From contig NZ_LT629690.1 of the NCBI RefSeq assembly GCF_900102185.1, forward strand, positions 2,294,001 to 2,358,000: 64,000 nucleotides of DNA. The letters run 5' to 3'. Origin of the DNA: Terriglobus roseus (lineage in GTDB: Bacteria > Acidobacteriota > Terriglobia > Terriglobales > Acidobacteriaceae). Positions 1 through 64,000 of the stretch are shown here, piece by piece. Each line of letters opens with the position of its first letter. Positions within the stretch are counted from its first letter, which is position 1. Under the pieces are notes generated by a model. It was not told where the DNA came from. It was given only the letters and a program-made list of their open reading frames with translations, and made no database searches. The position numbers and the translations under genes were made by a program.

Positions 1-1494
1 ATCGGCTATGGCTATGTCGCAGCGTACAGCCGACGGATGGAAGCGCTGATGATTGCAGCCTTGGACATTCTGCAATCCATCCCTGTGCTGAGCTTTCTTC
101 CCGGCGTCATGCTGGCAATGGTGGCGCTGTTCCCTTCGCGTCAACTTGGCCTGGAGTTGGGTGCGATCGTGCTCATCTTCACCGGCCAGGTGTGGAACAT
201 GGCATTCTCGTTTTATTCCTCGTTGAAGAGCCTTCCGCGTGAATTAACAGAAGCCAGTGCCATCTATGGTTATTCGCGGTGGCAGCGACTCTTCCAGCTT
301 GAATTGCCATTTGCAGCAATTGGTCTCATCTGGAACAGCATGGTCTCAGTAGCAGGCGGATGGTTCTTCCTGATGGCCTGCGAGATGTTTGTCTTGGGCT
401 CGCGCGATTTCCGCTTGCCCGGCCTTGGAAGCTATCTGCAAACCGCTGCAAGCGAAGGCAACACCCCGGCCATTTTGTGGGGGCTGTTCACGATGATCCT
501 CATCATCGTTGCAACAGATCAGCTCCTATGGCGCCCCATCATCGCATGGAGCGATCGCTTCAAATTTGAGCAGGTGGAAAGCGCTCGTCACGTACGTTCG
601 CCACTGTTGGCCATCCTGCAGCAATCAAGTTTTGTAAAGCGGATGCGGCACGTCACGCTTTCTCCCGTGTTGGAGAAGTTGTATCGGCATGAGGCGAAAC
701 ATCGTCCCACACATGTCGCGATGGATGGTGGCGATCAACGCTCTCCATCTGCGCTCGCTCAAGTTGCTTTAGGACTTGTAATTTTCGCAGCAGTGGCCTA
801 TGCCGCAATCCAAGCGCTGCATCTGTTGCATTCCGTCGACCGCAAGGAATTTGGCCTTGTACTCGGTGGAGCAGGCATGACACTGCTGCGCGTGATCGCT
901 TCCCTGTTTCTTGCGACGCTGTGGACCGTGCCGGTTGGCGTAGCGATTGGATCGCATCCCCGTCTTGCGCGCATTGCACAACCGTTGGCGCAGATCGCGG
1001 CCAGCGTACCTGCCACCGCATTGTTTCCTGTGATCCTGCTTCTTCTACTGCGTAGCGGAGGAGGCATGAACACCGCAGCCATTTTGCTCATGCTGCTCGG
1101 AACGCAGTGGTACGTGCTTTTCAATGTAATCGCCGGTGCAATGGCCATTCCGACTGACCTCAAAGAGGTCTCGCGCCTCTTCCACTTCGGCACCGTGCAA
1201 CGCTGGAAGACCATCATTCTCCCAGGCATCTTCCCTTACCTGCTGACTGGTCTCATCACAGCCAGCGGCGGGGCATGGAACGCAAGCATCATCGCGGAGT
1301 ACTTCCGCCTGAAGGGCAAGACGATGACGGCCTTCGGCCTGGGCGAACAGATCAGCGCAGCAACGGACGCAGGCAACTTCGCAGTACTGCTGCTTGCGAC
1401 GATTGTGATGGCGCTGATGGTGGTGACGATCAATCGTCTGGTGTGGCGTCCTCTATTCCGTGTTGCCGAGTCGAAGTATCGCCTGGGCGCTTAA
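1..1494 (+). CDS. ABC transporter, duplicated permease subunit (5' partial)
   Basis: The reading frame is open from base 1, so the start lies outside the window; 497 codons are visible. The protein is two fused BPD-type permease halves. Each has several membrane helices and an EAA loop: the first around LPRELTEASAIYGYSRW and the second around IPTDLKEVSRLFHFG. They are separated by a hydrophilic linker at about residues 185-250. Fused permeases of this kind belong to the nitrate/sulfonate/taurine-like anion importers (COG4986 type), which pair with an ATPase probably encoded upstream. The substrate cannot be read from the sequence. Its TAA stop shares the four bases TTAA with the stop of the convergent next gene. 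Confidence 0.85.
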   Translation: MGYGYVAAYSRRMEALMIAALDILQSIPVLSFLPGVMLAMVALFPSRQLGLELGAIVLIFTGQVWNMAFSFYSSLKSLPRELTEASAIYGYSRWQRLFQLELPFAAIGLIWNSMVSVAGGWFFLMACEMFVLGSRDFRLPGLGSYLQTAASEGNTPAILWGLFTMILIIVATDQLLWRPIIAWSDRFKFEQVESARHVRSPLLAILQQSSFVKRMRHVTLSPVLEKLYRHEAKHRPTHVAMDGGDQRSPSALAQVALGLVIFAAVAYAAIQALHLLHSVDRKEFGLVLGGAGMTLLRVIASLFLATLWTVPVGVAIGSHPRLARIAQPLAQIAASVPATALFPVILLLLLRSGGGMNTAAILLMLLGTQWYVLFNVIAGAMAIPTDLKEVSRLFHFGTVQRWKTIILPGIFPYLLTGLITASGGAWNASIIAEYFRLKGKTMTAFGLGEQISAATDAGNFAVLLLATIVMALMVVTINRLVWRPLFRVAESKYRLGA

Positions 1495-2003
1495 CGGCTC
1501 TTGTTCGCGTTTCGAAACGCATAGATCACTGCGAGTATCGGCGGAGCCAGCAACGCACCCCACGGCGGCAGCAGGATGCCGCCAACGATCGGTCCCAGCA
1601 TAGCTGCCCACCACGGCACCAGTGTGCTGCGTTTCAGCAACAGCGGTTGAATCAATGCGCCATCGACAATCGCGATAAACGCGTACAGACCCAGCGTCCA
1701 CCATAGTTTGTCCAGATCTGTGTCGACGGATGCAAAGAACGCGGCAATCGCCGGCCCACATACTGCGAGCGCTGTTCCGATCCCCGGAACAAACTGACAT
1801 ACCGCCGCCACCAGCGCCCAAAGCGGCGCCCAGGGCACATGGATGAAGTACAACCCCACAAACCACATCAAGCCCACGCACAGGGCGTCCAGCGTCGTGG
1901 CACGCCACCATCCCATCAGCGCGGTGCCCGCCGTGCGCAGATGGTCAGACGGTTGAGGCTGGTAAGAGTTCGCCAGCCGGGAAGGATATTGCTCGTCCGC
2001 CAC
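1491..2003 (-). CDS. Short AI-2E family-like membrane protein
   Basis: A protein of about 170 residues with four or five hydrophobic segments, matching the C-terminal half of the AI-2E (PerM/YdiK/TqsA) permease family: a helix with FVPGIGTALAV, then a GALIQPLLLKR-like loop and a final LLPPWGALLAPP helix. Family members are usually about 350 residues, so this one is half length. No frameshifted N-terminal half is visible. I chose GTG at 2003 because GAGGAG lies 6 nt upstream; another GTG at 2030 would add nine residues without a ribosome site. It is divergent from the amylase gene and convergent with the permease. Its transport role is inferred only from the family. Confidence 0.6.
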   Translation of the reverse strand: MADEQYPSRLANSYQPQPSDHLRTAGTALMGWWRATTLDALCVGLMWFVGLYFIHVPWAPLWALVAAVCQFVPGIGTALAVCGPAIAAFFASVDTDLDKLWWTLGLYAFIAIVDGALIQPLLLKRSTLVPWWAAMLGPIVGGILLPPWGALLAPPILAVIYAFRNANKSR

Positions 2004-2129
2004 GTTACGCTCCTCATGCGACAAACGCACACACCATAGGATGCATCACAGCAATGCGAACGACAGGTGAATCCGCAAAGCGAATCGCAAGAGATCGCGA
2101 CGCTTCGGGAACCGTCCGCGAGGAAACGA

Positions 2130-3470
2130 ATGGCTGTCATGATGCAGGGCTTTTACTGGGATTGTGCCAAGGAAGAAAACCGGCTGGGCGAATGGTGGAA
2201 CTACGTCGCGGAAAAGATCCCGTCGCTTGGCAAACAAGGCATTGGTTTTGACGCCATCTGGCTGCCACCCATCAGCAAAGGAGCAAGCCCAGGAACCATG
2301 GGCTACGATCCATACGACTACTTCGACCTTGGCGACTTCGAGCAGAAAGGCTCAGTGAAGACCAGCTTCGGCAATCGCGCAGAGTTGGAAAGCCTGATCA
2401 AGACCATCCATGAGAACGGCATGGGCGCCATCGCGGACATGGTGATCAACCACAACAGCGGCGCGGATGAGGAAGAAGAAAACCCTCTGGACGGTCAGAA
2501 GCGCTGGACAAAGTTCAATCCAAAGAGTGGCAAATTCCCACGCAACTGGGACTGCTTCCATCCCTCGCGCTACGAGAAGGTCATGCTGGAGGGTGAGCAG
2601 TTTGCTGGCTTTCCGCACCTGTGCCATCGCAACCCGAAGGTCTATGCGGCGATGTATGAGTACGCCCGCTTGATCATCGAAGACCTTGATTTCGACGGTT
2701 TCCGCTTCGACTTTGTCAAAGGCTTCGGTGCGTGGATGATCGGCCTGCTCGCGAAGTATCAGTACCAGAAGAAGGACAACCCCAACTTCTCGCCCTTTGT
2801 CGTAGGGGAATACTGGAGCGGTCCGGATGACATTCACGACTGGCTGGATGCGGTAAGCACGTTAACGGATTCGCAGATCGCCGCGTTCGACTTCCCTCTG
2901 CGTTACAAGCTGAAAGACGTTTGCGACACGCTCAATTACGACCTGCGCAATTTGACCGACGGCACGTCTGTCTCCGCGGCGCGCCCGTTCAATGCCGTAA
3001 CGTTCGTGGACAACCACGACATGAACGACAACTTTGTTACGAACGACAAGATGCTCGGCTACTCGTTCATCCTCACGCAGGACGGCTATCCCTGCGTCTT
3101 CTGGAGGGATTACTACAACTACGAACTGGCGCGGCCCAACACGCCTAACGGCATCGACGCGCTGGTACAGGCACACCACAAACATGCTGGTGGTGAAAGC
3201 TGCATTCTGCACGCCGACCCTGACCTGTACATTTCGCAACGTGGCGGCACGGAAGACCAGAGCGGCCTCATCTATGTCCTGAACAATCTCGGCAATCAGT
3301 GGAGCGGCACCACGGTGCAAACCAAGTGGCCCAACACGCGGTTTATTCCCGTGGCATGGGACGGTCACGACCAGGCACATCCTGACGAACGCAGCACCGA
3401 CGAGGAAGGCAACGGCGAATTCCCTGCGCCACCTCGCGGCTACTGCGTGTACGCGCCGATTTTTGAGTAG
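2130..3470 (+). CDS. Alpha-amylase, GH13 family, cytoplasmic
   Basis: Hydrolyses alpha-1,4-glucans. The four GH13 conserved regions are present in order: ADMVINH (region I), GFRFDFVKG with the nucleophile Asp (II), GEYW with the acid/base Glu (III) and FVDNHD (IV). There is no signal peptide, so it probably acts on intracellular glycogen or maltodextrin. ATG at 2130 has AGGA 5 nt upstream and starts just before the first barrel strand (MMQGFYWD). GTG at 2067 would add 21 residues and has no good ribosome site. It resembles the liquefying/cytoplasmic amylase group (AmyS, GH13_5-like) rather than trehalose or branching enzymes. purQ follows 19 nt downstream. Confidence 0.88.
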   Translation: MAVMMQGFYWDCAKEENRLGEWWNYVAEKIPSLGKQGIGFDAIWLPPISKGASPGTMGYDPYDYFDLGDFEQKGSVKTSFGNRAELESLIKTIHENGMGAIADMVINHNSGADEEEENPLDGQKRWTKFNPKSGKFPRNWDCFHPSRYEKVMLEGEQFAGFPHLCHRNPKVYAAMYEYARLIIEDLDFDGFRFDFVKGFGAWMIGLLAKYQYQKKDNPNFSPFVVGEYWSGPDDIHDWLDAVSTLTDSQIAAFDFPLRYKLKDVCDTLNYDLRNLTDGTSVSAARPFNAVTFVDNHDMNDNFVTNDKMLGYSFILTQDGYPCVFWRDYYNYELARPNTPNGIDALVQAHHKHAGGESCILHADPDLYISQRGGTEDQSGLIYVLNNLGNQWSGTTVQTKWPNTRFIPVAWDGHDQAHPDERSTDEEGNGEFPAPPRGYCVYAPIFE

Positions 3471-3489
3471 CCTTTGTTACCCTAGAGTC

Positions 3490-4185
3490 ATGAAGATTGG
3501 CGTGCTTGTCTTCCCCGGTTCTAACTGCGACCACGACACGTACAACGTGATCGATGCCGTCGCGCAACAGCCTGTGACCTTTCTCTGGCATGCCAGCGAG
3601 GATCTGCAGGGATGCGACGCCATCCTCGTTCCCGGGGGCTTCGCTTATGGCGACTACCTGCGTACCGGTGCGCTCGCACGTTTTGCGCCCATCATGGGAT
3701 CGGTGAAGAAGTTTGCCGCGCAGGGCGGCCCCGTTATGGGCATCTGCAACGGCTTCCAGATTCTCTGCGAGAGCGGCTTGCTGCCTGGCGCGCTGATGCG
3801 TAACGCAGGGCTGCGTTACATCTGCAAGCAGGTGAACCTGCGCACCGAAACAAACGACTCGCCCTTCACGCACTTGCTGCAGCGCGGTGAAGTTCTCCAG
3901 ATGCCCATTGGCCATATGGAAGGCAACTACTTCTGCGACACCGACACCTTGGCCACGCTGAAGAAGCAGGATCGCATCGCATTCCGTTACAGCACACCCG
4001 CCGGCGATATCACTGCTGATGCCAACCCGAATGGTTCGTTGGAAAACATCGCCGGCGTACTGAGCGAAGGCCGTAACGTGCTGGGCATGATGCCGCATCC
4101 TGATCGCTCCAGTGAGTCCATCCTTGGCACCGCAGATGGACTTAAGCTTTTCCAGGGACTTATCGCGAGCCTGCAGACCGCCTAA
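3490..4185 (+). CDS. purQ: Phosphoribosylformylglycinamidine synthase, glutaminase subunit
   Basis: A 231-residue class I glutamine amidotransferase that supplies ammonia to PurL for step four of purine synthesis. The nucleophile Cys is in GICNGFQ, the His/Glu of the triad are in MPHPDRSSE, and the N-terminal motif FPGSNCDHD is typical of PurQ. ATG at 3490 lies just after the amylase stop; an in-frame start at 3463 inside the amylase gene would add nine residues unlike the family. No purS or purL is adjacent. The phosphatase gene follows 5 nt later, so the two are probably cotranscribed. Confidence 0.95.
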   Translation: MKIGVLVFPGSNCDHDTYNVIDAVAQQPVTFLWHASEDLQGCDAILVPGGFAYGDYLRTGALARFAPIMGSVKKFAAQGGPVMGICNGFQILCESGLLPGALMRNAGLRYICKQVNLRTETNDSPFTHLLQRGEVLQMPIGHMEGNYFCDTDTLATLKKQDRIAFRYSTPAGDITADANPNGSLENIAGVLSEGRNVLGMMPHPDRSSESILGTADGLKLFQGLIASLQTA

Positions 4186-4190
4186 TTTGC

Positions 4191-5009
4191 ATGATTGATA
4201 TTCACCACCATCTGCTGCCCGGTATCGACGACGGCTCCAAGAGTCTCGAACAGTCCATCGCCATGGTCACCATGGCAGTGGAAGATGGCATCACCCACAT
4301 CGTCGCCACACCGCACGCCGACGATACGTGGAAGTACAACCGTGAACGCAACGCAGGACTGCTTCAGCAGTTACGTGAAGCGTTACCCGCAGAAGTCGCC
4401 GCAAAGATCACATTAGGCCTCGGTTGCGACTTCCATATGAACTGGGAAAACACGGAAGACGCGCACGTTCACAAGCGCCGTTACACCATCAATGAGACGG
4501 AATACCTGCTGGTGGAATTGCCCGATGTTGGCATTCCAAACCGGATGGACGAGCTGCTGTACCAGCTCCGCGTAGACGGTCTGACCCCGATCTTGACCCA
4601 TCCGGAGCGCAACACCACCTTGCAGCGTTCTCGCGACCGTCTGCGCGAATGGATGCAGAGCGGCCTGCTTCTGCAGGTAACCGCAGGATCCGTCACTGGC
4701 CACTTCGGCAGCACTGCGGAAACCTTTGCGTGGGAACTTCTGGAGAAGCGCTGGGTCCACTTCCTGGCCACGGACGCACATAATCTGGACCGCCGGCCCC
4801 CGCATATGAGTTCGGCGTATCGGCTTGTATCGGAACGGCTTGGCACGGAAACGGCTGAGCGTCTGTGCGTCTCCAATCCCCTTACTGTGTTTGAAGGAAG
4901 GCCATGGCCGTCGCAACCCGAACCAATCGGCCTGTTTGAACAACCGTTCGTCGACGATGATGACGACGATGACAAGCCCTCCTTCTGGCGCCGGCTCTTC
5001 GGTCGTTGA
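4191..5009 (+). CDS. PHP-family tyrosine-protein phosphatase, CpsB/CapC-like
   Basis: A 272-residue manganese-dependent phosphatase of the polymerase-histidinol-phosphatase fold. Visible metal ligands are MIDIHHHLLPGIDDG at the N-terminus, TPHAD, the THPERN motif and ATDAHN near residue 200. CpsB-type enzymes dephosphorylate BY-kinases that control capsule or EPS assembly. The likely partner kinase here is encoded at 30707-31507, 26 kb away. The C-terminus has a run of seven Asp followed by a basic tail (WRRLFGR), which is unusual for the family. Start ATG 4191 is 5 nt after purQ. Confidence 0.82.
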   Translation: MIDIHHHLLPGIDDGSKSLEQSIAMVTMAVEDGITHIVATPHADDTWKYNRERNAGLLQQLREALPAEVAAKITLGLGCDFHMNWENTEDAHVHKRRYTINETEYLLVELPDVGIPNRMDELLYQLRVDGLTPILTHPERNTTLQRSRDRLREWMQSGLLLQVTAGSVTGHFGSTAETFAWELLEKRWVHFLATDAHNLDRRPPHMSSAYRLVSERLGTETAERLCVSNPLTVFEGRPWPSQPEPIGLFEQPFVDDDDDDDKPSFWRRLFGR

Positions 5010-5080
5010 TCGGCCAAGAACCCTTCTGAAAAAGACATCGCCAACAATCAAGGACTAATTCTGTCGTAGATTGCGTTACG

Positions 5081-5365
5081 ATGGTAGAAGCGTGCATGAC
5101 GCCCGCTGAAGTTTTTGGAAGAAGGGCCCGCGCAGTGCACCTGGCAGAGTTGAAGCATGGAGAGAAGGCCACGGTGCTGGGTGTGGCACAGGGCGAGGCA
5201 TATTGCCACCTGTGCGCCCTGGGGCTGAACGCCGGAGCGGAAGTGGAAGTTGTGCGAACCCTCTCGCGCCGCACGGTCCTTATCATTCGCGTGGATGGCT
5301 TCGATATTGCCCTGCGTGGTGAGACTGCATCAACAGTGAAAATCCGCATGGAGAGTGCCCTGTGA
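5081..5365 (+). CDS. feoA: Ferrous iron transport protein A
   Basis: A 94-residue SH3-like FeoA protein that assists FeoB in Fe(II) uptake. It shows the usual beta-barrel pattern with a hydrophilic turn LSRRTVLIIRVDG and an ending ALRGETASTVKI. Its TGA stop overlaps the GTG start of feoB (GTGA), giving translational coupling. ATG at 5096 is an alternative start. A clear Fur box was not recognised in the 71 nt upstream, so iron regulation is not shown here. Confidence 0.88.
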   Translation: MVEACMTPAEVFGRRARAVHLAELKHGEKATVLGVAQGEAYCHLCALGLNAGAEVEVVRTLSRRTVLIIRVDGFDIALRGETASTVKIRMESAL

Positions 5366-7227
5366 GCACCGCAACGGTCATCGCCGTGGAGAAATCCGCA
5401 TCGACCAGACCCGCAGGGGCGTATCACACCATCGGTCTCATCGGACCGCCCAACGTGGGCAAGACCACGCTGTTCAACCGCCTGACAGGACTGCGCCAGA
5501 AGGTCAGCAATTACAGCGGCGTCACCGTTGAGCATCGCTCCGGAAAATTGAAATCTGGTCAGACAGTGATTGACCTTCCTGGCGTGTGGTCACTCACACC
5601 TGAGAGCGAAGATCAGAAGATCGCCGTCAATGTTCTGCACGGCACGCAACCCGGTGTTCCAAAGCTTGACGCTGTTTTGCTTGTCGTCGACGGCACTGCA
5701 CTGCACCGCTACATGGGCCTTATCCATGAAGTGCTGGCATGCGGCCTGCCCACCATGGTTCTGATCAACATGGCGGACGAACTGGTGGCGCGCAACGGCT
5801 ACATTGATCCACTGGGTGTGGCACGCGAACTAGGTTCACCCACAGCCTTGATCAGTGCATCGCGCGGCACCGGCATGGACACCATCTCGCACTTCCTGAA
5901 TGGTGAACACGCCGCGGCACAGATTCTGCCCGTACTGCAGGCTGGCGGCAACGCGGCTCCTGGTTGCGCTACGGACTGCAACACACTCACACGTTCCGGC
6001 GCGTATCGCCGACCGCATCATTCCAAGTTCACACGAGCCTTTGATCGCTGGGCGCTGCATCCCGTCGTTGGCCCGCTGATGTGCATCAGCTTCATCGCGG
6101 GCGCGTTTCAGATCATGTTCCGCCTCGCTTATCCCGCAGGCCAATGGCTCAGCACATGGCTTGGCAATATCGGCATCGCGGCCGGTGCGCACATTCCTGA
6201 TGCGATCCTGCGCGCGATCATCGTCGACGGCATCTGGAACGGCATTGCCTCTATCCTCGGCTTCCTGCCCACTATCCTCTGCATGTTTCTCGTGATCACG
6301 CTGCTTGAGGATTCCGGTTACATGGCACGCGCAGCGGTCATCGCAGACCGCACCATGGGCCACGTGGGACTGAATGGACGTTCCTTCCTGCCGCTGCTCA
6401 GTGCCTATGCCTGCGCCGTTCCCGCCATCATGGCTACGCGCGCCATTCCATCCAAGCGCGATCGTCTGGCAACGATCCTTATCGCACCATTCATGACCTG
6501 CAGCGCGCGCCTGCCGGTGTACGCGTTGCTTATCGCGGCATTCATCCCGCAGCGTCAAGTTCTTGGCAATCTGCTCGGGCTGCAGGCCGTCACGTTGATG
6601 CTGCTCTACGCGATCGGACTTCTTGCGGCCTTGTTCACCGCGAAGCTGCTTCATTCCAGCGCTCTCAAAGGCCAGGCTTCGATGTTCGCCATCGAACTGC
6701 CTAACTATCGCATGCCGCGCCCACGTACCGTGGCACTGGCCATCTACGACCGCAGCATGGTCTTCCTAAAGCAGGTGGGCACCGTCATTTTGGTGCTGAA
6801 CCTTGCCATCTGGTTCCTCTCGCACATGCCATTCCACAATGGCCAGCCCAGTGATGTGGGTGCAAGCTATCTCGCCCACCTTGGCGACTTCATCCAGCCG
6901 CTGCTGCATCCGCTTGGCCTGAATCGTAATGTGGGTATCTCGCTGTTAGGTGCGTTCGTGGCGCGCGAAAGCGTCGTCAGCACGCTGGCCACACTCTATG
7001 GTCAGGTAAACGTAGGCGATGCCTTGCGCGCCGAGATTGGCCTTGCCGGGGCTATCGCGCTGCTGGTCTTCTTCGCGCTCGCCATGCAATGCACCGCAAC
7101 GCTCGCCGTTGTACGTCGCGAGACGAATAGCTGGAAGTGGCCGCTGCTGCAGTTCGCGTACATGACGGTACTGGCCTACGGCGCATCCTTCGCCACCTAT
7201 CGCATCGCACTCGCTTTGCACCTGTAG
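5362..7227 (+). CDS. feoB: Ferrous iron transporter B
   Basis: A 621-residue inner-membrane Fe(II) transporter with an N-terminal G domain. Visible motifs are GPPNVGKTTLFNRL (G1), the Thr of YSGVTVEHRSG (G2), DLPGVWSL (G3) and NMAD (G4). It is followed by paired gate regions including CAVPAIMATRAIP and about eight membrane helices. It is shorter than the E. coli protein (773 residues), mainly in the linker and C-terminus. The GTG start overlaps the feoA stop. No feoC is seen downstream. Confidence 0.93.
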   Translation: MSTATVIAVEKSASTRPAGAYHTIGLIGPPNVGKTTLFNRLTGLRQKVSNYSGVTVEHRSGKLKSGQTVIDLPGVWSLTPESEDQKIAVNVLHGTQPGVPKLDAVLLVVDGTALHRYMGLIHEVLACGLPTMVLINMADELVARNGYIDPLGVARELGSPTALISASRGTGMDTISHFLNGEHAAAQILPVLQAGGNAAPGCATDCNTLTRSGAYRRPHHSKFTRAFDRWALHPVVGPLMCISFIAGAFQIMFRLAYPAGQWLSTWLGNIGIAAGAHIPDAILRAIIVDGIWNGIASILGFLPTILCMFLVITLLEDSGYMARAAVIADRTMGHVGLNGRSFLPLLSAYACAVPAIMATRAIPSKRDRLATILIAPFMTCSARLPVYALLIAAFIPQRQVLGNLLGLQAVTLMLLYAIGLLAALFTAKLLHSSALKGQASMFAIELPNYRMPRPRTVALAIYDRSMVFLKQVGTVILVLNLAIWFLSHMPFHNGQPSDVGASYLAHLGDFIQPLLHPLGLNRNVGISLLGAFVARESVVSTLATLYGQVNVGDALRAEIGLAGAIALLVFFALAMQCTATLAVVRRETNSWKWPLLQFAYMTVLAYGASFATYRIALALHL

Positions 7228-7261
7228 ATTTCCGCTGCAATGAAGCAGTAAGCTGCAGGGC

Positions 7262-8647
7262 ATGACGCCGCTTCCCCGCCGCACATTTCTCAAAACCTCC
7301 GCAGCCGCCGCTGTCGGACTCCCATGGATCGCAAACGAGGCGCAGCACGCAAAGGCCTCATCAGCGACTTCGAAACCGTCGGGAGTCACCATTCATGCGC
7401 GAGAGATGGGTGCCACAGGCGACGGCAAGACCAAAGACACACTTGCCCTGCAACAATCCTTGGATCGTTGCTCCCTGCTCGGCGGCGGTGAAGTCATCCT
7501 CTCCACAGGCGAGTATCTCAGCGGCGCATTGCAGCTGCATTCCAACACCACCTTACGTATCGAAGAAGGCGCTACACTCACCGGCTCACCGGACATGCAG
7601 GACTATCCTCTAGCGCAGGTCCGTTGGGAGGGCAAGTTCATCAAGGGCTACTCGGCCTTCATCAACGCAGTGGATGCATCGAACATTCGCATCACAGGAC
7701 CGGGCCGCATCATTGGCAGCTCTGCGATTGTTGGTCGGCTGGAAAAAGGTACGCGCATGCGCTTGCCCGCGTTGATTGAGTTCACCAACTGTCGCAACGT
7801 CACCGTGGACAACATCTTCACCAAGCAGTTCGGCATGTGGTCGATCCATCCGCTTCTCAGTGACAACGTAACGTTCCGTAACGTCACCATCGAAAGCGGC
7901 GCAGACGGCATCGATCCTGACTCGTGCCGCAACATGGTCATCGACAACTGCATCTTCCGCACGGTGGACGATTGCATCGCCATCAAGAGCGGACGCGGCT
8001 CGGAAGCCTATCGCATGGCGCGCCCATCCGAGAACATTCACATCTCCAACTGCACCTTTACCGACGCGCGCTGGGCCTGTGTCTCCATCGGCTCTGAAGC
8101 GTCCGGCGGCGTGCGCAACGTGGTGGTGGAGCACTGCAAAATCCTCTCCGCATATACGCACGGGGTGTACATCAAAACGCGCAGCGGACGCGGCGCATTC
8201 ATTGAAGACATCACCTTCCGCGACATCGAAGTTTCTGGCTGTCGCGAAGGCTTCCTTCGCCTCAACAGCCTCGGCAGCGGCCTGCAGGATCAAGACCCCG
8301 TTCCCGGTGACGAAGGTCTTCCGCAGCTACGCAATTTGCGCTTCACAGACATCCGCGTAAACGATGTGCCTCAGCTTCTACTTGCGACCGAGATTCACCC
8401 CAAGAAGCCACTCGATGGCCTTGTTCTGGCAAACATCTCCGGCACCTGCCGCAAAGGCATGGAAATAGCCAATGCAACGCACGTCGACATTCGCAATGTG
8501 ACTGTCACCGGCTTTAATGGTCCACTGCTGGCCACTAAGAACGTCACCGGCAAAGGCCTTGCAGGAGCAGTAGAACTGCCCGCATCAGCCCTGCCGAAGG
8601 TCCCCGATGAGATTCTTCCACCGGCAACACCGTACATCCTCAAGTAA
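7262..8647 (+). CDS. Glycoside hydrolase family 28 (polygalacturonase-like), Tat-exported
   Basis: A 461-residue right-handed beta-helix hydrolase. The N-terminus MTPLPRRTFLKTSAAAAVG is a twin-arginine signal (RRTFLK). The mature part starts with the pectate-lyase-like DGKTKDT block and carries the GH28 signatures: DPDSC, then DDCIAIKSG with the catalytic Asp pair, then GSEASGGVRNVVVEHC, and YIKTRSGRG. These enzymes hydrolyse alpha-1,4 galacturonan or related rhamnogalacturonan links. The neighbours do not form a pectin-use operon. The gene ends 23 nt before tRNA-Val. Confidence 0.87.
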   Translation: MTPLPRRTFLKTSAAAAVGLPWIANEAQHAKASSATSKPSGVTIHAREMGATGDGKTKDTLALQQSLDRCSLLGGGEVILSTGEYLSGALQLHSNTTLRIEEGATLTGSPDMQDYPLAQVRWEGKFIKGYSAFINAVDASNIRITGPGRIIGSSAIVGRLEKGTRMRLPALIEFTNCRNVTVDNIFTKQFGMWSIHPLLSDNVTFRNVTIESGADGIDPDSCRNMVIDNCIFRTVDDCIAIKSGRGSEAYRMARPSENIHISNCTFTDARWACVSIGSEASGGVRNVVVEHCKILSAYTHGVYIKTRSGRGAFIEDITFRDIEVSGCREGFLRLNSLGSGLQDQDPVPGDEGLPQLRNLRFTDIRVNDVPQLLLATEIHPKKPLDGLVLANISGTCRKGMEIANATHVDIRNVTVTGFNGPLLATKNVTGKGLAGAVELPASALPKVPDEILPPATPYILK

Positions 8648-8670
8648 GTTTGTTATTCTGTATCAGGAAC

Positions 8671-8747
<77 letters not shown>

Positions 8748-8773
8748 TCATCACCGTTCTCGCAGCAAGCAAC

Positions 8774-8849
8774 CAAAAGGCGATGGGGTTCGCCTTGATG
8801 CCCAGCCCACGGGCTGGAGCTGATGACTCCTACGACAGTAGGAGGCCCA
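8774..8849 (+). promoter_or_regulatory. Fluoride riboswitch (crcB motif) with Shine-Dalgarno-hiding platform
   Basis: The segment has the conserved crcB-motif parts. The first hairpin is GGCGA(8779-8783)/TCGCC(8790-8794) with the loop strand GGGGT (8785-8789). A second hairpin is CCAGCCC/GGGCTGG, followed by GCTGATGACTCCTAC ending at 8833. ACTCC (8826-8830) can pair with GGGGT, as in known fluoride aptamers. The same 3' strand CTCCTAC (8827-8833) is perfectly complementary to GTAGGAG (8838-8844), which contains the Shine-Dalgarno AGGAGG (8840-8845). The two pairings are exclusive, so fluoride binding would free the ribosome site (inference). The downstream CLC gene fits this ligand. Confidence 0.9.
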
Positions 8850-10181
8850 TTGCCCAAAATTGATTTCCGACAAATCTTTAACGAATCTTTCGGCATGGTG
8901 CGTCACCTGCTGCGTTGGATTCCCCTTGCCTGCTACGTTGGCATTGCCGCTGGAACAGCATCCGCTATCTTGCTGGCGTCGCTGACCTACGCAACGAATC
9001 TTCGCGAAAGCCATATTTGGCTGATTCTGCTGCTGGCCCCGATGGGCTGGTTGATGGGCCTGATGTATCGCCACTTCGGCAAATCGGTCGAAGGCGGCAA
9101 CAACCTCATCCTGGAACAGATTCACAATCCCAAAGACGTTATCCCCTTCCGCATGACGCCGTTGATCTTGATCGGCACGTTCCTCACCCATGTCTTTGGT
9201 GGCTCTGCAGGCCGCGAAGGAACGGCCGTGCAGACCGGCGCATCCCTTGCCGACCAACTGACGCGTCCGCTGCGTCTATCGCCTCAGAATCGCCGCATCC
9301 TGTTGATGACCGGCGTCAGCGCAGGCTTCGGCTCGGTTTTCGGCACACCGCTGGCAGGCGGCGTCTTCGGCATGGAAGTACTCGCCATCGGAGCCATCGG
9401 CTACGACGCCATTGCCCCCTGCTTTCTGGCGGCCTTTGTAGGCGACCTGGTCACACGCGCATGGGAACCCGTGATCCCTGGCATTCGCCACACGGTATAC
9501 ACCGTTTCCGAAGTGCCCAGCCTCAACGTGCGCACCATCCTCTACGCGTCGATTGCGGGCGTTCTCTTCGGCCTTGTTGCCATGCTCTTCGCGCGGACAA
9601 CCCATGCCATCGCCAGCACCATGCGCCGCCTTATCCACCGCACGGAACTGCGTCCCGTCGTTGGTGGACTGCTGGTTACAGTAACCGTCTTCGGCATCGG
9701 CTATGCACATACCAGCAAGTATCTGGGACTCGGCATTCCTACAATCGTCGCCGCGTTTCACACACACCTGCCGTTTTACGATTTCGCCGCCAAGCTCGTC
9801 TTAACCGCCGTCACGTTGGGTACGGGTTTCAAAGGTGGCGAAGTCACTCCCCTGTTCTTCATCGGCGCCACGATGGGCAATGCTCTGTCCTCGATAATCC
9901 CCCTGCCGTCTTCCCTCCTTGCCGGCATGGGCTTCGTCGCGGTCTTCGCAGGCGCCGCAAACACCCCGTTGGCTTCAACGCTTATGGCCATGGAGCTCTT
10001 CGGAGCCGAAGCAGGTGCTTACGCCGCGATCGCGTGCATCCTCAGCTATCTCTTCTCTGGTCACAACGGTATTTACCATGCCCAGCGCGTGCAGAGCAGC
10101 AAGTACGAGGACGCGCCCGCAGAAGAACTTCCCCTGACTCTCGAAGCCAAACTGCAATCGGAAGAAAGCACCGAAAGATAA
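8850..10181 (+). CDS. CLC-type fluoride/proton antiporter (CLC-F-like)
   Basis: A 443-residue CLC-fold membrane transporter with about 16 hydrophobic segments. The usual GREGP motif reads GGSAGREGTAVQ, keeping the gating Glu. The helix C region reads EGGNNLILEQI where chloride CLCs have GSGIP; loss of that serine motif is typical of the fluoride-exporting CLC-F branch. I place the start at TTG 8850, 4 nt after AGGAGG. The ATG at 8823 lies inside the conserved riboswitch core and would be translated only from aptamer sequence. The fluoride riboswitch upstream supports the substrate. Fluoride export protects enolase and pyrophosphatase. Confidence 0.87.
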   Translation: MPKIDFRQIFNESFGMVRHLLRWIPLACYVGIAAGTASAILLASLTYATNLRESHIWLILLLAPMGWLMGLMYRHFGKSVEGGNNLILEQIHNPKDVIPFRMTPLILIGTFLTHVFGGSAGREGTAVQTGASLADQLTRPLRLSPQNRRILLMTGVSAGFGSVFGTPLAGGVFGMEVLAIGAIGYDAIAPCFLAAFVGDLVTRAWEPVIPGIRHTVYTVSEVPSLNVRTILYASIAGVLFGLVAMLFARTTHAIASTMRRLIHRTELRPVVGGLLVTVTVFGIGYAHTSKYLGLGIPTIVAAFHTHLPFYDFAAKLVLTAVTLGTGFKGGEVTPLFFIGATMGNALSSIIPLPSSLLAGMGFVAVFAGAANTPLASTLMAMELFGAEAGAYAAIACILSYLFSGHNGIYHAQRVQSSKYEDAPAEELPLTLEAKLQSEESTER

Positions 10182-10346
10182 GCCACCGTCGCACAAATGA
10201 AAAGAAATGCACAGGAAAAGGTTCAGACCGAGTGCGCCAACGGCAATCAAACCTGATACACTCAATCTTGTTGTTGGGCAGTTCGGTCTGGTCCTGAAAA
10301 GGAACAAACCTCGAACACCCAGAAACAACAAAGTGTGAACGCACTT

Positions 10347-10424
<78 letters not shown>

Positions 10425-10681
10425 CTAAATCCAATAAATGTAATGGCTTAGTGGCAATAGTGACATCGCTTGAAACCTCAGGGAAGACTCGAGGGACTCA
10501 AGCAAACATTTCCCTACAATCCCTCCACCACCGCTTCTGAGCGTGACGCTTCTCTTTCGCAAATAGCTGGTTGGTATGTTTCGGTGATGCAATGATTCGC
10601 ATGCCTGGGGAGCTGTCGCGTTGGGGTGTGGCGGAGTACCAAATCACATTTGTTACTCCAACCTATTCTGCCGCAGTGGCA
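10425..10681. other. Intergenic stretch after tRNA-Asp, no convincing gene
   Basis: Together with the terminator that follows, about 340 bases lie between tRNA-Asp and the next gene. Small overlapping frames exist on both strands (for example near 10571-10795 and 10514-10714), but they lack ribosome sites and recognisable protein features. I see no repeat or mobile element in it. Confidence 0.6.
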
Positions 10682-10726
10682 CAGAAGAAAAGAGAAATGC
10701 CAACCATCAAACAACTAATGGTTGGC
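10682..10726 (-). terminator. Intrinsic terminator of the winged-helix/propeller gene
   Basis: Inverted repeat GCCAACCAT (10699-10707)/ATGGTTGGC (10718-10726) with a 10-nt loop, 40 nt past the stop of the minus-strand gene. Read on the minus strand the hairpin is followed by a T-rich tract (ATTTCTCTTTTCTTCT). Confidence 0.65.
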
Positions 10727-10765
10727 ACTCACTGCAATCACCACATTTATGTACGCGACCTAAGA

Positions 10766-12871
10766 TCACGAAAGATCGATCGAAATGTCGTATAGCTCAT
10801 TTTCACCAACTGAATAACCGAACAATAGTTCTCCAGAGGGCGTTACTTCCAGAACGCTCGACGAATAATCTTCGTCATAGCGTTCGGGCATTTTCTGCAC
10901 CTCCGTGAGGTTCCCGCCAGCAACGAGATACTTCATAAGTACGTAGCTCCCCTCGCGGGCTTCAATGAAGTAGAGTGCGTCCTTCTTTCGGTCCCACGCT
11001 TGCGCGCCGATCGTGGTGGAAGAAGAAACATCGTGCCAGGTACGCGAAGCCACATCAAACAACTTGAGTTTCGATTGATCGTTCGATACCGCCGATAGAT
11101 AACGGCCATCGGATGACCACTTCGGTGATGACAGTCCCGATCCTCCAGGAAGCGCCTCTACTTTCTGGTCCCCAAGTGTCAATGTGAAGATTGCACTTTC
11201 CAGGCGATTGCCACCTGACTGCGACTCGAATGCAACCGTCTCGCCCGATGGTGAGTAGGCAATCTGTCTCACATCTCGTATTGCTGCGACTGTGGTCCGT
11301 GCGCCTCCTCCCGCTGCATTCACGCGACCAATCGTGTTCTCACCGTTTCGTTCTCTGACATAGATGAGGGTACGATCGTCCGCAGACCATTGTGGAAATT
11401 TCGCGAACTCGCCTGGGGCTGAGAGTTGAATTCGCTCACTTCCATCAAGCCTGCTCTTCCAGAGGCTTCCTTCCGGGTGCAAGGTATAAGCAATCCACTC
11501 ACCGTCATGCGACACACTCAACGACGACACCGAAAGATCTCGAAGTAACGGTTCGCAGTTATGACTCAACATAGTGAGATAGAGTCGGCTCTGCACACCC
11601 ATCGCATAAAGATGACGCAGATCTGGACTCAGCATGGGTGATCGCCAGAAATCAACTGGGCCTGCTGCAATCTCCCAAGGATCACCCGTGCTTTTCCATC
11701 GAAATAACTTCTCGCGTCTAGCCCAGACTGAAGAAGAACTTTCACCGTCGACGACATAGACGAAGTACTTACCGTCGGAACTCCATGAGCCACAGCAAGC
11801 ATGATGCTCATGAGGATCACCTTTTAGGACCGGAGTAACATTACGGTCGGCTAGGTCCACCTCATACAGGCTCTTTTGCTCATTTGCCTCATGGACTGAG
11901 AAGCGCACCGATTTCCCATCCGGCGACCAAGATGGCCAAAAGGGTGTACCTGCAGGACTCGCAAGTACTGAAGCATCCTGACCATCACTATTCGCCAGCA
12001 TGACCCGTTGCTGGGACACATACACGACTTGTGTACCGTCTGGTGACCACGAAGCTGATCGACCAAACAATTCAGCAACTGATTGAGATGGGTGTCCCTG
12101 AAGGGTTACCGCGGTGATGGGACCATCCCGATCGTCTCTGGAGACAAGTGCTTCTGCCCGCGACGAACGAACCGCCGAAATATACCCATTTGTCGCATTC
12201 AGAGGAGCTGCCGCTATGGTTCCACCATCGACTGAGACAGAAGCCAGATAGGATTTCTTGCCACGGAGCTCAGTAAAAACGAGCATGCCTTTGTCGAGAA
12301 TCAAAGGCGCCCTGCTGATCTTAGTAAATCCATCTCGTGTGAGCTTCGTCACCGAGCGAAGGCTTTCTCTCTGGTTATAAACATTTCCAAAAATAGGAAC
12401 CACGGCAAAAACGAATACAGCAATCAGTCCAATAAACAATGACGACTTTACAGTCACAACCTGGTGTGAAGTTTGACTAGGCCGTGCGCCAACGAAATCT
12501 TCTCTCAACTTATCGAGAACATCAGATTCCGAGTTTGAGGTGGATAGGGAGTTACCCTGGGTTAGGGCCCCCAGGGATATACGGTACCCCTTCTTGGGTA
12601 CTGTCTCTATGTACTCGCGGCCGTTCGGTAGCTTACCGAGAGCCTTGCGCAACATGAAGATTGTTTGTGTAAGGTTGTGCTCTTCAACGACGACGCCCTT
12701 CCAAACAGTATCCAGAAATTCTTCCCTGCTTACTGTCTTTCCATTGGCTTGTAAGAGCAGCGACAACGCCTCTCGCTGGCGTTGAGGCATATCAATTATC
12801 TCAATCCCACGCATGACAACCATTTGGTTGGGCTCAAACGTGTACTCACCAAAATGCAGTATCTGCTTCAT
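10766..12871 (-). CDS. Winged-helix DNA-binding, transmembrane, TolB-like propeller protein
   Basis: A 701-residue CadC/ToxR-like regulator. Residues 1-105 form an OmpR/PhoB-type winged helix (LHFGEYTFEPNQ, RQREALSLLLQANG, NLTQTIFMLRKALG, TVPKKGYRI). A single membrane helix follows at about 145-168. The rest is a periplasmic beta-propeller with repeated WSPDG/WSSDGKY blades of the TolB/WD40-like PD40 type. The layout fits a membrane-bound sensor that binds DNA directly, without a kinase. Such proteins are numerous in Acidobacteriota. The ligand and targets are unknown. The start at 12871 has an AAGG-type ribosome site. Confidence 0.85.
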   Translation of the reverse strand: MKQILHFGEYTFEPNQMVVMRGIEIIDMPQRQREALSLLLQANGKTVSREEFLDTVWKGVVVEEHNLTQTIFMLRKALGKLPNGREYIETVPKKGYRISLGALTQGNSLSTSNSESDVLDKLREDFVGARPSQTSHQVVTVKSSLFIGLIAVFVFAVVPIFGNVYNQRESLRSVTKLTRDGFTKISRAPLILDKGMLVFTELRGKKSYLASVSVDGGTIAAAPLNATNGYISAVRSSRAEALVSRDDRDGPITAVTLQGHPSQSVAELFGRSASWSPDGTQVVYVSQQRVMLANSDGQDASVLASPAGTPFWPSWSPDGKSVRFSVHEANEQKSLYEVDLADRNVTPVLKGDPHEHHACCGSWSSDGKYFVYVVDGESSSSVWARREKLFRWKSTGDPWEIAAGPVDFWRSPMLSPDLRHLYAMGVQSRLYLTMLSHNCEPLLRDLSVSSLSVSHDGEWIAYTLHPEGSLWKSRLDGSERIQLSAPGEFAKFPQWSADDRTLIYVRERNGENTIGRVNAAGGGARTTVAAIRDVRQIAYSPSGETVAFESQSGGNRLESAIFTLTLGDQKVEALPGGSGLSSPKWSSDGRYLSAVSNDQSKLKLFDVASRTWHDVSSSTTIGAQAWDRKKDALYFIEAREGSYVLMKYLVAGGNLTEVQKMPERYDEDYSSSVLEVTPSGELLFGYSVGENELYDISIDLS

Positions 12872-13017
12872 ATAAAGGACCTTGGAGAAAATCCGTTAAT
12901 TTTGATCCGCCTCAACCGTTCTTTTGAGGACTTCCGTCGCGCTAAGTCTTAACGTGATGAAGTTCCCAGAATTACGAAGCCGCGGCTCAATCTCAACGGT
13001 GGAGAATTCTGTTCTTC

Positions 13018-13038
13018 GAGGGCTCAAACCCTCTTTTT
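13018..13038 (+). terminator. Terminator-like hairpin in front of a small ORF
   Basis: GAGGG (13018-13022)/CCCTC (13029-13033) with a 6-nt loop and then five T. It ends 20 nt before the ATG of the 103-residue ORF, so it may be a leader attenuator or may end a short upstream transcript. The stem is only 5 bp. Confidence 0.4.
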
Positions 13039-13058
13039 ACTCTTAGGAGTGCTTTTCT

Positions 13059-13370
13059 ATGTCTGCCAGTAAAGTGTTCCATCTGCTTGTTGCGAGTGAC
13101 TTGCGTACTGATCCCCGACTCTCCGGCCGGGCTTTAGTTTTGTTTCATTACCTTCTGATGGTCTTCGCGACCTTGTTAGGTCTTACAACGCTGTCTCGAT
13201 TCCGGACGGTATTTGCAATTGCGACGCCCAGAACTTTGTCAGCGGTTGTATCAGTGCTCGTTCAACTTCTATCCCTCACATCACTCAATGTATGGCTGCA
13301 CGGCGCTAGTTCCGTTTTCCCAGGGAACCTTGCCGTAAGTCTTGAGTCGCGAAGTCACGTTCACGCATAG
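13059..13370 (+). CDS. Small hydrophobic protein of unknown function
   Basis: 103 codons starting at ATG 13059, with AGGAG about 9 nt upstream (TTAGGAGTGC). The sequence has two or three hydrophobic stretches (LVLFHYLLMVFATLLGL, TLSAVVSVLVQLLSL), so it may be a small membrane protein. I do not recognise a family. It lies between the divergent propeller regulator and the sigma-54 activator, behind the hairpin at 13018. The good ribosome site favours a real gene, but it could be spurious. Confidence 0.4.
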   Translation: MSASKVFHLLVASDLRTDPRLSGRALVLFHYLLMVFATLLGLTTLSRFRTVFAIATPRTLSAVVSVLVQLLSLTSLNVWLHGASSVFPGNLAVSLESRSHVHA

Positions 13371-13497
13371 GAAGCTCACGCTTTCTACGACCGAAATCAG
13401 GGGGATTATCGAAACGTTCTAACGATACTCCTAAAAATTGATTTTCCATAGCTATTTCGTATCTCCGCGACATATAGGCCCCAAGGACCTCAAAACT

Positions 13498-14964
13498 ATG
13501 CTTCGTACACGCACAGTCGCTCTTATCAGCCCCTCTACTCCCTTCCTTCAAGCCGCTGTAACTGCCATGACCTTTGAAGGTCATGATGTAGTCGCGTTCG
13601 AAGCGCTCACAGAAGCGCTCAGCGCTATCCACAATAGATCGTTTGATGCAGTTGTCATCGATGTATCTGCCCGCCCACCGCGAGATCAACGGTCATTAGC
13701 AAATATTGTCAGGCTCGTAGGAAAAGATAGGATCTGGATTGCTCTCCCACTAGGCGTAAGCCCGTGGGCATCAGATGCCGAGCAATTAGGAATTCAACAT
13801 ACACTTGGCGTTCCGCTTCGTCCTACTGAACTTGAAGAAGTATTGACCTATCTTCAAGAGCTTCCAGTTTCGCCAAGCTCCTACGATGCTGAGCCTGCAC
13901 AATCGCGGCCTGTACATATTGAAGATCTTCCGAATAACCGCTATTTTCTTGCCGCCAGCCCGGCAATGATGCGGATCTATGAGAATATCCGCCTGCTGGC
14001 TCAAGTTGACGCACCTGTACTTATCTTGGGTGAGAGTGGCGTAGGAAAAGACGTTATCGCCAATCTTCTCCACAAGCATTCGCGTCGTGCGGCACATCCA
14101 TTCTGCTCAGTAAATTGTGCAGCTCTGCCTCCTGACCTACTTGAGAGCGAGCTTTTTGGTTACGAAGCGGGAGCCTTTACAGGTGCCGTGAAGGCAAAGC
14201 CTGGCCGGTTCGAACAGGCTGATAAAGGGACATTGCTACTGGACGAAATTGGCGAAATGAGCGCGCCAATGCAGGCGAAACTGCTGCATGTACTCCAGGA
14301 TGGTCGCTATTCTCGCCTGGGCGCACGTACGGTATCAACAGCTGACGTCCGTGTTATCGCCGCAACCAATGTCAATATTGACAGTGCAATCGCAGACAAG
14401 TTATTCCGCGAAGATCTTTATTACCGCATCAGCACCTTCACCATCCAGGTGCCACCGCTGCGTGAACGGCGTGAAGAAATACCATATTTGATTGAGGAAA
14501 TGGTGAAGCGGCAAGCAATGGCGTTCCATCAGGACCCGGTTTATATCTCGCCCCGCATGATGTCTATATTGCAGGAATATGAATGGCCCGGTAACTTGCG
14601 CGAACTAGGTAATGCAGTTATTCGCATGCAGGTATTAAAAGGACAAGAGTCTTCGATCTCCGACATCGAGGCTAAGGTCCTGGGTAAGGTGGCGAAGGTT
14701 CCATCGTGTGGAAAAGATGCTCCTGAGCCTGAAGTGAGCGTGAACGAAATGCGTTCAATCGTGCGGAATTTCAAGGATCAGACAGAAAGCCGCTTGATCC
14801 AACAGGCTCTGGAAGAGGCTCGCTGGAATCGCCGGCAGGCAGCTCTGGCTCTGCGGATCAGCTATCGCACCTTGTTGTATAAAATCGAGCACTACCGCTT
14901 GAAAGAAACCCGCCTACCTATTCGTTATGACATGCAGGGTGGCGGATCTTCGCTTCCGGTCTAA
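13498..14964 (+). CDS. Sigma-54-dependent transcriptional activator, degenerate receiver
   Basis: A 488-residue NtrC-family activator. Residues 1-115 look like a receiver domain, but the acidic pair normally after the first strand is replaced (VALISPST), while an Asp is kept in VVIDVSARPP, so phosphorylation is doubtful. The AAA+ domain has GESGVGKD (Walker A, about 177), the sigma-54 contact loop GAFTGA (about 225), LLLDEIGEM (Walker B) and ATNVNID. A Fis-type helix-turn-helix is at the C-terminus (NRRQAALALRISYRTLLYKI). ATG 13498 is preferred; TTG 13438 has no ribosome site. The position beside the EPS genes and their -24/-12 sites suggests it controls them (inference). Confidence 0.9.
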   Translation: MLRTRTVALISPSTPFLQAAVTAMTFEGHDVVAFEALTEALSAIHNRSFDAVVIDVSARPPRDQRSLANIVRLVGKDRIWIALPLGVSPWASDAEQLGIQHTLGVPLRPTELEEVLTYLQELPVSPSSYDAEPAQSRPVHIEDLPNNRYFLAASPAMMRIYENIRLLAQVDAPVLILGESGVGKDVIANLLHKHSRRAAHPFCSVNCAALPPDLLESELFGYEAGAFTGAVKAKPGRFEQADKGTLLLDEIGEMSAPMQAKLLHVLQDGRYSRLGARTVSTADVRVIAATNVNIDSAIADKLFREDLYYRISTFTIQVPPLRERREEIPYLIEEMVKRQAMAFHQDPVYISPRMMSILQEYEWPGNLRELGNAVIRMQVLKGQESSISDIEAKVLGKVAKVPSCGKDAPEPEVSVNEMRSIVRNFKDQTESRLIQQALEEARWNRRQAALALRISYRTLLYKIEHYRLKETRLPIRYDMQGGGSSLPV

Positions 14965-14975
14965 GGTAACCATTA

Positions 14976-15012
14976 AAGGCTCCCCAAGGTAACTTGGGGA
15001 GCCTTATTACTT
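14976..15012 (+). terminator. Intrinsic terminator of the sigma-54 activator gene
   Basis: A 13-bp perfect stem AAGGCTCCCCAAG (14976-14988)/CTTGGGGAGCCTT (14993-15005) with loop GTAA, followed by ATTACTT. It lies 11 nt after the stop codon. Confidence 0.85.
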
Positions 15013-15020
15013 GGGACTAA

Positions 15021-15058
15021 CATAAGAAAGGAGAGGTTACCCTCTCCTTTTTCTTATG
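15021..15058 (-). terminator. Terminator at the end of the minus-strand sugar operon
   Basis: Long inverted repeat CATAAGAAAGGAGAGG/CCTCTCCTTTTTCTTATG with a 2-nt bulge and loop TTAC. It overlaps the TAA stop of the SDR epimerase and lies tail to tail with the previous terminator, so it may work in both directions. Confidence 0.75.
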
Positions 15059-16049
15059 CATTAACCAATGCTTCCTTCCTTATCTGTTCCTTCTGCCATT
15101 CGATAGTACGAACAAGCCCCTCTTCCAACTGCACAGAGGCGCGGAATCCTAACAGCCGTTCTGCCTTCCGAATATCTGGAACGCGCCGCAGGACATCCTC
15201 ATACTTACGACCGGCGATCGCATCGTAAGGAATCATGTTGATCTTGGGCTCGCCTGGCTTGCCGCACAACCGGTGGATTTCACGGGCCAAATCAAGAATC
15301 GTTATCTCTCGGTTATTACCGATGTTAACAATCTCAAGATTCGCCGTGGTCGCTTCGGCCGCCGCAACGATGCCACGTGACGTGTCTTCCACAAATGTGA
15401 AGGAACGCGTCTGCATGCCGTCGCCGTGAATCGGAATAACTTCATCATTCAGAATCGCGTTGATGAAGACCGACTGCGGACCACCCCACCATGTCAGATT
15501 TTGGCGTGGGCCATACGAACCAAAGATGCGAAGAACTGTGGCATAAATGCCTGCCTCTTCTGCCATCGCAAGCACCAGATGTTCATCGAACATCTTCGAT
15601 GCCGCGTATGCCCAGCGAGCTACTGTTGCTGGTCCCAGGACACAGTTTCCATCTTCTGCAAACGGAACGTCAGGGCTCTTACCGTATACATCGGACGTGG
15701 AAGTAATGGTGAAGCGTGCACCGCTCTCAATCGCAACCTGCAGCGCATTCTGCGTGCCGATGGAGTTAACGAGCAGTGTCTTCTTTGGGTTTTCGTAGCG
15801 TGGAATCTTGTAAGCGGCAAGGTGGATAACACTGTCAACCTTACCAGCTGCCTCTCGCAGAGCTGGAAGATCACATACGTCAACTGCGTGAAACTCGAAA
15901 GAGGAATGCGACGAGGCCGCTTCGAGATTGCGCATATGACCGTGTGACAGGTCGTCGACTGCGATTACGTGGTAGCCCTTTGCGAGCATCCTATCCGTCA
16001 CGTGGGAACCCAGGAATCCTGCTGCTCCCGTAATAAGTACTCTCTTCAT
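15054..16049 (-). CDS. NAD-dependent epimerase/dehydratase (extended SDR)
   Basis: A 331-residue nucleotide-sugar enzyme. The Rossmann motif is TGAAGFLGSH, the active-site pair is in YAASKMFDE (YxxxK), and SFTFVEDTSRG is the usual extended-SDR block. It is closest in type to UDP-glucose/UDP-GlcNAc 4-epimerases and related dehydratases; the exact substrate is not readable. It is the last gene of the minus-strand operon and its start overlaps the preceding stop (ATGA). A second, WbpP-like epimerase lies at 56426. Confidence 0.82.
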   Translation of the reverse strand: MKRVLITGAAGFLGSHVTDRMLAKGYHVIAVDDLSHGHMRNLEAASSHSSFEFHAVDVCDLPALREAAGKVDSVIHLAAYKIPRYENPKKTLLVNSIGTQNALQVAIESGARFTITSTSDVYGKSPDVPFAEDGNCVLGPATVARWAYAASKMFDEHLVLAMAEEAGIYATVLRIFGSYGPRQNLTWWGGPQSVFINAILNDEVIPIHGDGMQTRSFTFVEDTSRGIVAAAEATTANLEIVNIGNNREITILDLAREIHRLCGKPGEPKINMIPYDAIAGRKYEDVLRRVPDIRKAERLLGFRASVQLEEGLVRTIEWQKEQIRKEALVNA

Positions 16050-17152
16050 GCTGCCCTCACCATTTCTACGATTTGATCGACACTACGTTTGCGGGCAAGC
16101 CCGCCTCCGAATAAGTCGAGATTGCGTGGTTCGGCCGATGGACCGTTATGCACAAGTGCATTTGCCGCCTGGATAATCGGTTCACGATCACTGCCCACGA
16201 GCATGTTCCACCCGCCATGCAGAGTCTCGCGCCATTCAGTTTCTTCACGAAGCGTGAGACATGGAACCCCCGTGAAATACGCTTCTTTCTGCAGTCCACC
16301 CGAATCTGTCATGACGAAGCGTGCATTCCGCTGCAACGCAAGCATCTCGAGATAGCCAACAGGTTCGACAACGTGCACATGACTTCCAAGAAAGACTGAG
16401 CTATCGCTCTGTGCCAGGCGATTCCGAAGACGCGGATGCATCGGAAAAACAATCGGAATATCGATCTGACGAAACGCACTCAAAATCGAAGAGAGCTTCG
16501 CACTATCGTCGGTCATTTCTGCCCGATGCAGCGTGACCAACGCGTATCCACCGTTTTTTACCGGAAGATCGCGCAGCGTCGCGGCTTCGCGGTGAAGATT
16601 GCCAAACTGTTCAACGGCATCCAACATGATGTCGCCCACAAATACGGCACGATCGCCTAGCCCTTCCAGACGGAGTTGCTCTACTGCAGCATGTGTCGGG
16701 CAAAGGAGCAGATCGGATACCTGATCTGTAACGATGCGATTGATTTCTTCCTGCATGACGCGATTAAAGCTGCGTAACCCGGCTTCGAGATGGATGAGCG
16801 GAATATGCAACTTCGCTGCTGCGAGAGCAGATGCGATTGTCGAGTTCGTATCTCCATAGGCAATCACCGCATCCGGCTTCCAGCTGATCATCTCTGCTTC
16901 AATACCAGCGAGCATGATCGCCGTCTGCAGCCCCGGCGTATGTGCCGGAGTGTTCCTCAGCACCTGCGGTTTTGGCATGCCGAGCTCACTGAAGAAAATG
17001 TCGGACATACCGGGATCACGATGCTGCCCCGTGTGAAGCAGACGATGATCAATCGGAGAAGAGGCGTATTGATTGAACTCTTCAATCGCCTTCGACATGA
17101 TGGCCATCTTGACGAACTGAGGTCTCGTGCCACCAACAGAAAGAAGCTTCAT
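16046..17152 (-). CDS. wecB: UDP-GlcNAc 2-epimerase, non-hydrolysing type (WecB/WbpI family)
   Basis: A 368-residue enzyme with the family landmarks GGTRPQFVK, HTGQH, AYGDTNST, HLEAGLRS followed by EEINRIVTD, and TDSGGLQKEA near the C-terminus. It interconverts UDP-GlcNAc and UDP-ManNAc, or epimerises the 2,3-diacetamido uronic acid in the WbpI variant. Acetyltransferase and dehydrogenase genes in the same operon leave both options open: UDP-ManNAcA by WecB/WecC logic, or UDP-ManNAc(3NAc)A by Wbp logic. The start shares one base with the upstream stop (TAATG). Confidence 0.88.
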   Translation of the reverse strand: MKLLSVGGTRPQFVKMAIMSKAIEEFNQYASSPIDHRLLHTGQHRDPGMSDIFFSELGMPKPQVLRNTPAHTPGLQTAIMLAGIEAEMISWKPDAVIAYGDTNSTIASALAAAKLHIPLIHLEAGLRSFNRVMQEEINRIVTDQVSDLLLCPTHAAVEQLRLEGLGDRAVFVGDIMLDAVEQFGNLHREAATLRDLPVKNGGYALVTLHRAEMTDDSAKLSSILSAFRQIDIPIVFPMHPRLRNRLAQSDSSVFLGSHVHVVEPVGYLEMLALQRNARFVMTDSGGLQKEAYFTGVPCLTLREETEWRETLHGGWNMLVGSDREPIIQAANALVHNGPSAEPRNLDLFGGGLARKRSVDQIVEMVRAA

Positions 17153-17949
17153 TAGTTGACTCCCGTCTTCTTGTCTGTGGAGGGTTGGAGCTTCTGTTCA
17201 TCAGGTACTGGTCGGATGGCGCGTGCAGGAGATCCCATAACCACCATGCCGGAAGGCACGTCGCGCGTTACAACAGATCCAGCAGCAACAAGTGCGTCTT
17301 CTCCAATGGTGATGCCCGGCAATACTGTGGAATTCGCAGCGATGCGAGCACCGCGCTGCATCGTTACACCACCAAAGTGTTTGAAGCGTTCCTGTGTGCG
17401 TCCGACGAAATTGTCATTCGTGAATGTCACTTCAGGCGCAACGAAGCAAAGGTCACCGATCTTCGATTTCGCTGTGATGTACGCGCCGGTTTCAATCTTG
17501 CAACACCGGCCAATTGTCACTTCATTTTCCACGGCCACACCACGACCAATAATCGTGAGCTCGCCGATGCTGGTATCTTCTCTAACGCTTGCAAAGTCTG
17601 CGATCAGCACACCGTCATGAACGATGGATCCGGTATAGATAACTGCGTTACTCCCGACCAGGCATCCGTTTCCAATGAAGGTAGGCATCAGCTCACGAAT
17701 GTTTGTCGTCGCGCTTGCCTTTGACTTCATCGGCTTCTTTCCGATGACAACACCGTCATCGATGCGGACATCCTTGCCGATGGTGATGTGGCTATGCAGG
17801 ACAACATGGTTTCCAATGACCGTCCCTTCGCCAATGCTGACCCCTTGACCAACAACAACGTGTTTGCCGAAGCTCACGTCGGGATATTGGCGGTTTCTGT
17901 CTTGCTCTTCCATAAGAGTGTTTTCAGAAACAACAAACTCTGTTTTCAT
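17152..17949 (-). CDS. Left-handed beta-helix N-acetyltransferase (WbpD/WlbB-like)
   Basis: A 265-residue hexapeptide-repeat protein with about ten isoleucine-patch turns (for example GEGTVIGNHVVL, IGDLCFVAPEVTFTNDNF) and the C-terminal VTRDVPSGMVVMGSPARAI block shared by sugar acetyltransferases. The TFTNDNF loop resembles WlbB/WbpD enzymes, which acetylate the 3-amino group of UDP-GlcNAc(3N)A. It lies between a GT2 and a UDP-GlcNAc 2-epimerase gene in a nucleotide-sugar operon. A shorter start at an internal Met (residue 13) is possible. Confidence 0.8.
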   Translation of the reverse strand: MKTEFVVSENTLMEEQDRNRQYPDVSFGKHVVVGQGVSIGEGTVIGNHVVLHSHITIGKDVRIDDGVVIGKKPMKSKASATTNIRELMPTFIGNGCLVGSNAVIYTGSIVHDGVLIADFASVREDTSIGELTIIGRGVAVENEVTIGRCCKIETGAYITAKSKIGDLCFVAPEVTFTNDNFVGRTQERFKHFGGVTMQRGARIAANSTVLPGITIGEDALVAAGSVVTRDVPSGMVVMGSPARAIRPVPDEQKLQPSTDKKTGVN

Positions 17950-17979
17950 AGCTCTTTGTCACCCCTCGGATGCCGCCAG

Positions 17980-18816
17980 TTAGCGGCTATTTCCTGCAAC
18001 TTTCATGAACGGTCCTGTCTCGTTTTCCGCGGAGACGTTCGCGTCGTGGTCTGACGAGCAAAAAGGAGGGTACCCACGTTCCCTGGAGAAAATGCAACCG
18101 GATGCAAGACGAAGGTGCTGGCCCACTGTACGTAGAATCCGCATCTTGCTTGTTCCTGCAACACGGCGATGTAAGACCACCGGGAATTCTTCAATGTGAT
18201 AGCCCATATAGGACGCACTCATGAGAATTTCAACGGTCGAAACAAAACCAGTGCTTTGAAATTGTGCTTCGCGTACAAATGCGCCGCGATACGCACGAAA
18301 CATGCTGGTGTAGGTGTAGAGCTTGACTGGCGACACTACACGATAGAGCTGCGAGCACCACCGGCTAAGTCCAAGCCGCCATGCAGGAACTCCGTCAACT
18401 CCACCTTGAGGGTGGTACGGAGAAGCCACAACGACATCCGCCTTACCTTCGATAATGCGCTGGATCATGGGGATGAGATTGTCTGCACGATAGCTGCAAT
18501 CTGCATCGATGGTGCAGACAATCTCGGCATTCCCCACAGTTTGAAAGGCAGTACGGAACGCTTCGCCCAAGCCACGGTTCGTACCGTGAGAGACGATCTG
18601 AAACGCCGCCCCGTCGGGGACCGCCCGTGGAATGAGTTCCACGGTGCGGTCAGTGCTGCCATCGTCCACGAAAAGATAGAAGACGATAAAGCGATCCTGG
18701 AGGCCGCGCTGCAGTTCAGCCAGACGTATTCTGAGAACCTGCAAGCTTTCCTGCTCGTTACAGACAGGAATGACTATCGCAACCCTCGGTAGGGATTGTG
18801 TGCGCGTGCGCCCCAT
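17980..18816 (-). CDS. Glycosyltransferase family 2, dolichol-phosphate mannose synthase type
   Basis: A 278-residue GT-A enzyme. The N-terminus VAIVIPVCNEQESL, the nucleotide site FVDDGSTDRT and the metal-binding DADCSYRADNL are clear. No strong C-terminal membrane helices of the GtrB kind are seen, although hydrophobic stretches occur. It probably transfers a sugar to a lipid carrier or to the growing EPS unit. It lies 33 nt after the UDP-sugar dehydrogenase gene in the same operon. Confidence 0.82.
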   Translation of the reverse strand: MGRTRTQSLPRVAIVIPVCNEQESLQVLRIRLAELQRGLQDRFIVFYLFVDDGSTDRTVELIPRAVPDGAAFQIVSHGTNRGLGEAFRTAFQTVGNAEIVCTIDADCSYRADNLIPMIQRIIEGKADVVVASPYHPQGGVDGVPAWRLGLSRWCSQLYRVVSPVKLYTYTSMFRAYRGAFVREAQFQSTGFVSTVEILMSASYMGYHIEEFPVVLHRRVAGTSKMRILRTVGQHLRLASGCIFSRERGYPPFCSSDHDANVSAENETGPFMKVAGNSR

Positions 18817-18849
18817 GATGTATCTCCCTTTCTTTCTTATCGACGTCGA

Positions 18850-20217
18850 TTAGCAGTGCACAATCTTCGTAGATTCAATGCCGCGGGTTGCATTTCGGCT
18901 ATCCACTACAAGCTGTGCGTTCTTGACGATCGAAGCGTAGTCGTAGTCCGAGTGATCCGTGGCGATGACGACACAGTCAAACTCTGCGATACGATCCAAC
19001 GGTGTGCAGGTCATACCCAGGTCGTAATGACGACCGCGGCCGACGGTGGCGAAGTAAGGATCGTTGTATTCCACGATTGCCTTCTCGTCCTGCAGCATCT
19101 CGATGATTTCGAGCGAGGGTGACTCGCGGAGATCGTCGATGTCCTTCTTGTAAGCCATACCCAGAACCAGAATGCGTGAGCCGTTGATCGACTTACGATG
19201 CGAGTTCAGAGCATTGGCCACAGCCTGCACCACATAGCGCGGCATGCCTTCGTTGATCTCGCCTGCCAGCTCGATGAAGCGGGTGTGGAAGTTCCACTCA
19301 CGCGCCTTCCAGCTCAGGTAGAACGGATCGATCGGAATGCAGTGACCACCGAGGCCAGGGCCCGGATAGAAGGCCTGGAAGCCGAACGGCTTGGTCTTCG
19401 CGGCGTCAATAACTTCCCAGATATCGATTCCCATCTTCTGCGACAGGATCTTGAGTTCATTCACCAGTGCGATGTTGACGCAGCGATAGATGTTCTCAAG
19501 CAGCTTCGTCATTTCCGCAGCCTGTGTGGACGAAACCGACACAGTCTTGGCGAAGATGTTGTTGTAGAGAGCGGATGCCAGGCGTCCCGAATGCGCTCCA
19601 TGGCCACCGATCACCTTGGGGATATCGCGACGAGCGACCGTATTGTTACCTGGGTCTTCACGCTCTGGCGAGAAGGCTACGAAGAAGACGTCGCCATCCG
19701 GATCCATTCCCTCTTCATATGCGCACAGACCTTCCGGGCTGCCGGCATTCAGGATGGGAATGAGCACTTCTTCTGTCGTTCCGGGATAGGTCGTGCTCTC
19801 AAGCACAACGAGCTGTCCACGGCGCAGCCAGGGAGCAATGGACTCCGCGGTGCGTTCGATGAAGGAGAGATCGGGATCGCGATGCTCTGTGAGCGGGGTT
19901 GGTACGCAGACAATAACTGCGTCCTGATCGGAGATCTTCGAGAAATCGGTCGTCGCACGGAATCCCTGCGAACGAGCCATTTCGATCTCAGTTGGGGGAA
20001 TACGGAAGATGTAACTCTTCCCTTCCTCAAGCTGGCTGACTTTAGCCGTATCGATGTCAAATCCCTGGATAGCGACACCCGCTTCCGAGAACAAGAGTGA
20101 GAGAGGCAGACCGACATATCCAAGGCCGATGACGCCAACCTTTGCAGTCTTCGCTTGGAGCTTATCGAGTTGACGCTCCACCTGATGGGCACGTGATGCG
20201 AGAGTTGCGCTGTTCAT
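18850..20217 (-). CDS. Nucleotide-sugar dehydrogenase (WbpA/WecC/TviB-like)
   Basis: A 455-residue UDP-glucose/GDP-mannose dehydrogenase family enzyme that oxidises C6 of a UDP-sugar twice to the uronate. Features: an N-terminal coiled stretch (HQVERQLDKLQ), VIGLGYVGLPLS, VPTPL, the catalytic Cys in GPGLGGHCIPIDP and the C-terminal VLGMAYKKDIDDLRESP. The family form with AFSPERE and LLENIYRCVNIALVNEL is the N-acetylhexosamine group rather than UDP-glucose dehydrogenase. It heads the minus-strand operon. A possible -24/-12 site lies just upstream (20230-20245). Confidence 0.88.
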   Translation of the reverse strand: MNSATLASRAHQVERQLDKLQAKTAKVGVIGLGYVGLPLSLLFSEAGVAIQGFDIDTAKVSQLEEGKSYIFRIPPTEIEMARSQGFRATTDFSKISDQDAVIVCVPTPLTEHRDPDLSFIERTAESIAPWLRRGQLVVLESTTYPGTTEEVLIPILNAGSPEGLCAYEEGMDPDGDVFFVAFSPEREDPGNNTVARRDIPKVIGGHGAHSGRLASALYNNIFAKTVSVSSTQAAEMTKLLENIYRCVNIALVNELKILSQKMGIDIWEVIDAAKTKPFGFQAFYPGPGLGGHCIPIDPFYLSWKAREWNFHTRFIELAGEINEGMPRYVVQAVANALNSHRKSINGSRILVLGMAYKKDIDDLRESPSLEIIEMLQDEKAIVEYNDPYFATVGRGRHYDLGMTCTPLDRIAEFDCVVIATDHSDYDYASIVKNAQLVVDSRNATRGIESTKIVHC

Positions 20218-20229
20218 GCCGGGACATCT

Positions 20230-20245
20230 TGCACGGTGCGTACCA
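20230..20245 (-). promoter_or_regulatory. Possible sigma-54 promoter for the minus-strand operon
   Basis: The minus strand reads TGGTACGCACCGTGCA, with GG and GC 12 bases apart and 10 of 12 consensus positions (TGGCACG-N4-TTGCA) matched. Transcription would start only about 2-3 nt before the annotated ATG, so either the message is leaderless, the start codon is further in, or the match is chance. Confidence 0.35.
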
Positions 20246-20394
20246 AACCCAAAAAGAATGGAAGACCTTATAAATTCGCGCGCAATGTCTGGGCTTTTAT
20301 AACTTCCCCGTATCTATAACAACGGAAAGTAACGTGACGGTGTGCAAACAGTATGCAGAACTTTGCGTCTCTATTTTGCTTTTGGCCCCGAAGG

Positions 20395-20416
20395 CCTGAA
20401 ACCTACCCCTGAAACC
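20395..20416 (+). repeat. Direct repeat upstream of the sigma-54 promoter
   Basis: CCTGAAACC occurs twice, at 20395-20403 and 20408-20416, a 13-nt period, ending 11 nt before the -24 element. It might be a regulator-binding site; nothing in the sequence names the protein. Confidence 0.5.
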
Positions 20417-20427
20417 GCCATTTGTAT

Positions 20428-20443
20428 TGGCATAACAATTGCA
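20428..20443 (+). promoter_or_regulatory. Sigma-54 (-24/-12) promoter of the main EPS operon
   Basis: TGGCATAACAATTGCA matches TGGCACG-N4-TTGCA at 10 of 12 positions, with invariant GG and GC at the required spacing. The predicted start is near 20454, about 34 nt before the ATG at 20488, with GGGGAG in between as ribosome site. A sigma-54 activator is encoded 6 kb away (13498-14964). Confidence 0.75.
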
Positions 20444-20487
20444 CAGTCACAAGCAAACGATTCCTAGATTGGGGAGACGGAACGAAC

Positions 20488-21603
20488 ATGGATACGCGCT
20501 TGAAGATTGGTGTGGTGGGTCTCGGGGCCTGGGGTTGCAACGTCGCACGTTGCCTATATGAGTTGCCTGATTGCGATCTGGTGGTTTGCAGCGACCTGAG
20601 CGAGAACCGCCGTACGATGGCGGAGCGCAACTGGGGTGTGCAAACAGTTGCATCTCTTGACGAAATGATCGCGCAATTCCCGGAAATTACAGCAGTTGCG
20701 ATTGCCGCGCCGGCAATCCTTCACTATCCGTTGGCGAAGAAGGCTCTGCTCGCGGATAAGGACGTCTTCGTCGAGAAGCCGTTCACTCTGAATGTCGCTG
20801 ACGCGGAAGAACTGATGGCACTCGCGGAAGAGCGTGGCAAGGTTCTGATGGTCGGTCACCTTCTGGAATACCACCCTGCCGTGAATAAGATTCGCGACAT
20901 TGTGCAGGCTGGCGAGCTGGGAGATGTCTATTACATCTACACGCAGCGTGTGAACCTGGGCCGCATCCGCGGCGATGAGAACGCGATGTGGAGCTTTGCA
21001 CCCCACGACATCTCCCAGATCCTTTACATTCTGGGTGAAGAGCCGGTGGACGTCAGCGCCCGTGGCCAGTCGTACATTCAGGACGGAATTGAAGACGTGG
21101 TGTTCCTGAGCCTGTTCTTCAAGAACCGCCGCATGGCACACATCCACATCTCCTGGCTTGACCCGCATAAGATGCGCAGCACCACCGTGGTGGGCAGCAA
21201 GAAGATGCTGGTGTTCGACGACGCCGCCGCAACGGAAAAGCTCCGTATTTATGACAGCGGCGCTCAGCAGCAGGCGACCTCCTCGTATGGCGAAGCGATC
21301 CAGGTCCGGTTTGGAGATATCCAGATCCCGCACCTGGCTACCACCGAGCCTCTGAAGCTGGAATTCCAGCATTTCATCCAGTGCGTGAACAAGCGCCTGA
21401 CACCTCGCAGCGATGCGAAGGACGGTCTCCGCGTGGTCCGCATTCTGGAAGCGGCTCAGAAGTCGCTGGAACTCGATGGACTGCCGATTTCGCTGAAGTC
21501 CGGTATGGCACGTAAGCGCATGCCGAAACTCAATCCCATGGATCGTCAGTGGACGCCTCAGATGCCGGTTCCGGGACGGGCTCCTGTGGTGGCAGTTTCC
21601 TAA
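20488..21603 (+). CDS. Gfo/Idh/MocA oxidoreductase (WlbA/WbpB-like)
   Basis: A 371-residue NAD-dependent dehydrogenase with VVGLGAWGCNVAR, EKPFTLN (catalytic Lys of the EKP motif) and VGHLLEYHPAV with the His shared by sugar dehydrogenases. WlbA/WbpB enzymes oxidise C3 of UDP-GlcNAcA so that an aminotransferase can act, and the block NLGRIRGDENAMWSFAPHD fits that group. Partner genes (dehydrogenase, aminotransferase, acetyltransferase, epimerase) are all in this window. ATG 20488 is chosen because GGGGAGACGG precedes it. It is the first gene of the plus-strand operon. Confidence 0.85.
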   Translation: MDTRLKIGVVGLGAWGCNVARCLYELPDCDLVVCSDLSENRRTMAERNWGVQTVASLDEMIAQFPEITAVAIAAPAILHYPLAKKALLADKDVFVEKPFTLNVADAEELMALAEERGKVLMVGHLLEYHPAVNKIRDIVQAGELGDVYYIYTQRVNLGRIRGDENAMWSFAPHDISQILYILGEEPVDVSARGQSYIQDGIEDVVFLSLFFKNRRMAHIHISWLDPHKMRSTTVVGSKKMLVFDDAAATEKLRIYDSGAQQQATSSYGEAIQVRFGDIQIPHLATTEPLKLEFQHFIQCVNKRLTPRSDAKDGLRVVRILEAAQKSLELDGLPISLKSGMARKRMPKLNPMDRQWTPQMPVPGRAPVVAVS

Positions 21604-21616
21604 GGGCGAGACTCAC

Positions 21617-21997
21617 ATGAACGGATACAAGACAGAGTTGTTGGTGATCGGTTCTGTGCTGCTGGCTGCGGCTGGTCAAACACTGATCAAGCTGGGGCTC
21701 ACGGGACATGGGGCTTTCTCCAGAACGTTATTGGAGTGGCCCCTGGCTCTCACCGCCGGTGTTGTCATCGGCCTTTGCGTGTACGGATTGGGAACTGTGA
21801 TGTGGTTCGCCGCAGTGGCACAGCGCAACATCAGTTACCTCTACCCGCTCGCGGGGATCAACTATGTGCTGATGGGTTTCATCGGGCACTTCCTGCTGCA
21901 TGAGGGGATGGGCCCGCTGCGTTGGTGCGGAATTTTCGTAATGACTACCGGCATCGTGCTGTTATCGAAAACCAACACAAAGGAAAGCGAATGCTAA
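21617..21997 (+). CDS. SMR/EamA-like small membrane transporter, subunit 1
   Basis: 126 residues with four membrane helices, starting MNGYKTELLVIGSVLLAAAGQ, with the Gln-containing first helix and YLYPLAGINYVLMGFIG typical of ArnE/ArnF-like small multidrug-resistance proteins. Such pairs flip lipid-linked sugars across the inner membrane. The gene overlaps the next one by 7 nt, so the two products probably form a heterodimer. Confidence 0.78.
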   Translation: MNGYKTELLVIGSVLLAAAGQTLIKLGLTGHGAFSRTLLEWPLALTAGVVIGLCVYGLGTVMWFAAVAQRNISYLYPLAGINYVLMGFIGHFLLHEGMGPLRWCGIFVMTTGIVLLSKTNTKESEC

Positions 21998-22353
21998 TCC
22001 AGACCTCTTCTCTTTCCTTTGCCTGGGGTTCTCTCGCAGTCAGTATCGCGATGGGGTCTTTCGCGCAGATCACGTTAAAGCACACGACCAATCTTCTCTC
22101 GGTCGTTAAAGAGCGATATCGTGCAATCCCCTGGCTGCTTCTGTGGGGTTTCCTGTTCCTGGGCGCCATGGTCTTTTGGATTTTTGCGCTGCGCCGACTG
22201 GATATCTCCATCGCGTATCCGCTGATGAGTTTGGGCTATGTCGTCGTAACAGGATTGGCGGCAATTCTCCTACGGGAACAGGTTACGAAGTGGCGCTGGA
22301 TTGCAGTAGGGCTAATCACATGCGGGGCCGCCATGGTGGCAGGGAGCGTCTAG
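21991..22353 (+). CDS. SMR/EamA-like small membrane transporter, subunit 2
   Basis: 120 residues with four helices and an SMR-type core (SFAQITLKH, FWIFALRRLDISIAYPLMSLGYV). ATG 21991 has AGGAAAG 4 nt upstream and lies inside the end of the previous gene. It resembles its neighbour in length and topology but not closely in sequence, as in ArnE/ArnF. A lipid-linked monosaccharide flippase role is inferred from the setting. Confidence 0.78.
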   Translation: MLIQTSSLSFAWGSLAVSIAMGSFAQITLKHTTNLLSVVKERYRAIPWLLLWGFLFLGAMVFWIFALRRLDISIAYPLMSLGYVVVTGLAAILLREQVTKWRWIAVGLITCGAAMVAGSV

Positions 22354-22355
22354 AT

Positions 22356-23789
22356 ATGCAGAATGCTGAAGTCCGACAGTCACACATTGCTGTTATCGGC
22401 GGCGGTTTTACCGGCATGGTTTGTGCCTTTCGCCTGTTGCGCGCCGGCTACCGCGTCACCATTCTGGAACGCGAGGTTGAGCTCGGCGGATTGAGCGCAA
22501 CCCAGTCCTATGGCTCCTTCAATTGGGACCGCTATTACCACTGCATTCTCACGTCCGATAAGCCGCTCCTTGGACTTATCAAGGATCTCGGTCTCGAAGA
22601 TCAGCTTCGGTGGAATAAGACAGAAGTAGGTCTGTTTGCTCACGGCGAACTTCATCAGATGACCGGACCAACTGACCTGCTTCGCTATCGCCATCTTTCC
22701 CTGTTTTCGAAAGCTCGGCTGGCGATCATGACGTGGTACATCACGCAACTCAAGAACGGACGCAAGCTGGAAGGCATTCCACTGTGCCAGTGGACGCGTC
22801 GCCTTTTCGGCAAGCACGTCTATTCCCAGATCTGGGAACCGCTCCTGCGCTGCAAGCTGGGCGAGATGCGCAAGTACGCTTCCGCCGCATTCCTCTGGGG
22901 GACCATTGTCCGACTTGCGTCCACACGCGAGAAGGGCCCCGGAACACAGGAATGCCTCGGCTATATGCACGGAGGATACGGAACAGTCTTCAAGCGTCTG
23001 CAGCACACTGTCAATTCGCTGCACGGTGAGACAAGCCTTGGCGTCGATATCCGTAGTGTTGGCCCCGGCAGAACCGATGTACCGGGAGAGAGCGTCCTGA
23101 TTCGCGCGCGGCATAAGGACATCTATGTCGACGGCGTCGTACTTACCACTCCCAATCGCGTTGTCGCCTCCATGCTTCAGGTGGACGACCACCTCTACAA
23201 AGAGCGGCTGGGACAGGTGGTGTACATGGGCATCGTATGCACCGTTCTCGTGCTGAAGCGGAAGCTTTCGCAGTACTACGTGACCAATGTCGCGGAAAAG
23301 ATCGGATTTACAGGCGTCATTGAAATGACCAACCTGATCGATCCGGAGCAGGAAACAAACGGACGTCACCTGGTCTATCTGCCGCGATATACATCACCCA
23401 CGGACCCACTCTTCGCAGCAACCGACGACGCGATATGGGAATTCATTCAGCCAGACCTGAAGCGGATCTTCCCTGACCTGCAGGAAGAAGACATTGAAAG
23501 CCGCTACGTCTTCCGCAGCAAGGACGTTCAGCCCGTACCGACCATCGACTATTCGACGATCGCCCCACCGGCACGCACACCCGTTGCCGGAGTGTACTTG
23601 GCAAACACCTCGCAGATCATCAACAACACGCTCAACAACAATGCAATGACCTCCATTGCCGAAGCCACGTGCGACGCACTTATGCGGGACATTCCGGCCA
23701 TGCAACGGGTTGAACATACCGTGGACGTTCCGAAGATGCCTTCGGTGTTAACGGAGACGCAGGAGGTACGTACGGCATGTACAGCATGA
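22356..23789 (+). CDS. FAD-dependent oxidoreductase, amine-oxidase/UGM-like
   Basis: A 477-residue flavoprotein. The N-terminus is HIAVIGGGFTGMVCAFRL with ILEREVELGGLS, the FAD-binding Rossmann motif and its GG doublet. The middle resembles the protoporphyrinogen oxidase/phytoene desaturase/UDP-galactopyranose mutase superfamily (YHCILTSDKPLLGLIKDLGL), and VYLANTSQI NNTLNNN lies near the FAD-binding end. Relatives are frequent in EPS clusters, but their reaction is not established. ATG 22356 follows the previous stop by 2 nt with AGGGAG upstream. It overlaps the next small gene by 13 nt. Confidence 0.75.
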   Translation: MQNAEVRQSHIAVIGGGFTGMVCAFRLLRAGYRVTILEREVELGGLSATQSYGSFNWDRYYHCILTSDKPLLGLIKDLGLEDQLRWNKTEVGLFAHGELHQMTGPTDLLRYRHLSLFSKARLAIMTWYITQLKNGRKLEGIPLCQWTRRLFGKHVYSQIWEPLLRCKLGEMRKYASAAFLWGTIVRLASTREKGPGTQECLGYMHGGYGTVFKRLQHTVNSLHGETSLGVDIRSVGPGRTDVPGESVLIRARHKDIYVDGVVLTTPNRVVASMLQVDDHLYKERLGQVVYMGIVCTVLVLKRKLSQYYVTNVAEKIGFTGVIEMTNLIDPEQETNGRHLVYLPRYTSPTDPLFAATDDAIWEFIQPDLKRIFPDLQEEDIESRYVFRSKDVQPVPTIDYSTIAPPARTPVAGVYLANTSQIINNTLNNNAMTSIAEATCDALMRDIPAMQRVEHTVDVPKMPSVLTETQEVRTACTA

Positions 23790-23977
23790 CGTTGCTCTTT
23801 GAAACTTCATTTCGCCTCCTGGATGGATTGCTCAGCCGCAGCCCGGTGCTGTGCCTTTTCCTCCTCTCAGGCGGCCTGATCCTGGGTTCCATGATCCTGG
23901 ATCGAAAGAATCGTGTCGGTGTTTCCACCCCAAAAACACCCATTTCGAACCATAGTGTGGGGGACGGTCGAGCATGA
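23777..23977 (+). CDS. Small single-helix membrane protein, translationally coupled
   Basis: 66 codons. AGGAGG lies 10 nt before ATG 23777, the start overlaps the end of the oxidoreductase gene and the TGA overlaps the next ATG (ATGA), as expected of a real operon member. One hydrophobic stretch (SPVLCLFLLSGGLILGSMIL) is followed by a basic loop (DRKNR). No family is recognised. A second start at ATG 23786 is possible. It may be an inner-membrane accessory of the flavoprotein or the deacetylase next to it. Confidence 0.6.
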   Translation: MYSMTLLFETSFRLLDGLLSRSPVLCLFLLSGGLILGSMILDRKNRVGVSTPKTPISNHSVGDGRA

Positions 23978-24747
23978 ACACCACTGACCAGCCGGAAGAT
24001 GCTCCGGTATACGCGTTTTGCTATCACGAGATCCACGATGTGACCGTGAACGACGTATATTGCATTACGCCTGATCTCTTCCTGCAGCATCTGTGGACCA
24101 TGCGCGATGCCATAAACGGCACGCTTCAATCACTCGTCATCACCTTTGATGACGGGCACGATTCCAATCTTCAATTCGCGGCTCCTCTGCTGGAATCCGC
24201 TGGGCTCCGAGGTCATTTTTTTCTTCCCAGTACCTGGATCGGCCATCGCAATGGATTCATGAGTTGGGAGGATGTTCGTGATCTCGCATCCAGAGGACAC
24301 GGCATCGGGTCGCACAGTGCCACACACGCTTTTCTTACTTCCTGCAGCGCCACTGGAATGTACGAAGAGTTAGCGGGATCACGCCAGACCCTCGAGGATC
24401 GACTGGGCATGCCCGTGACCACCATTTCAATGCCAGGTGGTCGATGGAATGAAGAAGTGCTGCGCGCATGCGCACTGGCCGGATACGAAACCGTGTATAC
24501 CTCAGAGCCCGGTTATTTCCGCCCTGCAATCACGATGGACACGTTGCACATGCCTGCTGTAGTCGGCCGTTTTGCCATACAGCGCCGGACAAGCCTGCGA
24601 GCAATCAACGGCTACGCCAGCGGCGACTGGGGGACCGTGCGCAGGATCCACTCCATGTATCAGGCACGCAATAGTGTGAAGCGTTTACTTGGCGACCAGG
24701 CGTATCAGAAGCTTTGGTCTCACTTGTTCCGAGCGACACCGAATTAG
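23974..24747 (+). CDS. Polysaccharide deacetylase, NodB domain (CE4-like)
   Basis: A 257-residue metal-dependent deacetylase. Motif 1 is LVITFDDGHDSN with the Asp pair and motif 2 is GSHSATHAFL with the metal-binding His residues. It lacks a signal peptide, so it would act in the cytoplasm, perhaps on a lipid-linked or nucleotide sugar, unless its lipid substrate is reached at the membrane. It starts by ATGA overlap with the small membrane protein gene. Confidence 0.85.
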   Translation: MNTTDQPEDAPVYAFCYHEIHDVTVNDVYCITPDLFLQHLWTMRDAINGTLQSLVITFDDGHDSNLQFAAPLLESAGLRGHFFLPSTWIGHRNGFMSWEDVRDLASRGHGIGSHSATHAFLTSCSATGMYEELAGSRQTLEDRLGMPVTTISMPGGRWNEEVLRACALAGYETVYTSEPGYFRPAITMDTLHMPAVVGRFAIQRRTSLRAINGYASGDWGTVRRIHSMYQARNSVKRLLGDQAYQKLWSHLFRATPN

Positions 24748-24755
24748 GGGGCAGT

Positions 24756-25895
24756 ATGCGAGTACTACAGCTTGTGTCCAGCTCGGGTTTCTACGGTGCG
24801 GAACGAATGATCAATCTGTTGGCCAGCTCGCTGAATCAAGCGGGGGAACAGGTCTATCTCGGCTTGTTCAATGCAGACTCAGCATCCTGTGCGCAGGTCG
24901 TTCGAGAGGCTGATCAGAATTCAATTCCGGTTTGGAATCTCCGTTGCCGCGGCCGCTGGGACTGGCGCGCAGTTCATGATCTCGCCAACTTCCTGAAGGT
25001 CAATCGCATTGATGTTCTGCATACGCACGGTTACAAAGCCAACATCTATGGCTTCCTCGCTGCACGACTTGCCGGATGCGCGATTGTTGCGACATGCCAT
25101 AACTGGACGAAGCGAACGAATGCGCTGCAAAAATATGCAGCGCTAGACCAGATATTTCTGCGCTGGTTCGACACTGTGATCGCAGTCTCCCAGGGCATCA
25201 TTACTGAACTGCGTCACAACAAAGTGCGCCGTATTCGCATGATTGCCAACGGCATCGATGTAGCAAAGTACCAGGCCGCAAGCAATCACTCCAGACAAGA
25301 TCAGCCTGTTGTGATCGGATGCCTCTCGCGTCTCTCCAAGGAAAAGGGCGTCGACGTCCTACTCTGGGCATTACCTCGGATCCTGGACCGATACCCTAAC
25401 CTGCACTGCTGTGTCGCCGGAGAAGGGCCAGAGCGCGAAAGCCTGGAAGCATTGGCCGCGAAACTAGGCGTAGCCAACGCATTTCACATGCCCGGCTTTT
25501 GCGATGACACGGCGGACTTCTTGAAGCTTTGCACCATCGTCGTCCAGCCATCGCGCATGGAAGCCATGCCTCTGGCCATTCTTGAAGCAATGGCTGCGGG
25601 TAAGGCGATCGTCGCTTCCGCAGTAGGCGAAATCCCTCGTCTGCTCGAAGACGGACATGCAGGACTCCTCGTGCCTCCTGACAGCCCGGAGAAGCTCGCA
25701 GATGCAGTACTTACCCTGTTGAAGGATGAAGCTCTGCGTCAGAGCGTGGAGCGCAGAGCAGCACAAAAAGCCGCAGCACAGTTCGATGTTGCGACGATGA
25801 CGGCCGAGTATCAGAAGGTCTATCGCACGGTGGCCTCCACCCGCCAGCCTCAACGACATCTGGCGCACGCCGACCGTATGGATATGCAGGCATGA
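24756..25895 (+). CDS. Glycosyltransferase family 4
   Basis: A 379-residue GT-B enzyme. The N-terminal acceptor domain starts MRVLQLVSSSGFYGAERM with the Gly-rich loop. The donor domain contains IGCLSRLSKEKGVDVLLWAL and the EX7E-like signature around PSRMEAMPLAILEAMAAG. ATG 24756 has a TAGGGGG ribosome site. Donor sugar unknown. The next gene overlaps by ATGA. Confidence 0.88.
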   Translation: MRVLQLVSSSGFYGAERMINLLASSLNQAGEQVYLGLFNADSASCAQVVREADQNSIPVWNLRCRGRWDWRAVHDLANFLKVNRIDVLHTHGYKANIYGFLAARLAGCAIVATCHNWTKRTNALQKYAALDQIFLRWFDTVIAVSQGIITELRHNKVRRIRMIANGIDVAKYQAASNHSRQDQPVVIGCLSRLSKEKGVDVLLWALPRILDRYPNLHCCVAGEGPERESLEALAAKLGVANAFHMPGFCDDTADFLKLCTIVVQPSRMEAMPLAILEAMAAGKAIVASAVGEIPRLLEDGHAGLLVPPDSPEKLADAVLTLLKDEALRQSVERRAAQKAAAQFDVATMTAEYQKVYRTVASTRQPQRHLAHADRMDMQA

Positions 25896-27172
25896 TTGCG
25901 CCAACACTTGCGTCATCACCATCGGGATCGAATGTGGCGAAACGCGATCGCGAATGGAACATCTGGCTCTCAGACGCATTCTGCTTCACCTCCTGGTATA
26001 GCTCAGCGCTCGTTAAGGCTCTGCTCAATACCAACGCATCCGTACGCTTCATCACTACCGATGTTGCCGGCGAACCTGCTTACTTCAGGTCGCAGGGAGT
26101 CACACCAAACCCCGGCCCGTTCTCCTCTCACTATGCGAGCAAACTTCCCTCGCCCGCCAGGAGAGCAGCACGACTCCTCTCGGTTATGGCCAACTCTGCA
26201 GCCTTGCGCTGGCAGTTAAAGCATTCCTTAGCAACGCGCCCGGATGTACTGCATTTACAGCAGTTGCCGGCGCTAAACCACGGAATCAACGATGACTTCC
26301 GCACCATCGCGTGCGCCCAAAGCCTCGGCATACCTGTGGTGCACACAGTACATAATCTGCTGCCACACGACAGTGGAGATTCGCTGCGGGCGACCTATGA
26401 GCGCCTCTACACAACCGTAGACCGGCTCATCTGCCACTCGCCTGACGTAGCTGAAAAACTGACGAAACAGTTTGGCGTGAATGCGCACAACATCTCTGTC
26501 ATTCCGCACGGACCTTTATTTGAAGCGCCCATCGAAACAGGCAACGAGCGGTCGTTTGCTCGAACCAGCTTGAATATCGAACACGACCGCCCGGTAGTTC
26601 TCTGGCAAGGCGTGATGGCTCCGTACAAGGGCCTGGATCTATTGCTGCAGGCGTGGGAACGATGCATGTCGAGCTGGCCTGACACTGCCACCAAACCACT
26701 TCTATTGATCGCAGGCACCGGACCAGCATCTGAAGCCGGTCTGGTCAACGCTGCTGCAAAGCAGTTCCCAGAGAGCATTCGCCCGGAGATTCGCTACATC
26801 ACAACGGCGGAACTGCCGCTCTTCTTCCAGGCATCCGACGTTCTGGTCTATCCCTATCGCGCGATCACCACAAGCGGCGCACTTCTCACGGGACTGACCT
26901 ACCGGAAACCCATCATCGCCTCTGATCTGGCGCCATTTCGGCAATTCCTTCGGAATAAAGAAAATGCGCTTCTCGTGCCGCCGGGGGACGTAGCCGCCAT
27001 GACCGAGGCGCTTCATTCACTTTTGCTGGGGATATCCACCGCTGGAGAAGCCAGCTCTATCTACCGCACGCTGGCTGCTGGAGCTGCACAAAATCAGGAG
27101 CTATACACCAGCTGGGACACCATCGCAAAACAGACACTTTCCGTCTATCGGGAACTAGTGCGAAACCAATGA
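25892..27172 (+). CDS. Glycosyltransferase family 4
   Basis: A 426-residue GT-B enzyme with VVHTVHNLLPHD in the first domain, VVLWQGVMAPYKGLDLLLQAW opening the donor domain and LVYPYRAITTSGALLTGL in place of a strict EX7E motif. It is translationally coupled to the preceding GT4. A 138-nt gap follows before the export genes. Confidence 0.83.
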   Translation: MIAPTLASSPSGSNVAKRDREWNIWLSDAFCFTSWYSSALVKALLNTNASVRFITTDVAGEPAYFRSQGVTPNPGPFSSHYASKLPSPARRAARLLSVMANSAALRWQLKHSLATRPDVLHLQQLPALNHGINDDFRTIACAQSLGIPVVHTVHNLLPHDSGDSLRATYERLYTTVDRLICHSPDVAEKLTKQFGVNAHNISVIPHGPLFEAPIETGNERSFARTSLNIEHDRPVVLWQGVMAPYKGLDLLLQAWERCMSSWPDTATKPLLLIAGTGPASEAGLVNAAAKQFPESIRPEIRYITTAELPLFFQASDVLVYPYRAITTSGALLTGLTYRKPIIASDLAPFRQFLRNKENALLVPPGDVAAMTEALHSLLLGISTAGEASSIYRTLAAGAAQNQELYTSWDTIAKQTLSVYRELVRNQ

Positions 27173-27310
27173 AAGGAAGTGTGCAGGGAGTTGCACATCT
27201 TTTTCGTCTACACCCGCCGCACATCACAGGAAAGCCCTGAATTGGCCATATTCACGCTATCGGACTTTGGCTCTACGGTTGCATCTCCCATCGGTGGGAA
27301 GGAAAGGGCT

Positions 27311-27946
27311 ATGGATTCGATGCGGAAAACAATATGGAGCGCACTACGCATACCGCTGCTCCTGCTCTGCACAGTTTGCTGCAGCGGCCAGCAGGCCACG
27401 GCGAATGTGACCAAGTCGGCGGTATCGACCTCAGGACTGCCGGATACTCGTTCTTCAGCAGCAACCACTGCATACACCATCGGAAGCGGTGATGTGTTGA
27501 ACGTGCAGGTATGGAAAGAGAAGGAACTGAGCCAGGTCGTGGTCGTTCGTCCTGACGGCAAGATCTCCCTTCCCCTTTTGGGCGACCTTCCGGTCATCGG
27601 TAAAGAACCAACACAGGTTGAAGAGATGGTTCAGACGCGCCTGCAGTCCATGGTGGTTGAACCGCACGTGACGGTCACAGTTGCTGAGATTCACAGCCGC
27701 ATGGTCTACATCACGGGCGAAGTTGCTCGGCCCGGCGCATACCCACTCAACACTCCCATCACAGTGCTTCAGCTGATCGCACAGGCGGGTGGTCTTACCG
27801 AGTTTGCTTCAAAAAAGAAGATTCAGGTGATCCGCGCAAACAACAAGCGCGATCAACAGCTTCTGAATTACAAGGCCATGACGCAATCCAAGGACGGCCA
27901 CAGCGACGTGACCTTGAATCCCGGTGACACGGTGGTAATCCCATGA
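27311..27946 (+). CDS. Short OPX polysaccharide export protein (Wza-like, no OM helix)
   Basis: A 211-residue periplasmic protein. A signal sequence with hydrophobic core ALRIPLLLLCTVCC precedes a Poly_export (PES) domain (YTIGSGDVLNVQVWKE through VVEPHVTVTVAEIH), one SLBB domain (VYITGEVARPGAYPL) and the ending LNPGDTVVIP. It stops there: the C-terminal amphipathic helix that forms the outer-membrane pore of E. coli Wza is absent. ATG 27311 has AAGGAAAGG upstream. The next gene, a barrel candidate, starts by ATGA overlap, which suggests a two-part export channel (inference). Confidence 0.88.
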   Translation: MDSMRKTIWSALRIPLLLLCTVCCSGQQATANVTKSAVSTSGLPDTRSSAATTAYTIGSGDVLNVQVWKEKELSQVVVVRPDGKISLPLLGDLPVIGKEPTQVEEMVQTRLQSMVVEPHVTVTVAEIHSRMVYITGEVARPGAYPLNTPITVLQLIAQAGGLTEFASKKKIQVIRANNKRDQQLLNYKAMTQSKDGHSDVTLNPGDTVVIP

Positions 27947-29229
27947 TCACTTCAAAGTACATCCTTCTTGCAACGAGCGCGCTGCTCTGCACTCCTCTCT
28001 CGCTGTTGGGACAGGCTACTGGTCAGTCTGCAACCACCAGCGGTACACAGGTGGAGTCGCAGGAATTGAAGCCATCATGGATCAGCTCCAACGTCGCCAT
28101 GGGTGAACGTTCCGATCTGAATCTTGGTGTGTCCGGCAGCTATGGACACGATTCAGCTGTGAACAACATCCCTGGCGTCTCGTCGCAATTCACTAGCCTT
28201 CAGGGAACACTCGGTATGGCTTCCAGAAGCCGTACGAGTTACTTTTCGCTGCGCCATGACGCCACATTCCAGTTGTTTCCCGGCAGCGGCCTTGATATGC
28301 AGCAGTATCAGTGGACAACGCTGAATGTGACCCACTCGCCTTCACGCAGAACCACGTGGGGAGTGAATGCTGCAAACGGCTACGGTGCCGACGCCGCGCG
28401 GGCAAGCAGCTCTTTGAGCCTCGCTTCCGTAAACACAACAGCGATTGATAACAACAGTGTTCTTGCCGGCGTTATCTCCGGAAACACTCTGCGCCAATAT
28501 GTATCGGGAATTGTTGATCACCAGACGTCAGAGACTTCGGCTATTTCTCTCGGTGCCAACTTAGGCTTTCAGAACTTCCTGGGCGCCGCTCCGTCCACAC
28601 GTCAGTATGACGTGACGGGTTCCGTTCGCAAGTATCTCAGCGAAGCCTTCCTGGTCGGTGTGCGCGCAGACGGCGTGCAGCAATACTACGGCAACGGAAG
28701 CTGCACAACGTCGACGGTTCTGGGATTTGCGACGTTGCAACTGACGAACTCCATCAAACTCGACGGTGGCGCGGGCCCTGCCTTTGGAGCGTCGCAGTGC
28801 ACAGGCAGCTATCAATACCAGGTGGTGCTATCGGCAGAGGGCTATCGCGGCCGTCGCGCTTACGTTGGCACCAGCCGTAAGCGTGGCAATGGAGACGTCG
28901 CTGGCTCCCTCTGGGAGACGTCCGCATTCGGTGGCATGCAGATCGGCCGTCCGCGGCAATTCACTGCTGCCTTGAATGGCGGATACACCAGCTATCACAG
29001 CGGAGTGGTAACAGCTCAGAACAACGATCTGAGTGGTTACTTCATCTCTGTCGAACTTCATCGCCCCATTTCAAACAATGCGGAATGGACATTCACTGCA
29101 CGTCACTTTGAGCGCTCAGCAGCAAGCACCGTTCCTGTAGGCGCAACTCCCGTTGCAGACCTTTCACGCACGGTCTTCTTCGTGGCCTTTAACTGGAACA
29201 AACAAAATGGAGGACGCTATGGCCGATGA
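27943..29229 (+). CDS. Outer-membrane beta-barrel protein, OPX partner candidate
   Basis: 428 residues with a Sec signal peptide (YILLATSALLCTPLSLLGQ) and a long series of short alternating beta strands ending in aromatic-rich strands (RTVFFVAFNWNKQ). No plug, periplasmic repeat or enzyme motif is seen. Size and context match the barrel partners proposed for short OPX proteins in myxobacteria (Wzp type). It overlaps the GNVR gene by 11 nt. The family name is not certain from sequence alone. Confidence 0.65.
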   Translation: MITSKYILLATSALLCTPLSLLGQATGQSATTSGTQVESQELKPSWISSNVAMGERSDLNLGVSGSYGHDSAVNNIPGVSSQFTSLQGTLGMASRSRTSYFSLRHDATFQLFPGSGLDMQQYQWTTLNVTHSPSRRTTWGVNAANGYGADAARASSSLSLASVNTTAIDNNSVLAGVISGNTLRQYVSGIVDHQTSETSAISLGANLGFQNFLGAAPSTRQYDVTGSVRKYLSEAFLVGVRADGVQQYYGNGSCTTSTVLGFATLQLTNSIKLDGGAGPAFGASQCTGSYQYQVVLSAEGYRGRRAYVGTSRKRGNGDVAGSLWETSAFGGMQIGRPRQFTAALNGGYTSYHSGVVTAQNNDLSGYFISVELHRPISNNAEWTFTARHFERSAASTVPVGATPVADLSRTVFFVAFNWNKQNGGRYGR

Positions 29230-30706
29230 GCGCAAAGCATCACCACTCGCTGCGGTTTATACGCTACTGAGTGCGATTCGTTATCGCTATCGACTCATCA
29301 TCTTCGTCGCCGTCGTGGTATTGGCAGCGGGATTGACCTATGTGATGAGCATGCCCGATGTCTACCAATCTTCAACACAGATCCTGGTAAATCCTCAGCG
29401 TGTTTCAGATAAGTACGTGAACAGCATTGCAACCATGGATGCCAGTGAACGCCTGAATACTTTGAGCCAGCAGATTCTTAGCTCGTCGCGCTTGGAAACC
29501 ATCATGGACGAACTTCACCTCTTCTCCAATCTGCGAGATAAGGTGAGCCGTGATGAGCTGATCGCGCGGATGCGGAAGAACATCGGCATCGAGTTGAAGC
29601 ATAACTCGGAAGGTCTGAGCGCATTCACGCTCAGCTATACCGGCGATTCCGCACAGGAAGTAGCAACTGTTGCCAACCGTCTTGCTGCATCCTTCATCTC
29701 GTGGAACCTGCACGATCGCGAGCAGGAAGCAAAAGCTACCACAACCTTCCTCGCGAATGAATTAACGACGACAAAGTCGCAGCTAGACGATCTCGAAGAG
29801 CAGCTGCGTAGCTACAAGATGAAGCACCTTGGCGAGCTGCCGGATCAGCTCGATGCAAACATGCAGACGCTATCGCGCCTGCAAGTGGAGCTTCAAGCGA
29901 ATACAGAAGCGCAGAGCCGCCTGGATCATGAGGCGCTCCTCACCTCCTCTTTGCCGGACACAAGCTCGCAGCGCACTGCTGCCCCGGTTACCTCTTCATC
30001 GATGCGGCAGAAGCTTACAGCGGATAGGTACGCAGCGCAGACGGACCTGGCTGAACTGCACAAACACTACACGGATAGCTTTCCCGATGTAGGCCGCAAG
30101 GAAGCTGAAATCCGCGCTTTGGACGCGCAAATCGCTGCGCTGCCAGCCGATTCCACCCCCGCTGCTTCGGCAACCGCCGATTCAGCGACCAGCACCAATC
30201 CTCGGCTGCAGCTGATCCATCGCGACCGCAACCGGCTGCAGGACGAACAGCGCAAGATTCAGAGCTCCATCGGCCGTTATCAGTCCAGGATTGATTCTGC
30301 GCCGGTGCACGAACAAGAGATCTCGCAGCTTCTTCGTGACTACGGTACGGCCCGCGATCACTATCGGTCACTGCTGGAGAAAACCTACTCCGCACAGATG
30401 GCTGCGCAGCTCGAGCAGGAACAGCAGAGCGGAAACTTCACCATGCTGGACCAGGCACGTGTTCCCGATGCTCCTATCGGACCGAAGCGAGTTCCCTTGT
30501 TTCTGGGTGCCTTCTTCTTCGCGATCGCTGCGGGAATCGGAGTCGCGCTCCTCGCTGAAACTCTCGATAACACTGTGAAGTCAGAAAACGAACTGCGGGA
30601 TTGTCTGCCTGAGATTCCGTTGCTTGGAACAACACCAGGAATGAAGAACGTTCCTATGATCCGCAGGGGCCTTCCACAATCGCGCTTTCTGCTGGGAGGT
30701 CAATAA
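29219..30706 (+). CDS. Chain-length determinant protein, GumC/Wzz type with GNVR domain
   Basis: A 495-residue polysaccharide co-polymerase. A Wzz domain with the first membrane helix (YRLIIFVAVVVLAAGLTYVMS) is followed by a long periplasmic coiled coil (about 170-420) and a GNVR-like region with VPDAPIGPKRVPLF before the second helix (LGAFFFAIAAGIGVALLAETL). There is no C-terminal kinase; the kinase is the next gene. ATG 29219 has GGAGG 5 nt upstream. Confidence 0.88.
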   Translation: MADERKASPLAAVYTLLSAIRYRYRLIIFVAVVVLAAGLTYVMSMPDVYQSSTQILVNPQRVSDKYVNSIATMDASERLNTLSQQILSSSRLETIMDELHLFSNLRDKVSRDELIARMRKNIGIELKHNSEGLSAFTLSYTGDSAQEVATVANRLAASFISWNLHDREQEAKATTTFLANELTTTKSQLDDLEEQLRSYKMKHLGELPDQLDANMQTLSRLQVELQANTEAQSRLDHEALLTSSLPDTSSQRTAAPVTSSSMRQKLTADRYAAQTDLAELHKHYTDSFPDVGRKEAEIRALDAQIAALPADSTPAASATADSATSTNPRLQLIHRDRNRLQDEQRKIQSSIGRYQSRIDSAPVHEQEISQLLRDYGTARDHYRSLLEKTYSAQMAAQLEQEQQSGNFTMLDQARVPDAPIGPKRVPLFLGAFFFAIAAGIGVALLAETLDNTVKSENELRDCLPEIPLLGTTPGMKNVPMIRRGLPQSRFLLGGQ

Positions 30707-31507
30707 ATGATTTCGCTTTCCCTCAAGCATGAATCCGTGACGCACACACGTCGCGAATTGAAGTTAATCGACGATGCAGAGATTGCTCAGCTAGCGCAAG
30801 AGTATATCCACGTCGATGACGAAGAATATCTGGATAGTGTTCCCCTGTTGGAGGGTGACGGAGTCGACAGCACGCAGGAGTATTCCGTATTCCACGTCGA
30901 TCCATACGGCGCAGCCGCAGAGCAGTTTCGTCTGATGCAGCGCCGCCTCAGCAACCTGCGTCCTGCAGGCGGAAGCGTATTACTTACCAGTCCTGGCATC
31001 GGAGATGGCAAGACCACAAACGCAAACAATCTTGCGTGGGCACTTGCTGAAGCGGGACACAGCACACTGCTGCTGGAGCTCGACCTTCGCCGCCCTGGCT
31101 TGCATCGTTACTTACCAGAAAATCCCCCGCACGATCTGAACGATGTCTTGCTGGGCGACATATCGGCACATACCGCGGTGCGGCGCTTACATGAACTCCC
31201 TCTGTTCTATCTGGGAGTGAACAAGCCCGCGGCGCGCCCCATTCGTCTCCTCCGTGCCAAGAAGCTCAACGAATTAATTCGTTGGGCAAATCAGACTTTC
31301 TCTTGGGTAGTCATTGATGGCCCGCCAGTCGTCGGCGTGTCAGACGTGGAAGAGATCCTGCCCAAAGTAGATCTCGCGCTGATGGTTGTGCGCGAGCGTG
31401 GAACACCGCGAGCCATGTTAGAACGTGCCGCGGAACGAATGGGCGAACGCCTGAACTTTGTTATTTACAACGATGCACTGCTGTCAGATTCATACGGACA
31501 AAAGTAA
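30707..31507 (+). CDS. BY-kinase/CpsD-CapB-like ATPase
   Basis: A 266-residue P-loop tyrosine-kinase-like protein. Residues 1-65 are an acidic extension. Walker A is SPGIGDGKTTNANNLAWAL, Walker A' is LLLELDLRRPGLHRY and Walker B is WVVIDGPPVVG. The Tyr cluster at the C-terminus is minimal: only two Tyr in the last 15 residues. It is likely to act with the GNVR protein encoded just upstream (stop and start abut) and to be the target of the PHP phosphatase at 4191-5009. Confidence 0.85.
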   Translation: MISLSLKHESVTHTRRELKLIDDAEIAQLAQEYIHVDDEEYLDSVPLLEGDGVDSTQEYSVFHVDPYGAAAEQFRLMQRRLSNLRPAGGSVLLTSPGIGDGKTTNANNLAWALAEAGHSTLLLELDLRRPGLHRYLPENPPHDLNDVLLGDISAHTAVRRLHELPLFYLGVNKPAARPIRLLRAKKLNELIRWANQTFSWVVIDGPPVVGVSDVEEILPKVDLALMVVRERGTPRAMLERAAERMGERLNFVIYNDALLSDSYGQK

Positions 31508-31542
31508 TAGCTGAATCAATTCTGTTACGCAAGGAAACCTAT

Positions 31543-34500
31543 ATGAACCTTCCTAGAAGTATTCGAAATTTTTACTTCGTGCTTGTTAGCAGCCTGCTGC
31601 TAATGGGCATCTGTCTTCTACCTCAGTCTGCGTTGGCTCAGAGCCAGGATCTGACAGTTGTCGTCCTGGTGAATTCTGCGAACACCACCGGATACAACAC
31701 CAACAGCACAGCTCCGGGTACCTACCAGATGGGTCCGGAGAGATACCTCGTTCACCTTCAGGTACCTTACAAAGTCGTCGACGTTAGCACGACAGCTGCG
31801 ATGGACCTCTCGTCTTCGCAGCTCATCATCGCTGGACATAACGGACTGAACCCGAGCGTTGCATGGCAGAACGCAATTGTTGCCGCAGTTGCCAACGGCA
31901 CGGGCTTCATGAACCTTGATAGCGACACTGGTATCGGCACACAGAGCCATATTCAGACCATGTTCCACGCTACTGGTGCAACGCTGGGTCAAGCTCAGAC
32001 CAGCATCACCATTCCGGCGGCAGTGCAGGTGGGTGGCGCTCAGGCCCACTACATCGCTGCATTGCAACGGCATTGGCTGAATGACCCTGCTGGCGACATC
32101 ACGTATAACTACCACGGCAACGGTGTCACCACGATCGCGTCCAACGCGACACTCTTGACCGGTGCAACTGGAACCGTTGTTGCGGAACTCGGAACGGATC
32201 CGCTGATCCTCACATCGACCTATGGCCGCGGAAGACTCGTAGACTTTACCACCTACGACTACCTGCACGCCGACCGATTCGGATTTGTGGAGGGCGTCGA
32301 TGATTTGTTCTGGCGCAGCATCGTTTGGGCAGCTCGTAAACCCTTCGTGTTGCGCGGCTATCCGCGCATCGCTGCCATTCAGATGGATGACAACGAGGTC
32401 GGTGTTATGTCTCGCGTTCCCGATATGTGGAACACGAGCCTGACAGGCACGGTTGCATCGGATGGCACGGGCGGCCCATGGATGCCCCAGCTCAATCTGC
32501 AGGTTAGCTCCGTTGCAACTGGAGACACCGACCGCGCGCCGATGATCACCGCCATCAACGCAAACAACCTTCATGCATCGATTCACGGCTTGGACTATGG
32601 CTCCGGTGGCGACATGTACTGGAACCTGACCGTCCCGACCACGGACGCGCAGTGGCAGGCGAACGTAGCATCTGCTCTCAGCTGGAAGGCTGGTTCGGGT
32701 GGAACGGATACCTTCCCGAAGTTGAGCCGCTCCATGGTTGCGCACTACTGGGATATCTCGGATAACACAGGCTATGAAATGTACAACAGCCTGAACATCC
32801 GTTACATCACCTCTCCGCAAGCCGCAGGCACATATTACTTTGACTATCCGAAGACGGTAGCGGGACGAACCCCACTCGGGCCATTCCGCATCTACGAACA
32901 GCCTCCCGTATATCCGGTCGATTACGACGAAACATTTCCTTTCTTCTACGCCGATGATGTCGTAGTTCACAGCGTTGCTGGAAAACCTGCACAGACCTTT
33001 TTCGGTTTTGCCACGCAGGTTGGACAAATGGCAGGACGCTTCACGCGACCAGACGCACTGTGGCCGAGCTCGACCAATAACTACACCGTTGCTGAGAGCT
33101 TGAATCAATGGGAGTACTACATGTGGCATTTCTGGTCGGGCATGGAGCCTGTTCAGATCTACACACATGACGGCAACAACCTTGATCAATCAACGGTCGC
33201 TGATCGTCAGAGCTTCATCACGCAGCTCTCCGCATGGTTCAAGACCAACAAGGGCACCCATCAGTTCATGGATGGCATGGGTGACTACCTCCGTGCACGT
33301 AACCACTCCCTGTTGAAGAGCGGTACGGTTACACCGTCCACCATCAGCCTCACCTTCACCGGTGCGGCTACGGATGCAGACGGAAACCTCATCCCCACGA
33401 AGACCTATGTCTTCTATGGCGATGACGAAGGAACACTCCTTTCTGTTCCCGGCTTCAGCAACGGTGGCACGTATTCCTTCACCAACGCGGCACCGCCGAC
33501 CATGCAGGTATCACCGGAATCGTTGAGCTTCTCAACGACCGTTGGTAGCTCTCCTGCTTCGAAGACTGTCGCCGTGACCAACCTGGGTTCGGGAACCTAC
33601 ACCTGGACCGCAACCAGCAACGCATCGTGGCTCACCACCACACCGACCAGCGGCACCTCGGGTGCAACTGTCACGGTTAAGGTGAACAGCAACAGCCTGG
33701 CAGCGGGCACGTATACCGGCACGATCACCGTCAGCTCCACGACAGCCGCTTACAGCCCCTACACCGTAACCGTAACTCTGACGGTCATTCCGACCACTGC
33801 CTCGCTGGTAGGAAGCCCAACTTCGCTCGCCTTCACGCAGCAGGTTGGTACGACGACCGCATCGGCAGCACAGACCGTATCCATCACCAACCCAAGCACC
33901 ACGAATGTGAATTGGACTGCCACCTCGAGCGCGTCATGGTTGACCGTGACACCTGCAAGCGGTGGTACGCCTGGAACGGTCAGCGCTACTGTCAAGGCTG
34001 GTTCGCTCACGGCGGGCAGCTACAGCGGCACGATCACCATCAAGTCGACGTCGCCTGCGCTGACCCTCCTGATCCCGGTCACATTCACGGTCACGGCTGC
34101 TCCGGTCACTATCTCCACCTCTAACCTGAACTCGTGGACGATCTCGCCCCTCGGCGGTCTCTCCAACTGGTCCAGCAACGGCTCTGCTCTCAGCTACAAC
34201 GGAGCCGGCGTAGCGCCCATCTATTCGGGCAGCGCAAACTGGACTGACTACGACCTGTCCGTCAGCATGACGATGCCGGTCTCAAACTACCCGGGTGGTT
34301 TCCGCGGTCGCGTAAACCCAGTTGATGGATCGGGCTATGCAGTATGGTTCTATCCTTCTGACCACACCGTAAATCTGTACAAGGTAGTGAACTGGAACAT
34401 CTCGAATGGGTTCACGCTCATCGGCACCTACAACTCGTTGATCTTCGATGCAAGCGCACATACCTATCTCCTCTCGATGCACGGCAGCACAATCACGGTA

Positions 34501-35748
34501 TCGCGAGACGGTGTACAGTTGATCACCGCGAACGATTCCACCTACACCTCTGGTCTCGTAGCACTGGATCCTTCTAACCAGGTTGTCTCTTACAACTCGG
34601 TGGTTGTCTCCAATGCAAGCAGCCTGGCAGCAACGTTGACGGCATCGCCCACATCGTTGACCTTCAGCGCTGTACCGGGTGCAACCGCAGCAGCACAGAA
34701 CGTTAGCCTCTCGTCCACGTCCAGCCTGTCATGGACCGCGTCAACCAACGCGGCATGGCTGACGGCGGCACCGGTGTCGGGAACCTCCACGCCGGCAACA
34801 GTAGCAGTCACCGCCAGCGCTGCAAGCCTGAGCGCCGGAACGTACACGGGAACTCTGACACTGACACCATCAACAGGTAGTGTGGTGCAGATTCCCGTAA
34901 CGTTGTCGGTCACGGCTTCACCGAGCGCGGTCATCAACGCTGTTCCTTCCGCTGTCTATATGTTCAGCCCGGTTGGATCGTCGCCCACTGCCGCATCGGT
35001 ATCCGTTCAAAACTCGGGTACCGGAGCACTGCCGTGGACTGCTACCAGCAATGTCTCCTGGCTCACGCCCTCACCTGCTTCTTCAGCAGCTGCTGGAACG
35101 TTGACTCTGACGCCATCCACCGCGGCTCTCGCAGTGGGAACAGTCATGGGCAACATCACCCTGAGCTCCACCAACGCCACTGCGGCTGTCACGGTTCCTG
35201 TGACACTCAACATTGGCAACCTGTTGTTCCAGGATCAGTTCGCTTCCGGCTCGTCGCAGTGGACAGCGTCGCCGCTCGGCATGGCTTCAAACTGGAGCGT
35301 GTCGAACGGATCCTTCAACTACAACGGAAACGGCCACACGCAGATGTACGCGGGTAGCCAGAGCTGGACGGATTACACGGTATCGGCTGACGTCAAACTC
35401 ACCAATACTTCCAACTATCCGGGCGGCATCCGCGGTCGCGTCAACCTCACATCGGGCGCAGCCTACGCAGTCTGGCTCTACCCGGGTGACAACACGATCA
35501 AGCTCCTGCGTTCCACTGCATGGGCCATCGACTCCCCAGGACTGGCAGTTGTGGGGCAGTCACCCACGATGCTGCTCGACACCAATAAGCACACAATCCG
35601 CATGCAGTTCGTTGGCAGTCAGATCCGGGTCTACTACGACAACACTCTGATCATCTCGGCAACGGACACCACCTTGACTTCGGGCGCTATCGCACTCGAT
35701 GTCTCCTCGCAACCCATCTCCTTCAGCAATGTAGTTGTTCAACAGTAA
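31543..35748 (+). CDS. Large secreted protein with deacetylase-like, BACON and lectin-like domains
   Basis: 1,401 residues with a Sec signal peptide (about 1-33, LLLMGICLLPQSALAQS). Residues 35-640 form a catalytic-looking region with AAIQMDDNEVG (about 276-286), NNLHASIHGLDYG and SMVAHYWDIS; paired Asp and His blocks recall polysaccharide deacetylases of the Agd3 type, but this is tentative. Then come BACON-like domains at about 650-750, 753-850, 1025-1125 and 1127-1222 (WLTTTPTSG, WLTVTPASGG). Two related concanavalin-like domains lie at about 855-1020 and 1225-1400 (NYPGGFRGRV, NYPGGIRGRV). It may modify or bind the exported EPS. Confidence 0.7.
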   Translation: MNLPRSIRNFYFVLVSSLLLMGICLLPQSALAQSQDLTVVVLVNSANTTGYNTNSTAPGTYQMGPERYLVHLQVPYKVVDVSTTAAMDLSSSQLIIAGHNGLNPSVAWQNAIVAAVANGTGFMNLDSDTGIGTQSHIQTMFHATGATLGQAQTSITIPAAVQVGGAQAHYIAALQRHWLNDPAGDITYNYHGNGVTTIASNATLLTGATGTVVAELGTDPLILTSTYGRGRLVDFTTYDYLHADRFGFVEGVDDLFWRSIVWAARKPFVLRGYPRIAAIQMDDNEVGVMSRVPDMWNTSLTGTVASDGTGGPWMPQLNLQVSSVATGDTDRAPMITAINANNLHASIHGLDYGSGGDMYWNLTVPTTDAQWQANVASALSWKAGSGGTDTFPKLSRSMVAHYWDISDNTGYEMYNSLNIRYITSPQAAGTYYFDYPKTVAGRTPLGPFRIYEQPPVYPVDYDETFPFFYADDVVVHSVAGKPAQTFFGFATQVGQMAGRFTRPDALWPSSTNNYTVAESLNQWEYYMWHFWSGMEPVQIYTHDGNNLDQSTVADRQSFITQLSAWFKTNKGTHQFMDGMGDYLRARNHSLLKSGTVTPSTISLTFTGAATDADGNLIPTKTYVFYGDDEGTLLSVPGFSNGGTYSFTNAAPPTMQVSPESLSFSTTVGSSPASKTVAVTNLGSGTYTWTATSNASWLTTTPTSGTSGATVTVKVNSNSLAAGTYTGTITVSSTTAAYSPYTVTVTLTVIPTTASLVGSPTSLAFTQQVGTTTASAAQTVSITNPSTTNVNWTATSSASWLTVTPASGGTPGTVSATVKAGSLTAGSYSGTITIKSTSPALTLLIPVTFTVTAAPVTISTSNLNSWTISPLGGLSNWSSNGSALSYNGAGVAPIYSGSANWTDYDLSVSMTMPVSNYPGGFRGRVNPVDGSGYAVWFYPSDHTVNLYKVVNWNISNGFTLIGTYNSLIFDASAHTYLLSMHGSTITVSRDGVQLITANDSTYTSGLVALDPSNQVVSYNSVVVSNASSLAATLTASPTSLTFSAVPGATAAAQNVSLSSTSSLSWTASTNAAWLTAAPVSGTSTPATVAVTASAASLSAGTYTGTLTLTPSTGSVVQIPVTLSVTASPSAVINAVPSAVYMFSPVGSSPTAASVSVQNSGTGALPWTATSNVSWLTPSPASSAAAGTLTLTPSTAALAVGTVMGNITLSSTNATAAVTVPVTLNIGNLLFQDQFASGSSQWTASPLGMASNWSVSNGSFNYNGNGHTQMYAGSQSWTDYTVSADVKLTNTSNYPGGIRGRVNLTSGAAYAVWLYPGDNTIKLLRSTAWAIDSPGLAVVGQSPTMLLDTNKHTIRMQFVGSQIRVYYDNTLIISATDTTLTSGAIALDVSSQPISFSNVVVQQ

Positions 35749-35762
35749 GGGTCCCTAGAACA

Positions 35763-37676
35763 ATGTCGACCTCGACTATCGCGACAGATTACATCCACGC
35801 TGAAACGAACCAGCTCCCGAAGCGACCGGCAATCACATTGCCGGTCGCCCTGGGCGCCGCTTCACTCAGCATCTGGATCTGGCTGGCTTTTCTTCGCTCC
35901 ATGCACACCGTTGGTGCGTTGCTAACTGCAGTCGTTTTCGCTGTAGCATTCACACTGCTCGCGTATAGCCCTTCTCTATCCCTAGTCTTTCGTAAGACAA
36001 CATCTCCAGCACTGCAGCGCGAACTCGCGCGTTGTGCAGCAGTCTTTGTTTTCCTGCTCTTCTTCGTTCCGGAATACGCCGCGAGAGTTCGGCCGCCCTT
36101 TGTGCGCTCGGCGATATTGCTCGCAATCTTCACCGGCCTCTGGGCCGCCCTTTTCCGCGACAGTCTCAAGGAAGCCGACCCACAGGATGAGGAAACATCT
36201 CGCAAGAGAAACTGGCCAATCCTCGAAGCATCCTTGCTGCTGGTCGGTCTCACCTATTTCGCAGTAAAGAAGTATCTGGTGTTCGGATACGTCGGCCAGG
36301 ACCTCGCATACTTCGGCCAGATCATGCACACCACGCTGCATGGGCACCTCTTCTGGGGTTCCCTGCTGCAGGACGTGCTCTATTCGCACCCTGTCACAAC
36401 AGATTTCGCTGGGCATAACTCGCCCATCATGTTCCTGTTCCTACCGTTCTACGCAATCTTCCAGAGCCCGATAACTCTGCTGGTCCTTCGCAACGTCACG
36501 ATGGTCGCGTGTGCCTATCCCGTGTTCCGCATTGCGAAGTTGTCATCCACGGATCGGGCAGCCCGCATCTGGGCAGTGGCCTTCCTGCTCGTGCCGGTGA
36601 TCTTTTATCAATCAGTCTTCGACTTCTATCCCCTAAGCTTCGTCGCACTGCCGGTACTGTTCACGATCCTTTACTACCTCGAGGGCAAGTTCCGCCCCTT
36701 CACGATTGCATTCTTCTTCACCCTTGCGGTACGAGAAGATCTGGCACTCTTTGCCGTGTGCCTCGCCGTCGTTGCGCTGGTTCAGCGCAAGTCGATGCGC
36801 TGGATTGCATTGCCGCTGATTGCTGGCCTCGTGTGGGGTGTTCTCTCTTACAAGGTTGTTCTGCCACACGCATTGAACGGAGCATCGTTCGTCACTGACG
36901 CGTGCTTCAGCCATCTGGGAGCAACACCGACGGAGATGCTCACCCATGTGTGCAGCAGCCCGCAGACGACCGTTCTGACACGGAACAACATCGTCTACCT
37001 CAAGCAGCTCCTGACACCTACTGGACTTCTGCTTCCTTTCGGTAGCTCGCTCGTCATCGCCTCGTTTCCCTTCCTGGCCATCAACCTTCTCGCTGGTGCA
37101 GGCAAGTGCATCACGACTGTGATCTATGCGCAGTACTCAGTGGTTCCGGCTACGGTGCTGTTCATCGCTGCGCTTCTCTTCTCCACCAACAGTAAGAGCA
37201 AGCTGGCCAGCATCACGCGCCTCCGTCTCAGCAGCTCGCGCGTGGCACCTCTGATCACGCTCGCACTGACCGTCGCTACGCTCGCCTTTGCTACTGGAAA
37301 AGCACAGTTCGACGAGATCTCCAAGCAACCATGGGACGCAGAGGCACACAAGGTCGCGGCAATGATTCCTTCGGATGCATCGCTCGCCGCTCCGCGCTAC
37401 ATGCTTCCCGCAGTTGCCAATCGCGATTGCCTCTATCAGACACACCGGCTGTATCAGTACCACCATCCGGTCTATGAGTACCTAGTACTCGATAAGGACT
37501 GGACACACATCAACGCAGCCGCCGAATACGAAACTGCCTACCGTCAACTGCTGGCTACCGCTCCCATTGATCCGCGCTTCCAGGTGATCTATGAATCGCC
37601 CGCATATCTGGTGTTGCGTGATCCAGCCATGCACGGTGTTGGGTGCTTCCCGAACGCCAACGAGGGGCAGCAATGA
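35763..37676 (+). CDS. DUF2079 family polytopic membrane protein
   Basis: A 637-residue protein with about 11 membrane helices. The DUF2079 signature is visible: YVGQDLAYFGQIMHTTLHG followed by FAGHNSPIMFLFLPFYAIF, and VREDLALFAV in a later loop. This family is related in layout to GT-C glycosyltransferases. In an EPS operon it may add a sugar from a polyprenyl donor (inference). The next start overlaps its stop (ATGA). Confidence 0.8.
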   Translation: MSTSTIATDYIHAETNQLPKRPAITLPVALGAASLSIWIWLAFLRSMHTVGALLTAVVFAVAFTLLAYSPSLSLVFRKTTSPALQRELARCAAVFVFLLFFVPEYAARVRPPFVRSAILLAIFTGLWAALFRDSLKEADPQDEETSRKRNWPILEASLLLVGLTYFAVKKYLVFGYVGQDLAYFGQIMHTTLHGHLFWGSLLQDVLYSHPVTTDFAGHNSPIMFLFLPFYAIFQSPITLLVLRNVTMVACAYPVFRIAKLSSTDRAARIWAVAFLLVPVIFYQSVFDFYPLSFVALPVLFTILYYLEGKFRPFTIAFFFTLAVREDLALFAVCLAVVALVQRKSMRWIALPLIAGLVWGVLSYKVVLPHALNGASFVTDACFSHLGATPTEMLTHVCSSPQTTVLTRNNIVYLKQLLTPTGLLLPFGSSLVIASFPFLAINLLAGAGKCITTVIYAQYSVVPATVLFIAALLFSTNSKSKLASITRLRLSSSRVAPLITLALTVATLAFATGKAQFDEISKQPWDAEAHKVAAMIPSDASLAAPRYMLPAVANRDCLYQTHRLYQYHHPVYEYLVLDKDWTHINAAAEYETAYRQLLATAPIDPRFQVIYESPAYLVLRDPAMHGVGCFPNANEGQQ

Positions 37677-39196
37677 GTCGTAAGCCAGATTTCATCCGAG
37701 ACATCGGAAATTATCTTGTGGGTCGAGGATCGCTGATCCTTCTTGGATTCGTTACGTTTCCATTGCTTACAAGAGTTCTCCCGGTCGAGCAATACGGCAT
37801 CCTGTCGTTAACGTTCCGACTGGTACTGTTACTCGTTGTCCTATCGAAGTGCGGACTGCAATACTCCGCTGCACGTTTTTACGACGCATCAAAGTCAGAC
37901 GTCGCGGGACAGCGTAGGTTCTACTCGACGCTGCTCATTGGACCGGCCATCACATCGCTGCTCTTTTCCGCGATCTACATGGCCGTGTTGTTCAGCAGTT
38001 CGGCGTTACGGACAGATACCCAGCTCTTTCACTGCCTCCTGCTCGCTCCAGTCGCAGTCGTACTTCGCACGCTGCAGTCGATGCTTCTTAGCTTCCTGCG
38101 CAACGAAGGCAGAAGCCGTCTCCACACCATCGTTGAAGTTATGACGAAGGTCACAACTATGGTCGGCCTCATCGGGCTCGCTGTCGCAGGTCAACATCGC
38201 GCGTTCCCCGTGGTGCTCGCCACCATGACGGCTGAAGCCATCGTCGTCGCCGTTCAGATGGGCGATGTGCTCCGCCGCGGTCTGATTCACCCAACGGCCA
38301 TTGACTGGGATCTCATCCGTACCAGCCTTAAGTTCGGCATGCCGCTGATCGCATACGAACTCTCCAGCTTGGTGCTGGATTCGGCAGATCGCATCATCGT
38401 TCAGCGTTACATGGGCGATCATTCGCTCGGCTTGTACTCCGCGGCTTACAGCATCTCGGGATATCTGCAGGATGTCGTCATGACTCCTCTGAACCTGGCG
38501 CTCTTCCCTATCTACATGCGCCTCTGGAACGAAGAGGGCAAAGAAGCAACATCGCGCTTCCTTTCGATGTCGCTCTCATGGTTCGTGGTGGTCGCATTGT
38601 TCATCACCGGCCTCTCCACACTCTGCGCAGGCGACGCGCTCGTCTTCCTCGCATCCACTCGCTTCGCAGGTGCTGAAGGGCTGCTCAAGGTACTCGTACC
38701 CGCGCTGATGGTCTATGCGCTGCATATCTTCTTCAACGTAGGCCTGGTGTTGCAGAAACGTACCACCCTGCTTGCAATCATTGTCGTCGTAGCCGCCGCA
38801 GTAAACATCGCCGCCAACTTCGCCTGGATTCCTCGCTATGGATTGATGGGAGCGGCAGCCGCTACGTTCCTCAGCTATGCGGTCATGGTCGGAACGCTGA
38901 TCGTTGTAAACCGCAACATTCTGCCTCTGCATGTGAATCCGGCGCTTGCCATCAGCGCAGTGGTGGCGCTTCTGTGTGCCTACCCACTGCCCACCTTCAT
39001 TCACTCGCAGTTACTTATCGTGCAGCTACTGGGTCGCGCTGCTGCGTTTGGCACGATGTTTGCAATATGCATTTTCATCATGTCTTCGGATTTCCGCAAA
39101 GCTGTTAAAAAGGCCTTCGCGAAACTACCCATCGGCACAATCTCACCGTTGCGCGTTCCTTCGACCGCAGCGACAGGCGAAGGAGGTGCGGAATGA
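37673..39196 (+). CDS. Oligosaccharide flippase, Wzx/MOP superfamily
   Basis: 507 residues with about 14 membrane helices. The N-terminus FIRDIGNYLVGRGSLILLGFVTFPLLTRVL PVEQYG is typical of polysaccharide biosynthesis (RfbX) proteins. It flips lipid-linked repeat units to the periplasm. ATG 37673 overlaps the previous stop; its own stop overlaps the polymerase start. Confidence 0.86.
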   Translation: MSRKPDFIRDIGNYLVGRGSLILLGFVTFPLLTRVLPVEQYGILSLTFRLVLLLVVLSKCGLQYSAARFYDASKSDVAGQRRFYSTLLIGPAITSLLFSAIYMAVLFSSSALRTDTQLFHCLLLAPVAVVLRTLQSMLLSFLRNEGRSRLHTIVEVMTKVTTMVGLIGLAVAGQHRAFPVVLATMTAEAIVVAVQMGDVLRRGLIHPTAIDWDLIRTSLKFGMPLIAYELSSLVLDSADRIIVQRYMGDHSLGLYSAAYSISGYLQDVVMTPLNLALFPIYMRLWNEEGKEATSRFLSMSLSWFVVVALFITGLSTLCAGDALVFLASTRFAGAEGLLKVLVPALMVYALHIFFNVGLVLQKRTTLLAIIVVVAAAVNIAANFAWIPRYGLMGAAAATFLSYAVMVGTLIVVNRNILPLHVNPALAISAVVALLCAYPLPTFIHSQLLIVQLLGRAAAFGTMFAICIFIMSSDFRKAVKKAFAKLPIGTISPLRVPSTAATGEGGAE

Positions 39197-40599
39197 TTTT
39201 GGAGTCGACCTCGCCCGGTGCGCTCACAAGCATACGCGCAATCGCAATGTATTCCGCAGTTGTCGCGGGTGCACTCGCTACGATCCTGTGGAAGTCCGAA
39301 TTCGGTATTTATCTGCTTTCCGTGCTGTTGCCGCTGCAGACGACGCGTTACCACCTGCACGCGTTTCCACTCGGATCAAACATCGTAGATATTCTGATTA
39401 TCTGCACTTTGATTGGCAGCGTCCTTCGCCCTCAAGCACCGTTGATCAAACGAACTTCTGTGCTCGCGTTCCTCGGGTTGATGTGCGCGTTCTACTATTT
39501 ATCGCTCTGGCGCGGTGCCTTCTATCTGGGCGGAGGATTCCCCATCTGGTTTAACGATCTACGCCTGGTGGATTACAAGAACTTCATCGTAATGCCAATG
39601 CTCGTGGTCGCTGTCACCAGGACCATCCGCACACGCAAGCAGATCGCCATCATCGTTGCACTCTGCTGTGTGACAGCACTCGCCGTCGATTTCAGCTATC
39701 TCAGGGGGGCCGCCGGTCGCGACTTCTCTCACTACGCCGAAGAGACACGCGATGCCGGCCCTCTCGGATATGCAGGTGAAAATGGCCTTGCCTCTTACCT
39801 CGTAGAAGCAACCGCTTTTCTACTGCCCTTACTGGCGCTTAAAGGAAAGATGTTGGTGCGTGCCGGCCTTCTGCTTGTAATTGCCGCAAATACCACCTGC
39901 ATCCTGTTCTCTTACTCGCGCGAAGCCTATCTCGCCTTAGCACTGGTCTTATGTTTCCTGGCAGTCGTCAAAATTCGATGGCTGTTCATACCCATCCTTC
40001 TACTCGTAGTGTCCTGGCAAGCCATCTTGCCTCTCGCTGTGCAAGAGCGTATCGCCATGACCTATACGAAGCCAGACGCGGGTCAGGACGCGGCACTGGA
40101 CGCATCAGCGCAAGAACGCGTGATGCTATGGACAGACGCGATCAATATGTTCAAGGCCAATCCAGTCGTAGGCACCGGGTTCCTGACATATGCATTGATG
40201 GGACGCGTCGGCTCCTATAAGGACACGCACAACTTCTATCTCAAGATGCTGGTAGAGACAGGGCTCTCTGGCCTGCTTCTCTTCCTCGTGCAACTGCTCC
40301 TCTTCACCCGGACAGGCCTGCAGCTATTCAGCCGCGCCCGCGACTCCTTCCTCTCACTGGTAGGACTCGGCTTTGCATGCTTGATGTTGACTGCCGCAAT
40401 CGTCAACTTCTTCGGTGACCGATGGATGTTTATTCAGGTTGACTCCAACCTTTGGATTCTTCTCGGATGCACACTCTGTGGCATTTCAATTGCAAGTGTG
40501 AAAGCGCCTGTGGCAACGGAAGAAGTAAAGCAAAAGGCTAGGAAGCGCCATTCCTGGCACGCGCCGAATCCGCCACTCGTTCATGGAGATGCAGTATGA
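39193..40599 (+). CDS. O-antigen ligase/polymerase family (Wzy/WaaL-like)
   Basis: 468 residues with about 11 membrane helices. The Wzy_C-like periplasmic loop holds QERIAMTYTK, MLWTDAINMFKANPVVGTGF and the key His in KDTHNFYLKMLVETG. Between the flippase gene and a GT4, with a chain-length protein in the same operon, polymerase is more likely than ligase. ATGA overlaps join it to both neighbours. Confidence 0.85.
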   Translation: MILESTSPGALTSIRAIAMYSAVVAGALATILWKSEFGIYLLSVLLPLQTTRYHLHAFPLGSNIVDILIICTLIGSVLRPQAPLIKRTSVLAFLGLMCAFYYLSLWRGAFYLGGGFPIWFNDLRLVDYKNFIVMPMLVVAVTRTIRTRKQIAIIVALCCVTALAVDFSYLRGAAGRDFSHYAEETRDAGPLGYAGENGLASYLVEATAFLLPLLALKGKMLVRAGLLLVIAANTTCILFSYSREAYLALALVLCFLAVVKIRWLFIPILLLVVSWQAILPLAVQERIAMTYTKPDAGQDAALDASAQERVMLWTDAINMFKANPVVGTGFLTYALMGRVGSYKDTHNFYLKMLVETGLSGLLLFLVQLLLFTRTGLQLFSRARDSFLSLVGLGFACLMLTAAIVNFFGDRWMFIQVDSNLWILLGCTLCGISIASVKAPVATEEVKQKARKRHSWHAPNPPLVHGDAV

Positions 40600-41738
40600 A
40601 ACCCGTATCCACACAATCGCGATCGGTGATGTTCATCATCGATCAGCTCACGGAACTGGGCGGTGCAGAGCGCATGATGTTCGCTCTGGCACGCTCCCTC
40701 CCTGAGCGTGGATACAAGGTCACAGTGGTGACGCTGCGGGATAATCCTAGCCCCGAAGCTTACAAGCTCTTCGACGAGATCGTGGTGCTGCCCACACGCT
40801 CCTGCCTCTCATTACAGGGCCTGAAAACCCTCGGCAAACTGCGCGATTTGCTCCGCGAGCGCAACGTATGCCTTGTACAGACGTACTTCGAAAGCGCCGA
40901 TCTCTTTGGGGCCATCGCAAGCCGTCTCGCCGGTGTAACCACCATCTGTTCCAGCCGCCGAGATATGGGGATCCTGCGAACCGCGAAGCACAACCTGCTC
41001 TACCGGCTCCTGACCCCGCTCTACAGCCATGTTTTTGCAGTTTCAGAAAAAGTGGCGCGCTGGCACCGTGAACAGGACGGCATTACCGCGAAGAAGGTGT
41101 CCATCGTGCATAACGGTGTCGCACTCGAGCGCTACGAGCTATCTGCACATACGTCAGAACTGCGGATTGCCCACGCGTTTCCGGAAGATGCACTTCTTGT
41201 CACAACTGTTGCAAACATTAATCCATGGAAGGGCGTGGACGTCTTCATCAAGGCGGCTGCAATTGTCCATCGCCAGAACCCTAAGGCCATGTTTGCCGTT
41301 GCGGGCGACTGGACGGATCAGGAACATCTGCAGCAGTTGCGCAACATGGTCCGTGAATCAGACTTGGATGATTGCGTCCGCTTCCTAGGCCGCGTAGAAG
41401 ACATCCCCGGCTTACTTCACGACTCCCACGTATTCGCGCTGCTTTCCCGCTCGGAAGGATTTCCAAACGTCGTGATTGAAGCGATGGCAGCCAGACTGCC
41501 AGTCGTGGCCACCGATGTAGGCGGAACCGGAGAGGCTGTTGTTGACGGCGTAACGGGCTACCTGGTTCCCAACGAAGACCACCAGGCCGCTGCAGGCCAT
41601 ATCATCGCGCTACTGAATGACCGCACACACAGGGCATACATGGGAAACACCGCCCGCGAGCTTGTAGAGAAACGATTCTCGATTCAGGCAATGGTTTCGC
41701 AACATGTGGAGGTGTACGATGCCCTTCTCGCTACTTAG
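40596..41738 (+). CDS. Glycosyltransferase family 4
   Basis: A 380-residue GT-B enzyme. MFIIDQLTELGGAERMMFAL is the typical N-terminal loop; NINPWKGVDVFIKAA and SRSEGFPNVVIEAMAARLPVVATDVGG (EX7E) mark the donor domain. ATGA overlap with the polymerase gene upstream; overlaps the following GT2 gene by 20 nt. Confidence 0.9.
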   Translation: MKPVSTQSRSVMFIIDQLTELGGAERMMFALARSLPERGYKVTVVTLRDNPSPEAYKLFDEIVVLPTRSCLSLQGLKTLGKLRDLLRERNVCLVQTYFESADLFGAIASRLAGVTTICSSRRDMGILRTAKHNLLYRLLTPLYSHVFAVSEKVARWHREQDGITAKKVSIVHNGVALERYELSAHTSELRIAHAFPEDALLVTTVANINPWKGVDVFIKAAAIVHRQNPKAMFAVAGDWTDQEHLQQLRNMVRESDLDDCVRFLGRVEDIPGLLHDSHVFALLSRSEGFPNVVIEAMAARLPVVATDVGGTGEAVVDGVTGYLVPNEDHQAAAGHIIALLNDRTHRAYMGNTARELVEKRFSIQAMVSQHVEVYDALLAT

Positions 41739-42906
41739 TGTGTCGGAAATATCACCTTGGTCCATTCTCTTCTGGCTATGCGCAGCCGCGATCGGTTACG
41801 CCTACATTGGTTATCCTGCCCTGCTCTGGCTTGTGACACGCTTTCAGAAGCACCGCGCTGTGCCTGCATCCACCGCGCCCACGCTGACCCTACTTATCTG
41901 CGCACATAACGAAGCCGCGAATATCGGAAGAAAGCTTCTCCAGTGCCTGGAGCTGAACTATCCAAAAGACAAGCTGCAGATCCTCGTCGCTTCGGATGGG
42001 TCAACAGATGAGACCGAAGACATCGTCCGATTCTTTGCCCCGGAAGGGGTGGAGCTCATCATCGTACCGCAACAGGCTGGTAAGACGAACGCACAGAACG
42101 TCGCCATGCGAAGCGCTAAAGGTGAGATCGTCGTCTTCTCCGACGCCACCACGGAATACCACCCCGACGCGCTGCAATATATAGCCGGAAACTTTACCAA
42201 TCCGAATGTGGGAGCAGTTTCAGGCCGGTATACCTACTGCGATCTCAACGCCTCATCCGTAGGCGAAGGCTCACGCGCATATGCAGGGTATGACAACCGC
42301 ATCCGCGAAATGCAGTCCTCCGCAGGAAGTCTTACTGGATGCTGCGGCTGCATCTACGCAGTACGCAGAGACCTATACACTCCACTCGAACCCGGCATCA
42401 TCAGCGACCTTGTAGAACCAATGCACGTCTTGTTACAGGGGGCAAAGGTCAAGTTCGAACCGCGTGCCCTGGCGCGCGAAGATGTGGGACACAATGCGGG
42501 CAAAGAGTTTTCCATGCGTGTCCGAGTCGTTGCGCGTGCCCTGACAGGCCTCTCAAGCGTGCGCCAGTTACTCGCTCCGTGGAAGCATCCGTGGATTGCC
42601 CTGCAGCTTTTCTCTCACAAACTGCTGCGCTACGCAGTTCCGCTCTTCCTGATAGGTATGCTCGCAGCCACGTGGATGCTCCGCTCATCTATGGCCTACG
42701 GCACTCTTCTAGTACTTCAACTCGCTTTCTACGGCCTCGCCATCCTGGCAGCAGCTATACCTGCACTGCAAAAGAAAAGAGTATTTTCACTACCCATGTA
42801 CTTCTGCGTGATGAATGCGGCTGCTCTATGGGGAGCCATTAAATTCATGCGCGGACAACGCTACACAGTCTGGAAGCCGCAGCGCGAAACTTCACACGCA
42901 GGTTGA
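41719..42906 (+). CDS. Membrane glycosyltransferase family 2
   Basis: A 395-residue processive-type GT2. One N-terminal helix, then TLTLLICAHNEAANIGRKL, VASDGSTDETED, FSDATTEY (DXD-like) and a C-terminal cluster of three helices. It resembles IcaA/NodC-like or EPS GT2 proteins, although the QxxRW motif is replaced (RVRVVARAL). ATG 41719 follows GGAGG by 6 nt; the upstream ATG at 41704 lacks a ribosome site. Confidence 0.85.
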   Translation: MPFSLLSVSEISPWSILFWLCAAAIGYAYIGYPALLWLVTRFQKHRAVPASTAPTLTLLICAHNEAANIGRKLLQCLELNYPKDKLQILVASDGSTDETEDIVRFFAPEGVELIIVPQQAGKTNAQNVAMRSAKGEIVVFSDATTEYHPDALQYIAGNFTNPNVGAVSGRYTYCDLNASSVGEGSRAYAGYDNRIREMQSSAGSLTGCCGCIYAVRRDLYTPLEPGIISDLVEPMHVLLQGAKVKFEPRALAREDVGHNAGKEFSMRVRVVARALTGLSSVRQLLAPWKHPWIALQLFSHKLLRYAVPLFLIGMLAATWMLRSSMAYGTLLVLQLAFYGLAILAAAIPALQKKRVFSLPMYFCVMNAAALWGAIKFMRGQRYTVWKPQRETSHAG

Positions 42907-42913
42907 TACGGGA

Positions 42914-43981
42914 ATGAGCTCACGTCAAACACTGCGGCACGCTTTTCTAAAATCGTTAAGCAAATCCGGCGCCTTGAAATCGGCACGAAAGAAAATTGGC
43001 GCGTCTGGAGCCACACTCGTGTTGACGCTGCACCGCGTCATTCCAGACGATGCGATGGAATCCTGCCGTTCGCCTCACGGCATGGTCATCCGCGAAAGCG
43101 CATTCCGCAGCCTGCTCGTTTATCTCAGCAAAAATGCAGTATGCGTAAAGCCTGGGGACATCGATCAGCCGGAAGGATCAAGCACGCGTCCACGAGTGTT
43201 GATCACCTTCGATGACGGATGGTTCGACAATCTCGCAATCGCTGCTCCCCTTCTCGCACAATTCGGAATGTCCGCTTGCTTTTTTGCGGTAACGAACTAT
43301 GCTGGTCGCTCACAGCCTTTCTGGCCTGAAAGAGCCCTGGGATTAGTACGAGCCCTGCACGATTCGAAGAGCCAAATTTCGTTGCGAGACCTTTTCTCTC
43401 ACTTGGTCGATGCAGAAGGAACGCCTTTACCCGCCGGCCCTATTAAGGAAGAGGAACTCCTTAGCTGGTTAAAGCAGTTTGATCCTGAGACAATTTCTGC
43501 TGCAATCAGTGATGCCGAAAGAAGTATCTCTTCTCCCATGACAACTCGCCAACCTGATCCTTGGGAGCGGCTCATGACGTGGGACGAGATGCACACTTTG
43601 ACGCGTGCAGGTCATACGATCGGATCGCATACAGCAACACATGCTCTACTCACGCAGTTGACGTCCGATGAAGTCGCTTCAGAGCTTCTCACATCTTCCA
43701 CTGCTCTTGAGCAACACATGGTGCCAGAACACACTGAGCGGCACTGGATTGCATATCCAAACGGCTTCACAGATAACCGCGTACGAGAACTGACAGCCAA
43801 ATGTGGATATCACTACGGATTCACTACAGTGTCCGGCCTATGGCGCAAAGAGAGTGAGCCATTAGCAATTCCGCGAGTCAACGTGTGGGATGGATCTGTC
43901 TTATCGCCAGAAGGAACATTCGATGAAAGCTATCTGGAGTACACGTTATTTTTCCGGCCACTATTGGCGGGTTCCTTGTAG
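42914..43981 (+). CDS. Polysaccharide deacetylase, NodB domain
   Basis: A 355-residue protein. TLVLTLHRVIPDDAM opens the fold, ITFDDGWFDN is motif 1 and GSHTATHALL is motif 2. A helical insertion of about 90 residues (MRSLFSHLVDAEG-like region, about 155-235) separates them. No signal peptide is seen. Related proteins in EPS loci are annotated as deacetylases, some acting in cytoplasm. The following gene starts inside it, 59 nt before the stop. Confidence 0.82.
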   Translation: MSSRQTLRHAFLKSLSKSGALKSARKKIGASGATLVLTLHRVIPDDAMESCRSPHGMVIRESAFRSLLVYLSKNAVCVKPGDIDQPEGSSTRPRVLITFDDGWFDNLAIAAPLLAQFGMSACFFAVTNYAGRSQPFWPERALGLVRALHDSKSQISLRDLFSHLVDAEGTPLPAGPIKEEELLSWLKQFDPETISAAISDAERSISSPMTTRQPDPWERLMTWDEMHTLTRAGHTIGSHTATHALLTQLTSDEVASELLTSSTALEQHMVPEHTERHWIAYPNGFTDNRVRELTAKCGYHYGFTTVSGLWRKESEPLAIPRVNVWDGSVLSPEGTFDESYLEYTLFFRPLLAGSL

Positions 43982-45539
43982 AGCGCTGTTTCTCTTACTG
44001 CCACTTCTCTACTTCGCCCCAACATTAGCAGCCGCAGAGCAGTCGCAGCCCCATGTCTTCTTTAGCGACCTGACAAGTGCTCCCGCTTCAGGCGGCGAGT
44101 CAGATCAGGGAGCATTCATCACACTCTATGGCAGCGGCTTCGGTGAAAAACGCGGAGCAGCTTACATCTCTATTGGAAATGAGCGTGCGTTCGCGTATCC
44201 CGTCTGGTCTGAACGCACACTTACCTTCCAACTGCCGAACCGCGCACAGTCTGGATCAGTAGTTGTCCATACGGACAAGGGCGCTTCCAATGAAATTCAC
44301 CTCACCGTCAGGGCAGGACACATTCGCTTCTACCCCGAGAGGAAAGGCGAAACACTTCAGTCCGCAGTAGACAAGCTCCATGCCGGAGATATTCTTTACG
44401 TCCGCGATGGCGTTGCAGTCAATGCTCTTGATCGTTACGAATCGTCATGGAACATCATGACCAGCGGACGCAAAGATAATCCCATCGCAGTAGTTGCTTA
44501 TCCCGGTGCCAAGGTGACGATCGGTTCGGTGGATGGTCCGAACATCGCAGCCAGAACTCCCAATGTCCAAAGAACCTCAGACCACTGGGTGATTGCAGGC
44601 TTACATTTCGTTGGCCATCAAGAGGCAATGGATATTACTGACTCCAAGGATTGGCGGGTTGTGGGCAATGACTTTACCTGCCCTCATGGCTTCGGACCAA
44701 CCGGCTGCATCGAAATGTCTCAGGTTTCTGAAGTCGCATTTTTAGGCAACAACGTTCATGACGTTGGATTGCCAAGAACAACGAAGGTGTATCACGGCGT
44801 GTACTTCAGCACGGACAGCAATCACATCGACGTTGGATGGAACACGATTGCAAATGTACGCGGATGCCGCGGCCTGCAGTTCCATTCCACGCCAACCGAT
44901 CCCGGCACCGGACTGAATCAATACGACTTGCATATTCACGACAACGTGATTCACGACACCGCTTGCGACGGCATCAACCTCGCAACGATCAATCCCTCTG
45001 CAGGCCCCGTTGAAGTCTTCAACAACCTTCTCTACAACACAGGCCAGGGTCCCGATCCCGAGGATGGCAGCGCGAATTACGCTTGCATCTACATACAAGG
45101 CGGCTCAAACTCTGGCCCCGTAAGTAGTGGCGTGGTTGATGTCTATAACAACACCATGTTTCGTTGTGGAGGAAGGCGCAACACAGATTCGGGAGCCATC
45201 GCTTTGTCAGGCGGGTCTACGAAACAGGCGATACGAATCCGAAATAACATCATCGTTCTGGACGGTGGTGTACCGCTTTTCTCTCCGAATAGCAGACCTG
45301 TGCCATTTCAGGCGCAAGCAAATCTTGTCTGGTGGCTGCAGCCAGGTAAGGATGGACGATCACATCTCCCGGAAGGTTTTCAGCTTGTAAATCCCATGCT
45401 GCGAAATCCCTCCAACGGCGATTTTCGTCTCTCCGACGCCAGCCCTGCGTTGCATCGCGGCGTACCCACGGCATTGAACTGGACATTGGATGGCCGTATG
45501 AGAACTTCCAAAATCCCCGATAGCATCGGGGCTTTCTAA
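43923..45539 (+). CDS. Secreted IPT/TIG plus right-handed beta-helix protein
   Basis: A 538-residue exported protein. The signal sequence has core CRALFLLLPLLYFAPTLAAA after a long n-region. An IPT/TIG-like domain (ITLYGSGFGEKRGAAYISIG) is followed by parallel beta-helix turns from about residue 145 (GNNVHDVG, YDLHIHDNVIHDTACDGINL, VDVYNNTMFRCGG). Its helix is clearly paralogous to the C-terminus of the 1,965-residue lipoprotein at 47619. Such folds often are lyases, hydrolases or epimerases of polysaccharides; no catalytic residues are assigned. ATG 43923 has AGAAGGA upstream and overlaps the deacetylase gene by 59 nt. Confidence 0.78.
   Translation: MKAIWSTRYFSGHYWRVPCRALFLLLPLLYFAPTLAAAEQSQPHVFFSDLTSAPASGGESDQGAFITLYGSGFGEKRGAAYISIGNERAFAYPVWSERTLTFQLPNRAQSGSVVVHTDKGASNEIHLTVRAGHIRFYPERKGETLQSAVDKLHAGDILYVRDGVAVNALDRYESSWNIMTSGRKDNPIAVVAYPGAKVTIGSVDGPNIAARTPNVQRTSDHWVIAGLHFVGHQEAMDITDSKDWRVVGNDFTCPHGFGPTGCIEMSQVSEVAFLGNNVHDVGLPRTTKVYHGVYFSTDSNHIDVGWNTIANVRGCRGLQFHSTPTDPGTGLNQYDLHIHDNVIHDTACDGINLATINPSAGPVEVFNNLLYNTGQGPDPEDGSANYACIYIQGGSNSGPVSSGVVDVYNNTMFRCGGRRNTDSGAIALSGGSTKQAIRIRNNIIVLDGGVPLFSPNSRPVPFQAQANLVWWLQPGKDGRSHLPEGFQLVNPMLRNPSNGDFRLSDASPALHRGVPTALNWTLDGRMRTSKIPDSIGAF
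45515..45536. terminator. Terminator hairpin inside the 3' coding end, possibly bidirectional
   Basis: CCCCGAT (45515-45521)/ATCGGGG (45525-45531), loop AGC, then CTTTCT on the plus strand; on the minus strand the hairpin is followed by ATTTTGG. It lies within the last codons of the beta-helix gene and just past the stop of the convergent GT4 gene. T-tracts are short. Confidence 0.5.
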
Positions 45540-46795
45540 GAAGTTACTTGCGACCGATCGCTCTGCTGCAGAAGTTGCAGCAGTATCTTCTCGAACCCAG
45601 CCCGCCCTTTTTCGACATCGAAGCGCGACGCCCATTCGAGCCCATGCGCGCGGAACCGAGCCCGCAACGCATCGTCGGACATAAGAAGCGCGATGGCATC
45701 CGCTATTTGAGGAATCGATTCACCATCGACAAGCAATCCGTTGTGGCCATGATCAATCGCATCGCCTGTTCCTCCAGCGACACCACCAATAACAGGCAAG
45801 CCGCAAGCAGCCGCTTCAAGAAAGACCACTCCAAAGCCTTCCGTATCTCCATTGAGATTGCGATTCGGCTGCAGGAAAACGTCAGCGGCTTCATAACATC
45901 CCGGCAGATCGGCATCAGAAACGAAGCCCAAAAACTCCACCACATCTTCAAGCTTCAGTTCACTGATCAGACGTTGAAGTGATCCCAACTCCGATCCCTT
46001 ACCCGCGATAACGTAGCGCCAGTCATCTTGCAAGTCGCCGCTCTGTTTCAAACGAGCAAGTGCTCGCAGCGCCTGATCAATTCCCTTTCGTGGTTCAAGA
46101 CGCGCTACGGTAAGCAACACCTTCTTGTCGCTCCATCCATAGCGACTCCGAAGCTCTTCTCGCCTGCCAGATACATAGAAACGATCATGGTCAATAAAGT
46201 TTGGCAATACGGTCACACGATCTGAGATACGCGCAATAAGGTCTGCCGTGTAACGACTAACGGCAATATTCATATCAGCATCGCGCAGACTACGCCTCTG
46301 ATACATACGCATAATCGGTTGTAGAAAGGCTGGAGCCACCTGCATGGTGAGTTCTTCGCCATGAACGTAGTTCACCAGAAGTGAACCGGATGGATTCGCA
46401 GGCATCAGCCAACCAGCAGAGTAAGTGCCTCCGCATACGATGACGGACGGCGAATACTTTCTGCACAGCGCCTTCCACTGCTTTCTGCCGAGCACAAAAA
46501 ACCGCATCAGCGAAGGAAGCAATAGAAATGCCTTCGTAAGAGGCGAACGCGCATTCTGCGGCAAATGAAACTCAAACGCGTCCAGCCGCTCAACTGTAAA
46601 GCCGTTGGACTCGACGGCCATATTGTCCCACGCGCGCGCTGTCTCTTGGTCCACCTTCCAGTTGTCTGCAACCACGACTACTCTGAAACCCCGAAACTGG
46701 CGCAGCAATCCCAAATAAATCTGGACCACCCCCCCGTGATATCCCGGAGCGAAGTATGGCGCGACAAAGAGCAGGAGCGGACGTTCGTCAGGCAT
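45536..46795 (-). CDS. Glycosyltransferase family 4
   Basis: A 419-residue GT-B enzyme. LLLFVAPYFAPGYHGGVVQIY is the N-terminal loop; LLTVARLEPRKGIDQALRAL and the EX7E-like NGDTEGFGVVFLEAAACGLPVIGG lie in the donor domain. Its stop overlaps the end of the convergent beta-helix gene. Its start overlaps the upstream acetyltransferase gene by 8 nt, so the two form a small operon. Confidence 0.9.
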   Translation of the reverse strand: MPDERPLLLFVAPYFAPGYHGGVVQIYLGLLRQFRGFRVVVVADNWKVDQETARAWDNMAVESNGFTVERLDAFEFHLPQNARSPLTKAFLLLPSLMRFFVLGRKQWKALCRKYSPSVIVCGGTYSAGWLMPANPSGSLLVNYVHGEELTMQVAPAFLQPIMRMYQRRSLRDADMNIAVSRYTADLIARISDRVTVLPNFIDHDRFYVSGRREELRSRYGWSDKKVLLTVARLEPRKGIDQALRALARLKQSGDLQDDWRYVIAGKGSELGSLQRLISELKLEDVVEFLGFVSDADLPGCYEAADVFLQPNRNLNGDTEGFGVVFLEAAACGLPVIGGVAGGTGDAIDHGHNGLLVDGESIPQIADAIALLMSDDALRARFRAHGLEWASRFDVEKGRAGFEKILLQLLQQSDRSQVTS

Positions 46796-47360
46796 CGATC
46801 AAGCACTCTTCCTTCGCCTGCGCATCGGATGGCGACGGACGCCTCTTCACGATAGTGGCAGGCACACCCATAACCGTTACTCCAGCAGGAACGTCGCGAG
46901 TCACAAGCGAGTTGGCGGCGATCCGCGCACCATCACCGATCACAATAGGACCGATGAGCACGGCACCCGTTCCCACATATACGTTGTCACCCAGACGTGG
47001 AACCCCGCGCGAGCCAACCCCTCGAGTCCCCAGGGTGACGTGATGCGCCAGATCGCAATTGCTGCCAATCACGACATCGGGATGGAGAGTGATGCCTCCA
47101 CAATGCGCGATCAGCAACCCTGGTCCGATCTGTGCCTGAACATTCAATCGCATCTGAAGGAACGCTTCAATGAATGTTGAGCCCAGTAGGTGGACCACCT
47201 TGGCTGGCAACCAAAGGACCCTGGCCTTATGGGGAGCATAAATCCACCTTCCCATGCGATACCAGAGCAGGCACCACACTGCGGGATTAAGCATCATTCG
47301 GCGCCCAGACTCCCCAGAAGCCTTGTACCTGGCGCAATCAGCTTGAAAATCTGAGATCAA
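46788..47360 (-). CDS. Serine acetyltransferase-like hexapeptide acyltransferase
   Basis: 190 residues: an N-terminal helical part (DFQADCARYKASGESG) followed by left-handed beta-helix turns (IGPGLLIAHCGGITLHPDVVIGSNCDLAHHVTLG, IGDGARIAANSLVTRDVPAG). The form is that of CysE-related enzymes, but in EPS loci these commonly acetylate sugars. It precedes a GT4 gene by overlap, which favours a sugar acetylation role. Confidence 0.78.
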   Translation of the reverse strand: MISDFQADCARYKASGESGRRMMLNPAVWCLLWYRMGRWIYAPHKARVLWLPAKVVHLLGSTFIEAFLQMRLNVQAQIGPGLLIAHCGGITLHPDVVIGSNCDLAHHVTLGTRGVGSRGVPRLGDNVYVGTGAVLIGPIVIGDGARIAANSLVTRDVPAGVTVMGVPATIVKRRPSPSDAQAKEECLIDA

Positions 47361-47618
47361 ATATGCCCCCCAACCAACCCAAGCACGCAGGTCGCCATCT
47401 CAAAAGTCCGCATCACGCTGGAATTTTTTTCTCCCGACAAAGAAATAAGTTCCTCGTTTCACAAGGGTTGCACGCAAAATCAACAACTTAGAGGGCCTAA
47501 TCCAAAAGGTTCCGAAATTGCAATTTGTTGCACACGATCATAGCGATCTAGGGTGTCACAGGTCTCGCCTCGTTGCGCGACGTGAGTCATTTCTTGTGTC
47601 AAAGACGGAGTCAGCAAT

Positions 47619-50600
47619 ATGCAGGTTCGCAGTACCTCCAACCATTTCTTGCAGTGTGTTTTGGTCAGGCCGACCGCACAAGTAGTTCTTTTGGTCGCGC
47701 TTTTTGCTTCATTCGGGTTGGTTAGTGGCTGCGGAGCGGGCTATGGAGTAATAGCCTCCCCTTCGAGCACGTCCGTCACACTGAATGCAGGCCAAATGGT
47801 TCAGATCCCGCAAACCACCACACATTCGTCCAAGTGGGTGCTGAGCGGTATTGGGTGCAATGGAGCGAACTGCGGAACGGTCGAGCCAAGCCTTAACTCC
47901 ATCATCTATACGGCTCCCGCGACGGTTCAGTCGCAGATCCACGTGACAGCAGCGACCGACGACACGACCGGCAAGTTTGATGCAACCGTCAACCCTGCGC
48001 TCAAAGTCAGTGCATCGCTTAAGAGTGCCACCGTCAACACGGCGTACACAGCAACCGTATCGACCAGCGGTGGATCAAGCCCAACACATATCGCGCTTTC
48101 ATCTGGCGCCCTTCCCGCCGGTATGCAGTTCAATGCATCGAACGGTCAGATCTCTGGAACACCAACCACTGTGGGCGACTATCCTGTGACCTTCCAGGCG
48201 ACCGATGCCAGTGTGGCCGGCACAGCCACGACGGTCCAGACCACCTTTCACGTACTCGCCGACTCGCAAACTTCCCCCATCAATATCACCACGTCGTCGC
48301 TCGACGTGGGCATCGTAAACCTTGCTTATAGCGCGGTATTGACTGCCAATGGTGGGACGACTCCATATACCTGGACCATCGCCTCCGGCTCTTTGCCTGC
48401 GGGGATCGCGCTTAGCGGCGACGGAGTGATAAGCGGAACGCCCACCACCGCTGGCACCTCCACCTTTACGGCACAGATCACCGATAGCTCCGGCTTAAGC
48501 AGCTCCGTACCGCTAACACTACTCATTCTCAATACCGGCGCTCCTTCTACACCACTGACAATCAGCGCACCCCCTGCGGGCACTGTGGGGACCGCTTACA
48601 CCGGGACAATCGGCGTGTCAGGCGGCTTAGCTCCGTATAGCTGTTCCGTTGCTGCGGGACTCCTCCCAGATGGCCTTGTTCTGAATGGGTGCGTCCTCAC
48701 CGGTACGCCTACCACTGCAGGCAGCTATCCATTTGACATCACTGCGACGGACGCTGCTTCTCCCTCGAATTCGTTTACCGCAACCATCGTTGTCAACATC
48801 GTCGCAGCAGCCACACAGCTTACGATCGGGCCTCCAGCATCCGCTACCGCCGGTGTCCCCTACAACGGCTCCATCTCAGTCAGCGGAGGCAAAGGTCCAT
48901 ATACCTGCTCGATCATCAGCGGGTCACTGCCGGCAGGCATCACTCAAAACAACTGCGCTCTGCAAGGAACTCCTTCGGCATCGGGTACCTTCCCGATTCG
49001 AGTCAACGCTACCGACTCCAGCAGTCCTGCGAACACCGCGACGGCAACGTTCTCCCTGGTCGTCAGCGCCGGTGCGGGACAACTAACTCTCGCGTCACCC
49101 CAGGCAGCAACCGTTGGTGCGACCTACAACGCAGCCATCGGCATTACCGGTGGAACGGCGCCTTATACCTGCTCGATCACCAGTGGAACATTGCCCAACG
49201 GACTGAGCCTGAACGGCTGCTCCTTCACAGGCATCCCCACAACGGAAGGCAGCTATCCTCTTGGCGTCAAGGTATCGGACTCTTCCTCAACGCCCATCTC
49301 TACGACAGGCAACATCGTCGTTACAGTTGGTTCCGCTGCAGCCTCGCTGGTGATCTCTTCCCCGGCCGCGGGAACGGTTGGAACGGCCTACAGCGGCACC
49401 ATCGGTGTAAGCGGTGGCACTGCGCCTTACACATGCTCACTCATTGGCGGATCTCTGCCAGCAGGCATCACGCAGAACAACTGTGCTTTGAGGGGAACCC
49501 CCACGACATCGGGTAACTTCTCCTTCGCGATCAAGGCCACGGACTCCAGCAGCCCTGCAAATACTCGGACATCAACGCTCTCCCTCGTTGTGAACGCCGC
49601 TGCAGGTCAACTCATCCTCACATCACCAGCGGCCGCAACTGTCGGCAAGGCTTATAGCGGTGTGATCGGTGTCACCGGCGGCACTGCACCTTATCGCTGC
49701 TCACTCGCCAGCGGCACGCTTCCTGCAGGGCTTGCGCTAAGTGGATGCACGCTGATCGGAACACCAACGACAGCGGGAAGCTATTCGCTCGGGATCAAGG
49801 CATCGGACTCTTCCTCAACGCCTATCTCCACAACAGGCAACATCGCCGTTACGGTCAATGCCGCCCCAGTCACGCTGGTCCTCACCTCTCCTGCACCAGC
49901 AACGGTTGGAGTGTCGTACAACAGCACAATCGGCGTAAGTGGTGGCACCGCGCCTTATACCTGCACGATCGTCGGCGGAACGCTGCCAGCAGGTATCACG
50001 CAGAACAACTGCAGTGTGGCCGGAAACCCCTCGGCATCGGGCACCTTCTCCTTCGCAGTAAGAGCCACGGACTCCGGCAACCCTGCAAATACTCGGACAT
50101 CAACGCTCTCCTTGGTTGTGAACGCCGCTCCAGGCCAACTCAACATCTCATCACCAGCAGCCGCAACTGTCGGCAAGGCTTATAGCGGTGTGATCGGTGT
50201 CACCGGCGGCACTGCACCCTATATGTGCTCGATCGCCAGCGGCACAGTTCCTGCTGGCCTTGCACTGAATGGATGCACCCTCGTGGGTACACCCACAACA
50301 GCAGGAAACTATTCGCTCGGAATCAAGGCATCGGACTCTTCCGCAACGCCTATCTCCACAACGGGCAACGTCGTCGTTACAGTCAATGCCGCCCCAGTCA
50401 CGCTGATCCTCACCTCTCCTGCACCAGCAACCGTTGGAGTGTCGTACAACAGCACCATCGGCATAAGTGGTGGCACCGCGCCTTATACCTGCACAATCAC
50501 TGGCGGAACGCTGCCAGCGGGTATCACGCAGAACAACTGCGCTCTGACTGGAACCGCTTCGGCATCGGGTACCTTCTCGTTCGCAGTCAGGGCAACGGAC

Positions 50601-53516
50601 TCCAGCAGCCCTGCAAATACTAGGACATCAACGCTCTCCCTCGTTGTGAACCCGGCTGCAGGTCAGCTCATCCTCACAGCGCCAGCGGCCGCGACTGTTG
50701 GAAAGGCTTATAGCGGAACGATCGGCGTCAGCGGCGGCACTGCACCCTATCGGTGCTCACTCGTCAGCGGCTCGGTTCCAGCTGGTCTCGCCCTCAACGG
50801 ATGCACGTTGAACGGCACGCCCACAACAGCGGGAAGCTATTCACTCGGGATCAAGGCATCGGACTCTTCCGCAACCGTGATCTCCACCACCAGCACCATC
50901 TTGGTCACAGTCAATGCAGCCCCCGTCACGTTGACTCTGACTGCCCCTGCCGCAGCAACGCAAGGTACCGTCTATAGCGGCATCATCGGCGTAACGGGTG
51001 GCACCGCTCCTTACACATGCACGATCACCGGCGGCAATCTGCCAGCGGGCATCACGCAGAACAACTGCGCTCTCACTGGAACGCCCTCAGCATCGGGTAC
51101 CTTCTCCATCGCAGTCCAGGCAACGGATTCCAGCAGCCCTGCGAATAGCAGAACAGCAACCCTCTCCTTCGTGGTGAACGCAGCAGCAGGCCAACTCACA
51201 CTGACATCGCCTCCCGCAGCAACCGTTGGCTCCACATACACTGGCAACATCGGCGTTACTGGCGGCACGGCACCGTACACCTGCTCGCTCGTCAGTGGAA
51301 CAGTTCCTGCAGGCCTCACGCTGAACGGATGCGCAATTGCTGGCACCCCCACAGCATCAGGAAGGTACTCACTCTCGATCAAGGCAACAGACTCTTCCGC
51401 AACGCCGATCTCCACAACCGGCAACGTCGTGGTCCGAGTCAACGCAGCCGCCACACTCACCCTGACCTCTCCTGCTGCAGGAACGGTAGGCACCAGCTAC
51501 AGCGGCACCATCGGCGTACGCGGTGGCACTGCTCCTTACACCTGCTCGCTGACCAGCGGAACAGTTCCTGCTGGACTCACGTTGAGCGGATGCACTCTCA
51601 TGGGCACTCCGACAACAGCAGGAACTTCGACGCTGGTGATTAGCGCGTCAGACTCCTCTGCAACCCCGGTTACCGCGTCCGGAAACATCACGGTAACAAT
51701 CAACGCTGCACCGGCCGTGACGCTCACTCTGTCTGCTCCACCTGCGGCCACAGTTGGAACAGCCTACACCGGCACCATCGGCGTAAGCGGTGGCACCGCA
51801 CCATACACCTGCGCATTGGCCAGTGGCACGGCTCCGGCTGGATTGACACTAAACAATTGCACTCTCTCTGGCACTCCGACAACCGCTGGGTCGTTCATCC
51901 TGTCCATCAAGGCATCGGACTCCAGCACCCCGGCCAACAGCACAACAGCGAATGTTACCGCCGTTGTGAATGCAGCGGCGTCAACAACGCCCTCGGGATC
52001 TCCGCACATTAACTACACCGATCTGAACATCGGCAGCGGTACGGGCGGCGATAACGGAAACGGCGTATACGTTCGAATCTTCGGTGCCAACTTCGGCTCC
52101 AGCCAGGGATCCAGCAACATCACTCTTGGCAATGGTTCGCTCGTTACCAATTGCTCGCTCTGCTCATGGTCCGACACGCAGATCATCGCTCAGGTCGGCT
52201 CGGCTGCAAGCACAGGACAGATCGTCGCAACAGTCAACGGTCTACAATCCAACGGAGTTCCGTTCACCGTGACGCCGACGACCATCGTCTTCGTCTCGCC
52301 GAATGGCTCTGACTCCAACAACGGTTCGTTCACTTCGCCCTATAAGACATGGCGCGCAGCGTTCAACTCTGTAACCTCCAACGACTCCAAGTCGCCGTCG
52401 CAAAACACGGTGATCTATCTGGAGCCAGGAACGGACGTCACCTTCGACGACGGTCGTGGATACAAAGCAGCCATCTCCACAGACAGAGGCGGATCGTCCG
52501 CGACCAGCCAGCTTTCGATCGTGGGCTATCCCGGCGGCACCGTGACGGTTGGAAGCTCCTCCATCACGAACGGCGTAAAAGGATGGGGTAACTACATCAC
52601 CGTCGCAAACCTCACAATCATCGGACAGGTTTCTGCAGTCGATGCTGAGGCAGGCGACGTCCGCATCATCAACAACAGCATCTCCTGCCCCGCTCCGCCA
52701 TCCGGAGTAGGTGGTACGGCCTGCGTCCTCGGCGAAACCACGGATCCCACCGAAACGTGGGTATTCCAGGGCAACAATGTTCACGACACGGGCGGTAACG
52801 TCGATAAGACCTACCACGCTGTCTACTTCTCAAGCAACGTGAACCACGCGGATGTGGGTTGGAACAATGTCGGTCAGAACTTCAAGGGTTACTGCCGCGG
52901 CATCATGTTCCACGCAACGCTTGGCGACAACCAGTACGACCTTCACATCCACGACAACATCGTCACCAACTCATACTGCGACGGCATCGCGTTGGCTTCG
53001 GTCAATCCTTCGCTGGGAACGGTTGAGGTATACAACAACGTCGTATCGAATGCGGCGCTCGCATCGAACCCCTACGGTGTCGCGAATGAAGCAGGCATCG
53101 CCATCAACACGGATCCGGCAGGCGGCGGCAGCAGCGGCAACGTTGAGGTCTACAACAACACCGTCGTGAACGCTGGCGCATATACACTCGGCAACCAGAA
53201 TGGCTGCTTCGGAGTTGTTCTGAGTGGTGCAGGTATGCACCTCACAAACAACATCTGCGATCAGCCGTCATCCTCGCAGCCCTACATTGAGAAGGGATCG
53301 ACCAACGTCAGTGGCAGCAACAACCTCTGGTATGGTGCGGGTGCCGCTCCCTCGTGGGACCCCGCTCCAATCACCTTGAATCCGTTGCTGTCGGGGATCT
53401 TCTCCTTGCTGGGCTTGTCGCCTGCAAGTGGTGCCGGTACAACGTCGATCATGTCACCGTTCGACATCCTCGGAAATGCACGCGGCTCGCGGCCTTCCGT
53501 AGGTGCCTATCAATAA
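47619..53516 (+). CDS. Giant lipoprotein: 15 Ig-like repeats, TIG domain, beta-helix
   Basis: 1,965 residues. The signal ends in a lipobox VSG-C with Cys38, so it is probably a lipoprotein. From about residue 130 to 1450 there are 15 putative-Ig (He_PIG-like) units of about 88 residues, each with an LPAGL or LPAGI turn and GTPTTAG. Units 3-15 have a Cys pair spaced about 18 residues (APYTC...GC), suggesting one disulfide each. Units 3-13 alternate between two types, LNGC and TQNNC. A TIG-like domain (about 1458-1545) and a beta-helix (about 1550-1965) follow; the helix is paralogous to the protein at 43923. It may be an EPS-binding or -modifying surface protein. Confidence 0.8.
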   Translation: MQVRSTSNHFLQCVLVRPTAQVVLLVALFASFGLVSGCGAGYGVIASPSSTSVTLNAGQMVQIPQTTTHSSKWVLSGIGCNGANCGTVEPSLNSIIYTAPATVQSQIHVTAATDDTTGKFDATVNPALKVSASLKSATVNTAYTATVSTSGGSSPTHIALSSGALPAGMQFNASNGQISGTPTTVGDYPVTFQATDASVAGTATTVQTTFHVLADSQTSPINITTSSLDVGIVNLAYSAVLTANGGTTPYTWTIASGSLPAGIALSGDGVISGTPTTAGTSTFTAQITDSSGLSSSVPLTLLILNTGAPSTPLTISAPPAGTVGTAYTGTIGVSGGLAPYSCSVAAGLLPDGLVLNGCVLTGTPTTAGSYPFDITATDAASPSNSFTATIVVNIVAAATQLTIGPPASATAGVPYNGSISVSGGKGPYTCSIISGSLPAGITQNNCALQGTPSASGTFPIRVNATDSSSPANTATATFSLVVSAGAGQLTLASPQAATVGATYNAAIGITGGTAPYTCSITSGTLPNGLSLNGCSFTGIPTTEGSYPLGVKVSDSSSTPISTTGNIVVTVGSAAASLVISSPAAGTVGTAYSGTIGVSGGTAPYTCSLIGGSLPAGITQNNCALRGTPTTSGNFSFAIKATDSSSPANTRTSTLSLVVNAAAGQLILTSPAAATVGKAYSGVIGVTGGTAPYRCSLASGTLPAGLALSGCTLIGTPTTAGSYSLGIKASDSSSTPISTTGNIAVTVNAAPVTLVLTSPAPATVGVSYNSTIGVSGGTAPYTCTIVGGTLPAGITQNNCSVAGNPSASGTFSFAVRATDSGNPANTRTSTLSLVVNAAPGQLNISSPAAATVGKAYSGVIGVTGGTAPYMCSIASGTVPAGLALNGCTLVGTPTTAGNYSLGIKASDSSATPISTTGNVVVTVNAAPVTLILTSPAPATVGVSYNSTIGISGGTAPYTCTITGGTLPAGITQNNCALTGTASASGTFSFAVRATDSSSPANTRTSTLSLVVNPAAGQLILTAPAAATVGKAYSGTIGVSGGTAPYRCSLVSGSVPAGLALNGCTLNGTPTTAGSYSLGIKASDSSATVISTTSTILVTVNAAPVTLTLTAPAAATQGTVYSGIIGVTGGTAPYTCTITGGNLPAGITQNNCALTGTPSASGTFSIAVQATDSSSPANSRTATLSFVVNAAAGQLTLTSPPAATVGSTYTGNIGVTGGTAPYTCSLVSGTVPAGLTLNGCAIAGTPTASGRYSLSIKATDSSATPISTTGNVVVRVNAAATLTLTSPAAGTVGTSYSGTIGVRGGTAPYTCSLTSGTVPAGLTLSGCTLMGTPTTAGTSTLVISASDSSATPVTASGNITVTINAAPAVTLTLSAPPAATVGTAYTGTIGVSGGTAPYTCALASGTAPAGLTLNNCTLSGTPTTAGSFILSIKASDSSTPANSTTANVTAVVNAAASTTPSGSPHINYTDLNIGSGTGGDNGNGVYVRIFGANFGSSQGSSNITLGNGSLVTNCSLCSWSDTQIIAQVGSAASTGQIVATVNGLQSNGVPFTVTPTTIVFVSPNGSDSNNGSFTSPYKTWRAAFNSVTSNDSKSPSQNTVIYLEPGTDVTFDDGRGYKAAISTDRGGSSATSQLSIVGYPGGTVTVGSSSITNGVKGWGNYITVANLTIIGQVSAVDAEAGDVRIINNSISCPAPPSGVGGTACVLGETTDPTETWVFQGNNVHDTGGNVDKTYHAVYFSSNVNHADVGWNNVGQNFKGYCRGIMFHATLGDNQYDLHIHDNIVTNSYCDGIALASVNPSLGTVEVYNNVVSNAALASNPYGVANEAGIAINTDPAGGGSSGNVEVYNNTVVNAGAYTLGNQNGCFGVVLSGAGMHLTNNICDQPSSSQPYIEKGSTNVSGSNNLWYGAGAAPSWDPAPITLNPLLSGIFSLLGLSPASGAGTTSIMSPFDILGNARGSRPSVGAYQ
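48585..51752 (+). repeat. 528-bp tandem coding repeat, six periods in exact register
   Basis: Equivalent points (GTTGG or GTGGG of the TVG motif) lie at 48585, 49113, 49641, 50169, 50697, 51225 and 51753, each 528 bases apart. Each period encodes two 88-residue Ig-like units. The copies starting at 49641 and 50169 share long identical stretches, for example about 50 bases after the anchor. Confidence 0.9.
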
Positions 53517-53539
53517 AACAATCTTCAATTCACTGCGTA

Positions 53540-53570
53540 GGGGCGACAGAAATCTGTCGCCCCACTTTTT
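53540..53570 (+). terminator. Intrinsic terminator of the giant lipoprotein gene
   Basis: An 11-bp perfect stem GGGGCGACAGA (53540-53550)/TCTGTCGCCCC (53553-53563) with loop AA, then ACTTTTTT. It lies 24 nt past the stop and touches the convergent gene end. Confidence 0.93.
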
Positions 53571-54910
53571 TAGATCGCTCCCCGTCCCACCAGAACAACC
53601 TTCACTGTCTCAAGCACAATCGCGAAGTCCAGCCAGATAGAGAGATGCTTCACATAGAAGAGGTCATACTCCACCTTGCGGCGCGACTCTTCAATGTTCG
53701 ATCCATAGTGATAGCGCACCTGCGCCCATCCCGTAAGCCCCGGCAGAACCGAATGACGATGCTGATAGAACGGAATATGTTCTTCAAGAATCGAGCACAG
53801 ATGAGGCTGCTCCGGCCTGGGCCCAATCAAGCTCATCTCGCCCTTCAGCACATTCAATAGCTGAGGCAGTTCGTCAATACGATACTTGCGCAGATGACGA
53901 CCCAGAGTCGTGATGCGGTTCGTCTCCTCACCCGCCCAACCAGTGGTCTCGCCTTTTTTAACCGGCGCCATGCTGCGGAACTTCACGATGCTGAACGGAC
54001 GACCAAAGAGTCCGATTCTTTCTTGCCGGAAGAAGATAGGCCCATCGTTCCGCAAGCGGATCAACAGCGCAGTAACAGCCATCACAGGCGACGCAAGTAA
54101 CAACAACGTACCAGCCAGCGCCACATCCAGAAACCGTTTCGCAAGCCGCTTCGTCGAGCGGTTCACATAGTGTTCGCTGAAGATGCAATCCTGCGCGCGC
54201 AACTGATCCACGCGGACACGCCCCGTGGCACGCTCAAAGAACGTCTGCGCATCTTCAATGAAGTGTCCCGCCATCTTCAAATCAAGAAGCAGAGACAGAT
54301 TGTCCTCAGACTGAGCCTGTGTGTTCGCCACAATCACGCGATCAAAATGCTCCGCATTGTTCTTCGTGGTATCGAGCGCACAACGTAATTGAGAAGGCAG
54401 CGTAATCCGAGCCACTTCCATGTTCCATTCCGGACTGGAAGCAATCACGCCATGCAGCTCACTGGCCTCGTCACCCGAACCAACAATCAGAACCTGCTCA
54501 CGATTTCTCGGAAGCGCCAATCGCCTGGACAATAGCGTTACAGCCGCAACAATTCCCGCGAACATCACCGTGCGCGAAAGCACAGGCGTAGCAACGGGAA
54601 TAAGCAGCGAAACAATCGCAAGCAGCAGGAACAGAACGCCGAAGGCGCGCATCACCTGCACCAGCGTCTCGCGCCCCATGCGAACCACATTCAGGTTGTA
54701 GAGCTCGTGGTAGTACAGAATCGTCTGGCACAAAAGCCCAACAGCCATCAGCCGCAGCAGACCAAGCACAAGACTGCCGGGGGAACGATTCGGCTCAACA
54801 GCTACCAACGGCAGAACAAACAATAACGGTGCCACGATTACCAGCACCACAAAGTCAAACGTAAGAAGAAGGGCGGCCCTCGGTGGGAGGGCCTTTCCGC
54901 TTATCTTCAT
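53570..54910 (-). CDS. Polyprenyl-phosphate sugar-phosphate transferase (WcaJ/WbaP type)
   Basis: A 446-residue polyisoprenyl-phosphate hexose-1-phosphotransferase that starts EPS units by loading a sugar phosphate on undecaprenyl phosphate. Four N-terminal helices and a Rossmann-like CoA-binding domain (VLIVGSGDEASELHG) precede the catalytic core: LRNDGPIFFRQERIGLFG, FKFRSM-like VKFRSM, DELPQLLNVLKGEMSLIGPRPEQ and GLTGWAQVRYHYG. Nine nt separate it from the aminotransferase gene upstream. Confidence 0.92.
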   Translation of the reverse strand: MKISGKALPPRAALLLTFDFVVLVIVAPLLFVLPLVAVEPNRSPGSLVLGLLRLMAVGLLCQTILYYHELYNLNVVRMGRETLVQVMRAFGVLFLLLAIVSLLIPVATPVLSRTVMFAGIVAAVTLLSRRLALPRNREQVLIVGSGDEASELHGVIASSPEWNMEVARITLPSQLRCALDTTKNNAEHFDRVIVANTQAQSEDNLSLLLDLKMAGHFIEDAQTFFERATGRVRVDQLRAQDCIFSEHYVNRSTKRLAKRFLDVALAGTLLLLASPVMAVTALLIRLRNDGPIFFRQERIGLFGRPFSIVKFRSMAPVKKGETTGWAGEETNRITTLGRHLRKYRIDELPQLLNVLKGEMSLIGPRPEQPHLCSILEEHIPFYQHRHSVLPGLTGWAQVRYHYGSNIEESRRKVEYDLFYVKHLSIWLDFAIVLETVKVVLVGRGAI

Positions 54911-54919
54911 GGTCGTCTC

Positions 54920-56068
54920 CTAAACGAGTTCCGCAACCACCGGCGCAGACTCTGGCTTCAGAGTGCTGACCGCCTGCTTGATTGCGCTCACAACGCGATC
55001 CACTTCGTCATCGCGCAGTTCCGGATAGATGGGCAACGAGAGAACTTCGCGCGCGGCACGTTCTGCCTCAGGCAACGATCCTTCTTCATAGCCAAGCTCT
55101 GCGTACATCGGCTGACGGTGCAGCGGAATCGGATAGTGAACAGCCGACTCAATGCCCTGCTCCTTCAGCAGCTGCTGCAGCGCATCACGCTGCGGAACGC
55201 GGATCGTGTACTGATGGAAAACGTGCGTACGCCCAGGAGCGGCCTGCGGCAGAACAATCTCTTCCACATCGGCCAAACCTTCGCTGTAACGTGCTGCACG
55301 CTCAGCGCGCTTCGTGTTCCACGTATCCAGGTGAGGCAGCTTCACGCGCAACAGCGCGGCCTGCAGCTCGTCCAGGCGGCTGTTCCATCCCAGGAATTCG
55401 CTGCGATACTTCTTGGCGCTGCCGTGTGCGCGAGCCATGCGGAGATACTGAGCCTTTTCCGCATCACGCGTAACGATCATGCCGCCATCGCCGTAAGCGC
55501 CGAGGTTCTTGCTCGGGAAGAACGAGATGCAGCCATAATCGCCGAAAGAGCAGACCGGAGCGCCGTCATAACGCGCACCCAGAGCCTGAGCCGTATCACC
55601 GATAAGCGCCAAACCAAACTTTGTGGCGAATGCACTGATCGCCGTGATGTCCGCAGCCTGACCATACAGATGAACAGCAATCACCGCCTTGGTTGCCGGC
55701 GTTACCAGGGACTCAAGCAGCTCCGGATTCATCGTGTACGTGATCGGATCAATGTCGGCAAATACCGGGGTTGCTCCCAGCAGGCTCACCGTGTCCGAAG
55801 TCGCCACGAAGGTAAACGCCGGAACAATAACCTCATCGCCAGGGCCAACGCCTGCAGCCTTGAGCGAGAGCAGAAGCGCATCGGTTCCCGACGCAACACC
55901 CACTGCATAGCCCACGTTGCAGTACTCGGCCATTTCCTTTTCCAGAGCAGCAACCTCCGGACCAAGAATGAAGTGCTGATGCTGCAGCACACTCTCTATC
56001 GCCTTACCGATTCCATCGCGCAGCGAATCGTATTGCCTCTGCAGATTCAGCATCCGTACCGTTTCCAT
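54920..56068 (-). CDS. DegT/DnrJ/EryC1/StrS sugar aminotransferase (WbpE-like)
   Basis: A 382-residue PLP enzyme. GTDALLLSLKAAGVGPGDEVIVPAFTF, GDTAQALGA and the Schiff-base Lys in SFFPSKNLGAYGDGG are clear. It transfers an amino group to a keto-nucleotide sugar; the WbpE role (C3 amination of the 3-keto-uronate) fits the other enzymes here. GTG/ATG choices exist up to 56143, but ATG 56068 has GGGGGA upstream and begins METVRMLNLQRQY, as in relatives. It leads the phosphoglycosyltransferase operon. Confidence 0.87.
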   Translation of the reverse strand: METVRMLNLQRQYDSLRDGIGKAIESVLQHQHFILGPEVAALEKEMAEYCNVGYAVGVASGTDALLLSLKAAGVGPGDEVIVPAFTFVATSDTVSLLGATPVFADIDPITYTMNPELLESLVTPATKAVIAVHLYGQAADITAISAFATKFGLALIGDTAQALGARYDGAPVCSFGDYGCISFFPSKNLGAYGDGGMIVTRDAEKAQYLRMARAHGSAKKYRSEFLGWNSRLDELQAALLRVKLPHLDTWNTKRAERAARYSEGLADVEEIVLPQAAPGRTHVFHQYTIRVPQRDALQQLLKEQGIESAVHYPIPLHRQPMYAELGYEEGSLPEAERAAREVLSLPIYPELRDDEVDRVVSAIKQAVSTLKPESAPVVAELV

Positions 56069-56425
56069 TCCTGTCCCCCATTCGTAGGTGTAGATCACCT
56101 TGCTCCCATGCTGTTGCACGTCGGCGGCCAGATCAGGAATCACGCAGATGGGCGGGTTTTCGCCGAAATTCAGGCAGATACGGCCTTTGCAACGCCCTGC
56201 CGGGAGCGATCACACAATGCAAGGGTTTGCATACTTTTCGCGCGCATCGGCAGTCGACTTCAGCGGTTACGCAACCTCCCTGGAAGCCATGATCCGGCGC
56301 TTTCCTGCAATTCATTGGGACTTTACATGCAGATGCGCCGTGTCTCCCCCTGTTTCTCCAATGGCATGGCAAATGCAATTGCGTTAGTGCGAACCAGTCA
56401 ACACACGCTTAAGGAGTGCATGAGG
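56069..56425. other. Divergent intergenic region with EPS promoters
   Basis: About 357 bases between the minus-strand aminotransferase and the plus-strand epimerase. Apart from the sigma-54 candidate at 56362-56377 I see no gene; open frames crossing it have no ribosome sites. A weaker GG-N10-GC match facing left lies at 56115-56130. Confidence 0.6.
56362..56377 (+). promoter_or_regulatory. Candidate sigma-54 promoter for epimerase and glmS
   Basis: TGGCATGGCAAATGCA has GG and GC 12 apart and matches 10 of 12 consensus positions. The start would be near 56388, 38 nt before the ATG at 56426, with AAGGAG as ribosome site at 56411-56416. Confidence 0.55.
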
Positions 56426-57409
56426 ATGGCACGTTATCTAATTACGGGAGTCGCCGGTTTTATCGGTTCCTCTCTTGCCCACCACGTGTTGCAGCAAGGC
56501 CATGAAGTTATTGGCATCGACAATCTAGTGGGCGGCGATGTCCATAATCTGGATGACATCATTCGAGACATCGACTTCCGCGTGATAGACATCAACGAGA
56601 CGCTTCGGCTGCGCGAGTGCTGCCGCGGTGTCGATTATGTTCTCCACCAGGCCGCCTTGGCATCTGTGCCACGGTCCATCCGCGAGCCTCAGGTTACGCA
56701 CGTGGCCAACGTCGACGGAACGCTCAGCGTCCTGATCGCCGCGCGCGATGCCGGCGTAAAGCGTGTTGTCTATGCTGCATCCTCTTCCGCATATGGCGAT
56801 AAGTCCTCTCACCCAAAGAATGAAGACATGATCCCCTCGCCTCTCTCGCCGTACGCGGCGCAGAAACTGGCGGGTGAGTATTACGTCAAGAGCTTCTGGC
56901 ACGTCTACGGACTGGAAGGCGTCTGCCTCCGCTATTTCAACGTCTTCGGACCCCGTCAGGGTTCTGACTCGCCTTACTCGGGCGTCATCGCGAAGTTCGC
57001 CTCTGAAATTCTGAAGGGCAACACTCCGCTGATCTTCGGCGACGGCAACCAGAGCCGCGACTTCACCTATATCGACAACGTCGTATCGGCCAACATGCTG
57101 GCATGCATGGCCCCAGCACAGGACGTTTCAGGACGTGTCTTCAATGTAGGCACTGGCCAGAGCCACTCCTTGAATCAGACGTATGAGCTGATGGCACACT
57201 ATCTCTCCTTCAAGAAGGCGCCGCTCTACACGGCACCGCGCCTGGGCGATGTGCTGCACTCTGAGGCGGATCTGACGCTGTCGCGCAAGACGCTCGGATA
57301 CGAGCCGCTGCACAGCTTCAAGGACGGCCTTGCCAAGACAGTGGGATGGTTCCTGGAGCAGGAAGCCTCCGCAATTACAAAGTCCACCCAGTATCGAATG
57401 GTGGGCTAA
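56426..57409 (+). CDS. UDP-GlcNAc 4-epimerase, WbpP/TviC-like
   Basis: A 327-residue extended SDR enzyme. LITGVAGFIGSSLA, VDYVLHQAALASVPRSIREP, AASSSAYGD and SPYAAQKLAGEYY (YxxxK) closely follow the WbpP/TviC pattern, which interconverts UDP-GlcNAc and UDP-GalNAc, or their uronates. ATG 56426 lies 9 nt after AAGGAG; ATG 56420 is closer than usual. glmS follows after 37 nt, so precursor supply and epimerisation are linked. Confidence 0.85.
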   Translation: MARYLITGVAGFIGSSLAHHVLQQGHEVIGIDNLVGGDVHNLDDIIRDIDFRVIDINETLRLRECCRGVDYVLHQAALASVPRSIREPQVTHVANVDGTLSVLIAARDAGVKRVVYAASSSAYGDKSSHPKNEDMIPSPLSPYAAQKLAGEYYVKSFWHVYGLEGVCLRYFNVFGPRQGSDSPYSGVIAKFASEILKGNTPLIFGDGNQSRDFTYIDNVVSANMLACMAPAQDVSGRVFNVGTGQSHSLNQTYELMAHYLSFKKAPLYTAPRLGDVLHSEADLTLSRKTLGYEPLHSFKDGLAKTVGWFLEQEASAITKSTQYRMVG

Positions 57410-57446
57410 CCCCGCAGTAAATTCATCAACGAAAGGCATACCAGCT

Positions 57447-59330
57447 ATGTGCGGAATCGTGGGTTACATCGGTACCAAACCAGTAGTTCCAGTCATCCTG
57501 AATGGACTGAAGCGGCTGGAATATCGCGGTTACGACTCGGCTGGCATCGCGCTGGGTGGAGGGGAGAGTGGACTCTCCATCCGGCGCGCTTCGGGCAAGC
57601 TTCGCAACCTCGAAGCTCTGCTTGCAGATGATCCTCTACGTGGTGATTACGGCATCGGTCACACGCGCTGGGCAACGCATGGCCGTCCGTCTGAGACCAA
57701 TGCGCACCCGCATCGTGACTGCTCAGGCTCGCTCGTCGTGGTCCACAACGGGATCATTGAGAACTACCGTGCGCTGAAAGAAGAACTCTCCGCACAGGGC
57801 CATGTCTTCCTGACCGAGACTGACACCGAGATCATCGCTCATCTCATCGAAGAGGAAAACACCGTTGCGCGTTGCAACGAGGATATTGATATCCCGTTGG
57901 AAGAAGCCGTGCGCCGTGCAGTGCTCAAACTCACAGGTGCATTCGCCATCGGCGTCATCTCGCATGAAGACCCGGGCAAGCTGGTCGCAGCGCGCAGCGG
58001 ACCTCCCGCCATCGTCGGCTTTGGCGATAACGAATACTTCCTCGCCTCTGACGTTCCGGGTATCCTGCATTACACCCGCGAGATCGTCTTCCTTCAGGAC
58101 GGTGACCTTGCCGTTCTGACAAAGTCCGGCGTCCGCTTCTCCAACTTCGAAGGAAAGCCCATCGTCCGATCGCCGCAGCATATCTCGTGGGATCCGGCAC
58201 AGGCAGAAAAGAACGGCTACGCACACTTCATGCTCAAAGAGATTTACGAGCAGCCCCGTGCCGTGCGTGACACGCTTGCAGGTCGACTCTGCAATGCATC
58301 CGGTGTCATTGAACTGCCTGAGATCAACGTAAGCCCCGAGACATTCCAATCGGCACAGCGAGTCCTTATCGCATCCTGCGGCACCAGCTGGCATGCAGGT
58401 CTTGCTGCAAAGTTCCTTTTGGAACGCATGGCCCGCATCCCCGTGGAAGTGGATTACGCCAGCGAATTCCGGTATCGCGATCCGCTCGTAAGCGGCAGCG
58501 ACATCGGTTTGCTCATCAGCCAGTCCGGTGAAACCGCAGACACGCTCGCCGCACAGGCAGAGATGATTGCAAAAGGCTCGCAGACCGTAGCTATCTGCAA
58601 CGTAGTCGGAGCTGCGCTTACTCGCAAGGCCGTCGGCACCATCACGACCAATGCGGGGCCGGAAATTGGCGTGGCCAGCACCAAGGCATTCACCGCACAA
58701 CTGGCTGCATTGCTCGCATTCAGCTTGTACGCAGCGCAGAGCCGCGGAACCATGACTCCCGAAGAGATCCAGGCACTGTCGCAAGACCTGCTGAAGCTTC
58801 CGGCACTCATGGAGACCGCACTCCGTTCCTGCCAGCCCGTTTGCGAATCTCTTGCAGAGATCTTTGCGAACGCAAGCGACTTCCTCTTCCTGGGACGTGG
58901 CATCCACTACCCCATCGCTCTGGAAGGCGCGTTAAAACTGAAGGAAATCAGCTACGTTCACGCAGAAGGCTATCCCGCAGGCGAGATGAAGCACGGACCC
59001 AACGCGCTTGTCGATGAGACACTGCCCGTCGTCTGCGTAGCCACCAAAGACATTCACGATCCCACCAGCGTACTGAAGTACGAAAAGACCCTAAGCAACA
59101 TTCAAGAGGTCACTGCACGCGGTGGACGTGTGATCGCGATCGCTGTGGAGGGCGATAACGAGATCGCGAAGCTGGTCGAGCACACCATCTATGTGCCGCA
59201 GGCTCGCGAAGTACTACTGCCGCTGATTGAAGTAATTCCGCTGCAACTGCTCGCTTACCACATCGCGGTAAAGCGCGGTTGCGACGTAGATCAACCAAGG
59301 AACCTCGCAAAGAGCGTCACGGTTGAATAA
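57447..59330 (+). CDS. glmS: Glutamine-fructose-6-phosphate aminotransferase
   Basis: A 627-residue enzyme that makes glucosamine-6-phosphate, the first step to UDP-GlcNAc. Start MCGIVGYIG exposes the nucleophile Cys2; GHTRWATHG and HNGIIENY complete the glutaminase site. Two SIS domains follow (SCGTSWHAG, SQSGETADT, FLGRGIHYPIALEGALKLKEISY), and the C-terminus ends DQPRNLAKSVTVE. No glmS ribozyme is evident in the 37-nt gap upstream. A strong terminator follows. Confidence 0.96.
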   Translation: MCGIVGYIGTKPVVPVILNGLKRLEYRGYDSAGIALGGGESGLSIRRASGKLRNLEALLADDPLRGDYGIGHTRWATHGRPSETNAHPHRDCSGSLVVVHNGIIENYRALKEELSAQGHVFLTETDTEIIAHLIEEENTVARCNEDIDIPLEEAVRRAVLKLTGAFAIGVISHEDPGKLVAARSGPPAIVGFGDNEYFLASDVPGILHYTREIVFLQDGDLAVLTKSGVRFSNFEGKPIVRSPQHISWDPAQAEKNGYAHFMLKEIYEQPRAVRDTLAGRLCNASGVIELPEINVSPETFQSAQRVLIASCGTSWHAGLAAKFLLERMARIPVEVDYASEFRYRDPLVSGSDIGLLISQSGETADTLAAQAEMIAKGSQTVAICNVVGAALTRKAVGTITTNAGPEIGVASTKAFTAQLAALLAFSLYAAQSRGTMTPEEIQALSQDLLKLPALMETALRSCQPVCESLAEIFANASDFLFLGRGIHYPIALEGALKLKEISYVHAEGYPAGEMKHGPNALVDETLPVVCVATKDIHDPTSVLKYEKTLSNIQEVTARGGRVIAIAVEGDNEIAKLVEHTIYVPQAREVLLPLIEVIPLQLLAYHIAVKRGCDVDQPRNLAKSVTVE

Positions 59331-59341
59331 GTTCACCGCGC

Positions 59342-59386
59342 GTGGGGAGTGCAGCGTGCAACAACGCTGCACTCCCCACATTTTTT
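59342..59386 (+). terminator. Intrinsic terminator of glmS
   Basis: A 16-bp perfect stem (59342-59357 with 59364-59379, GTGGGGAGTGCAGCGT arm) and a 6-nt loop, then A and six T. It lies 11 nt after the stop. Confidence 0.95.
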
Positions 59387-59483
59387 GTGCGCGGATTCAG
59401 ATGCATCGAACGACACACAAAGAATGATCCGCACAAAGTAGAGATCGTGGATCACGCGGCAAAGCATTCAGCGAAACACAAAA

Positions 59484-59511
59484 GAGCGGCATGTCATCTG
59501 ACATGCCGCTC
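59484..59511 (-). terminator. Intrinsic terminator of the TonB-dependent receptor gene
   Basis: A 13-bp perfect stem GAGCGGCATGTCA (59484-59496)/TGACATGCCGCTC (59499-59511). On the minus strand it is followed by TTTTGTGTTT, 23 nt past the receptor stop. Confidence 0.88.
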
Positions 59512-59534
59512 CTGTTTGTACGGGCAAGTAGGTT

Positions 59535-62500
59535 TTAGAACAGAATTCGACCACCCACCTGAATGATGCGGTTATCACCACCCGTTCCGGTTACCTTGCC
59601 AAAGTTCGCGTTGTTCATGGTAGCCGTTGGAGTGCCAAGGTTGGTCAGGTTAAACACGTTGCGGAACTCACCGCGCAGCTGAAAGCGCAGCTCGTGATAG
59701 ATGCTGAAGTCGCGGAACAGCGATGCATCCACGTTCCGATACCCCGGTGCATCAAGCGTGTACGGACGCGTATTGCCAAGCAGATTCAACGGCCCAAGTC
59801 CTGGGCAGCCACTGGTACCGGTGATGCAATACGCACTCGTATCAAACCACTGGTTCATCGCGGTCACACGCGATCCATTGTTTGGCAACACACGCTCAAC
59901 CTTGCCCGGAACCACGCTGGGACGGTTATTTCCGTTGCCCGAGTTGTAGTTATCCGTGCCCGTGGTCACAGTAAATGGCTGGCCGCTATTCGCCGTCCAG
60001 ATGGCGGTAATCTTCCATCCATTCAGTGCATTCCGAACGAAGAAGTTATAGCTGCTGAAGTAATCCGGCTCCCACACAAACGACGCCGTCATCATATGGC
60101 GACGATCCTGATCCGAACGCTGCCGATACTCTAGCTGCGGATAGTTCGCGTCCAGAAACACGCCATTCGTACTTCCCGTGCTGTCCAGGAAGTTCGACTG
60201 CAGCGTCTTGCTCCACGAGTAGTAACCGCGAGCACTGATGTGCTTTACGATTCGCTGCTCGACCGATACCTGCAAACCGTTGTAATTCGAGTTCTGATTC
60301 GAACGGATGATCCACACATTGCTGTAGATCGGGTTCGCCGCAGAAGCTCCATACATGGCATTTAGAGGACGGCGGTTATTCACTGTTCCACTGGTATTGG
60401 CATAAGCGCATGTAAGTGCCGTATTCGTGCAGCTTGCACCACTACCACCCGTCGAATTGATATTGAACACCGGCCCGTTAATGTCGTTGTAGATGGGCGA
60501 CTTGCGGTTATACGAACCCACAAAGTTGATCGACACCGCAGTGTTGCGCAGCAACTGGTGCTGCACGCCGAAGTTCACCTGCATGGCATACGGCCAGCGG
60601 AAGTTCGGATCGAACGCCACCACCTGGTTCAGTGGCAGGAACGTAGCCGTCTTGGTCGCGTAATTGAACACCAGGCCCGGATATGGATTCGTGCCTGACG
60701 GGAATTCTGTCGGATCGTTCTGATACGGATGCGTCAGCGAATTCACCTTCGCATAGCCGCTGTTACGCACGGCATACGGAGCATAGTTCGATGGATACTC
60801 CCACATGTTGCCGGAGATACCGCCGAAGAACAGACCCGCCGCTCCATGGAAAACCGTCTTGCCGTTGCCCATCGGATCGTAGGCAAATCCAACACGCGGC
60901 GACACATGGTTCATCGGCGAGAACACGCCGCCCTTCGGCACTCCCGGATCGCCTGGGAACAACATGCCAACAGGAGCAAGGTTCGATCCTGGTTTGCCCA
61001 GAATGCTCGCATTAAATGCATGCGACTGCACTCCAGGCGTGAAGTTCGTCTGCATCCTCTGCGGATCGGTCGGTGCCTGCTGGAAGTCATACCGGACGCC
61101 AAGGTTCAATGTCAGGTTCGGAAGGATCTTCCAGTCATCCTGCGCAAACAAACCGTAGCTATACCAGCTGGCGTTCGCATACAGTGGGGTGTCTTGGCCC
61201 ATGCTTGCTGGGATACCCGCCATGAAATCAGACGTTGCATTGCCCGTCCGTTGGCCAATAGCCGTGCTGAAAGTGAAGGTTCCGTAGTTATTCAACAATG
61301 TCTGTTGGAAGTCCTTCTCCAGCCCCGCTTCACCACCCAGATAGAGTGAGTGCTTGCCAAGCGTTGTGCTGAATACATCACGAAGGCCATACACATTCGC
61401 GCCAGCCTTAGGTCCGGTAATAGCTTGTGCAAGAGTAAAGGGCATCACACCCCCTACCGAGATATTCGGGCGAGACGGTGTTCCCACTACGCCCAGGTCG
61501 GAGCCGAAGGCGGCCAGCGTGGAGGCGGGATTTGCTGTACGGCCACCGTACTGTCTTGTGTATGTAACCCAGAACTGATTGATTGATCGATTGCTGATCG
61601 TCCACGTATCCGCAATGCTGGCATTCTGCTGTTTGTTCTTATAGTCCGAATAGGTCCACTGCTGCGTGAAGGAATTATTATTCGTAGCGCCAGAGGTTAC
61701 ATTGGGCGAGATACGAACTCTGTAGTTCAGCAGAAAGTAAGAAAGTGTAAGGCGATGTGATTTAGATATTTGGTGGTCTGTCTTGCCAAGGTATTCCTCA
61801 TTCTGCTCAGGAAGAGGAGCACGTGTCCTGTAAATATATGGCGTATCACCAAACGCAGCGGGCTGTCTGGGACCAAGATTCGCCTTGAGCCACTTCACAA
61901 TATTGACAGCGGTGGGATCGACAGCTGGCAGCCTATTGCCCGCGTAGGGCGTCGAAGTCGTCGATGCGGCACCAGTCGTAGGCGAATAAATCGTCGGACG
62001 GCATACAAGGAAGTGAACTGCAGTATTCGCGGCAGTGGTTGGGTTAGACGTGCAGCTTGCCTGCTCCCCTGACGTGGGCAGGTTTTCGGAGAAGTCGCCG
62101 GCCATTTGGGCATCGCTTGGCAATGCACCCATAAAGTTTCCGCTCTGGATAAAGCGGAATCCGCCAAAGCTCGCAAAGAAGAAATCCTTATCCTTACGAA
62201 TGGGTCCGCCGAGCGTAGCGCCGAAACGATGCTGGTTATATGCATTTTTTACGCTTGAGTTATGCGCGTTCGCATTGAAGTTACGATCGCGGAAGAATTC
62301 GAATACGGAGCCATGGAACTTGTTCGTACCACTCTTGGTCACGATGCTGACCACGGCTGAAGAATAACGACCCAACTGCGCGCTGTAGTTATTGGTGACC
62401 ACATTGAACTGGTTCACCGCATCTGGATTCGGCACTTGGTTACCGGTATTACGCAGGCCCGTCATATTCAACGTGCCATCCAGGTAATACGAAGTCTGAC

Positions 62501-63071
62501 CCACAATGCTATCCGGCGCGCCGTTCACAATCACGTGCAGTTCCTGGTAGCCCAGGTTGTTCACCGTCTGCACGTTCTGAACACCCGGCACCAACTGCAG
62601 CAGACGAGTCACATCACGGTTGACCAGCGGAAGGTTATCAATCTCGCGATTCTCCACCGTGTTTCCCAGCGTAGAGTTCGCCAGATTCACAAGCGGTGTG
62701 TCCGCTGTCACTTCCACTGTCTCTGCGCCGCCGCCCGCCGTAACGGTCAGCTTCAGTTCAGCAGACTCAAGCACGCTCAGGGTTACGCCAGTCTGTTCCA
62801 GCGTCTTGAAACCTGGAGCATTGACGACAACCTTGTACGAACCTACCGGAAGGAATTCCTGGCGGTAGCTACCGTCGGCCTTCGTCTGAAAGGTACGTGT
62901 AAAGTTCGTCTGTGTATTCGTCAGCGTGATCGACGCATTAGGAACAACGGCGCCGTCCGCATCCACCACCGTACCGGAAAGAGTCGCGGTACTGAGCTGG
63001 GCAGAAGCAGACAGCGTGCATGCCAATGACAGCACACATGCAGCAATTGGGATTCGTGACCGATTCGTCAT
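59535..63071 (-). CDS. TonB-dependent receptor, Oar-like, with carboxypeptidase-regulatory domain
   Basis: 1,178 residues. Sec signal peptide (IPIAACVLSLACTLSASAQ), then a CarboxypepD_reg domain (about 27-110, TLSGTVVDADGAVVPNASITL), a plug (VEVTADTPLVNLANSTLGNTVENREIDNLPL, about 125-240) and a long barrel ending in VGGRILF with the usual terminal Phe. Such acidobacterial receptors import carbohydrates or oligomers; the ligand is unknown. ATG 63071 has GGAGGA 9 nt upstream; an ATG at 63104 would lie before that ribosome site. LacI-type palindromes upstream suggest sugar control. Confidence 0.9.
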   Translation of the reverse strand: MTNRSRIPIAACVLSLACTLSASAQLSTATLSGTVVDADGAVVPNASITLTNTQTNFTRTFQTKADGSYRQEFLPVGSYKVVVNAPGFKTLEQTGVTLSVLESAELKLTVTAGGGAETVEVTADTPLVNLANSTLGNTVENREIDNLPLVNRDVTRLLQLVPGVQNVQTVNNLGYQELHVIVNGAPDSIVGQTSYYLDGTLNMTGLRNTGNQVPNPDAVNQFNVVTNNYSAQLGRYSSAVVSIVTKSGTNKFHGSVFEFFRDRNFNANAHNSSVKNAYNQHRFGATLGGPIRKDKDFFFASFGGFRFIQSGNFMGALPSDAQMAGDFSENLPTSGEQASCTSNPTTAANTAVHFLVCRPTIYSPTTGAASTTSTPYAGNRLPAVDPTAVNIVKWLKANLGPRQPAAFGDTPYIYRTRAPLPEQNEEYLGKTDHQISKSHRLTLSYFLLNYRVRISPNVTSGATNNNSFTQQWTYSDYKNKQQNASIADTWTISNRSINQFWVTYTRQYGGRTANPASTLAAFGSDLGVVGTPSRPNISVGGVMPFTLAQAITGPKAGANVYGLRDVFSTTLGKHSLYLGGEAGLEKDFQQTLLNNYGTFTFSTAIGQRTGNATSDFMAGIPASMGQDTPLYANASWYSYGLFAQDDWKILPNLTLNLGVRYDFQQAPTDPQRMQTNFTPGVQSHAFNASILGKPGSNLAPVGMLFPGDPGVPKGGVFSPMNHVSPRVGFAYDPMGNGKTVFHGAAGLFFGGISGNMWEYPSNYAPYAVRNSGYAKVNSLTHPYQNDPTEFPSGTNPYPGLVFNYATKTATFLPLNQVVAFDPNFRWPYAMQVNFGVQHQLLRNTAVSINFVGSYNRKSPIYNDINGPVFNINSTGGSGASCTNTALTCAYANTSGTVNNRRPLNAMYGASAANPIYSNVWIIRSNQNSNYNGLQVSVEQRIVKHISARGYYSWSKTLQSNFLDSTGSTNGVFLDANYPQLEYRQRSDQDRRHMMTASFVWEPDYFSSYNFFVRNALNGWKITAIWTANSGQPFTVTTGTDNYNSGNGNNRPSVVPGKVERVLPNNGSRVTAMNQWFDTSAYCITGTSGCPGLGPLNLLGNTRPYTLDAPGYRNVDASLFRDFSIYHELRFQLRGEFRNVFNLTNLGTPTATMNNANFGKVTGTGGDNRIIQVGGRILF

Positions 63072-63086
63072 CTGGGTATTTCCTCC

Positions 63087-63134
63087 GGAAGCGCTTCCCA
63101 TCACGAAAGCGATTCCGAATTCGGAACCGTTTCC
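63087..63134. promoter_or_regulatory. Cluster of LacI-type palindromes near the receptor start
   Basis: GGAAGCGCTTCC (63087-63098), TTCCGAATTCGGAA (63113-63126) and GGAACCGTTTCC (63123-63134) share GAA/TTC half-sites, and the first and third have the core GAA-N-CG-N-TTC common for LacI-family operators. The last two overlap, so they may compete or be bound in turn. The nearest lies 16 nt upstream of the receptor ATG, where bound protein would block transcription. Confidence 0.6.
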
Positions 63135-63242
63135 ATTCGCGATGGTTGGACCACGGAATATAAACAGATTTTCGAAAAGCTTTGCAACAGGTTATGTGCG
63201 GAAATCTGTCACTTTGTCGCTATTTGCGGCGAAAAGGTCCAC

Positions 63243-63290
63243 TGAAACGTTTCAGCATCGGTGAGACCTGTCCTACACGTTTCGGAAACG
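63243..63290. promoter_or_regulatory. Upstream LacI/Cra-type operators
   Basis: TGAAACGTTTCA (63243-63254) is a perfect palindrome of the classic LacI-family form, and CGTTTCGGAAACG (63278-63290) is a 13-base palindrome ending next to the transglycosylase stop. With the cluster at 63087 they give distal and proximal sites about 150 bases apart. The second palindrome has no T-tract, so it is not an obvious terminator. Confidence 0.55.
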
Positions 63291-64000
63291 CTACCGATAA
63301 AGCTGTCGGTACATCTCCCGATTGCGCAGAATGCTCTGCACGTACTCGCGTGTCTCCGTATACGGAATCGACTCCACAAACTCCGGCAGGTCCTTGTAAT
63401 TCCCTTCACCCACCCAGTTCCGCACCGGCACATCGCCAGCGTTATACGCTGCCAGCGCGTACTCCGGCGTGTTGTTCCACCGACCCAGCACCTCACGCAG
63501 ATTCATCGTGCCCAGCTTCAGATTGGTCGACGGATTCAGAAGCATCGGCGCGGTGAACTTCTTAATCCCCGCACGCTTCGCTTCCTGCTTGCCAACGCCG
63601 GGCAGCAACTGCATCAATCCCATCGCATTCGCACGCGAGATCGCGCCCGGATTAAACTCGCTCTCCTGGCGGATCAGCGAAGCCACCAAATAAGGATCAA
63701 GCCCCTGCGCCTCTGCGCTGGCCGTCAGGTCGCTCCAATAAGGACGCGGAAACAGCAGCGTCCAATACTCAGTCGGCACTTCGCTCACTGGCAACGTATA
63801 CAAACCGGAACCGCTGCGCTTCACCGCCTGCAACGCGCGCACGTTCTCGCCATAGCTGGAGTAGATCTCAGCTTCCGCCAGCGCGCCCCACTGCGACGCC
63901 GTTCCACTCGCCTGAATCTCAGGCCCGATGTATTCATTCAGCGCGGCATTCGCCAGCAGCCGTGCCTTAATCAGATGCGGATCATTCTCCGGCAACGCTG
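63291..64000 (-). CDS. Soluble-type lytic murein transglycosylase (5' partial)
   Basis: The C-terminal 236 residues of an SLT enzyme that cleaves peptidoglycan glycan strands with formation of 1,6-anhydro muropeptides. The catalytic Glu is in LIRQESEFNPGAIS, followed by AMGLMQLLP, NLKLGTMNL and YALAAYNAGDVPVRNW, in the order of the family. Slt70-type proteins are some 650-750 residues, so most of the N-terminal helical domain lies beyond the window; TTG near 63995 is not a credible start. Stop TAG at 63291-63293. Confidence 0.9.
   Translation of the reverse strand, partial: ALPENDPHLIKARLLANAALNEYIGPEIQASGTASQWGALAEAEIYSSYGENVRALQAVKRSGSGLYTLPVSEVPTEYWTLLFPRPYWSDLTASAEAQGLDPYLVASLIRQESEFNPGAISRANAMGLMQLLPGVGKQEAKRAGIKKFTAPMLLNPSTNLKLGTMNLREVLGRWNNTPEYALAAYNAGDVPVRNWVGEGNYKDLPEFVESIPYTETREYVQSILRNREMYRQLYR

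Follow-up and report, generated by a model that had tools for sequence, protein, structure and literature searches.

Two questions are raised by the leader of clcF, a gene for a CLC-type fluoride/proton antiporter: whether its RNA senses fluoride, and through which change of pairing it would then govern the gene. A preliminary description of this DNA had proposed a very compact translational ON switch. The features that bear on these questions lie within the window, that is, the whole 64 kb stretch of DNA that we analysed:

8671–8747, + strand: tRNA-Val (TAC), ending 22 nt before the aptamer match (ARAGORN, Rfam tRNA)
8770–8839, + strand: fluoride riboswitch aptamer RF01734 (cmscan, 40.9 bits; gathering cut-off 34 bits)
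8779–8794, + strand: stem P1 (8779–8782/8791–8794), whose loop contains the 5′ pseudoknot strand GGGGU 8785–8789 (Rfam alignment, pairs checked)
8779–8787, + strand: left strand of a predicted outer helix, GGCGAUGGG, from the aptamer 5′ strand (MFE; not generally conserved in clcF leaders)
8800–8820, + strand: second aptamer stem (8800–8808/8811–8820, bulged A8818)
8823–8825, + strand: ATG within the conserved aptamer GAUGA, rejected as a start
8826–8830, + strand: 3′ pseudoknot strand ACUCC, partner of GGGGU 8785–8789 in the fluoride-bound form (sequence; RF01734 homology)
8827–8833, + strand: anti-Shine-Dalgarno strand CUCCUAC, left arm of the putative OFF hairpin
8838–8844, + strand: right arm of the putative OFF hairpin, GUAGGAG, overlapping the Shine-Dalgarno AGGAGG 8840–8845
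8846–8854, + strand: right strand of the predicted outer helix, CCCAUUGCC, spacer plus TTG start (MFE)
8850–10181, + strand: clcF, CLC-type fluoride/proton antiporter, 443 aa from TTG 8850 (PDB 6d0j, E 7.9e-58; Pfam Voltage_CLC; start by Shine-Dalgarno spacing and homologues)
10348–10424, + strand: tRNA-Asp (GTC), downstream of clcF (ARAGORN)

Among solved structures, those nearest to the clcF product are 6d0j, 6d0k and 6d0n, entries for CLC-type fluoride/proton antiporters (E 1e-56 to 1e-58); outside CLC-F the next match, the CLC protein 3nd0, reaches an E of only 3e-7, and none of the NCBIfam chloride equivalogs matches it at its cut-off. The alignment with 6d0j covers residues 35–424 and holds the glutamates of the GREG and GGEVTP motifs in register, and within these motifs lie the columns of E118 and E318, the two glutamates named in PMC12035849. 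The two proteins differ at Met79 of 6d0j (GMNL), a column that, by our reading of the alignment, is occupied by Asn (GGNNLI) in the clcF product.

The Rfam fluoride model RF01734 matches the leader along its full length (model positions 1–64, E 6.9e-8), and this is its sole match in the 4.85 Mb genome. The complete crcB-motif core described earlier is thereby upheld, and the covariance search proposed as its check returned a score above the gathering cut-off. Five standard pseudoknot pairs, one of them G.U, join the P1 loop to the 3′ strand. The element resembles other RF01734 fluoride (crcB) riboswitches in its aptamer core, both stems, its pseudoknot strands and its place upstream of a fluoride exporter gene; it differs in the linker between the stems, which is off consensus, and fluoride binding here is putative. 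As for the RF01734 hallmark of controlling a fluoride-toxicity gene, a CLC-F antiporter gene lies downstream and would be the controlled gene. Judged by sequence and predicted structure, 8770–8839 is a genuine RNA of the RF01734 kind, predicted to sense fluoride, ahead of a fluoride-exporter gene.

At the 3′ end of this aptamer, CTCCTAC 8827–8833 and GTAGGAG 8838–8844 form an exact inverted repeat with a 4-nt loop, the latter motif occurring a single time on the + strand of the window. CTCC 8827–8830 is common to the pseudoknot and the hairpin, with U8831–C8833 added in the hairpin, and the two pairings overlap and are therefore mutually exclusive. Of the alternatives that the preliminary description gave to CTCCTAC, the pairing with GTAGGAG holds exactly, whereas the pseudoknot strand is A8826–C8830 and not all of 8827–8833. 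The MFE of the leader (8770–8870) is −41.3 kcal/mol, 3.9 s.d. under that of dinucleotide shuffles, with 0 of 200 shuffles as low. Both the sequence and the predicted folds thus contain an aptamer-exclusive pairing that covers the Shine-Dalgarno.

The clcF 5′ leader is best explained, with high probability, as a translational ON fluoride riboswitch, for which we infer fluoride binding, the order of folding and control of translation. With fluoride, the pseudoknot would keep the 3′ strand ACUCC engaged, leaving the Shine-Dalgarno free for translation from TTG 8850. Without fluoride, the 3′ strand together with UAC would pair with GUAGGAG and hide the Shine-Dalgarno, and in the lineage of the window the aptamer 5′ strand would also swing onto the spacer and start codon. 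Because the ribosome site would be free with fluoride and hidden without it, the exporter would be made mainly in fluoride.

Comparative support comes from about 70 related leaders, in whose counts shared ancestry is ignored. Of 19 genomes in the genus, 18 have RF01734, and in the family it exceeds the cut-off in 246 of 300 genomes. The complete arm GTAGGAG is found in 37 of 40 Acidobacteriaceae clcF leaders and in 8 of 59 crcB leaders (p about 1e-15 by Fisher's test, kinship ignored), and in those 37 it lies no more than 45 nt from the aptamer and 4–6 nt ahead of an ATG, GTG or TTG start (exactly 5 nt in 29). The arm keeps its spacing to the start even as its distance from the aptamer ranges between 2 and 19 nt; conservation of the arms as a mere single block would not account for this. 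In 31 of 31 family clcF leaders, MFE folding joins the 3′ strand to sequence beyond the aptamer, and the whole arrangement also turns up, as exact pattern matches, in a further two families of the phylum. A count of ACTCCATCG outside leaders was left out as confounded, probably by antisense aptamers.

Transcriptional control, whether intrinsic or Rho-dependent, would have the OFF hairpin terminate the transcript and fluoride permit read-through, as in Bacillus cereus. In published transcriptional forms it is indeed this 3′ pseudoknot strand that becomes part of a terminator (PMC11077080; PMC13273304), and Rho sites could secondarily be exposed on untranslated mRNA, but the position of the arm 4–6 nt from the start in 37 leaders is what is expected of a ribosome site, and we consider control at this level improbable. 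Against its intrinsic form, the OFF hairpin is followed by GCCCATTGCC, with no U tract, and a search of 8500–9000 for terminator-like sites (a hairpin plus a U tract) found none.

Still less probable is a degenerate, non-switching copy of the aptamer, in which an altered linker abolishes fluoride binding and leaves the leader locked OFF or constitutive. The linker joining the two aptamer stems is UUGAU where the Rfam consensus has uuuAACC, and this departure probably explains why the RF01734 score is low for the genus (40.9 here and 39.5 and 39.8 in the sisters, with most others at 47–60). Against degeneration, the pseudoknot strands, GAUGA and UAC are all intact, the second aptamer stem carries compensatory changes in the sister species L016, and all three sisters keep both the switch and an open clcF frame.

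The composition of the arm also bears on the preferred reading of a translational ON switch. AGGAG is preceded by GT in 37 of 39 clcF leaders, as against 12% of AGGAG at other places in these loci (39 of 331), and since this GT mismatches the 16S complement (TAAGGAGG), the hairpin is the likelier reason for its retention. The aptamer strand of proteobacterial clcF leaders reads [CT]GCCT[AG]C and the arms GTAGGC or GCAGGC, the arm changing along with the strand. Pairing of arms with their own strand averages 6.90 bp overall versus 5.82 bp when permuted, and 6.93 versus 6.51 bp within Proteobacteria, with 0 of 2000 permutations as high in either set; covariation within Acidobacteriaceae alone is uninformative because the aptamer strand there hardly varies. 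Least probable of all is a fluoride aptamer beside an ordinary strong Shine-Dalgarno, with the CTCCTAC/GTAGGAG complementarity a by-product of an anti-Shine-Dalgarno-like conserved 3′ end: CTCCT complements any AGGAG, which accounts for the 4–5 bp seen in crcB leaders too, but the two extra GT pairs of the clcF leaders argue against it, as do arms that track altered aptamer strands even where the arm is not a Shine-Dalgarno (Proteobacteria). The related leaders thus favour the earlier proposal of a very compact translational ON switch in which the aptamer's conserved 3′ end would act as the anti-Shine-Dalgarno.

A start codon inside the aptamer had likewise been denied in the preliminary description, and here too the related leaders agree. 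ATG 8823 belongs to the conserved GAUGA, and of 40 Acidobacteriaceae clcF leaders only 9 have the corresponding ATG in the frame of the start, no above-chance excess, so that ATG 8823 is best read as aptamer sequence. The Shine-Dalgarno AGGAGG is followed after 4 nt by TTG 8850, and the 3′ end of the genome's 16S contains the standard CCTCC. The clcF start, for which the preliminary description gave no codon, is accordingly best read as TTG 8850 instead of ATG 8823. Assigned by Shine-Dalgarno spacing, the starts of the 40 clcF leaders comprise 20 TTG, 12 GTG and 8 ATG, TTG making up half of them; crcB leaders mostly have GTG.

A crude energy model, which leaves out Mg2+, fluoride and tertiary contacts, places the OFF fold at −41.3 kcal/mol and the aptamer fold at −29.5 kcal/mol plus about −5 kcal/mol for the pseudoknot. 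With the OFF fold several kcal/mol lower, switching would depend on folding order, Mg2+ and fluoride, and the ON/OFF decision would probably be kinetic, taken when the aptamer is complete and the Shine-Dalgarno still untranscribed. The predicted OFF fold holds, besides the hairpin, a second helix (8779–8787/8846–8854) that covers the TTG start; the OFF state drawn earlier had the hairpin with the Shine-Dalgarno and overlooked this helix. In prefix folding the anti-Shine-Dalgarno hairpin appears once 8842–8844 are made and the outer helix not before 8854, an order in which the hairpin would be first to act and would then be locked by the outer helix.

As a conserved feature of clcF leaders the outer helix was rejected, with a mean pairing of 5.7 bp versus 4.9 bp for shuffles, and 6.83 versus 6.67 over a wider segment. 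Among these leaders it is strong in few beyond those of the three sister species, and by this comparison it is lineage-specific. In the family's crcB leaders, an analogous outer helix is by complementarity the main one: the spacer GAACTCCATCGTG can pair with the aptamer 5′ strand, 40 of 64 leaders reaching 8 bp or more (2.7% of shuffles do so), and the anti-Shine-Dalgarno pairing is shorter than in clcF leaders. These two properties of crcB leaders suggest that clcF and crcB may share a single OFF topology with different emphasis. A more specific version, for and against which we would weigh the case about equally, is that the Acidobacteriaceae aptamer is dismantled by both of its strands in one three-way OFF fold, the Shine-Dalgarno being taken by the 3′ pseudoknot strand, and the spacer and start by the 5′ strand (P1 with its pseudoknot loop), with the inner helix prevailing in clcF, the outer in crcB, and both strong in the window. 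In many family crcB leaders (for example L022, L029, L131 and L161), the spacer from Shine-Dalgarno to GTG, GAACTCCATCGT, is complementary over 10–12 nt to GCGATGGAGTTC in the aptamer 5′ strand.

Earlier work has established fluoride riboswitches and their ON logic (PMC2864571; PMC7266159), and likewise that in B. cereus and Thermotoga petrophila strand exchange carries the 3′ pseudoknot strand into a terminator (PMC11077080; PMC13273304). The OFF state of that transcriptional switch (PMC11077080) likewise has the 3′ strand moved into a downstream hairpin, but theirs is an intrinsic terminator whereas the window's would hide the ribosome site. Translational fluoride riboswitches, in which fluoride raises expression, are known from Pseudomonas syringae and Burkholderia (PMC8814607; PMC13273304), and the clcF leader is like them in being without an intrinsic terminator. 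A published covariation motif of aptamer plus hairpin is taken by its authors to span transcriptional and translational platforms (PMC13273304). The proteobacterial clcF leaders found here share the 3′-strand hairpin with the window, but their GTAGGC/GCAGGC arm is not a start-adjacent Shine-Dalgarno, whereas in the window the arm is the Shine-Dalgarno itself, 5 nt ahead of the start. Translational fluoride riboswitches and 3′-pseudoknot-strand exchange are thus already published, and the clcF leader is a compact further case. Our literature search for fluoride riboswitches in Acidobacteria, whose limited coverage makes it weak evidence of absence, returned incidental mentions only. Translational fluoride switches are apparently much less studied than terminator ones; with a very short leader of about 80 nt from aptamer to start, and a conserved 3′ strand that, on comparative support, would double as the anti-Shine-Dalgarno, clcF may serve as a model of small size and as a fluoride-inducible part ready for use.

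The order tRNA-Val (TAC), aptamer, clcF, tRNA-Asp (GTC) is kept in three sister genomes (that of the window and those of L210 and L211), and in L212 a tRNA-Ala takes the place of tRNA-Val at a similar distance. Only 22 nt separate tRNA-Val from the aptamer match, no sigma-70-like promoter was found, and the clcF leader may derive from a tRNA transcript by cleavage. Elsewhere, a weak RF01734 match below the cut-off (23.7 bits; L019, G007:C1:183546-183621), upstream of an unrelated-looking gene (start MIVRGAPAIGVSAAMG), is possibly spurious. In some Acidobacteriaceae genomes there are 11–21 RF01734 fluoride riboswitches apiece, and many of these lie in clusters that span tens of kb; such genomes and loci are L267–L269 (G220:C1:1434000-1493700), G182:C12:699009-832378, G271, G282, G130, G277 and G173. 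The G220 cluster, which comprises an inorganic pyrophosphatase, a SAM synthetase, three cyclopropane synthetases, two dynamin-like proteins, a CLC protein, a CrcB-like protein, an MFS transporter and an NADH-dehydrogenase-like operon, looks like a fluoride-stress island.
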